Positions 1 through 29,837 of a stretch of 29,837 nucleotides of DNA are shown one piece after another. The position numbers and the translations under genes were made by a program. How positions within the stretch are numbered: the first letter of the stretch is position 1; each line of letters starts with the position of its first letter. The notes below the pieces were generated by a model. The model had not been told where the DNA came from. It made no database searches and was given only the letters and a program-made list of their open reading frames with translations. The stretch is taken from IMG/VR virus record IMGVR_UViG_3300025118_000092, positions 1 through 29,837 of that record; one strand, written 5' to 3'. This DNA is from a virus.

Positions 1-2
1 AA

Positions 3-146
3 AAGTTTAATAAACCTGAAAAAGAAATTCTACAATATAATTGGGTTGAAGATTTATTACGTAACGCTATGATGAGAAAAAGGGAAGATGAATATCAACT
101 CCCGAAAGCTTTAGATAAAATATATTCAAAAAGTATTTATAAATAA
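3..146 (+). CDS. 3' end of an unidentified gene (partial)
   Basis: An open frame runs from the window edge to a TAA at 144-146, giving the last 47 residues of a protein whose start lies outside the window. The visible part is rich in Lys, Glu and Tyr and ends in SIYK. The stop overlaps the ATG of the next gene (TAATG), so the two are probably translationally coupled in a rightward operon. No family is recognisable from this fragment. Confidence 0.65.
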   Translation, partial: KFNKPEKEILQYNWVEDLLRNAMMRKREDEYQLPKALDKIYSKSIYK

Positions 147-787
147 TGCCACCACAGACTAAAACAATATTAGAATTATTGAGTGGTGGGAAATTTCAAA
201 CTTCTAAAGATTTGCCAACCCTAGAAGAGTCCGCTCATGGCGTTATAAACAAAATGATAGCTTATCAGAAAGAATCGCAATCTAAAGTATTATCCCCTGC
301 GGGAAAGAATATATTCGGTCAAGACGCACCACCATTTACAGTGGGAGATTTAGAAGATTTAATTATCTCTAGCGGTAGGGGTAAGGTATTATGGAGGGGA
401 ATCAACCCTTGGGTGAGAGGTATGGTGGAAAATGGTAAGTTCGTCGGTGGAGGAATAAGCACAAAGTTTCCTGCATCAAAAAGAAAATACCCTTTATATC
501 TGACCGAACACAAAAGTATAGCTGAAGGCTATGCAAAAAAAACATGGGAGATTATAGCAGAAAAAGCGCGTCTATTGAAAAAATCCGGTGGGAACAAGGG
601 CAGGTTGCTAAAATTTGACGTTCCTGAAGATTATATTAGTAAACACGGTAGATATATTGGTTACGGTTCTGGTGAGGTGAGATTCGATGAGGGGTTGCCA
701 AAGGAATTCTTAAAAAAAGTATCTAAGGTAACTGATAGACGTTCTGTTACTTTTAACGGTAAAACATTTAAAATTTTAAAGAAATAA
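146..787 (+). CDS. Putative ADP-ribosyltransferase-fold phage protein
   Basis: 213 aa. The C-terminal two-thirds has the order of motifs expected of a mono-ADP-ribosyltransferase: an Arg-bearing strand (LWRG, about residue 84), a strand-helix unit PLYLTEHKSIAEGYAKK (116-132) like the STS-region helix of the fold, a strand GRLLKFDVP (152-160), and GEVRF (176-180) followed by LPKEFLKKV, where families of this type carry the catalytic Glu (here E177 would be the candidate). The N-terminal 70 residues are unassigned. No signal peptide or membrane segment is seen. The gene overlaps the upstream stop (TAATG) and is followed by another unknown gene, then a terminator, so it lies at the end of a rightward operon. 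Some phages inject such enzymes to modify host RNA polymerase or translation factors; that role here is inference. A catalytically dead relative is possible. Confidence 0.5.
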   Translation: MPPQTKTILELLSGGKFQTSKDLPTLEESAHGVINKMIAYQKESQSKVLSPAGKNIFGQDAPPFTVGDLEDLIISSGRGKVLWRGINPWVRGMVENGKFVGGGISTKFPASKRKYPLYLTEHKSIAEGYAKKTWEIIAEKARLLKKSGGNKGRLLKFDVPEDYISKHGRYIGYGSGEVRFDEGLPKEFLKKVSKVTDRRSVTFNGKTFKILKK

Positions 788-799
788 GAGTGAAATAAT

Positions 800-1426
800 A
801 TGCCACAAGATATAAACAAATTATTAAAAGATATGATAGAGGCTGGTGTTATAGACACATCTAAATCTACACCTTTAGAACGAAGAAGGGATGGTTCTAA
901 GTTTGATATAGAGAATAAAGATCAATTTCTTAGGGATATTTTAAAAATGAACAAAGGGAATGCTATTTTCGTGGAAAACAAGGAAGACGATGCTCCAGAT
1001 TTATTAAAAAATACTGTGGTGGGTAATGAAATACTTGATATGATAGAAAGCGGTAAGATGGGGAATATGGAAGCTGCAGGAATCTTAGCTGAAATGTTTA
1101 CAAAAAGCAGACCTAATATATTAAGAAACCCTTTCGCAAGCATTACTGGTGCGAATCAATTGGAAGAAAATCCAAGCGGTTCCAAATCAATAGATGATAT
1201 TATAAGGCAAGCAGATATAGTAGAAGCTTTTACGCCTAAAGACGCTACCAATGTAGAAGTTAGAAGTCAAGACATTAAACCAGAACAAGACCCTCGATAT
1301 GGCATCCCAACGGATGTAATCGAAGAGTTGTTCGAGATGCAAGACAATGTAGGTAGAGGAGAAAACACAGATTTACTCGACATGCTTCTTAGAAAAAGCA
1401 GAACAACACCGGGGAAAACTTTATAA
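800..1426 (+). CDS. Hypothetical protein, last gene of a rightward operon
   Basis: 208 aa, mostly helical and charged, with Asp/Glu-rich stretches and no Cys, membrane segment or signal peptide. It starts 12 bases after the ADP-ribosyltransferase-like gene and ends just before a rho-independent terminator. I recognise no family. Its place at the end of the rightward arm would suit a minor virion or ejected protein, but nothing in the sequence shows this. Confidence 0.7.
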   Translation: MPQDINKLLKDMIEAGVIDTSKSTPLERRRDGSKFDIENKDQFLRDILKMNKGNAIFVENKEDDAPDLLKNTVVGNEILDMIESGKMGNMEAAGILAEMFTKSRPNILRNPFASITGANQLEENPSGSKSIDDIIRQADIVEAFTPKDATNVEVRSQDIKPEQDPRYGIPTDVIEELFEMQDNVGRGENTDLLDMLLRKSRTTPGKTL

Positions 1427-1430
1427 ACTC

Positions 1431-1649
1431 CTAATTTCCCCTCGTTAGTGAGTTCCGGCGGGCTATCTTTTTGGCTCGCCGTTTTCTTTCTGATTCTTTT
1501 TCATAGAATCTTCTTTCACGGTATTCCTTCAAAACACCAGATTCTTCAACAACCTTTCTAAACTTAGAAATCAATTGGGTTGTATTTTGATTCTTTTTCT
1601 TATCTACCCCAATCGGTTTTGGGTGGAACACTATTGGTTCTTTAGTCAT
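1431..1649 (-). CDS. rpsU: Phage-encoded ribosomal protein bS21 homologue
   Basis: 72 aa from the ATG at 1649. The core matches bS21: FRKVVEESGVLKEYRERRF followed by YEKESERKRRAKK and a basic tail, as in bacterial S21 (FKRSCEKAGVLAE..RRREFYEKP..RKRAK). bS21 sits on the 30S platform near the anti-Shine-Dalgarno helix and helps mRNA initiation. The frame stays open upstream to a TTG at 1730 that overlaps the previous gene's stop and would add 27 residues (start of MAIINKS). I prefer 1649 because it has AAGGA just upstream and fits normal S21 length, though the spacing is short. It is the last gene of the leftward arm and converges on the rightward terminator. Phage S21 genes are known in some phages; the functional proposal here is inference. 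Confidence 0.82.
   Translation of the reverse strand: MTKEPIVFHPKPIGVDKKKNQNTTQLISKFRKVVEESGVLKEYRERRFYEKESERKRRAKKIARRNSLTRGN
1456..1485 (+). terminator. Rho-independent terminator of the rightward arm
   Basis: An 8-bp GC-rich stem (CGGCGGGC at 1456-1463, GCTCGCCG at 1474-1481, one G-U pair) with a 10-nt loop is followed by TTTTC. It lies 30 bases past the last rightward stop and inside the 3' end of the convergent S21-like gene. The other strand lacks a T tract, so it acts mainly on rightward transcripts. Confidence 0.7.
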
Positions 1650-1720
1650 AATTCCTTTCTTAATGATCATATAGACCGCTATAAAGCCTTCTAATCCGCC
1701 GAATACGGGACTTTTATTTA

Positions 1721-2173
1721 TTATTGCCAATAAGTATCGTCTATTTTACTAAAATTCCACATAGGTATATGCACCACTGGTTCGCCATCATACCCATCTC
1801 TATTATTATGCCTTTCCATCCACCTAATCTGATAAATGTTTGAAGGCTGTTGATCTGATATTGTACATACATAATCACCATCCGTGAACCTAACCGCCAA
1901 TTCAAAAGGTACACCCAAAGACTTTGATAACGCTTGTCCGTTGAGAATCTTTTTTAAGCTGATAATATAGGTATCATATTGGTCATGCCTATTATTTCTT
2001 TGTTTTAACTCCATAAAACGCATCGGCCTATTATAGTTATTTAGCATTAAATAATCTAAACTGTATTGCGGGGGAAGTTTCTTAGGACTTTCTCCATTAC
2101 TGTTAGATATTGTTTCTATAAAGCGTTCTTCATTCGCTATATCCTCACTTGTTTCAAATCGTGGTCTGGCCAT
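1721..2173 (-). CDS. Putative PD-(D/E)XK nuclease-fold protein
   Basis: 150 aa. It contains SLDYLML and, after a short loop, RFMELKQR, the D...ExK pattern of the PD-(D/E)XK superfamily (active-site strand-turn-strand), with a Glu-containing N-terminal helix (NEERFIETI) as a possible first motif. The next segment, YDTYIISLKKI, fits the helix that follows the core. It overlaps the helicase gene by 20 bases, so both come from one leftward transcript. Recombination or DNA-end processing, or resolution of replication intermediates, would suit the position. Fold assignment is by motif only; a non-catalytic role is possible. Confidence 0.5.
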   Translation of the reverse strand: MARPRFETSEDIANEERFIETISNSNGESPKKLPPQYSLDYLMLNNYNRPMRFMELKQRNNRHDQYDTYIISLKKILNGQALSKSLGVPFELAVRFTDGDYVCTISDQQPSNIYQIRWMERHNNRDGYDGEPVVHIPMWNFSKIDDTYWQ

Positions 2174-3518
2174 CTAAATCCAACCTTTCTTTTATTATTT
2201 CTGATTTTTTTTGTTCGTGGTTTTCAGCAGACTTTAGGTCATCGAATAGCTTACAACTATCACCCGAATAACCTACTTCCACCGTACCTGTTGTACCATA
2301 TCTATTCTTAGATACAACTAACTGTATTTCATTTTTTGTCCACACCCTATTATTAGAATCTGGTTCACCATATCTTGATATGTATGGATAGTATACAAAT
2401 GACACTATCTCAGCGTCTTGCTCCAAGTTCCCCGATTCCGCTAAATCTGATAACCTTGGAACCGCATCAATCCTATGTTCTATATTCCTGTTCAACTGTG
2501 AAACTAAAATAATACATATTTCTTCTCCTTTCGCCAACCATTTATATTGTTTTGTAGTGTCACCAATCTTATGTCTTAAATCCCTTCTATCATTAAACGG
2601 ATACTCTATTAGACCTACATGATCATCTATCACTACATCGGGCTGAACCCTACGTATTTCGTGAAACGTATCGGGTATGTTTCTAATATTATCATACATA
2701 AATAACTTGTCTTGATAGTTTTCTGCTATGTAATCCATAGCTTTATTAACACTACTTCTATCATTAACAACCCCATGCCTAAGCCCGCGATAAGATATAT
2801 CATCAGATTCCATAGCTATAAACTTTTTCATCATTTCAGTATTCGGCATTTCCCTGTTAAACATCATCACTTTTAAACCCTTATTCACGAGACTTCTTGC
2901 TATATTCGCTGCTACTGTAGTCTTCCCATGTGATGGTCTACCTGCTATAATTGTTATCTCTCCCCGCGTCATCCCTTGCACAACACCATCGAGTTTATTG
3001 ATTCCTGTGTTAATAATCCCCTTTCGGTTGAATATAGATTCATGTGTTTCTTCAAGTGCTGTCTCTAAATTGAACCCTTCCGAGGGTTTCAAACTTATCA
3101 AATTTCCGACCAAGTTGTGAAAGTCGTTTAAGGTAGCGTCTATATCCCTAGTATTATCTTCGGTTAGCCTACTTATTTCTGCGGAATAATCTGTTAATCT
3201 CCGCCGAATCCAATGGTCATGTAACATCTTTGCGTATTCTTCCGCTCGGGATGGCGTTACTTCCCCAGTAGCTATTGACACTATTTCATAGTTAAGATTG
3301 TTATAAACTTGCCCTTTTTGAGGGAAGTTATGGGCAACGGAGATGGCGTCAATTGTTTCCCCATCTTCATCTAACCTAACCATCGTTTCCCATATCTTCT
3401 TATGGAAATCAAAATAGAATACGTCAGGTTCATCTATCCATCTTCTGACTAAATCCATATTTTGAGGTTTCATTAATAAAGCCCCCAATAGGGCTTTTTC
3501 TGTTGATTCGCTATGCAA
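2154..3518 (-). CDS. dnaB: DnaB-type replicative DNA helicase
   Basis: 454 aa, normal DnaB length. The N-terminal primase-interaction domain (about 1-105, starting with the ESTEKALLGALL helix) is followed by a linker and a RecA-like motor. Walker A is GRPSHGKT (193-200), a catalytic Glu lies in NREMP (221-225), Walker B is VVIDD (295-299), and SQLNR (340-344) with RLSDLAESGNLEQDA is the typical DnaB sensor/finger region. It should unwind the fork as a hexamer. The start is TTG at 3518, overlapping the mom stop by 8 bases, with GGG nine bases upstream. The downstream PD-(D/E)XK gene overlaps its end. Confidence 0.95.
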   Translation of the reverse strand: MHSESTEKALLGALLMKPQNMDLVRRWIDEPDVFYFDFHKKIWETMVRLDEDGETIDAISVAHNFPQKGQVYNNLNYEIVSIATGEVTPSRAEEYAKMLHDHWIRRRLTDYSAEISRLTEDNTRDIDATLNDFHNLVGNLISLKPSEGFNLETALEETHESIFNRKGIINTGINKLDGVVQGMTRGEITIIAGRPSHGKTTVAANIARSLVNKGLKVMMFNREMPNTEMMKKFIAMESDDISYRGLRHGVVNDRSSVNKAMDYIAENYQDKLFMYDNIRNIPDTFHEIRRVQPDVVIDDHVGLIEYPFNDRRDLRHKIGDTTKQYKWLAKGEEICIILVSQLNRNIEHRIDAVPRLSDLAESGNLEQDAEIVSFVYYPYISRYGEPDSNNRVWTKNEIQLVVSKNRYGTTGTVEVGYSGDSCKLFDDLKSAENHEQKKSEIIKERLDLDGQTTI

Positions 3519-4248
3519 GTGTATTACCCTGCCTTTCTAATCCTTCGTTGTAGTGTTTTGGATATGGCTTTTCCTCTAACAAGCACTTGGGCTTCCATCG
3601 CTTGTCTATAAACTTTATGTACCTAAACTGTCTTAAATTCATTCTTATAGCATTAACCTTATTCTCTTGCAACTCTTTAGTTCTGCCGGAATATCTTTTT
3701 GTACCGGGCTTAACTGTCATTTGTATATTATGGAATACTTCATTATCATATTCCCAGAATACGCTCTTGTGTTCCCCATAGAACGAGAATGAGCAAGCTT
3801 GATATACTATTCCTAAACCACCGCATCTTTCATCCGCAAAAGACTGTATCCACCTAACTTTAGGGAATTTCTTTTTTATATATTTTATACTATAGCTAAT
3901 GGCCATGCTCTCGCTGTTTCTAACGGCCATATCATGTAGCCACATTCTATTTAATTCTAAATACTGATCTAATTCCGTGCCCTCCACTACACTTCCGCAT
4001 GACGCGGGGTTCATGGCATATCCATACTGCAAAACACCGATAAACTTTTCATCGATAAAAACTCCTAAATGTATATATGTAGCATTGTATATTTTGCCAG
4101 AATAATGATTTTTTATTATTGTTTTGTTTGCCAATCCCCTATCTATTTCTTTTATGTAAAAGTTATCTTTCCCGAACCCAATTACCTCTTTTTCGCCGAA
4201 CAGTGCTTGTTGGTCACTATATATATACCCTTTTTCTATTTTATCCAA
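3511..4248 (-). CDS. mom: Mom-like DNA-modification acyltransferase (GNAT fold)
   Basis: 245 aa. The central region has Mom-family features: KNHYSGK (46-52), a GNAT-like core with HLGVFIDEKFIGVLQYG (60-76), LELNRMWLHD (98-107), and SFADERCGGLGIVYQA (136-151) followed by FYGEH, closely like the SFAD...G..YQA...Y.G block of phage Mu Mom. Mom changes adenine in DNA to a carbamoylmethyl-type derivative and blocks many restriction enzymes. The start is TTG at 4248, directly after the stop of the upstream gene, with no clear SD, so translation is probably coupled. The C-terminal 70 residues (KPGTKRYSGRTKEL onward) are basic and could bind DNA. It sits next to the helicase, suggesting modification during replication. 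The exact modified base is inference. Confidence 0.85.
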   Translation of the reverse strand: MDKIEKGYIYSDQQALFGEKEVIGFGKDNFYIKEIDRGLANKTIIKNHYSGKIYNATYIHLGVFIDEKFIGVLQYGYAMNPASCGSVVEGTELDQYLELNRMWLHDMAVRNSESMAISYSIKYIKKKFPKVRWIQSFADERCGGLGIVYQACSFSFYGEHKSVFWEYDNEVFHNIQMTVKPGTKRYSGRTKELQENKVNAIRMNLRQFRYIKFIDKRWKPKCLLEEKPYPKHYNEGLERQGNTLA

Positions 4249-4250
4249 AA

Positions 4251-4640
4251 CTAATCGACTTTAGGTGGCAGTCTGTCAAGCCTAATCCTTTCTTGTTCCT
4301 GCCTAGCTCCATAAGTGGAACTCTCGTTAATAATCATAGCCCTTAGATACCTTAAATCTTTTCGTTCTAAGTACATTTTCTTTTCCAAGAACACTCTGGA
4401 CATCTTTCTAACTACGATATCTTGGACAACTTCAATCTCTGATAAAAAAGAAAATATGTGCAAAAGATCAACTTTTTCTTTTGCAACTTCACTTATCTTA
4501 GATACAACCAAGTCTATAACATCTAAAGTCTTTGACTCCCTTTTTAGCCTACGGACTTCTATGCTTTTAGTATAGTCATGGCCAGAAATTGTATGCCCAC
4601 ATGTGGGGCATTTTGTACTCTTGCCTTTTACCCTAGGCAT
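4251..4640 (-). CDS. Small protein with N-terminal CxxC motif, upstream of mom
   Basis: 129 aa. A single CPTCGHTISGHD motif near residues 11-22 (two Cys, two His) could bind zinc; the rest is helical and charged (VSKISEVAKEKVDLL, LERKDLRYLRAMI). The start overlaps the stop of the upstream gene. The stop is followed at once by the TTG start of mom, so it may set mom translation. No family recognised. Confidence 0.7.
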   Translation of the reverse strand: MPRVKGKSTKCPTCGHTISGHDYTKSIEVRRLKRESKTLDVIDLVVSKISEVAKEKVDLLHIFSFLSEIEVVQDIVVRKMSRVFLEKKMYLERKDLRYLRAMIINESSTYGARQEQERIRLDRLPPKVD

Positions 4641-4977
4641 CGCAATTACTACACACCTTTTCTTCCATTCTCATGTTGTGCCATACGCTTTTTGGGAGTA
4701 CATCCACTACCTTAGAATCATATTCACCACTCATCCAAGCAACTTTACATTTTGGGCATCTATAGGGCATTATCCCAGTTTTCATATTTCGCATCCCATT
4801 AGCAATATTCAATCTCTTGTCACTATCTACGTCAAACCATTCTTCACTGAAATAGTAAATCAGACTTTCCATATATGCATATTCTCTTATCCTGTAATAA
4901 TCATTGTCTTCTTCTATTCTTCTTGACGATTTTGGGGCTAAGTCTGCGCTCGGAGACGCTTTACCATCTCTAACCAT
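4633..4977 (-). CDS. Small protein with C-terminal zinc ribbon
   Basis: 114 aa from the ATG at 4977. The N-terminal half is polar and helical (RRIEEDNDYYRIREYAYMESL). The C-terminal half holds CPKC and, about 34 residues later, CSNC, a two-knuckle zinc ribbon. The frame is open further up to an ATG at 5061, which would overlap the upstream nuclease gene by 124 bases; the shorter start overlaps it by 40. No strong SD decides between them. Function unknown; zinc binding is inferred from the paired CxxC. Confidence 0.65.
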   Translation of the reverse strand: MVRDGKASPSADLAPKSSRRIEEDNDYYRIREYAYMESLIYYFSEEWFDVDSDKRLNIANGMRNMKTGIMPYRCPKCKVAWMSGEYDSKVVDVLPKSVWHNMRMEEKVCSNCDA

Positions 4978-5249
4978 TTGTCGTATGGTTGAATTACGTA
5001 AGCCTCCCCATAATTTTCCCTTATCAACTGTATGTCCACCATTTGTTCTGGTAATATCCATTTTGCTATTCTCTTTCTTATTTTACATTGTACTTTATAA
5101 TCATCCACTACTAGGTCGACCTCAGGCTCCATGCCTAACGACCTGCCATCTGAACCCCAAGCTCTCTTCGCTTCAAGCCCATATTCTTTGGCTATTTTAA
5201 CACAATCTCTTTCAAACTTTGAACCTTTATTTTTAGATGGGCTACCCAT
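4938..5249 (-). CDS. Small PD-(D/E)XK endonuclease (Hjc/Mrr-like core)
   Basis: 103 aa from the ATG at 5249. The sequence follows the archaeal-resolvase/Mrr-type core: KGSKFERDCVKIAKEYG helix with an early Glu, RAWGSDGRS, then EVDLVV and YKVQCKIRK, giving D...QxK. The QxK variant of ExK occurs in Mrr-type nucleases. It ends with a strand-helix AYVIQPYDKWLEMVKRL. A Holliday-junction or branched-DNA endonuclease fits a phage replication arm. The frame stays open to 5348, but that would overlap the upstream gene by over 100 bases; the ATG at 5249 overlaps its stop by 8 (ATGGGTAG), typical of coupling. Confidence 0.7.
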   Translation of the reverse strand: MGSPSKNKGSKFERDCVKIAKEYGLEAKRAWGSDGRSLGMEPEVDLVVDDYKVQCKIRKRIAKWILPEQMVDIQLIRENYGEAYVIQPYDKWLEMVKRLRAQT

Positions 5250-5415
5250 TAGTTGTTTGTCCGTGTTCCATTTCACGCTCCTTTTGTATTTCCATTCTTT
5301 CCAAATCATCACGCGATTCTTCCCAAAGCTCTTCAGAGCACGAACCACATATTAATTCATCAAACCATCTATTAAATTCCTTCTCGCATCTTACACATAT
5401 TCCGATGTTGGGCAT
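5242..5415 (-). CDS. Small CxxC zinc-finger protein
   Basis: 57 aa from the ATG at 5415, chosen because GGAGGAAAT sits directly upstream. CVRC near residue 8 and CGSC near residue 23 form a compact zinc knuckle pair, followed by an acidic helix (EELWEESRDDLERMEIQKE). A longer frame to 5445 exists but has no better SD. It overlaps both neighbours slightly. Function unknown. Confidence 0.7.
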   Translation of the reverse strand: MPNIGICVRCEKEFNRWFDELICGSCSEELWEESRDDLERMEIQKEREMEHGQTTNG

Positions 5416-5594
5416 ATTTCCTCCATTTGTTCTTTTTCTATCCATTTTTTACCACTATTATCTAACGAATCATAATGAACCTTACACCGATCACACAGTC
5501 TATAGTAAGATGTTATAGAAAGAACATCCGTATAGACTGAAGTTTTCTTTTTACATAGACTGCACTTGGTTCCCAAAACGATTTTCTTTACCAT
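5391..5594 (-). CDS. Small two-CxxC zinc-ribbon protein
   Basis: 67 aa. CSLCKKK near residue 11 and CDRC near residue 34 bracket a beta-rich segment (TSVYTDVLSITSYYRL), as in a zinc ribbon. AAGGAG lies 6 bases before the ATG. It overlaps both neighbours and belongs to the run of tiny zinc-binding genes. Function unknown; binding of nucleic acid or a host protein is possible. Confidence 0.75.
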   Translation of the reverse strand: MVKKIVLGTKCSLCKKKTSVYTDVLSITSYYRLCDRCKVHYDSLDNSGKKWIEKEQMEEICPTSEYV

Positions 5595-5811
5595 CTTCCT
5601 TCTCCTTGTCTATCTTTTTATCAATGTATTTAGAGAACTTCTTTATATCCTTTTTCATTTCAATATAGTTTTCTACAAGAAATGACAATCTTTCAAGGTG
5701 TTCTCTATGGTTTCTTACTACGGCATCCAACATAGTTATTTCTTTTTCATATGCTTCCATCGTAGCTACTAACTCTTTGTAAGTCTTCTTGTTCTTCTTC
5801 ATTTTACTCAT
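5551..5811 (-). CDS. Small coiled-coil protein
   Basis: 86 aa, almost wholly helical, with heptad-like spacing (YEKEITMLDAVVRNHREHL, FLVENYIEMKKDIKKF) and strongly basic ends. AAGGATAATAA precedes the ATG. Upstream is a 128-bp gap with two hairpins, so this gene may head its own processed transcript. No family recognised. Confidence 0.65.
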   Translation of the reverse strand: MSKMKKNKKTYKELVATMEAYEKEITMLDAVVRNHREHLERLSFLVENYIEMKKDIKKFSKYIDKKIDKEKEDGKENRFGNQVQSM

Positions 5812-5830
5812 TTATTATCCTTAATATTTT

Positions 5831-5861
5831 GAGGGGGTGCAAGAAAAGCAACCACCCCCTC
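5831..5861 (-). promoter_or_regulatory. Strong hairpin in the leader of the coiled-coil gene
   Basis: A perfect 9-bp stem (GAGGGGGTG at 5831-5839, CACCCCCTC at 5853-5861) with a 13-nt loop lies about 20 bases upstream of the ATG at 5811 in the leftward transcript. Neither strand shows a T tract after it, so it is not an ordinary terminator. A processing, stabilising or translation-control hairpin is more likely. Confidence 0.45.
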
Positions 5862-5874
5862 GCTACCACTAACC

Positions 5875-5895
5875 GCAGGAACTTAAAAGTTCTGC
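5875..5895 (-). promoter_or_regulatory. Second intergenic hairpin
   Basis: GCA-G-GAACTT (5875-5884) pairs with AAGTTC-TGC (5887-5895), a 9-bp stem with one bulged base and a two-base loop. It lies between the stop at 5940 and the stronger hairpin at 5831-5861. Together they fill much of the 5812-5939 gap. Role unknown. Confidence 0.35.
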
Positions 5896-5939
5896 CAAAC
5901 CAAATCGTATTTTTATCAACCGATAGAAACACATACCAA

Positions 5940-6173
5940 TCAAGCAACCCTTTCATTTTTAGAGTTATTAATTGATGCCCTTGCGGATTGGTAATTCTTA
6001 TATTTCTCCCTTAATCTATGTATCAATATATTATCTTCCTTTTCTGATAGGTCACATATGGGTTTCTTTGGGGCTACATCTCGCTTTTCGTCAACCATTG
6101 TATCTATGCCCTTAGAATGACCCATTAATTCTGTAAATATCTCTTCCAATTCAATCCACTTTTCCACTTTCAT
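5940..6173 (-). CDS. Hypothetical small protein
   Basis: 77 aa, highly charged and helical, with one Cys and no membrane segment. The ATG at 6173 overlaps the end of the upstream gene by 23 bases; AGGGA lies 11 bases before it. The stop is followed by the hairpin-bearing gap. I recognise no family. Confidence 0.6.
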   Translation of the reverse strand: MKVEKWIELEEIFTELMGHSKGIDTMVDEKRDVAPKKPICDLSEKEDNILIHRLREKYKNYQSARASINNSKNERVA

Positions 6174-6339
6174 CTTCAGTAATATCCCTAACTTCGAATC
6201 CTTTTAATAAAGCCTTTTTACATACCCAATCGCAAAAGTCATTAACATCTTTTTCGGTCATATCTTCTGTCTTTTCTATCCTAACCTTGCGAAGTGAGTC
6301 TTCCGCTTCTTCTATTTTTAAAAACTTCAGACCAGACAT
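6151..6339 (-). CDS. Hypothetical small protein
   Basis: 62 aa from the ATG at 6339, chosen because it follows the upstream stop directly (TGAGATG) with GGAG eight bases away; a longer frame reaches 6369. The product is acidic and helical (KIEEAEDSLRKVRIEKTEDM) with two Cys (FCDWVCKK). No family recognised. Confidence 0.6.
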   Translation of the reverse strand: MSGLKFLKIEEAEDSLRKVRIEKTEDMTEKDVNDFCDWVCKKALLKGFEVRDITEDESGKVD

Positions 6340-6340
6340 C

Positions 6341-6613
6341 TCAACCACTCCACCCCTTTCTATTCCCACAACATATCTCAGCTATTTGATCTTGGTTATA
6401 TCCAAGTTCCTTTAGGAATAAAGCCATGTTTTTATTTTCCCATGCTATCAATTTATAATCTTCATCTTTATATTTATCATCTATGGAGGTTACATTCAAA
6501 ATAGTCTCAGGGTCTTCTGCTTTTAAAATACAAGTTGTACAAGTTCTTTCATCCATACTGCCTTGAAACTTGTTGAACTTATCCCCACATTCAATACACG
6601 TAATTTCAATCAT
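6341..6613 (-). CDS. Small zinc-finger protein
   Basis: 90 aa. CIECGDKFNKF near residues 6-16 and CTTC near residues 25-28 form an N-terminal zinc finger; the rest is a charged helical tail ending in a CC pair (EICCGNRKGW). It overlaps the upstream zinc-ribbon gene by 8 bases. Function unknown. Confidence 0.7.
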   Translation of the reverse strand: MIEITCIECGDKFNKFQGSMDERTCTTCILKAEDPETILNVTSIDDKYKDEDYKLIAWENKNMALFLKELGYNQDQIAEICCGNRKGWSG

Positions 6614-6794
6614 AATACACCTTTGGGTCTAATTCTTCCCGAACAATGTCGCTAATGGTTACATCGTTCAAATCTCTACACCATTTACAAACAAAGGTCT
6701 TACCCTGCAATCCACAAGAATCTATAAATCGGTAATCCCTGTATTCAACCTTATGCTTTCGGCATATTTGACATTTCATTTTTTTCTCTGCCAT
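6606..6794 (-). CDS. Small zinc-ribbon protein
   Basis: 62 aa. CQIC near residue 8 and CKWC near residue 36 enclose a beta segment (KVEYRDYRFIDSCGLQGKTF), a treble-clef or HNH-like zinc scaffold without visible HNH catalytic histidines. Its ATG overlaps the previous stop (TAATG). Function unknown. Confidence 0.7.
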   Translation of the reverse strand: MAEKKMKCQICRKHKVEYRDYRFIDSCGLQGKTFVCKWCRDLNDVTISDIVREELDPKVYYD

Positions 6795-6973
6795 TACTCC
6801 ACCTCGCTTTCTTCAACACATTCAGCATTTATGTAATCATCCTCTTCCAATAGCAAAACACCACTCAAATCAACCCCAGCTTTAACAAGTAATGTTTGTT
6901 TCGCTTGTTCTTCTGTTTCTCCCACAATCTCGTATTTATACGAGCAAGGCACTATGAATGTGTATATTCTCAT
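6794..6973 (-). CDS. Hypothetical 59-residue protein
   Basis: Reading leftward from the ATG at 6973 gives 59 residues starting MRIYTFIVPCSYKYEI and ending ECVEESEVE. It is a beta-alpha-beta pattern (strand, KQTLLVKAG helix, strand GVLLLEED). The ATG overlaps the upstream stop and its own stop overlaps the next ATG (TAATG), so it is exactly embedded in the operon. No family recognised. Confidence 0.65.
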   Translation of the reverse strand: MRIYTFIVPCSYKYEIVGETEEQAKQTLLVKAGVDLSGVLLLEEDDYINAECVEESEVE

Positions 6974-7200
6974 CCTTCTCCACCAGAAATATCTTCTATT
7001 CCTACATTTTCTTTGGTAAATGTGCGTTCCATTGTTTCTACTCTTTTATCTAAAGACATCAAACCACTTACTACATCATGTAAAATATCCATTACTTCTA
7101 AAGTGGTGTCAATAGCGTCCTTACTCATTTTTTCATTTCTCATCTCAACTTCGTTTCTCCATTCAGGTTCTTTGTTCCTATTCCTTCTATGGTTTTTCAT
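6970..7200 (-). CDS. Hypothetical small helical protein
   Basis: 76 aa. A very basic N-terminus (KNHRRNRNK) is followed by an amphipathic helix (TTLEVMDILHDVVSGLMSLD) that could form a coiled coil. It is the first gene after a terminator, so a promoter or readthrough must feed it. The start is uncertain: in-frame Met codons also occur near residues 20 and 25. Function unknown. Confidence 0.55.
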   Translation of the reverse strand: MKNHRRNRNKEPEWRNEVEMRNEKMSKDAIDTTLEVMDILHDVVSGLMSLDKRVETMERTFTKENVGIEDISGGEG

Positions 7201-7205
7201 ATTAT

Positions 7206-7255
7206 TTTTAAAAAGATGTGCGCCTCCAGACTAATCTAAAAGATGAGAGGCGCAC
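7206..7255 (-). terminator. Rho-independent terminator after the SSB gene
   Basis: On the leftward strand GTGCGCCTC (7255-7247) pairs perfectly with GAGGCGCAC (7226-7218), a 9-bp GC-rich stem, followed by ATCTTTTT. It lies just past the SSB stop at 7270, so it ends the SSB/annealing protein/exonuclease operon. Confidence 0.75.
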
Positions 7256-7269
7256 GTTGTACTAACTAA

Positions 7270-7848
7270 CTAAAAGGGCAAATCTTCTTCTTTTTGTTTG
7301 CCATCAGCCCACTCAAATATCATAGATACTTTAGCGGATGTTCTTTCATTCCCCTCACGATCTGTCCAGCCATCGTGGAATAGTCTTCCGATTATGGGCT
7401 TGCCCGCTACATCCGATTCATCCAACTCTGGTAAATAGTATCTACCTTCGCTTTCTTCTACCGTGACCCCAAGAGAATCAACCAAATCCATATAAGATTT
7501 ATTTGAACCCATACTTTCACTCAATTGTGGGTATTGTGCCTTATTTGGTTTCTTAAAGCGAAAGAATCCTTTAGAGTATACTTCCCTCCCGACAAAAGCC
7601 GAACCACTTACAGTCTTCCCATCTTCTGTTTCAAATTCAGTATCACTATTATCTTCAGCGATAATGAATGATAAAGTGTAAATATCTGAAAGGTGTTTCC
7701 CCTTCACGACTATATTCTTTTTAATATTCAAAGATTTTACATGTGCCTTGTAATCTCCTTCTGGTATTAAGCCTTGAAAATCCTTCTTTGGGTCATACCA
7801 AGCATCAGTTGTCTTTGTATCATCAAGAATATCTATAACATCACTCAT
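7270..7848 (-). CDS. ssb: Phage single-stranded DNA-binding protein
   Basis: 192 aa. The main clue is the acidic tail ending EEDLPF, the SSB signature that docks partner proteins; the body is beta-rich with OB-fold-like segments (GDYKAHVKSLNIKK, IYTLSFIIAED, GKPIIGRLFHDG). It should coat single strands at forks and during annealing. It follows the Rad52-like gene by one base and shares its operon with the exonuclease, a usual SSB-annealase-exonuclease grouping. Sequence similarity to bacterial SSB is otherwise weak, so a divergent phage SSB family is likely. Confidence 0.75.
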   Translation of the reverse strand: MSDVIDILDDTKTTDAWYDPKKDFQGLIPEGDYKAHVKSLNIKKNIVVKGKHLSDIYTLSFIIAEDNSDTEFETEDGKTVSGSAFVGREVYSKGFFRFKKPNKAQYPQLSESMGSNKSYMDLVDSLGVTVEESEGRYYLPELDESDVAGKPIIGRLFHDGWTDREGNERTSAKVSMIFEWADGKQKEEDLPF

Positions 7849-7849
7849 A

Positions 7850-8449
7850 TTATTCTCCTTCTTTTATTTTTTCTATTTTTCTAAATACAGCATTCATATC
7901 GGTTCTTATTATTTCTCCATTGTTTACGCTGTTCATTATCTTGTTTTTCCATCCATCATCCAGACCATCCATTTTCTCCGCCAATTCAGCAACATCATCT
8001 TCACTTAAAGACAAGTCCTGTTTCCTATACACATCGTCAGCTATATTGCATAGCCTGTTGATAGCCCTTTTGAATCCATTTGTATTAGCACTCGCTAAGT
8101 TTTTGTCTATGTCAATTACATTCTCAGGTGTGTGCGGTAGGTTCCTTTTGAACTGTATCCTCGCAGCCCCCGGCGAAAAGAACCTTCGCACTACACCTTC
8201 ATCCTCCACAACTAACTCACCAGACACGATAGCCCATTCTGAGCCTAAGAATTGTACAGGCTGTTCACCTGCGGGCTTCCAAGACCATACTGGGTAATTC
8301 TTGTTTAATTCATTTCGCATATACGCTTCATCTACATAATCAAATCCATCTGGTCTTGATTTGACTTGACCTTTAGGCGTAGTCCTTTGAGATATTTCCC
8401 TATGCTTATTAATCAAATCTATGTTTTCTACTTTTACTATTTTAGACAT
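7850..8449 (-). CDS. Rad52/Sak-like single-strand annealing protein
   Basis: 199 aa. The N-terminal 140 residues follow the Rad52/Sak pattern: YVDEAYMRNELNK, then W.W strands (VWSWKP), EWAIVSGELVVEDEGV and the helix ASANTNGFKRAINRLC, equivalent to the A.T.A.KRA...LG helix of this family, followed by DDVYRK. The C-terminal 55 residues are helical and charged. Such proteins anneal complementary strands coated with SSB. The gene lies between the exonuclease and SSB genes, one base from each, which strongly supports a recombination module. Confidence 0.7.
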   Translation of the reverse strand: MSKIVKVENIDLINKHREISQRTTPKGQVKSRPDGFDYVDEAYMRNELNKNYPVWSWKPAGEQPVQFLGSEWAIVSGELVVEDEGVVRRFFSPGAARIQFKRNLPHTPENVIDIDKNLASANTNGFKRAINRLCNIADDVYRKQDLSLSEDDVAELAEKMDGLDDGWKNKIMNSVNNGEIIRTDMNAVFRKIEKIKEGE

Positions 8450-9319
8450 TTATTCTCCTACGTATGGACACATACTACGAACATCGCAGTATTGCTCACA
8501 CTTTTTACCGCCCCAGTTTTCTTCTTCCGTGCAAGCCGAGGGCGTGGTTTTAATTTCAAGGTGGTGCAACAAAGCATCCCTTTTTTCTGTGAATTTTCTT
8601 TCTATATGATCGTTATGTATGTACGGTACTTCAACCAAGTAAATCTTTCTGTCGATTCCCCTATCTCGGGCCATCTGTATGCCACCATCCCGAACCGTAA
8701 TCTGTATATACATATTGTCAACTTCTTTGCCAGCTTTTTCAAGCATGTATCTATAGCAATTCAATTGCCATCCCCAATCACCAAAATCTGCCTTTTCTTC
8801 ATCTATATAAAATTGCTTAAGTTTACGCACCGTTCCTGCCAACCCCCATTTTGTCTTTCGCTTATAAACCGCTCCCGTAGGATCGTCTCCAAAGAAGTGT
8901 TGTATCCCCAAAACTTGCGCTACTTTATATGAACCAGAGTTCTTATAATCTATCAACGATTTAGACTCCTCATCGTACAAGTCGGCAATACCTGTGATAC
9001 CAAGACTTTCCATAAATATTTCTGCATACTCTTCTTCCGCACTCTCTTCTAATTTCTTATGGTGCAGAGTCCCCGCTAATGCGAATGCATGCTCTTGTGG
9101 GTCTATAAAATAGTCTTTTGTTCTCTTCAAGTATGCTTCACAAGTCCCAGATAAACACTCTGTCACCGATGGCTTTCTATCGGGGTCTCTTTGCTTTGAT
9201 AATTCTTTAAGCATGGGAATAGTTATCCCCATTCTCACCATATCTAATTTCCCATTTTCGAATACGTCTTCAAATAATATCTCTTCCCCATCTGGGTATT
9301 TAAATCCTATTGCACTCAT
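8450..9319 (-). CDS. Cas4/RecB-like PD-(D/E)XK exonuclease, probable Fe-S protein
   Basis: 289 aa. Motifs in order: GTLHHKK (83-89), GIADLYD (110-116), LIDYKNS (122-128; D...DxK active site) and WGWQLNCYRYM, the QxxxY motif of RecB-type nucleases. Cys55/Cys60 near the N-terminus and Cys274, Cys278, Cys284 at the C-terminus match the split four-Cys iron-sulfur clasp of Cas4/AddB nucleases. It would resect DNA ends for the neighbouring annealing protein. It is first of its three-gene operon; GAAGGAATTTAT precedes the ATG. Confidence 0.82.
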   Translation of the reverse strand: MSAIGFKYPDGEEILFEDVFENGKLDMVRMGITIPMLKELSKQRDPDRKPSVTECLSGTCEAYLKRTKDYFIDPQEHAFALAGTLHHKKLEESAEEEYAEIFMESLGITGIADLYDEESKSLIDYKNSGSYKVAQVLGIQHFFGDDPTGAVYKRKTKWGLAGTVRKLKQFYIDEEKADFGDWGWQLNCYRYMLEKAGKEVDNMYIQITVRDGGIQMARDRGIDRKIYLVEVPYIHNDHIERKFTEKRDALLHHLEIKTTPSACTEEENWGGKKCEQYCDVRSMCPYVGE

Positions 9320-9423
9320 ATAAATTCCTTCTTTATTCTTTTAATTTTCTATTTAAAATTAATGCTACCAAAACAACTTTCCTATAAAAAAATACTTTAT
9401 TTTTATCTTGTTAAGTTATTTGG

Positions 9424-9446
9424 TGTACCGTAAATTAACGGTTACA
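9424..9446. repeat. Imperfect palindrome in the 9320-9479 gap
   Basis: ACCGT (9427-9431) and ACGGT (9438-9442) are inverted around AAATTA, with flanks nearly continuing the symmetry. CCGTAAATTAAC (9428-9439) recurs inverted at 12288-12299, upstream of the glutamine amidotransferase gene. This could be an operator or processing site in the leader of the exonuclease operon. The rest of the gap is AT-rich with no gene. Confidence 0.35.
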
Positions 9447-9460
9447 GAAAAGTTAAGTTA

Positions 9461-9483
9461 TTATATATATATATATATATTAT
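9461..9483. repeat. (TA)n run at the end of amidoligase 1
   Basis: About ten alternating TA units lie right at the stop of the amidoligase gene (stop at 9480). The run is self-complementary and could slip or melt easily. There is no GC stem, so I do not call it a terminator. Confidence 0.6.
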
Positions 9484-10775
9484 ATAGTTATATAATTATT
9501 TACTTCTCTCTCTTCTGTATTTACTTCCAATCCACTAAACTTATTTATTCTTCTAAGTATATAATTATCTATACTCTCTAATTCGAGAATTTCAATAAAC
9601 TCCGGTAAAGTTAATTTGCTATTTTTCTTAAGAAATTCTAATAGCTTGCTCTCCGTACCATCTTCCAAATGTTTCCCAAGTTTTGCTCCCTTTTCCACCA
9701 ATGATTGACATATTGTAATCCAATTCTTTATCTTTTCTGGGTTGGTAGTGCCAGAGTGGTGTCTAAATTCTATTGTCCCTAAGTATACTCGTGAATGCAT
9801 ATTGATACCGTGATATCTGGAATCATTGTATTTGTCATTATTTTGGCGAGAATCAGAACCATTATACCAAGAGTCGATAAAGTCTCGGTTGCTTTGTATG
9901 ATAAATAATCTTTTTGAGGGTATGGGGGTCTTTCTACACCAATTAGACTTGCTTCGGGAAGCTGGCATCATTGAATACATTATATCTTCGCAAGCATTAC
10001 CCAAAAGCATTATACCAGTAAGCTCGGGCCAATATAAATCTCTTGCATCTATATGAAGATGATACCCACAGCTTCTATTGACAGAAAATGAATTGTTATG
10101 AAGCCAATCTGTTATTTTGTCTACCTCTTCAAATAATTGATCCCCTATCATGGGTTTTGATATAAATTCAACACCTTCTCCGCTGATACTACCATCTGAA
10201 GTATGTGAAAAGTTCGCATTACATTCATCTGCAATATCTTGTGCAGAACCATCCCCGCAGAAAACGGTTTCAAGCTCTATTCCACAAGCTCTATCAAACC
10301 TATTCTTTTTAAGCCCATTTGGTTCTGGTGTAGGTACATTACAACCCCTATAAGTCCTATAAGAGTTAAAGTCTACCGATCCACATTCATCGTAGCAATT
10401 CTCGCATATACACTCACCATCCGACGTATAAGATTCGTCAATAAATAGTTCAGAACCGCAATCTTCACAGATAGTGTATACATCATAATAACATAATTCG
10501 CAATAGGGGTCTCCGCAATCATTGTTAAATATATCATCACTCTTTTCTGCGCATCCACAATTAGTACAATAATCGTGGTCTTCAGTAAAACAATCTGGGC
10601 AATATGCCTCACCTCCCCCTGTTGAACAGATATAATCTATATGAACATTATCCCCACATATACTGCAAGGCATAGCTACTGAGTCTAGACATTCTTTACA
10701 CAACAATCCTGCTCTATCCTGAACTTCGAAAAGTTTATTGGCCTTTTTCTCACAATGTTCGCAACGTTTTTTCAT
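9480..10775 (-). CDS. Amidoligase 1 with N-terminal zinc-ribbon array
   Basis: 431 aa. Residues 1-135 are an array of CxxC knuckles (C5/C8, C26/C29, C37/C40, C59/C62, C70/C73, C92/C95, C103/C106, C124/C127), about four treble-clef or zinc-ribbon repeats. From about 160 comes a glutamine-synthetase-like amidoligase: GIELET (165-170), SDGSISGEGVEF (193-204), CGYHLHID (236-243) and TIEFRHHSGT (334-343). The Glu/His/Arg residues there fit the ATP- and metal-binding strands of phage 'putative amidoligase' proteins. It should join a carboxylate to an amine using ATP; the substrate is unknown. It forms an island with a glutamine amidotransferase and a second amidoligase of similar make-up. GGAG precedes the ATG. 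Confidence 0.85.
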   Translation of the reverse strand: MKKRCEHCEKKANKLFEVQDRAGLLCKECLDSVAMPCSICGDNVHIDYICSTGGGEAYCPDCFTEDHDYCTNCGCAEKSDDIFNNDCGDPYCELCYYDVYTICEDCGSELFIDESYTSDGECICENCYDECGSVDFNSYRTYRGCNVPTPEPNGLKKNRFDRACGIELETVFCGDGSAQDIADECNANFSHTSDGSISGEGVEFISKPMIGDQLFEEVDKITDWLHNNSFSVNRSCGYHLHIDARDLYWPELTGIMLLGNACEDIMYSMMPASRSKSNWCRKTPIPSKRLFIIQSNRDFIDSWYNGSDSRQNNDKYNDSRYHGINMHSRVYLGTIEFRHHSGTTNPEKIKNWITICQSLVEKGAKLGKHLEDGTESKLLEFLKKNSKLTLPEFIEILELESIDNYILRRINKFSGLEVNTEEREVNNYITI

Positions 10776-10784
10776 TTTCTACTC

Positions 10785-11078
10785 CTAAGATATGCCATAA
10801 TTGGCTATTACTAAGTATGCCAAAAGCATGTTAAACTCTTTAATCCACCCAATATTCTTTAGTGCATTGTAAAGCTCTACTTCGCTTTCAGCTTGTATTT
10901 CAATCCCTTCAAGGTCTTTAACCTGATCTTTTATGTGTTCCATAAATTCTTCAAATGTCTTTTCACATATAAATGGATTCTTTTTAGCTCTTTTATATAG
11001 AGATTTAATCACATAACTTTTTGATTTTAACTTTATAGGTCTGTCTATACCTACAAGTATTGCCTTTTTCCGTTTCAT
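10785..11078 (-). CDS. Hypothetical protein inside the amidoligase island
   Basis: 97 aa. A basic N-terminus (KRKKAILVGI, KLKSKSYVIKSLYKRAKK) leads to two helices; the C-terminus is hydrophobic (FNMLLAYLVIANYG) and might pack into a partner. AGGAG lies seven bases before the ATG. It sits nine bases from amidoligase 1 and eight from the amidotransferase gene, so it is probably part of the same system. No family recognised. Confidence 0.65.
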   Translation of the reverse strand: MKRKKAILVGIDRPIKLKSKSYVIKSLYKRAKKNPFICEKTFEEFMEHIKDQVKDLEGIEIQAESEVELYNALKNIGWIKEFNMLLAYLVIANYGIS

Positions 11079-11086
11079 AGTTTCTC

Positions 11087-12262
11087 CTATACTGTCATTA
11101 GTGACTGGTTATGAGTTGTCCAGTCTCTTTCTGTTTTATCACAATAACTGCATATATCGTACCCATTGAACACCACAATTTCATTTTTCTCTAACCAATC
11201 TCCGCAGAAATCGCAAGATACACCATTCTCATCTGATGATGTTTTGGGAATCTGTACATCTTCTATACAATCAAAGCACTCATATCTGGTATCTTCGATT
11301 AAAACTAATTCATCATACCTTCTCCAATCCGAGCACTTTGAGCAACTACCGCCCCATTCTCCATCTCGGTCTAAGACGATACCATTTGTACGCTCACCGC
11401 AACAATTTGTGCATATTTTGTCAATACTCCAAGTGTCTTTATAACAATATACACATTTTGCTCTAGCGTGGGAATGGGAAGACCCATACCCAGTATAATT
11501 TTGTTTATTGTTATAAGCCCAATACCCAGAAACATTGGTCTGCACTTCCGTTATGTTTGGATTAGGGGAAGACCAAAATTCTCTTGTGTCAAAAGAGTAT
11601 ACTTTATCTGTTGGTACTTTCGCTATATCGATTTGCAAACCTGCATATTGTAAGGCATATCCCATAATCTGATGTGTTGATGCCCAAAATAAACAACGAG
11701 CTTTCTTCCAATATGCAACTACCAACGGCCTGCCTTTCTCGTGCAGAAGATTAAGGATATATGAATTTTCCTTGACCCAGCTAATGGCATAATCTCCATA
11801 TATTAAATCGAGCACATCTTGTATGTCATCTTTCTTATTGATGAGGCCAAATATGACTTCGGAGTCGACTTCAACTGACTTATTTATTTTCTTAGCGACT
11901 ATATCGTGATTCATTATAACCCCATTATGAGCCCCGATCACTTTTCCTATCGAAAACGGATGAGCGTTTCTAATGGATACTGTCCCATGTGTTGCGAATC
12001 TAACATGACCCATTGCAACAGTTGTATCTTTATCCACAGATCCCATTATTTCTTCCCAAGAATCATCGAGAATCAAGTCATCCGATGATTTTAATGTCTT
12101 ATACAGCGAGCTTCCCTCCCCAGACATTATAGAAATCCCAGTCGAATCTTGACCTCTAATGACGGATTCATCTGTCAGATTAGTGAAAACATCCTTAATC
12201 CTGTTCATTTGTGAATCAGATTGCCATCCTTCTCGTTTGGCAAAACCAAATATTCCACACAT
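11087..12262 (-). CDS. Class II glutamine amidotransferase with zinc ribbons
   Basis: 391 aa. Cys2 after the initiator Met is the N-terminal nucleophile (MCGIFGF); RGQDSTG (36-42), GHVRFATHG (85-93), AHNGVIMNH (111-119) and VDSE (132-135) are the glutamine-binding and catalytic motifs of class II (Ntn) glutaminase domains. The domain ends near 240. Residues 270-375 carry CxxC pairs at 270/273, 284/287, 307/310, 329/332, 350/353 and 371/374, three zinc ribbons like those in the flanking amidoligases. No synthetase domain is attached, so ammonia or a glutamyl group must go to a partner. AAGGAG gives a strong SD. The flanking amidoligases are the obvious partners; that link is inferred from order and shared zinc modules. 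Confidence 0.88.
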   Translation of the reverse strand: MCGIFGFAKREGWQSDSQMNRIKDVFTNLTDESVIRGQDSTGISIMSGEGSSLYKTLKSSDDLILDDSWEEIMGSVDKDTTVAMGHVRFATHGTVSIRNAHPFSIGKVIGAHNGVIMNHDIVAKKINKSVEVDSEVIFGLINKKDDIQDVLDLIYGDYAISWVKENSYILNLLHEKGRPLVVAYWKKARCLFWASTHQIMGYALQYAGLQIDIAKVPTDKVYSFDTREFWSSPNPNITEVQTNVSGYWAYNNKQNYTGYGSSHSHARAKCVYCYKDTWSIDKICTNCCGERTNGIVLDRDGEWGGSCSKCSDWRRYDELVLIEDTRYECFDCIEDVQIPKTSSDENGVSCDFCGDWLEKNEIVVFNGYDICSYCDKTERDWTTHNQSLMTV

Positions 12263-12287
12263 TTATTTCTCCTTATCTTAGTTAACT

Positions 12288-12299
12288 GTTAATTTACGG
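12288..12299. repeat. Inverted copy of the 9428-9439 motif
   Basis: GTTAATTTACGG here is the exact reverse complement of 9428-9439; allowing one mismatch the match extends to 17 bases. It lies about 25 bases upstream of the amidotransferase ATG, in a 46-bp gap, next to a strong SD. It may be a shared operator, or chance in AT-rich DNA. Confidence 0.35.
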
Positions 12300-12308
12300 A
12301 AGAAGTTA

Positions 12309-13991
12309 TCATAACCTTCTAACAACATTAACAGTGGGGTTCCGCATCTCTTGAGAACCCCTTTTTCCCTTATATTCATCTATTCTTGAACTTAGGGGGT
12401 TGTACATCTCTATAATACCCATAACATCTAAGTAATCTTCGAGCTTTAGGTTATTATCTTCTAGAAACATATTCAATATTTTCTTATCTTTTGTGAGTAA
12501 ATTTTTACCGAAATCTGTTATAGCTAAACAAAACTTAGTCCATTCAAATATTCTATTTGGATCTCTAGACCCTTCGTGATATCTATATTCAATCGTTCCC
12601 ATATAGAATCTCGAATGTACATTTAAACCTCTATATCTTGATTCATTATATTTACTATCTGATGCCTGCGTTTTACCCATCTCTTCATACCAAAATTTGC
12701 ATAATTCTCCCGCAGAAACAATCTTTAATAAATCTTTACTTTTAAAATCAGCCATTCTTTTAGAATATCTTTCAAATTCTCTAGATTGCGGAACCATCTG
12801 ATATATAAAATCTTCCAATTTTTTTACTGTAAGTATTATACCTTTCATTTCACTTACCCCTAAATCAAGAGCATTAGTGTGAACATGAACACCACAAGAA
12901 CCATCTGGTGATAGATTCATCTCCGATGCCCATTCGCAAGCATCCTTTATAGACTCCCCTATGTAATCTCCTATTTTCGGGGTCATAACCATCTCCACCC
13001 CACCTTCAGTCAAAGACCCATCGCTGACTATCCTCCAATCATTAGGCGGACAAAACTCTTCTACATCATCATCCTCATAACCTATAAGTTCTATTTCCAA
13101 AGATGCTGGTGTTTTGCTTTTATTCATCTCAAAGGAGTTCCCAGCATTATCTAAAAGCATCCTAGAAAGAAATTTGTCAGGTAACTTAGACGGAGGATTT
13201 GCCATATGACTCAAAGATACTCTGTCGTAGCATCGTAGACAATACCTACCTGCCCCGTGATAACCATCTGATGGGTTAGATACAGTTTCTTCATCGCATC
13301 CACTGCAAGTGAATACTTTCTGCTCAAAACATCTTGCACACCAAAAATTACGTCTGAAAATATATCTCGACATATGACTTATTGTGTAAGAATTATGACA
13401 GTCATAGCAAGTATAATTGGTTTCCTCCGCACAACTCCTGCAATAGCGATTGTAATTAGTTCCGTCAGTACTATAGAAATGATTATCAGCGGCGGCGTCT
13501 TCGCAGAGACCACAAATGTTTATCTGTCTATAAACAGATCTTAAACATGATCCAAATATCTTTACACAGTCTAATAATGTATCATCTGACAGTGGGTGCG
13601 ATAAATAATCAGTATGTGTTAACACCTGTGGGGTATAACTTTCCTCATACCCCGCAAATATGTCTCCAAATTCATAGTATTGTTCTTCTTTTTTTGAAAA
13701 TATAAGATCAGGAGCACCATCTATGGTTCTTATAATGTAGAAATAATCACCATACACAGAGTCCATGTCTAATATAGCTCCGCCTCTTATATCTCCCTTG
13801 TGCAAGGGCATAATAATAAATTCATATTTACTATATTTGCGAGTTATCGTATCATCAGTAATTATATTATATCTACGTATCCCCACATCACCGATTGATG
13901 TTATTTGTCCCCATCTGATCCCATCATCGTATCCTGCCCTAGGTGTTAATATAACCTTATCGCCTACTCTGGCTTTAACCCTTAAATTCAT
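12309..13991 (-). CDS. Amidoligase 2 with internal zinc-ribbon array
   Basis: 560 aa. Residues 1-130 are beta-rich, with an SH3-like look at the start (VKARVGDKVILTPRAGYDD). Residues 160-255 hold CxxC pairs at 160/163, 184/187, 195/198, 218/221, 229/232 and 251/254. The amidoligase domain follows: SLEIELIGYE (297-306), SDGSLTEGGVEM (323-334), CGVHVHTN (366-373) and GTIEYRYHEGS (465-475). These line up one for one with amidoligase 1, so the two are paralogues with different N-terminal extensions. It is translated first in the island; AAGGAG lies upstream, and a 36-residue membrane protein overlaps its start (ATGA). Confidence 0.85.
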   Translation of the reverse strand: MNLRVKARVGDKVILTPRAGYDDGIRWGQITSIGDVGIRRYNIITDDTITRKYSKYEFIIMPLHKGDIRGGAILDMDSVYGDYFYIIRTIDGAPDLIFSKKEEQYYEFGDIFAGYEESYTPQVLTHTDYLSHPLSDDTLLDCVKIFGSCLRSVYRQINICGLCEDAAADNHFYSTDGTNYNRYCRSCAEETNYTCYDCHNSYTISHMSRYIFRRNFWCARCFEQKVFTCSGCDEETVSNPSDGYHGAGRYCLRCYDRVSLSHMANPPSKLPDKFLSRMLLDNAGNSFEMNKSKTPASLEIELIGYEDDDVEEFCPPNDWRIVSDGSLTEGGVEMVMTPKIGDYIGESIKDACEWASEMNLSPDGSCGVHVHTNALDLGVSEMKGIILTVKKLEDFIYQMVPQSREFERYSKRMADFKSKDLLKIVSAGELCKFWYEEMGKTQASDSKYNESRYRGLNVHSRFYMGTIEYRYHEGSRDPNRIFEWTKFCLAITDFGKNLLTKDKKILNMFLEDNNLKLEDYLDVMGIIEMYNPLSSRIDEYKGKRGSQEMRNPTVNVVRRL

Positions 13992-14098
13992 AGTCTATTT
14001 CTCCTTATCGTTGTTATAAATGGGAATAATACTGGTAAAGCTATTGTTATAAAATCTATTATTAAGTGGAGTATACCACCTCCGTGAGGACATATCAT
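13988..14098 (-). CDS. 36-residue single-span membrane protein
   Basis: Reading from the ATG at 14098, which overlaps the upstream stop (ATGA) and has GGAGG seven bases before it, gives 36 residues: a short MICPHGGG start, a hydrophobic span LHLIIDFITIALPVLFPFI and a basic end TTIRRNRL. Its stop overlaps the amidoligase 2 ATG (ATGA). It may anchor or regulate the neighbouring system, or act as a small membrane-active protein. No family recognised. Confidence 0.6.
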   Translation of the reverse strand: MICPHGGGILHLIIDFITIALPVLFPFITTIRRNRL

Positions 14099-14289
14099 TT
14101 TTTATCCTCCATTTCTGTATATTTTATAAAATCCTTAAAACTTAAATTACTCTTCAACGCATAGCTTAAATCTGTTTGATGTATTCTCAAATAAATAGTC
14201 CCATCTCCGCCAATCATAATCACAGGATGGCTACATTCTATCTCTATAGGCTCATCTGGATATTTCTCAAATAACTCTTTGGGGTTCAT
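14095..14289 (-). CDS. Hypothetical small protein
   Basis: 64 aa. Beta-rich middle (EIECSHPVIMIGGDGTIYLRI) and a helical C-terminus (FKDFIKYTEMEDKK). Start and stop overlap both neighbours by a few bases. No family recognised. Confidence 0.65.
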   Translation of the reverse strand: MNPKELFEKYPDEPIEIECSHPVIMIGGDGTIYLRIHQTDLSYALKSNLSFKDFIKYTEMEDKK

Positions 14290-14453
14290 ATTAATATTTT
14301 CCTCTTTTTGCTTTCCTTATACCAAATTGCCCTGATCTGGTTAGATGTATATTGATTCGCACAGGTTTTAGAAAGACCAAACCTCTTCACCATCCATTCC
14401 ACCAGTTGGGATTTATATATATGAGGGCATCTGTTGTGAAAATATCTAATCAT
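14286..14453 (-). CDS. Small helix-turn-helix-like protein
   Basis: 55 aa from an ATG overlapping the upstream stop (ATGA); a longer frame starts at 14480. It is basic and helical, and SQLVEWMVKRFGLSKTCANQY resembles a helix-turn-helix, with the GLSKTCA turn. A DNA-binding regulator is possible, but the call rests on pattern only. Confidence 0.5.
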   Translation of the reverse strand: MIRYFHNRCPHIYKSQLVEWMVKRFGLSKTCANQYTSNQIRAIWYKESKKRKILI

Positions 14454-14734
14454 CTGCGTAAGGTATCGCCGAGAACCCATTCAAGTGCCTCTACCCATCC
14501 TTTAGTAATTAAATAATCTACTGAATTAATATGGCTATCTGAGTCCAAAGGTATACTCATTTCTTCAAGAGCATCTTTTTCTTTATCTAATACACCACGT
14601 ATTATCACTGTATCAAACGGCAGTGAATCGTGATTATATAGACATAAAATACTGCAATATGGATTTCCTTCTCTATCATATACGGTGTTTTTATCTACAT
14701 CAATATCAGATACGCAATTCCAGCAAGATTCCAT
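14450..14734 (-). CDS. Hypothetical protein with N-terminal cysteines
   Basis: 94 aa from the ATG at 14734, with GGAGGAAAT directly upstream; an in-frame TTG at 14746 lies inside that SD and is unlikely. CWNC (3-6) and C..LC near residues 25-29 form a probable zinc site; the rest is acidic. Its ATG overlaps the stop of the membrane protein upstream (TAATG). Function unknown. Confidence 0.65.
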   Translation of the reverse strand: MESCWNCVSDIDVDKNTVYDREGNPYCSILCLYNHDSLPFDTVIIRGVLDKEKDALEEMSIPLDSDSHINSVDYLITKGWVEALEWVLGDTLRR

Positions 14735-14865
14735 TATTTCCTCCAAAAGTGGTTATATAATTCCGTTATAAAAACTGTTAATATCATAGTCCCAAAAGCA
14801 AATGCCACCAGACCTATGCCTGCGATAAAGATAGACCCTGCTATCCTTACTATTCCATCTATCAT
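14734..14865 (-). CDS. 43-residue single-span membrane protein
   Basis: Leftward frame from the ATG at 14865 with AGGAG eight bases upstream. The product starts MIDGIVRIAG, has a long hydrophobic span (SIFIAGIGLVAFAFGTMILT) and ends TELYNHFWRK. The stop overlaps the next ATG (TAATG). Composition and size fit a small inner-membrane protein; a holin-like or anchoring role is speculative. Confidence 0.65.
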   Translation of the reverse strand: MIDGIVRIAGSIFIAGIGLVAFAFGTMILTVFITELYNHFWRK

Positions 14866-14888
14866 CTTCGTTCTCCTATTCTAATTAG

Positions 14889-14939
14889 TCCGCTCGATGA
14901 GATTTGAACTCACATCCAATCTGCCATTCAGACGAGCGG
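14889..14939 (-). ncRNA. tRNA-like element lacking an anticodon arm
   Basis: On the leftward strand CCGCTCG (14939-14933) pairs perfectly with CGAGCGG (14896-14890), a 7-bp acceptor-like stem with A as discriminator base (14889). Just before the 3' arm is a T-arm, GTGAG-TTCAAAT-CTCAT, with the canonical TTCRANT loop. Only 19 bases lie between 5' acceptor and T-arm; they form a D-arm-like hairpin (TCTG-AATGG-CAGA), and there is no anticodon stem or loop. No CCA is encoded. It is either a decayed tRNA that kept its acceptor/T half intact, or a selected tRNA mimic. It lies between small genes on the same strand. Confidence 0.55.
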
Positions 14940-14961
14940 TGATTATAGTTGCTTTATCTTT

Positions 14962-15051
14962 TCATCTATTCTCCTTAACTTGTAATTTCGATCTAAACTT
15001 TGAGCAGTTTTTTTTGTGCAAGTGATACTCAGCACTCTGGACACATATCAT
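14962..15051 (-). CDS. Possible 29-residue peptide gene
   Basis: An ATG overlaps the stop of the membrane peptide gene (ATGA) and opens a 29-codon basic frame starting MICVQSAEY and ending QVKENR. Only the overlap and strand favour it; there is no independent SD. The rest of the 14940-15047 stretch shows no gene. Confidence 0.3.
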   Translation of the reverse strand: MICVQSAEYHLHKKNCSKFRSKLQVKENR

Positions 15052-15134
15052 ATATTGTTTAATACTGTCCATATTATGAAAGCCCAAACACAGCAAAGTA
15101 ATATATATCCTGCTATTTTACCAAGTTCTTTCAT
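15048..15134 (-). CDS. 28-residue single-span membrane peptide
   Basis: From the ATG at 15134, with GAGG four bases upstream and inside the end of the preceding gene, the frame gives MKELGKIAG, a hydrophobic span YILLCCVWAFIIWTVL and NNI. A positive N-terminus followed by one span suggests an N-in membrane peptide. Very short, so confidence is moderate, but it is one of three similar products within about 1.2 kb. Confidence 0.5.
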   Translation of the reverse strand: MKELGKIAGYILLCCVWAFIIWTVLNNI

Positions 15135-15510
15135 ACGGCCTCAAAACTTTTGGGTCTACTTTCTTCACCTTACGAGGAAAATATTTTCTATTTCCTAGTC
15201 TATGTTTTCTGACGCTTGCTTTAAATCTGATTGCTTCGTGACAGGCTTCTAAGTATTCTGTGAATATCCTAAAATCAGAATATTCCGTCTTTGTATCATA
15301 ATCATAGAGGATAAAGGTTTGATTTCTGTATTGTGTCTTATTTTTGAAAATATCTATTATTTTCTCGCATAACTTCAACGAGGGCAATTCCATTATTGCA
15401 CCTGTCGGTAAAGTCAGATTATATCCATTATCACTCGACTCAATCTCAAGTCGGATCGGTGGCAGATTAGTTTTGTTTCCCTCTATATATTTATCTATTT
15501 CTGTTCGCAT
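15118..15510 (-). CDS. Hypothetical protein with basic C-terminus
   Basis: 130 aa. A mixed alpha/beta body (IRLEIESSDNGYNLTLPTG, FILYDYDTKTEYSDFRIF) is followed by a strongly basic tail (FKASVRKHRLGNRKYFPRKV) that could contact nucleic acid. GGAGATTAA precedes the ATG. No family recognised. Confidence 0.65.
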   Translation of the reverse strand: MRTEIDKYIEGNKTNLPPIRLEIESSDNGYNLTLPTGAIMELPSLKLCEKIIDIFKNKTQYRNQTFILYDYDTKTEYSDFRIFTEYLEACHEAIRFKASVRKHRLGNRKYFPRKVKKVDPKVLRPYERTW

Positions 15511-15547
15511 TTAATCTCCATTTTATTTTATTTAGTTAGCTCATTTT

Positions 15548-15609
15548 ATCTAATCTCTTAACAATTTTAGGCTTTTATATCTAATCTCCTAAAATTATTA
15601 GGTTTATTA
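15548..15609. repeat. Tandem 31-bp imperfect direct repeat
   Basis: Two units (15548-15578 and 15579-15609) share ATCTAATCTC exactly and 23 of 31 positions overall. They lie in the 161-bp gap upstream of the 15118-15510 gene. In the leftward transcript each unit shows GAGATTAGAT, like the SD of the following gene. Binding site or slipped duplication; role unknown. Confidence 0.4.
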
Positions 15610-15618
15610 GTCTGTGTA

Positions 15619-15652
15619 CCCCAAAAGCCCCGCCAAATTAATGACGAGGCTT
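15619..15652 (-). terminator. Putative terminator after the 83-residue gene
   Basis: Leftward, AAGCCTCG (15652-15645) pairs with CGGGGCTT (15632-15625) in an 8-bp stem with one U-G pair, followed by TTGGGG. The U tract is short, so termination is probably partial. It sits 20 bases past the stop at 15672. Confidence 0.45.
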
Positions 15653-15671
15653 GTTTTCCCTAATACTCTAC

Positions 15672-15923
15672 TTATTTTTTAGTCTTAAGAAAAGCATTGC
15701 TTCGGATCGCATATACATTGCCATTATACTCCCAAGTTTCGCACTCTTTCACGAGCTTTTGAATCTCACGGTATTTTTCCTGCGTTTCGTTTGGTGCATG
15801 GAGTATGTTTTTCTCCCTTTTTCCTTTTACCCTAAAATTCAAATCCTCAGGGTTTACACCACTCTCAACTAAACTATCCCAATTCGCTTGAGTGATAGGA
15901 GTTTTTTTATTTTCAACAGTCAT
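15672..15923 (-). CDS. Hypothetical protein, first gene of the leftward arm
   Basis: 83 aa, polar and charged. EDLNFRVKGKREKNI and a C-terminal YNGNVYAIRSNAFLK suggest strands around a helix (ETQEKYREIQKLVKE). As the most upstream leftward gene, separated from its neighbours by a terminator and a hairpin leader, it may be an immediate-early protein. No family recognised. The upstream region holds a stem-loop at 15951-15965. Confidence 0.6.
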   Translation of the reverse strand: MTVENKKTPITQANWDSLVESGVNPEDLNFRVKGKREKNILHAPNETQEKYREIQKLVKECETWEYNGNVYAIRSNAFLKTKK

Positions 15924-15950
15924 TTTAGACCTCTTTTGTTAGTTAGCACT

Positions 15951-15965
15951 CCCCGTTTTTCGGGG
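15951..15965. promoter_or_regulatory. Small GC stem-loop upstream of the leftward arm
   Basis: CCCCG (15951-15955) and CGGGG (15961-15965) flank five Ts. On the rightward strand CGTTTC follows, a weak terminator shape; on the leftward strand it would be in the mRNA leader of the gene starting at 15923. Confidence 0.35.
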
Positions 15966-16041
15966 CGTTTCTTATTATACGAAATAAAAATAAGAAAAGT
16001 TCCATAATAAATAAAATAAATTAAAATAATATAAGGATAAC

Positions 16042-16152
16042 AAGACACAGAAGTCTTATTAGATCGGATCAGAAAATTATAAGAAGACACAGAAGTCTTA
16101 TTTAACTATTAAATTGGGCCAATCAACTTCAAAGAAGACCAAGTTATCTTAT
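16042..16152. repeat. Iteron-like repeats, each a short inverted repeat
   Basis: AAGACACAGAAGTCTTATT occurs exactly at 16042-16060 and 16084-16102 (42 bp apart, four helical turns). A degenerate copy, AAGACCAAGTTATCTTAT, is at 16135-16152. Each exact copy has inverted arms AAGAC/GTCTT. Helically phased repeats suggest a bound initiator or regulator. Confidence 0.55.
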
Positions 16153-16357
16153 ATAAATACTATTTATAAATATATAATAGGATATTCATATCTTAAAATA
16201 CGTTTTTTTCAACCAAAAAACCAAGAGCGAAACAATTCGGGAGGGGTGCGGAAAAATGCATAAAAGACAACCACACAATTTTTTCTATTTTTTTATATAT
16301 AGAATATAATACAAATCAATCAACTTTCATAGATTTTTTTTAGTTTTATGATTATCT

Positions 16358-16393
16358 GGTTAGTAGCTCTAACCACTTGGGGTGTGATATAAT
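16358..16393 (+). promoter_or_regulatory. Extended -10 promoter with adjacent inverted repeat
   Basis: TGATATAAT gives an extended -10 (TG at 16385-16386, TATAAT at 16388-16393). No good -35 is seen. A perfect inverted repeat, GGTTAG/CTAACC (16358-16374), covers the -35 area and could be an operator. Confidence 0.4.
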
Positions 16394-16449
16394 ATAGATA
16401 TAGGTCTATTTGCAATTCTTTGCGGTCTAAACGGGACTTTTATGATTTC

Positions 16450-16467
16450 TTGGTATATAGATACCAA
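16450..16467. repeat. Perfect inverted repeat TTGGTAT/ATACCAA
   Basis: Seven-base arms around ATAG, followed ten bases later by TTTTTT on the rightward strand. Either an operator or a weak terminator between two control-region promoters. Confidence 0.4.
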
Positions 16468-16609
16468 TATGTAGTTTTTTCAACTAATTTGGACGAATTT
16501 GGGATTTATCTTTAATAATACGTTTTTTCTTATTTTTAAAAATTTTTTCGTAATTTTTTTTATATGCGGTTCTATCCGTCGTTCTATCCCTATCTCCTTT
16601 CCCACTCAT

Positions 16610-16678
16610 TGCAAAACCTTTCTTTTTGCATATACGTTAGTATATGTTTTTCTTTATTCTTATACGATAGTATAAGAA
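16610..16678. repeat. Cluster of three perfect inverted repeats
   Basis: TGCAAAA/TTTTGCA (16610-16630), CATATAC-GTTA-GTATATG (16629-16646) and TTCTTATAC-GATA-GTATAAGAA (16657-16678). The last two share TATACGWTAGTATA and start 28 bp apart, so they look like two sites for one dimeric protein. They lie between the leftward and rightward promoter candidates. Confidence 0.5.
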
Positions 16679-16733
16679 GTAAGAGAGTATATATAATATA
16701 TATATAAGAGCCCTATTGCTTAGTTCTACTTAT

Positions 16734-16762
16734 AATTTAAGGGAAAAAGGGTACTTTGTCAA
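16734..16762 (-). promoter_or_regulatory. Candidate leftward sigma70 promoter
   Basis: On the leftward strand a perfect TTGACA (16762-16757) is followed after 17 bases by TAAATT (16739-16734, four of six consensus). It would drive the leftward arm across the inverted-repeat cluster. The leader to 15923 would be long, which lowers confidence. Confidence 0.35.
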
Positions 16763-16836
16763 GTCTTTTTTTTATTTTCTTTAAAAAAGTTTTTTAAAAT
16801 AGTATTAGGAAAGTTGTTTGGTGTGTTATATATTCT

Positions 16837-16845
16837 TGCTATGAT
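16837..16845 (+). promoter_or_regulatory. Candidate rightward extended -10 promoter
   Basis: TGCTATGAT is an extended -10 with the last base at 16845, about 20 bases before the ATG at 16866. A TTGTTT lies 20 bases upstream of it, too far for a standard -35. It is the last candidate before the rightward genes. Confidence 0.35.
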
Positions 16846-16865
16846 TGAAGATAGAAAAATCTAAG

Positions 16866-17069
16866 ATGAAAATAAATCTAAAGAAAAAGGCGACTAAGCA
16901 TTGTGCGAATTGGGATAATGGGAAATGTTTAGGGTGCATGTTTGGTAGAGATGGGGACAATAATCTTTTCTTTTACATGGATAGTGATTATTCTGGAAAG
17001 GGTTGTAAGGTAAATGAAGGGTGTGATTACTTTGATAATATAGTCGTACCGGGGATAAAGGAAAAATAG
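16866..17069 (+). CDS. Small cysteine-rich protein
   Basis: 67 aa from the ATG at 16866; an in-frame TTG at 16845 would add seven residues but falls on the putative -10. HCANWDNGKCLGC near the N-terminus and GKGCKVNEGCDYF near the C-terminus give five Cys and a His likely to hold metal. It ends one base before the next gene. First gene of the rightward arm; function unknown. Confidence 0.65.
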   Translation: MKINLKKKATKHCANWDNGKCLGCMFGRDGDNNLFFYMDSDYSGKGCKVNEGCDYFDNIVVPGIKEK

Positions 17070-17070
17070 A

Positions 17071-17325
17071 ATGGCTAAGATGACACCGGAAGAAGCGGTA
17101 CTAAGACCTGTTAAGTTTATTGAAGATATAATAAACGAAGTTAAGAATAAAGAACATGGTTATGAACCTACGGTAATGAGTACAACAGTTCCCGCATATG
17201 GGAACGGGAAGAGAGAATATGAAGAAATCGACAAAGAGAATGAAGAAATCGAGAAAGCGTGTGCTAAACATCGGCGGGCACGATTACAAGGTAGTATACA
17301 TGGACGGCGAAAAAGAAGGCCGTGA
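17071..17325 (+). CDS. Hypothetical small protein
   Basis: 84 aa. Acidic helical middle (REYEEIDKENEEIEKACAK) and a basic end that overlaps the metallopeptidase frame by 65 bases. AAAGGA lies nine bases before the ATG. A 21-nt tandem duplication (17216-17257) gives the EEIDKENEEIEK repeat. No family recognised. Confidence 0.6.
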   Translation: MAKMTPEEAVLRPVKFIEDIINEVKNKEHGYEPTVMSTTVPAYGNGKREYEEIDKENEEIEKACAKHRRARLQGSIHGRRKRRP

Positions 17326-17545
17326 AGGTAAATACTTGCTTGGGGTTAATGACCCGCGCTCGTGTGTGATTAAATTAGATAAACAAATGAACACATCTAG
17401 GAAGATGGAAACATTCTTACATGAGGTAATCCATGTAATATTCAATAATACCGGTTGTGCGCACGATGAGAATACAATTGAATGTTTGGCAAATGGATTT
17501 CATCAATTAGGCGTAGGAGAATACTTGTGGCGAAAGATAAAGTAG
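17261..17545 (+). CDS. Small HExxH zinc metallopeptidase-like protein
   Basis: 94 aa from a GTG at 17261. LHEVIHVIF (53-61) is the HExxH zinc site, and ENTIECLANGF (70-80) provides Glu74 as third ligand, the pattern of small ImmA/SprT-like phage peptidases. The N-terminal beta segments (GGHDYKVVYMDG, CVIKLDKQM) fit the fold. In-frame ATGs upstream (17198 and later) would only add a lysine-rich stretch from the repeat-bearing region. It may process a phage or host protein such as a repressor; the target is unknown. Confidence 0.7.
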   Translation: MLNIGGHDYKVVYMDGEKEGREGKYLLGVNDPRSCVIKLDKQMNTSRKMETFLHEVIHVIFNNTGCAHDENTIECLANGFHQLGVGEYLWRKIK

Positions 17546-17799
17546 AATCGATATTAGATGAAGCTAAGTACTTGGTTAATGGTGCTCGTGGTAAAAACTA
17601 CGGGCATCCAATCGAGGATTTTAGTAAGACGGCTAAAATGTGGTCTGCAATTTTGGATACTAAAGTTAGCCCTCAGGATGTTGGTTTGTGTATGGTGGCG
17701 GTAAAGTTAAGTAGGGAAGTGAATAAACATAAGCGTGATAATTTGGTAGATATAGCTGGATACGCTTTAACGGTACAAATGATTGAGGATTATCGGTGA
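17527..17799 (+). CDS. DUF6378-like phage protein
   Basis: 90 aa from a GTG at 17527 with AGGAG seven bases upstream; the frame is open to 17482. NGARGKNYGHPIEDF, KMWSAIL, VGLCMVAVKLSR and DNLVDIAGYA match the R.KDYG.P...F / KL.R / D...D.AGYA pattern of this widespread phage family. The fold resembles all-alpha NTP pyrophosphohydrolases, so nucleotide handling is possible, but the function is not established. It overlaps the peptidase end by 19 bases. Confidence 0.75.
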   Translation: MAKDKVESILDEAKYLVNGARGKNYGHPIEDFSKTAKMWSAILDTKVSPQDVGLCMVAVKLSREVNKHKRDNLVDIAGYALTVQMIEDYR

Positions 17800-17871
17800 G
17801 ATTAATACTCTTATGGTTTGAATCAATATTGTTGAAAATGTTATTTTTCGTAATAAAGCGAGGAAAATAGT

Positions 17872-18837
17872 ATGAAGTGGTCAAATGATGAAATCGAAAT
17901 AATAAGTCAATATAGGCGTACAATGAAAAGTGTCCGTAATATATGCTATGATTTGGATAATGCGGGCTTTATGCGCACGTACAAATCGGTAACACGTAAA
18001 ATTGAGTCTATGGGGTGGACTAGGCCTACGGATGTTAGTGACTTGACAGTATTACCTAAAATATTAATGTTTGACATAGAAACAACGCCAATGCCGGTAT
18101 GGGTATGGGATTTTGGCAAACAATACGTCCCGCCCACAAATTTGATGAGAGATGACGCTGGACACCAAAAGTTTTGGTATATTTTATCTTGGTCGGCAAA
18201 ATGGCTTTATGACGAGGTAGTGTTATCTGATGTGCTTACACCAAAGGAAGCCGTAGCGGGTGATGACTCAAGGATACTTAAATCCATATGGGAATTACTT
18301 GATGAAGCGGATATAGTGGTGGCACATAATGGTGATCGCTTTGATATTAGGAAACTTAATGCAAGATTCATATTGAACGATATGTTGCCTCCCGCACCTT
18401 ACAAGTCAATAGATACCTTGAAGATTGCGCGAAAGGAATTTGCGTTTAGTTCGAATAAGCAAGACTTCTTAACTAAATACTTCGGGTTGGCGGAAAAACT
18501 AAATACCGAATTTCAACTATGGATAGATTGTATGAATGGTGACAAAGCGCGATTGCAAGAAATGCTTGAATACAATAAACGTGATGTTGTGGGATTGGAA
18601 CAAGTATATCTTAAGTTAAGACCATACATTAGAAACCATCCAAACTTAGGTGTCCTTATGGATGACGATGTTTGCCCAACTTGTGGGAGCGAAAGCTTGT
18701 CCCCTATATTGGCTACCTATTTTACAAGTGCTAATGAATTCCCGGTGTACCGATGTGGTGGTTGCGGGTCTCCATTTATAAGAAGTAAGACTAATATGAA
18801 TGTTAACGGAACCGAACTTAGGAGTATAGCTAGATAA
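17872..18837 (+). CDS. DEDDy 3'-5' exonuclease with HTH and zinc ribbon
   Basis: 321 aa. Residues 1-50 form a Myb/HTH-like domain (SVRNICYDLDNAGF, YKSVTRKIESMGW). The nuclease is RNase H-like: FDIET (67-71), AHNGDRFDI (151-159) and YNKRDV (234-239) carry the Asp/Glu/Asp/Tyr-Asp set of DEDDy exonucleases. A C-terminal zinc ribbon has CPTC (268-271) and CGGC (295-298). There is no polymerase domain, so it trims nucleic acid alone or with a partner. GAGGAAAATAGT gives the SD. RNA or DNA as substrate cannot be told here. Confidence 0.82.
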   Translation: MKWSNDEIEIISQYRRTMKSVRNICYDLDNAGFMRTYKSVTRKIESMGWTRPTDVSDLTVLPKILMFDIETTPMPVWVWDFGKQYVPPTNLMRDDAGHQKFWYILSWSAKWLYDEVVLSDVLTPKEAVAGDDSRILKSIWELLDEADIVVAHNGDRFDIRKLNARFILNDMLPPAPYKSIDTLKIARKEFAFSSNKQDFLTKYFGLAEKLNTEFQLWIDCMNGDKARLQEMLEYNKRDVVGLEQVYLKLRPYIRNHPNLGVLMDDDVCPTCGSESLSPILATYFTSANEFPVYRCGGCGSPFIRSKTNMNVNGTELRSIAR

Positions 18838-18844
18838 AAAACAC

Positions 18845-18873
18845 TTGACTTTTGGGTGTTTTAAGCTTATATT
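18845..18873 (+). promoter_or_regulatory. Sigma70 promoter of the small terminase gene
   Basis: TTGACT (18845-18850), 17-bp spacer, TATATT (18868-18873). It shares the GCTTATATTA core with the portal promoter. The predicted start of transcription falls on or beside the ATG at 18879. Confidence 0.7.
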
Positions 18874-18878
18874 ACAGT

Positions 18879-19646
18879 ATGGTTAGTAGAAAAATAAAAA
18901 ATGTCTTACATTTTGGATATAAGAACAAAAGAGAATTTGAAGAATATAATCCGAATGTAGGACTTGTCGACGATTGGCGGAACGGCGAAGAAGATCAGTG
19001 GGTAAAAGCCGATGATGGACAAATCTTCCAAGTTTTAAGGCGCGGTGAACTAAGACATCCGAGTACAAGAAAACTTATGAATCATTATATAAGAACTATC
19101 TTGGGTTCTTTTGTATGCTCTAAAGGTGCTGTAATGGATGGTGAATTAAGGGAGAATATATATTCTTTTGGTATTGTATCCAGACTAAAACCACATGAGC
19201 ATTATATGACTAAGAAGCAATTAACATCAAGAGAGTTTCTTTTTGCGAAGTATATTGTTAAGGGTGATGGTATAGCGGAGGCGTATATGAAGGCATTCCC
19301 GACCAACAAGGAAGGGCATGCCGAGCATCGTGGGAAGAAGTTAATTAAAACTGATAGGATACAAAAAGTGATAAGAGAAGAAGTAGATAAGGTTCTAAAT
19401 GAAGCGGATATAACTCCGTTGTATTTGCTAGAGAAGATGCGAGCCATCGTAGACAAGGACGAATCACAAGACAAAGACAAGATCTCAGCAATCAAAACAT
19501 TAATGCAAATTAGTGGTATGATGGATACTGAAAAACGGTCTGAATCAATAACATTATTTCAAGGGTTTACAAAGGAACAACTGGATGCTATCTCAGAAGG
19601 TGGTCAGAGAAAACTCATCGAAGCTTCGCAAGAAGTTGAAAAATAA
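18879..19646 (+). CDS. terS: Terminase small subunit
   Basis: 255 aa from the ATG at 18879. Residues 105-240 resemble Terminase_2-type small subunits: SREFLFAKYIVKGDGIAEAYMKAFP is the helix-turn-helix, followed by KKLIKTDRIQKVIREEV and DITPLYLLEKMRAIVD, which form the oligomerisation helices. The N-terminal 100 residues (DDGQIFQVLRRG, YIRTILGSFVC) are an extra domain. It should recognise genome DNA for packaging with the large subunit encoded four genes on. No SD precedes the ATG, and a sigma70 -10 ends only five bases before it, so the mRNA may be leaderless. The frame also opens upstream at 18852, inside the promoter. Confidence 0.75.
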   Translation: MVSRKIKNVLHFGYKNKREFEEYNPNVGLVDDWRNGEEDQWVKADDGQIFQVLRRGELRHPSTRKLMNHYIRTILGSFVCSKGAVMDGELRENIYSFGIVSRLKPHEHYMTKKQLTSREFLFAKYIVKGDGIAEAYMKAFPTNKEGHAEHRGKKLIKTDRIQKVIREEVDKVLNEADITPLYLLEKMRAIVDKDESQDKDKISAIKTLMQISGMMDTEKRSESITLFQGFTKEQLDAISEGGQRKLIEASQEVEK

Positions 19647-19809
19647 GAATTGTGTCATTTGCGAATTTCCAATGATGGATTATTCGTCTATTTGGTATGA
19701 TTTGGATGAAGAAAATTTACATGTGCAATGCTCTGAATGTTTTACTTTGTATGATAATGAACTTGAAATAGAAATGCCGGGGTTGATATATCGATATGGA
19801 GATGCTTGA
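19636..19809 (+). CDS. Small CxxC protein, paralogue of the next gene
   Basis: 57 aa from a TTG at 19636; the longer frame to 19585 would overlap the terminase end by 62 bases. CVIC near residue 6 and CSEC near residue 34 make a zinc-ribbon pair, followed by LYDNELEIEMPGL. The next protein has a matching tail (CKDC, then MYSGIELEPSEIEPWL). Function unknown. Confidence 0.55.
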   Translation: MKNKNCVICEFPMMDYSSIWYDLDEENLHVQCSECFTLYDNELEIEMPGLIYRYGDA

Positions 19810-20026
19810 ATACATGATGACTGCTGTATGCGGTCATGATATAGACACTGAATGGTTTGAAAGTACCGAAGGGGAAATCATAATAAGGGACTTTGATTCT
19901 AAGGGTGATAGGATGGCTTCTTATTGCGTTGTTTGTAAGGATTGCTTGACCATGTATAGCGGAATAGAATTAGAACCTTCGGAAATAGAACCTTGGTTAG
20001 AAGGGACATTAGACTATGCGATCTGA
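19796..20026 (+). CDS. Small CxxC protein, paralogue of the previous gene
   Basis: 76 aa. CVVCKDC near residues 44-50 and an acidic C-terminal segment (ELEPSEIEPWLEG). Its architecture mirrors the preceding gene. In-frame ATGs at residues 3, 7 and 8 leave the start open. It overlaps both neighbours. Function unknown. Confidence 0.55.
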   Translation: MEMLEYMMTAVCGHDIDTEWFESTEGEIIIRDFDSKGDRMASYCVVCKDCLTMYSGIELEPSEIEPWLEGTLDYAI

Positions 20027-20384
20027 AAAATTAGCGGTATATGGGACATTAAGAAGGGGATCGGACAATAAAGGTGTAGTGGAAAATACTACGCTTGTAT
20101 ATCCCGGGCACACAAGGTTCCCCGCTGTAATTTATAATGAAAAAGGTAAAGGGACAATTGTAGAAGTTCTTGATGTTACCAAGGAAGATTTAAATACATA
20201 CGATATGTATGAAGGGGTCAAGTCTGGGATGTATAGACGTGTACGAACGAATGTAAAGATGGATGATGGGGGAAAAGAACGTGCTTGGTTGTATGTAGCG
20301 GGGGATTTATTGTTAGCCAATGAAACTGTGTTCGAGGTGATAGAAGGAGGTGATTGGAATAAGCGACAAGATAGAAATATTTAA
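20016..20384 (+). CDS. Gamma-glutamylcyclotransferase-like protein
   Basis: 122 aa. VYGTLRRG (8-15) is the family glycine-rich substrate loop; LNTYDMYEGV, GMYRRV and AWLYVAGD follow in the usual order of GGCT/AIG2-like folds. The catalytic Glu is probably the Glu of YDMYEGV. Family members cyclise gamma-glutamyl amines or peptides to 5-oxoproline plus free amine. AAGGGAC precedes the ATG. It sits between terminase subunits, but its chemistry could complement the amidoligases. Confidence 0.8.
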   Translation: MRSEKLAVYGTLRRGSDNKGVVENTTLVYPGHTRFPAVIYNEKGKGTIVEVLDVTKEDLNTYDMYEGVKSGMYRRVRTNVKMDDGGKERAWLYVAGDLLLANETVFEVIEGGDWNKRQDRNI

Positions 20385-21942
20385 TATAATACCAAATGAC
20401 CTTTCAGAAAAAGAAAGGGTTTTGGAATTAGCATCTAAGGATTTAGTCACTTTTGGTCAATTGTTTTTGTCCGAAGATTTCATGAAAAGCACACCTGCCC
20501 CATTCCATTATGAATTAGGGGGTCTCTTATTAGATGAATCTAATAAGCGTATATGCGCTATTATTCCTCGCGGGCACGCAAAGTCAACTTATGTAAAAGC
20601 ATCGCTTCTTTATAAATTGTTTTTCAATCCAAAAGAAAAGCGTGAGTTTATAGCATTTGTATCGGAAGAACAAAGTCAGGCGGTAGATCATTTAAAATAT
20701 ATTAAATCGCATATAGAATTTAATCCTGCATTTAATTATTATTTTGGTGATATTGTCGGGAAGAAGTGGACTGAAAAGGAAATAACCACCTCAAAGGGTG
20801 ATAGAATTATATCCAAAGGCACTACGCAAAGATTGCGCGGTAGATCGGAACTTGGTCTACGGTATACTAAAATTGTACTTGATGACTTTGAATCCGAATT
20901 GAACACCAAAACACCCGAACGTAGGATGGAAATTAAAGAATGGGTTATGTCTACTGTTATGCCCGCTTTGGAAGAATCTAAAGGTAATGAAGGTTCGGTA
21001 TGGTTGATTGGGACGATTGTACACTATGATTCATTTTTACAATCAATATATGATGGATATTCTAACGCGATTGATGCTGATGAAGATTATACTTGGGATG
21101 TGATATTTAGAAGGGCTATTGAAGATGGGAAAGCCTTGTGGCCCGATTACTTTAATAAAGAAAAATTAAAAGAAATAAAGCGCGGGTATATAGAGCAGGG
21201 GCTTACGCATAAATTTGCACAAGAATATATGAATGATGCGAGAGACCTTGATTCTGCAAAATTTAAAATAGATAGGATTAATTACTATGACGGTAGGTTT
21301 GAATCTAAAAACAATCAAGCCTATGTCGTGACCAAGGAAGATGCTATCCCGATTAATGTGTATATGGGTGTAGATTTGGCTTATGAATCATCTGCGCAAC
21401 ATGACTATCAAGTGATAATGGTGGTGGGGATAGATAGCGATAAGAATTTTTATATACTTGAATACTTCCGCGAACACTTCCCTTTGTACGATATGCCAAA
21501 AAAGATATTTGAATGGGCTAAGATGTATCAACCTTTGCGCAGGGCCAATGTGGAACACGTAGGGGCTCAAGGTGTGATTAGAGATGCCGTGAATGCTTTG
21601 GAGGGTAAAGATAGGAAGATGGCGCCGGGGATAGCTATGGGGGTTAGACCACCAACCGGCATAAAGAAGGAAGATAGGATAGAAGCCACATTATGCCCTA
21701 TCGTTAATAGAAAGAAATTATATATTAAAAAACAACACCAAGAATTGGTAGATGAAATGTTTCATTTCCCAAAAGGCAAGAACGATGACCTGCTTGATGG
21801 CCTTTGGTATAGTGTAATTAATGCACGCTCGCCTATTAGTAATAAGTTTGATGCTTCCGATTTTGAGTCTAATGTGGAGGAGAGAGCACAAAAAAAGACC
21901 GTAAAAAGATTAAGAAGTTGGATGACAGGTCAAAGGATTTGA
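20350..21942 (+). CDS. terL: Terminase large subunit (packaging ATPase-nuclease)
   Basis: 530 aa from the GTG at 20350. ATPase: Walker A PRGHAKST (73-80), coupling region LRGRS, Walker B IVLDDFE (175-181). Nuclease: GVDLAYE with the first Asp and a C-terminal DDLLDGLWY bearing the last acidic residues. It powers DNA translocation into the prohead and cuts the concatemer. The start is ambiguous: GAGGTGAT lies eight bases before the GTG, but a perfect AAGGAGGTGAT overlaps it and points to an ATA at 20359. It overlaps the cyclotransferase gene by 35 bases. Confidence 0.93.
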   Translation: MIGISDKIEIFNIIPNDLSEKERVLELASKDLVTFGQLFLSEDFMKSTPAPFHYELGGLLLDESNKRICAIIPRGHAKSTYVKASLLYKLFFNPKEKREFIAFVSEEQSQAVDHLKYIKSHIEFNPAFNYYFGDIVGKKWTEKEITTSKGDRIISKGTTQRLRGRSELGLRYTKIVLDDFESELNTKTPERRMEIKEWVMSTVMPALEESKGNEGSVWLIGTIVHYDSFLQSIYDGYSNAIDADEDYTWDVIFRRAIEDGKALWPDYFNKEKLKEIKRGYIEQGLTHKFAQEYMNDARDLDSAKFKIDRINYYDGRFESKNNQAYVVTKEDAIPINVYMGVDLAYESSAQHDYQVIMVVGIDSDKNFYILEYFREHFPLYDMPKKIFEWAKMYQPLRRANVEHVGAQGVIRDAVNALEGKDRKMAPGIAMGVRPPTGIKKEDRIEATLCPIVNRKKLYIKKQHQELVDEMFHFPKGKNDDLLDGLWYSVINARSPISNKFDASDFESNVEERAQKKTVKRLRSWMTGQRI

Positions 21943-21960
21943 AAATAATTAAAAAAACTC

Positions 21961-21989
21961 TTGACAAACTATGCATTTTCGCTTATATT
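21961..21989 (+). promoter_or_regulatory. Sigma70 promoter of the portal gene
   Basis: TTGACA (21961-21966), 17-bp spacer, TATATT (21984-21989), 19 bases after the terL stop. A perfect 12-bp palindrome ATTTTGCAAAAT (22004-22015) follows near +8 to +20, a possible operator just before the portal SD. Confidence 0.7.
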
Positions 21990-22028
21990 ATAAGTATAAG
22001 ATAATTTTGCAAAATCGGGAGAATTGAT

Positions 22029-24020
22029 ATCGCACACTCTGCAGAGAATCCGGAATCAAAGAAAAACCAAGAATTATGGCGTAGATGGCGGGATGCAAGA
22101 ACTGACTGGGACACGGAAGCCCGTGAAGCAGTAGATTTTGTACTCGGGAATCATTATACGAAAGAAGAATCAGAGGCACTACAAGAGGTAGGGCAAGGTG
22201 ACTTCGTTATCGACAGAGTATACGCTGCAGTCGATAAATTGAAATCATTATTGACTTCTAAGAATCCAAAATTTTCTGCTATCGGCAGGGAAGATTCAGA
22301 TAATAAATTAGCCACTGTCTGGAGGACTATACTTGAATATGTATGGGATATATCGGATGGTGATATGCAGTTTAAGAATGCAGTCCACGATTATGCCGTA
22401 TCAGGCCTTGGTTATTTTTACGTATATACCGATCCCGAATCAGATTTTGGGCGCGGTGACATAAAGTTTACATATGTAAATCCTTTCAGGATTTATGTAG
22501 ACCCCGCATCCCGAGATAGATATTTCGATGATTCATCATCGATGATATTATCAACTATACTAACAAAAGATCAAATACTTAATTTATACCCACAATTACA
22601 AGAATTCATAGACGATATAGATTCAATGAATGATGAAGAAGATTATCCTTCTTCTGGCAAGAAGAATACTTCTATGTCATTTACACCCGATGTGGTCAAA
22701 GATAGTGACCGTGGTGGCTTTGAAAGATATCGCATATTAGAAAGATTTGAAAAGGTAAAAGTACCTTTTTATCGTTTATTCAATAAGCAAAATGGTGAAG
22801 AAAAAGTCGTTAGCTTAGATGAATACGAACAAGTCTTAGAACAAAATTCACACCTTATCGAGTCGGGGTTGGTTGAAGCAGTAGAAGTCCTACAAACACG
22901 CATTAGAAACGTGGCAACCGTGGGTCAATACTTGTTATATGATCAGGTTTTAAACTGTGACATATATCCTATAATCCCAGTCCCGAATATTTGGACTAAT
23001 ACTCCATACCCCAAGTCAGATGTAACAAAAGTCAAGGACTCCCAACGTCTTATAAACAAACTATTTTCCTTGACACTAAGCCACGCGCAATCTTCTGCCG
23101 GACTAAAGTTATTAGTCCCAGAAGGAAGTGTTGATGATGTGGGCGAATTAGAAAGAAATTGGGCAAACCCAAATGCAGTTATTGAATATAACCCAGAATT
23201 TGGTGAACCACATTTCCCATCGCCCCAACCATTGGCTGCTGAATTTTATCACCTAATCGATAGGGTGGAACATTATATAGATTTAAATTTTGGTATCCCA
23301 GAACTTATGCAGGGGTTTAGGGAATCTGCCCCTGACACGGTGCGTGGTACGGCCATGCTATCCGAAATGGGCGAGAGCCGTGGTAAATCCAAACTTAGGG
23401 ATATCGAAGGAAGTTTAACCCGATTAGGCAAGTGTATATATGCTATGTCTAAGGGACATTATAACTTCAAAAAGACTTTTAGAATCGTACAGCCAAATAA
23501 TGACTTGACCGAATTTACGGTTAACAGTAGGTTGTATGATGACAAAACTAACGAATTGGTGTCTATTGAAAATGATATTGCAATAGGGCAACATGACGTT
23601 CGGATTATATCGGGTTCAACGTTACCATCAAATAAGGTGGCCGAATACAATATGTATTTGGAAGCATATAAGTTGAACTTGGTAGATGATGTCGAGGTTT
23701 TAAAGAAAACAGAAATCTTTGACAAAGAAGGCGTTTTACAACGTAAGGGCATGATGGCACAAATGCAGTCATATATACAACAACTTGAAGGTCAATTAAA
23801 AGACATTACCGGTGATTTGCAAACGGCAGAACGTGAAAGCGTACATGCTAAGAAGCAAGTTATCGCTGAAAAATTCAAGACCAATCTTAATGAGGTTGTC
23901 ACGGAAGCAAAGTATAAAGAACGTGTCAATCTTAACAAGATGGAAAGTGTGATTGATAAAGCTGATTTTCGTGCTAAACAAACGGAAAAAGCGCAAGGCA
24001 AAAAGGGAGCCTCGAGTTAG
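22029..24020 (+). CDS. P22-like portal protein, apparent non-AUG start
   Basis: 663 aa from an ATC at 22029, seven bases after GGGAG. The frame is open from 22005, and the region before the first conventional start (TTG 22239) encodes clear portal sequence: LWRRWRDARTDWD, AVDFVLGNHYTKEE, GQGDFVIDRVYAAVDKL. Further on, GLGYFYVYTDP, RIYVDPASRD and a long C-terminal coiled coil (QSYIQQLEGQLKDITG) fit portals of the P22 type. Portals form the dodecameric gateway for DNA at one capsid vertex. ATT at 22023 is another possible initiator. Starting at 22239 would remove about 70 conserved residues, so I annotate the longer form. A sequence error that lost an ATG cannot be excluded. Confidence 0.85.
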   Translation: MAHSAENPESKKNQELWRRWRDARTDWDTEAREAVDFVLGNHYTKEESEALQEVGQGDFVIDRVYAAVDKLKSLLTSKNPKFSAIGREDSDNKLATVWRTILEYVWDISDGDMQFKNAVHDYAVSGLGYFYVYTDPESDFGRGDIKFTYVNPFRIYVDPASRDRYFDDSSSMILSTILTKDQILNLYPQLQEFIDDIDSMNDEEDYPSSGKKNTSMSFTPDVVKDSDRGGFERYRILERFEKVKVPFYRLFNKQNGEEKVVSLDEYEQVLEQNSHLIESGLVEAVEVLQTRIRNVATVGQYLLYDQVLNCDIYPIIPVPNIWTNTPYPKSDVTKVKDSQRLINKLFSLTLSHAQSSAGLKLLVPEGSVDDVGELERNWANPNAVIEYNPEFGEPHFPSPQPLAAEFYHLIDRVEHYIDLNFGIPELMQGFRESAPDTVRGTAMLSEMGESRGKSKLRDIEGSLTRLGKCIYAMSKGHYNFKKTFRIVQPNNDLTEFTVNSRLYDDKTNELVSIENDIAIGQHDVRIISGSTLPSNKVAEYNMYLEAYKLNLVDDVEVLKKTEIFDKEGVLQRKGMMAQMQSYIQQLEGQLKDITGDLQTAERESVHAKKQVIAEKFKTNLNEVVTEAKYKERVNLNKMESVIDKADFRAKQTEKAQGKKGASS

Positions 24021-24105
24021 AGGCGTTAATGGTATTTAATAACAGTTAAGCCCTATCGGAATATCGAAAGGTAGAGTCCGGGAGAATAGGGAGATTGGAA
24101 AAATA

Positions 24106-24963
24106 ATGGAAGACCAAAGACAAGAAGATACTGGCGTACCCAGTTATGAAGACAATTTAGCAGAAGGGAATCCGAATGATCGGGTTCAATTGGCTAATGT
24201 AGATGAATTCGCATCCGACGTTCAACCAGAAGAGGTAACTCCGGCGACACAGGCGCCAAGTGTACTTACGGATGAAGGTAACGAAGGTGGTGTTGAATAC
24301 GGGACTGATTGGGAAGCGGAAGCTAAGAAGTTTCAATCGATGTATGATAAGACGAAATCTGAATATGATGCATTGAGCTCTGATAGCGCGTCTTTAGATC
24401 AAATGCGTGAATTAAAAAACGTATTAGAACAAAGACCGGATATTGTAGAAGCTATTAGGGGGAAACTTGAAGGTAACGCAGAAGCCAGCGGCAGGGGTGA
24501 TTCAGGTCAATTAGACGAATCATCTTTTGACCCTTGGGAAGCTTATTACAAACCTGAGAGTGAATCGTATAAGATGCGGTTAGCTCAGGAAAGAGCTCTT
24601 GTAGATGAAGCCGTCGGAGGACATATGGCGGAATTGCAAGGGCAGGTTGCTATGCAAAATTTAAGAAATGAACTTAAGTCTAAGTATAACATGGAAAGCG
24701 ATGAAGAAATTGGTAAATTTATTGAATTTGCTACGAACCCTAGGGATGAACTCCCCATCGATTTATTAATTGATGTCTATAATAAACATTATGGGAAGGG
24801 TGCGGAAATGCCTTCATCGGAAAATATGGAAGCTACTAGACAGGCTCAGGCTATGCCAAGGCCAGCAGGTATCTTACAGGGTGGCGAACCACCGCGTAAG
24901 AGTGAAAATGACGCTGCTTGGGATAGGATTCTTAACGCTAGCAACAGTGGACGAATCCCATAA
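24106..24963 (+). CDS. Putative scaffolding protein
   Basis: 285 aa, acidic, with low-complexity Pro/Thr/Glu N-terminal part (EEVTPATQAP) and long helices (WEAEAKKFQSMYDKTKSEYD, MRLAQERALVDEAVGGHM). Size, composition and place between portal and capsid genes are typical of capsid scaffolds; there is no protease motif. GGGAG lies upstream. The 85-bp gap before it contains a weak GCCTC/GAGGC hairpin at the portal stop and CCCTAT/ATAGGG arms. Confidence 0.7.
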   Translation: MEDQRQEDTGVPSYEDNLAEGNPNDRVQLANVDEFASDVQPEEVTPATQAPSVLTDEGNEGGVEYGTDWEAEAKKFQSMYDKTKSEYDALSSDSASLDQMRELKNVLEQRPDIVEAIRGKLEGNAEASGRGDSGQLDESSFDPWEAYYKPESESYKMRLAQERALVDEAVGGHMAELQGQVAMQNLRNELKSKYNMESDEEIGKFIEFATNPRDELPIDLLIDVYNKHYGKGAEMPSSENMEATRQAQAMPRPAGILQGGEPPRKSENDAAWDRILNASNSGRIP

Positions 24964-24986
24964 AAATAATAATGGAGGCTATATAA

Positions 24987-26351
24987 ATGGCTATTACACA
25001 AGGGAATAAACTCTCTAGTAACATTACTGCATCGACCACAAGTGCCGGTGTAGGCCAAGCTCCAGATCGTCGTAGGTTATATGATTTTTCAGATAAAGTT
25101 TCAGAACTTGCTCCTGAAGAATCCCCATTTTTCGCTTATTTGTCAAAAGTGGCTAAAGTGCCTACAGATGATTCTTTGTTTCGATTCTTAGAAAATCGTT
25201 CAAAGATTGACTGGACGTCTCGTAATTTCTACATAGCAGCAAGTGCAGGAGCAATCGGCACTGTAGTAGCAGGTAGTGATTACAGTTTTCGCGTAGATGA
25301 CGGTGCGGGAGCATCTGTCAATTGGATGGGTAAAGGTATGGTATTCTCAGTGAATACTGTAGACTCAACCGCCGGTTGGGGACAATCGCTTTTTAGAATT
25401 GAAAGTTCTGTAACCGACAATACTACGTATACTTCTTTTTCAGCTAAATGTATTGACACATCTGGCGTTTCCGGTTCCAACGTTGTTGCCGAAGATGACC
25501 AATGTCAAGTAATTGGTACTTCCTTTGGTGAAGGTACTGGTTCACCCGATGCATGGTCAAGCGAGATTGAAGATGACTATGGATACACGCAGATTTTTAA
25601 AACTGCTGCTGAAATGTCTAACACAGCTATCGCTACACGATATCGCGGTTATGCAAACGAATGGGAACGCATTTGGGCGTTGAAACTTCGTGAACATAAG
25701 GTTGATATTGAACGGGCTATGCTTTTCGGCCAACGTGCTCGCGTTGGTGGAGTACAATACACAGAAGGCCTTGTAGGTCATATTGTTAAAAACTCTACAC
25801 CAAGTACGGCTGATGCAGCATTATCTTACACATCTGGGGCAGCTTACTATCGTAGTTCTACTCAAGCCGAGTTAACTTATGATAGACTGCTTTCTGATAT
25901 GGAAGTAATGTATGACCCAGCACGCGGTGGTAGTGCTGATAAATTAGTTTTGGCTAGTTTACCAGTAATTACATTCTTTAACAAATTAGGTTCAGGCGCA
26001 TTCTTAGATTCAAGTGTGGCTTATTCCGATAGTGCTGTTGCTTATAATTTTGATAAGCGTGAAGGTCAATTTGGTCATAAGATTATGACTATTGAAACTA
26101 TTCATGGTGCAATGCACTTAGTTAAAGAACCTCTTTTCCGTGGTGTTTCAAGTGGTTTCATGCTGTTTGCCGACATGGGCAAACTTTCTTACCGTCCATT
26201 GGTCGGTAATGGCTTAAATCGTGATACCAATATTGTAACTAATGTTCAAAGCGCAGATGAAGATTTACGTAAAGATATGATCTTGACCGAAGCCGGTCTT
26301 GAGATTTCCTTGCCTGAATCACATGCACTTTATAACATTGAAAGCTTATAA
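24987..26351 (+). CDS. Major capsid protein
   Basis: 454 aa. Located right after the scaffold with a strong SD (GGAGG seven bases before ATG). DKVSELAPEESPFFAYLSKV near the N-terminus and LREHKVDIERAMLFGQRARV with TEGLVGHIV in the middle resemble HK97-fold capsid proteins of marine phages; the C-terminal DMILTEAGLEISLPESHALYNIE is also typical. It should form the icosahedral shell. Confidence 0.82.
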   Translation: MAITQGNKLSSNITASTTSAGVGQAPDRRRLYDFSDKVSELAPEESPFFAYLSKVAKVPTDDSLFRFLENRSKIDWTSRNFYIAASAGAIGTVVAGSDYSFRVDDGAGASVNWMGKGMVFSVNTVDSTAGWGQSLFRIESSVTDNTTYTSFSAKCIDTSGVSGSNVVAEDDQCQVIGTSFGEGTGSPDAWSSEIEDDYGYTQIFKTAAEMSNTAIATRYRGYANEWERIWALKLREHKVDIERAMLFGQRARVGGVQYTEGLVGHIVKNSTPSTADAALSYTSGAAYYRSSTQAELTYDRLLSDMEVMYDPARGGSADKLVLASLPVITFFNKLGSGAFLDSSVAYSDSAVAYNFDKREGQFGHKIMTIETIHGAMHLVKEPLFRGVSSGFMLFADMGKLSYRPLVGNGLNRDTNIVTNVQSADEDLRKDMILTEAGLEISLPESHALYNIESL

Positions 26352-26362
26352 GGGGGTATAAG

Positions 26363-26806
26363 ATGAGAGCAAAAAGACACGAAGCTAATAGTGGTGATTA
26401 CGACAATTCAAATGTAAAATTACTAGCGGTATCAGCACCTTTTTCCGCATTTGCGGATGGTGGCTCTACCGTTGGTACTTATGCTTCAGACATGACCTTA
26501 CCGGTTGGGTCTGTAGTATTATATTCATTTATTGATGTAACAGCTGCATTTTCTGGCGACACGAGTTGTGCTGTTCAAATCGGTGACGGTTCTGATGCAG
26601 ATAGATTTAATAAATCTTCTGATCCATCAGCGTTTGCTGCCGGTAACATTGACGGCGGAGTTCCACAGGGTGTCCAATTCTGTAGCGCGGCTACAGCAAT
26701 CACTTTAACGGCTACTGCAGGTTCCGATTGGGGCGCAGTGAGTTCTAGTGCTGATATGACTGTATACCTTGTTTACGTTGACCCTAATGTTAGTGTATCA
26801 ATATAA
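26363..26806 (+). CDS. Probable capsid-associated or decoration protein
   Basis: 147 aa, beta-rich, Ala/Ser/Gly/Asp-rich (SAFADGGSTVGTYASD, AVQIGDGSDADRF, TVYLVYVDP). No enzymatic motif. Its position 11 bases after the capsid gene suggests a decoration or minor head protein. AAGGGGG gives the SD. Confidence 0.6.
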   Translation: MRAKRHEANSGDYDNSNVKLLAVSAPFSAFADGGSTVGTYASDMTLPVGSVVLYSFIDVTAAFSGDTSCAVQIGDGSDADRFNKSSDPSAFAAGNIDGGVPQGVQFCSAATAITLTATAGSDWGAVSSSADMTVYLVYVDPNVSVSI

Positions 26807-26841
26807 TCCAAATCAATAAGGATTAATACTTAGAACGGTAT

Positions 26842-26868
26842 GGGGTTAGGTTAAAAAAGCTTAACCCC
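26842..26868 (+). promoter_or_regulatory. Hairpin after the capsid operon genes
   Basis: GGGGTTA (26842-26848) pairs with TAACCCC (26862-26868) around a 13-nt A-rich loop, in the 89-bp gap after the decoration gene. Only a poor T tract follows, so partial termination or mRNA stabilisation is likely. Confidence 0.45.
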
Positions 26869-26895
26869 GAATGTTCAAAAATTTAAAGGAAAATT

Positions 26896-27090
26896 ATGGC
26901 AAATTACAATACTACGACAAGAGTTATAATCAATGAACCAAGTGTTGCCTCGGATTCTACAAGCGGTTCTTTGGCTAAAGAATTAAATGATTATTTAGAA
27001 AGCGTAGACGATTCAAAGACGATTAGATCAATACATAGCGCACAAATGCGTGATGGTAGAATTATTACCGTCATTATTCATGATTCTTGA
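26896..27090 (+). CDS. Hypothetical small virion-region protein
   Basis: 64 aa. A TTRVIINEPS strand, a helix (LAKELNDYLES) and strands (IRSIHSAQM, RIITVIIHDS). AAAGGA precedes the ATG. Its stop overlaps the next ATG (TGATG). No family recognised. Confidence 0.65.
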   Translation: MANYNTTTRVIINEPSVASDSTSGSLAKELNDYLESVDDSKTIRSIHSAQMRDGRIITVIIHDS

Positions 27091-27320
27091 TGAATTGTCA
27101 GCATTGCAATAAGGATAATAAGGGTGGTTGGTTTTATTGCAAATCTTGTGGGGGACGAGCACATCCACCTAAATTTACTACAAATTCATGGATGCGGTCT
27201 GATATAACCGCACAAAGTAAAATGGAATTTTCAGTTCAATCAATGGACGATTCTGTTAAGAAAATGAATGATGCGAATGGTAGTAATAAATTAAAACAAT
27301 TAGGGATTAACCCGCTATAG
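27090..27320 (+). CDS. Small zinc-ribbon protein in the structural operon
   Basis: 76 aa from the ATG at 27090 that overlaps the previous stop. CQHC near residue 3 and CKSCGGRAHPP near residue 18 form a zinc ribbon; the remainder is polar. An in-frame TTG one codon upstream is less likely. Head-to-tail or regulatory role unknown. Confidence 0.7.
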   Translation: MNCQHCNKDNKGGWFYCKSCGGRAHPPKFTTNSWMRSDITAQSKMEFSVQSMDDSVKKMNDANGSNKLKQLGINPL

Positions 27321-27344
27321 CGGTAAAGGGAGAAGGAATTACTG

Positions 27345-27794
27345 ATGGCTGGTACATTAAAAGTTAAAATACAAGAAGATATTATACTTGATAATCAGGA
27401 CTATGGCTCTAAAAGAGTATTAGAGATTGCCAGTATAAATGAGGTAATGAAAAGAATCGTTACTTGTGCGGCTAGTCAAACAACAACTGTTGCCGTATTT
27501 AACTCTAATGCATATGGAGCGGCAGGTGCTGTTGATATTGAAGATTCAAAATATATAAGAATTACTAATTTAGATAGTTCCAATGCAGTTGAATTAGCTG
27601 TTGTTGGAGCGGCTACTTTGTATCAAGTAAATTTAGCGGCTGGTCAAAGTCATATTCTTGGAAGCGCTGATGGTTTAATGTTATCAGAAGCAGATACAAG
27701 TCCAAGTTTTGGTACTATGGCTGATTTAGGAAGTATACAAGTAAACCCCGGTGGTAACGCAGTTGATGTTGAATTATTTATAGCGAGTGCATAA
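27345..27794 (+). CDS. Probable minor virion protein
   Basis: 149 aa, beta-rich: SKYIRITNLDSSNAVELAVV, LYQVNLAAGQSHILGS, AVDVELFIASA. This pattern of repeated strands with an 'aaGqs..l' turn is common in small phage structural proteins and resembles the start of the last gene. GGGAGAAGGA precedes the ATG; the stop overlaps the next ATG (TAATG). Confidence 0.6.
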   Translation: MAGTLKVKIQEDIILDNQDYGSKRVLEIASINEVMKRIVTCAASQTTTVAVFNSNAYGAAGAVDIEDSKYIRITNLDSSNAVELAVVGAATLYQVNLAAGQSHILGSADGLMLSEADTSPSFGTMADLGSIQVNPGGNAVDVELFIASA

Positions 27795-29488
27795 TGGCGA
27801 CTTTTGAAGCACAGATAGAAGGTTTAACTAGTCTTTCAATAGATGGTAGCAGTGCCCCAACTCAAACCGAGTTAACTCAATTTCTTACCGATGGGGCTAA
27901 GGAAATTATCAATGTATTGCCTCCCAATCTGGTAGATTTATGTTCATCCTCGCAGTCTTTTACATCTGGAACCGCAAGTACATTAAATACTGGTAAAGTT
28001 CTCCGTGTATTTAGAAGTGATGGTGATATCAATCAGCCGTGCAGAAAAGTTGATGCCATGCAGAAGGGACGTCTTTCAGATAGTGAAGATATGAGTTACG
28101 CTACTATTACAGACCCAGTTTATTATATAGAAAATAATAGTTTAGATGTTTTACCTGTCGGTGGTTCTGTTACGTATTCAGAAGTTCAATATCCATCTGT
28201 AGCCTATGGGGATTCGGCAATATCGGTATTCCCAGATGAAGCTGAATATTTAGTCCCATTATATGCAGCTGTTAAATCATTACAGAATGCCATGGGTAAT
28301 AAGACCGGCGATTTACCAACTGATTTATCAATTACTGCTGTTCCTCCAGATGTACCAAGTTTAACTACAGTTACTTTTGCAAGCACTGATTCAGATTTAG
28401 ACGCTTCGGCTCCGACATTTACAACTGCAGTCGTTGCAGCTGCTGGGGTATTAGGGACTACAAGTGGATTTAATGCTTATCATCCTTTATCAGATTTAGG
28501 AGATAGTGACCCGGGTGTTTTAACTATTAGTGTATCAGCTCCTAGTGTAGCAATAATTTCCACGGGGGTGACTACTACTGCCGCAGCTGATATAGCTTCA
28601 AATGCTCCTGCATATACTCCTCCCGTTATAACTAATGCTGCAGATGGTTCTTTTGCTGAAGAAACAAACCAAGATATAACTGAAATGAGTCGGGCTGCAT
28701 GGGCATCATTAGATTATGATTTTGATAACGAAAATATAGATTTTTTAAAGTGGTTTCAAGTTGCTGGTGATTTTATACAAAATGGAGAAGATACTGAATT
28801 AGCAGCTGCTCAATTACAGAAGATAAATACATATATTTCAGCTTATCAAACAGCTATGCAAAATAAATTAAATGATTTTAATGAGGCTAATGCTAAATAT
28901 CAAGCTAGCGTACAGGCTGAAATGCAAGCGCAAAAACATCTTGCAGCTGAGAATACACAAGAAGCCACTCAAACTATGGAGGCTTTAATACAAGATACTC
29001 AACTAGAACTTCAAAAGTATCAAGCTCAAGTAAATGATGAAGTACAAGAATATTCTCAGAAGTTAGCTCGTTATCAATTAGAATTAAATACAACATTACA
29101 AGCATGGCAGAAAGAATATGATGCTTCTATACAAGAATCTTTACAAGAACTCCAAGTGGCTAATCAAGTCAATATTGCATCGGGACAAGCTGCTTTGCAA
29201 GTTGCAATAGATAATGAGAATAGAAGCCAGCAAAGACAATTACAAAATGGTGTTAATGATATGCAGGCTATTGTAGCTAATAATCAAGATTTAATATCTA
29301 AGTATAAATCTGAATTGCAACAGTATCAAGCTGAAGTAAATGCAGAAGTTCAGGAGTTTGCAAACAATATTCAAAAACATACGGCAAACTATCAATGGCT
29401 TGACAGTCAATATCAGAAACTTTCAGTTGAATATCATCGTGGGGTGCAAATGTTGATGGGTGGTGGGATAGCTCCACCGCGACAATAG
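27794..29488 (+). CDS. Long coiled-coil virion structural protein
   Basis: 564 aa. Residues 1-170 look like a globular virion-attachment domain (QFLTDGAKEIINVLPPNLV). Residues 180-280 are a Ser/Thr/Pro/Ala-rich linker. From about 330 to the end is a Gln/Ala-rich coiled coil with an internal repeat (LELQKYQAQVNDEVQEY and SELQQYQAEVNAEVQEF). The length suggests a stalk, fibre base or a rod-like internal protein. No enzymatic motif. Confidence 0.65.
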   Translation: MATFEAQIEGLTSLSIDGSSAPTQTELTQFLTDGAKEIINVLPPNLVDLCSSSQSFTSGTASTLNTGKVLRVFRSDGDINQPCRKVDAMQKGRLSDSEDMSYATITDPVYYIENNSLDVLPVGGSVTYSEVQYPSVAYGDSAISVFPDEAEYLVPLYAAVKSLQNAMGNKTGDLPTDLSITAVPPDVPSLTTVTFASTDSDLDASAPTFTTAVVAAAGVLGTTSGFNAYHPLSDLGDSDPGVLTISVSAPSVAIISTGVTTTAAADIASNAPAYTPPVITNAADGSFAEETNQDITEMSRAAWASLDYDFDNENIDFLKWFQVAGDFIQNGEDTELAAAQLQKINTYISAYQTAMQNKLNDFNEANAKYQASVQAEMQAQKHLAAENTQEATQTMEALIQDTQLELQKYQAQVNDEVQEYSQKLARYQLELNTTLQAWQKEYDASIQESLQELQVANQVNIASGQAALQVAIDNENRSQQRQLQNGVNDMQAIVANNQDLISKYKSELQQYQAEVNAEVQEFANNIQKHTANYQWLDSQYQKLSVEYHRGVQMLMGGGIAPPRQ

Positions 29489-29504
29489 GAAATAATGGGA
29501 AGAA

Positions 29505-29837
29505 ATGGCTAACGAGAAAATAAAATACTCAAACGGATGTTCTCCGCAGGAACTTGATTCTACAAGTGCGAGATGGTATCAAGATAGTGATGTTGGTACG
29601 AAGCTTTCTGGTAGTGCTAATGTTTCAATGGGGAGTGGAACTTTAACATATCAATCTTCAAAAGAGATTACAAGCGCGGAATCAGCTTTAAGTAGTAAAG
29701 ATTTTGTTTTTGTTAGAAATATTAGCGGTAGTGATGTGAAAATATCACTTGATAATGGTTCTAATTATCTTGTTCTGTTATCAGCTGGTGAGTCTTTTGC
29801 TTCCGAACTTGATTCGTCTGTAGCTGCTGTTATTATT
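29505..29837 (+). CDS. Start of a further structural gene (partial)
   Basis: 111 codons from the ATG at 29505 to the window edge. The visible product is beta-rich (ALSSKDFVFVRNISGSDVK, NYLVLLSAGESFASEL), like the 27345-27794 protein, and probably a virion component. GGGAAG lies close upstream. Its end is outside the window. Confidence 0.65.
   Translation, partial: MANEKIKYSNGCSPQELDSTSARWYQDSDVGTKLSGSANVSMGSGTLTYQSSKEITSAESALSSKDFVFVRNISGSDVKISLDNGSNYLVLLSAGESFASELDSSVAAVII

Follow-up and report, generated by a model that had tools for sequence, protein, structure and literature searches.

Amidoligase-amidotransferase cassettes are widespread among phages. In podoviruses of the phiEco32, LUZ24 and CVT22 type, the cassette comprises a PF12224 amidoligase, a class II glutamine amidotransferase (GATase), a COOH-NH2 ligase type 2, an ATP-grasp enzyme and a gamma-glutamylamine cyclotransferase (GGACT). 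In the literature searched, the substrates of such cassettes are guessed without a test, and for the phiEco32 type the published guess is envelope modification against superinfection (PMC5498523, which cites earlier work; PMC10580990). The MurT/GatD system demonstrates that peptidoglycan Glu can be amidated by a glutaminase working with a ligase (PMC3267633).

The window analysed here is the whole 29,837-nucleotide stretch of IMG/VR virus record IMGVR_UViG_3300025118_000092, which is probably a partial genome. A related module occupies positions 9480-13991 on the minus strand, where two intact PF12224 amidoligases (AL2 and AL1) are arranged around an intact class II glutaminase (GAT). The module sits among replication genes. 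The features discussed are as follows.

9480..10775, minus strand: AL1, amidoligase 1, 431 aa, with an N-terminal zinc array and a PF12224 domain
10395..10763, minus strand: AL1 zinc array, aa 5-127, four units, the best conservation being in units 3 and 4
10785..11078, minus strand: g97, a small protein of 97 aa with GAT on one side and AL1 on the other
11087..12262, minus strand: GAT, 391 aa, with a class II (Ntn) glutaminase domain (aa 1-230) and a C-terminal zinc array
11141..11455, minus strand: GAT zinc array, aa 270-374
12309..13991, minus strand: AL2, amidoligase 2, 560 aa, with about 140 N-terminal aa without a recognised fold, a central zinc array and a C-terminal PF12224 domain
13230..13514, minus strand: AL2 zinc array, aa 160-254, three CxxC..CxxC units
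13988..14098, minus strand: m36, a predicted small membrane protein of 36 aa with a C-PHG..H motif, overlapping the AL2 start
20016..20384, plus strand: GGACT (AIG2-like), near terminase genes, PF06094 E=5.4e-14
3511-4248: Mom-family DNA-modification enzyme, PF25680

Both ligases match Amidoligase_2 (PF12224) in Pfam well above the curated cut-off of 22 (AL1, E=4.6e-24, 86.1 bits; AL2, E=2.5e-20, 73.8 bits), and GAT matches GATase_6 (E=2.5e-13). The residues of active-site type, E167, E169, D194, E203, H239, H241, N325, E336 and R338 in AL1 and their equivalents in AL2 (ExE, D, E, HxH, N, E/R), are invariant, and the glutamine-binding and catalytic set of GAT is likewise invariant (the N-terminal nucleophile Cys2, R88, N113-G114 and D133). 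A search for loss of catalytic residues, which the earlier note had named as a result that would speak against it, found at least 95% conservation (62 AL1, 45 AL2 and 64 GAT homologues). The domain matches and this conservation agree with its description of paralogous amidoligases flanking a stand-alone glutaminase, with catalytic residues intact. Among the Foldseek matches of the AL1 AF2 model (mean pLDDT 89) are YbdK, glutamine synthetases and gamma-glutamylmethylamide synthetase, as well as LIM domains; the match to the YbdK-type structure 1tt4 has E=4.5e-5, with low TM-scores in a comparison of the whole AL1 chain including the zinc array. On this predicted model AL1, the one ligase so assigned, has a glutamine-synthetase or GCS-like fold. 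Pfam and profile comparisons found no fused synthetase domain of the GlmS, PurF or AsnB type in GAT, which consists of the glutaminase domain and the zinc array only, and a separate partner is therefore expected.

Relatives in IMG/VR were located with a degenerate DNA motif for YN[DE]xRYxGxNxH. Locus queries with GAT only or with the AL1/AL2 pair returned merely a near-identical contig and one relative, and a nine-sequence alignment was too diverged to serve as a query. There are 73 loci that encode g97, and in every one it sits between GAT and AL1. Wherever the DNA is present, GAT is directly upstream and AL1 directly downstream; GAT and g97 mostly overlap, and the gap between g97 and AL1 is 1-13 nt, with one overlap. 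In the wider lineage, GAT and an amidoligase occur together in 56 of 56 loci having at least 6 kb upstream. The genes do travel together, as had been proposed, within one syntenic phage lineage, and vertical inheritance explains part of this linkage.

A sister lineage carries GAT and a zinc-bearing amidoligase only, without g97, without the GAT CxxC pair and without AL2, and in this lineage the GAT and amidoligase genes overlap in 32 of 32 cases. Because this core is kept without g97 or AL2, GAT most likely serves the amidoligase. The AL2 orthologues (28-45 aligned) form a single clade in the amidoligase tree (support 83/94), and AL2 is missing from 19 loci. Thus, the invariant pair is GAT and an amidoligase, AL2 is dispensable, and the idea of a three-protein unit holds for the pair but gave AL2 too much weight. 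The module is under purifying selection, with median dN/dS values of 0.13 for g97, 0.19 for GAT, 0.29 for AL1 and 0.39 for AL2. AL1 and AL2 evolve fast compared with other genes of the same phage, which is atypical of core metabolic enzymes.

The membrane protein m36 is indeed embedded with the module in the window, but it is an accessory, with relatives in only 14 of 74 loci, a count that includes the window and its near-identical copy. A role in anti-phage defence was dropped, as there was no PADLOC match. Naming a host through the phage exonuclease was also abandoned, since a single 35% partial match to an Acholeplasmataceae MAG among the cellular genomes is too thin for this.

The 97-residue gene had been regarded as an embedded extra. 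Instead, judged from its sequence and gene neighbourhood, g97 is a core part of the module, an obligately linked small family that evolves more slowly than the other three proteins and matches no library searched. No relative of g97 is present in Pfam or PHROGs, nor among 50,697 phage records and 84,980 cellular genomes, and there is no convincing match among NCBIfam, PADLOC or PDB folds; sub-threshold matches to DUF5312, HU and others were discarded as scattered and weak. GatC is matched by 0 of 14 g97 members in Pfam, a fold search also gave no GatC-like match, and there is no homology to gp82 of phiEco32 or LAh9_62 of LAh9, each a small protein encoded downstream of GAT.

The C-terminus of g97 is conserved in length, extending 17-20 aa past the W78 motif where this motif was matched, and its end residues are GV, IA, IS or IT in 57 of 60 cases. 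These features, the obligatory presence of g97 within its own branch and its strong constraint would all suit a substrate or carrier whose C-terminus is amidated or extended by the ligases, as in protein carriers resembling ubiquitin, Pup or LysW, or as in a precursor peptide. However, the sister lineage has GAT and an amidoligase without g97, and the C-terminus is hydrophobic and, in a low-confidence AF2 prediction (mean pLDDT 76 for the whole model), is a helix and not a free tail. We know of no precedent for a PF12224 enzyme modifying the C-terminus of a carrier protein. It is therefore improbable that g97 is a substrate or carrier, and just as improbable, more specifically, that it is a dedicated carrier or modifier on whose C-terminus the zinc-bearing amidoligases act, amidating or ligating it with glutamine nitrogen. 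If true, this would be a previously undescribed type of protein-modification system encoded by a phage. A tail anchor was also considered and rejected, as hydropathy among the loci listed is 0.5-1.5 and there is no clear membrane segment.

The CxxC arrays lie where the earlier note had placed them, N-terminal in AL1, C-terminal in GAT and central in AL2. Their counts exceed those of 5000 composition shuffles for each protein: AL1 has 8 (shuffle mean 1.9, maximum 7), GAT has 6 (mean 0.5, maximum 4) and AL2 has 6 (mean 0.6, maximum 5). The spacing is regular, mostly in CxxC-x17..21-CxxC units, with a shorter first pair in GAT. Weightier than the shuffles is conservation across diverged homologues, which rules out chance clustering: C307, C310, C329 and C332 of GAT, C70, C73, C92, C95, C103, C106 and C124 of AL1, and almost all CxxC cysteines of AL2 are at least 95% conserved. 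The unit formed by these four GAT cysteines is invariant in g97-bearing loci. The presence of at least two CxxC motifs in 73 of 73 GATs from g97 loci, versus 0 of 32 GATs without g97, represents one event and not 105, as it is essentially a single split in the lineage. A zinc layout of this kind, which had been called unusual, is so only compared with cultured phages; it is standard within this lineage.

By profile alignment, the AL1 and AL2 arrays look homologous (hhalign probability 96.6, E 5e-10), and the GAT array more weakly so. Since the arrays resemble each other, a common interaction surface for AL1, AL2 and GAT is plausible, in agreement with that part of the earlier proposal. A LIM domain consists of two zinc fingers about two residues apart, with a His-containing second ligand pair. 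The arrays have CxxC-x7-CxxC between units and all-Cys ligands, and their similarity to LIM domains in profile and fold comparisons is weak. Zinc ribbons frequently bind nucleic acid, and they could do so here if the module forms an amide on a base of DNA or RNA, a reading that also draws on the location among replication genes and on the Mom enzyme encoded in the window. However, none of the other module loci, 47 of which reach that far, has a protein that clusters with Mom, and Mom was rejected as part of the system. In addition, profile and fold comparisons place the arrays, although weakly, nearer to the LIM and B-box modules of protein interaction than to nucleic-acid binders. We consider nucleic-acid modification very improbable.

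There are known enzymes in which a glutaminase, a kinase or ligase subunit and a linking subunit of about 80-100 aa work together, namely GatCAB, whose GatB has a glutamine-synthetase-like fold, and PurLQS. We estimate a probability of roughly 0.55 that the module encodes a glutamine-fed, ATP-dependent amide-forming complex of GAT, AL1, g97 and often AL2, with a glutamyl-type carboxylate as its target. GAT would hydrolyse glutamine via its N-terminal Cys2 nucleophile, and AL1, with its predicted glutamine-synthetase/gamma-glutamyl-ligase fold, would activate a carboxylate with ATP and form an amide from the ammonia released by GAT (or from an amine), probably at a glutamyl gamma-carboxylate. 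By analogy with GatC and PurS, g97 may be a dedicated small subunit joining GAT to AL1, and the zinc arrays may add protein-protein docking surfaces. Where present, the duplicated ligase AL2 could serve a second acceptor or a second step. The sequences show which genes are present and in what order, their strict linkage, the intact catalytic and zinc residues, purifying selection and the fold class of AL1; that the proteins are active, bind one another and make amides, and what g97 does among them, is inferred.

The separately encoded GGACT might trim gamma-glutamyl-amine products. It occurs in 49 of the 55 g97 loci long enough to cover its position, as it does in phiEco32, and is a likely pathway partner of the module. 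It lies on the opposite strand, beside the terminase genes, which counts against the complex reading.

Stand-alone class II GATases may be plain gamma-glutamyl hydrolases, for example EgtC, which accompanies the glutamine-synthetase-like gamma-glutamyl ligase EgtA in ergothioneine biosynthesis. A similar cycle here would have the amidoligase gamma-glutamylate an amine and GAT, rather than supply ammonia, take the group off again, with GGACT doing likewise by cyclisation. GGACT co-occurrence fits such a cycle, and the AL1 fold is closest to YbdK, glutamine synthetase and gamma-glutamylmethylamide synthetase. There is also some similarity between GAT and EgtC (NCBIfam, E=1.6e-8), but it is weak and far under the curated cut-off, and the GAT profile is nearer to the glutaminase domains of GlmS and PurF. 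Moreover, GAT and the amidoligase are closely coupled, bear related zinc arrays and have the linking g97 between them, which speaks for a complex and against enzymes that oppose each other. Such a cycle is thus rather unlikely.

Modification of the host envelope, by amidating or extending the peptidoglycan stem peptide against superinfection, is a claim about substrate and is compatible with an amide-forming complex. The enzyme classes match, and GGACT is present in the cassettes for which this has been proposed (PMC5498523 and PMC10580990); MurT/GatD is the precedent for the chemistry (PMC3267633). However, for no phage does the literature searched offer a test of the proposal, no envelope-targeting domain was found in the module, and m36 is present in a minority of loci. 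We hold this substrate as a tentative possibility.

The module narrows the problem of these cassettes to two proteins, GAT and an amidoligase, kept across a diverse lineage of uncultured phages, and the additions made within the lineage (the GAT zinc array, g97 and the second amidoligase) are separable one by one. Whether linker or substrate, g97 would be a direct handle on enzyme function.

Among described systems, GatCAB and PurLQS use different glutaminases, since GatA belongs to the amidase family and PurQ is class I whereas GAT is an Ntn class II enzyme, and homology of g97 to GatC or PurS was not detected. EgtA and EgtC lack g97 and zinc arrays, and the remaining ergothioneine pathway is not seen in the window. 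Arthrobacter Laroyevirus (Salgado gp98-gp99) has a minimal neighbouring amidoligase and GATase, but in reversed order, with no CxxC in either protein and no g97. The phiEco32, LUZ24 and CVT22-type cassettes are alike in having the amidoligase adjoining or near the GATase and beside replication genes, frequently with one or more C-terminal CxxC pairs in the GATase and, in several, with GGACT; the window likewise holds amidoligase, GAT and GGACT. Their amidoligase has no CxxC array, and they carry a COOH-NH2 ligase, mostly together with an ATP-grasp enzyme, but no g97; neither a COOH-NH2 ligase type 2 nor an ATP-grasp enzyme was found among the proteins scanned from this probably partial genome, a set that includes part of the small ORFs. 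In the module, by contrast, the amidoligase is duplicated and zinc-bearing, and the position of g97 between GAT and AL1 is fixed. The module is a new version of the known phage amidoligase-amidotransferase cassette, one that adds the small, strictly linked g97 family to a glutaminase and zinc-carrying ligases of familiar kinds.

The window, a virus record of IMG/VR, spans 29.8 kb. Its structural genes (terminase, portal and capsid) lie on the plus strand and the replication and recombination genes on the minus strand, and the module sits within the latter block. In order of transcription, the minus-strand genes of interest are:

13988-14098, minus strand: m36, a 36-residue small membrane protein, first in the module
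12309-13991, minus strand: AL2, an amidoligase (PF12224)
11087-12262, minus strand: GAT, a stand-alone class II glutaminase domain (no synthetase domain)
10785-11078, minus strand: g97, a 97-residue protein, between GAT and AL1
9480-10775, minus strand: AL1, an amidoligase (PF12224)
8450-9319, minus strand: PD-(D/E)XK exonuclease-like gene, after AL1
7850-8449, minus strand: Mgm101-like gene (weak match)

All active-site residues expected of AL1, AL2 and GAT are present. The predicted structure of AL1 (pLDDT 89; 42 sequences) matches YbdK, glutamine synthetases and gamma-glutamylmethylamide synthetase. The m36 protein belongs to a small-membrane-protein family marked by a C(GE)PHG..H motif; a minority of loci (L082-L084, L091-L094, L097, L103, L136 and L149-L151) encode a member 5' of AL2 or GAT. 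Elsewhere, the window encodes ribosomal protein bS21 (1431-1730, minus strand; PF01165, E=3.6e-11), also present in L088 and L089, and a Mom-family DNA-modification protein (3511-4248, minus strand; PF25680, E=2.6e-67). None of the proteins from the other loci carrying the module clusters with the latter, which is thus a sporadic gene here.

A degenerate DNA motif built from both amidoligases recovered 68 stretches, wherein GAT adjoins the zinc-bearing amidoligases wherever the stretch reaches far enough. Complete amidoligases without CxxC (mostly 296-316 amino acids) have no GAT within the fetched stretch; they form a separate group (L014-L016, L021, L026 and similar). The g97 gene between GAT and AL1 is conserved: a search with its alignment yielded 73 loci, and wherever the DNA is present GAT is directly upstream and AL1 directly downstream. 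GAT and g97 mostly overlap, and g97 and AL1 are separated by 1-13 nucleotides, with one overlap. AL2 precedes GAT in 54 of 74 sets (window counted) and is absent from 19. A Pyr_excise family protein (PF03013, pyrimidine-dimer glycosylase; match tested on the L088 copy) often adjoins the module, upstream of GAT in L043, L050, L057 and L067. The 80-kb contig IMGVR_UViG_3300030708_000851 carries two diverged GAT-g97-AL1 copies (L092 and L131), which could be two joined phages or a real duplication.

Most g97 loci share flanking families (exonuclease, Mgm101-like, DnaB and terminases), and therefore the co-travel is partly common descent. For this reason, a wider search was run with the exonuclease as query. 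Each of the 56 resulting loci that extend 6 kb or more upstream contains GAT and an amidoligase. Among related loci, 32 represent a sister state that lacks g97, wherein GAT directly overlaps an amidoligase with an N-terminal zinc array, and GAT itself has no CxxC pair (30 with zero CxxC, two with one). In the amidoligase-domain tree, the sister amidoligases form one clade (100/99), as does AL2 (83/94); AL1 and AL2 group together (94/91), with AL1 not resolved as a single clade. The simplest reading is one duplication after the split from the sister lineage. The 13 AL1 rows without AL2 also group as a single clade (99/94), which fits AL2 having been lost mainly once. The exonuclease has no match among phage records and TerL is ~25-27% identical to that of isolates; this is a lineage without a close cultured relative.

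There are four CxxC..CxxC units at the N-terminus of AL1, three in the centre of AL2 and three at the C-terminus of GAT. Orthologues keep units 3 and 4 of AL1, nearly all of the three in AL2, and one in GAT (C307/C310 with C329/C332). Profile comparison indicates that the AL1 and AL2 arrays are related (probability 96.6, E 5e-10); a relationship between those of AL1 and GAT is less sure (probability 87.7, E 3e-6, subject to Cys-rich bias). The arrays are weakly LIM-like in sequence and fold, and that of GAT is also weakly B-box-like. An assignment as LIM domains was rejected because the LIM spacing is absent. From the cysteine pattern we infer that the arrays bind zinc, and their putative role is protein-protein docking. 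Alternatively, they may bind nucleic acid, and nucleic-acid modification is a rival reading of the module.

The g97 protein is a new family. No match was found among 50,697 phage records, or among 84,980 cellular genomes in a search seeded on conserved peptides, which a distant relative could escape. Median pairwise dN/dS values (Nei-Gojobori; 13-17 module pairs) are 0.13 for g97, 0.19 for GAT, 0.29 for AL1 and 0.39 for AL2, indicating purifying selection on all four, strongest on g97. This constraint does not exceed that of other core phage genes, which range from 0.05 for TerL (only three pairs) to 0.10 for the exonuclease. The predicted fold of g97 (beta-alpha-alpha-alpha-beta-alpha; 14-sequence alignment, mean pLDDT 76, C-terminal helix uncertain) has no convincing match in the PDB. 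It moderately matches two predicted viral proteins, 86 and 79 amino acids long (E 6e-3 and 1e-2; TM up to 0.82), and thus may occur elsewhere.

Because GAT and an amidoligase persist alone in the sister state, these two probably constitute the core of the enzyme. Given a GAT without synthetase and an amidoligase with an ATP-ligase fold, the simplest chemistry would have the amidoligase use ammonia derived by GAT from glutamine. Zinc on GAT, g97 and AL2 are marks of the window's branch, and across the examined loci zinc on GAT and g97 are in exact correspondence. This fits a model wherein g97 would dock GAT to AL1. The correspondence represents a single evolutionary event, and contact cannot be proved from it alone. 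A rival possibility is that g97 is the substrate.

A gene for gamma-glutamylamine cyclotransferase (GGACT; PF06094, E=5.4e-14) lies at 20016-20384 on the plus strand. Of the 55 g97 loci that extend to this region, 49 have it, and it is likely a pathway partner of the module. A gamma-glutamylation cycle is another rival reading. Phage phiEco32 has the same enzyme classes: YtfP-type gp77, ATP-grasp gp80, GATase gp83, amidoligase-like gp84 and COOH-NH2 ligase-like gp86, where gp84 and gp86 were assigned from sequence and position, as the record lacks such names. Cell-wall modification against superinfection has been proposed for such cassettes (PMC5498523; PMC10580990). In phiEco32 (gp82; L235 26258-26491) and Aeromonas phage LAh_9 (LAh9_62; L005 9664-9885), a small protein is encoded immediately after GAT; the two proteins are homologues with 33% identity. 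They have no homology to g97 and are positional analogues. In Citrobacter phage CVT22 (L008), many small ORFs near the amidoligase and GAT genes end in LENE, perhaps reflecting ribosome-binding sites that overlap stop codons. Reference-phage GATs often carry CxxC pairs, whereas the reference amidoligases examined, including those of phiEco32, lack CxxC arrays. The module is real, conserved and functional-looking: a phage cassette of known kind, in which the variant form and the g97 family are new.
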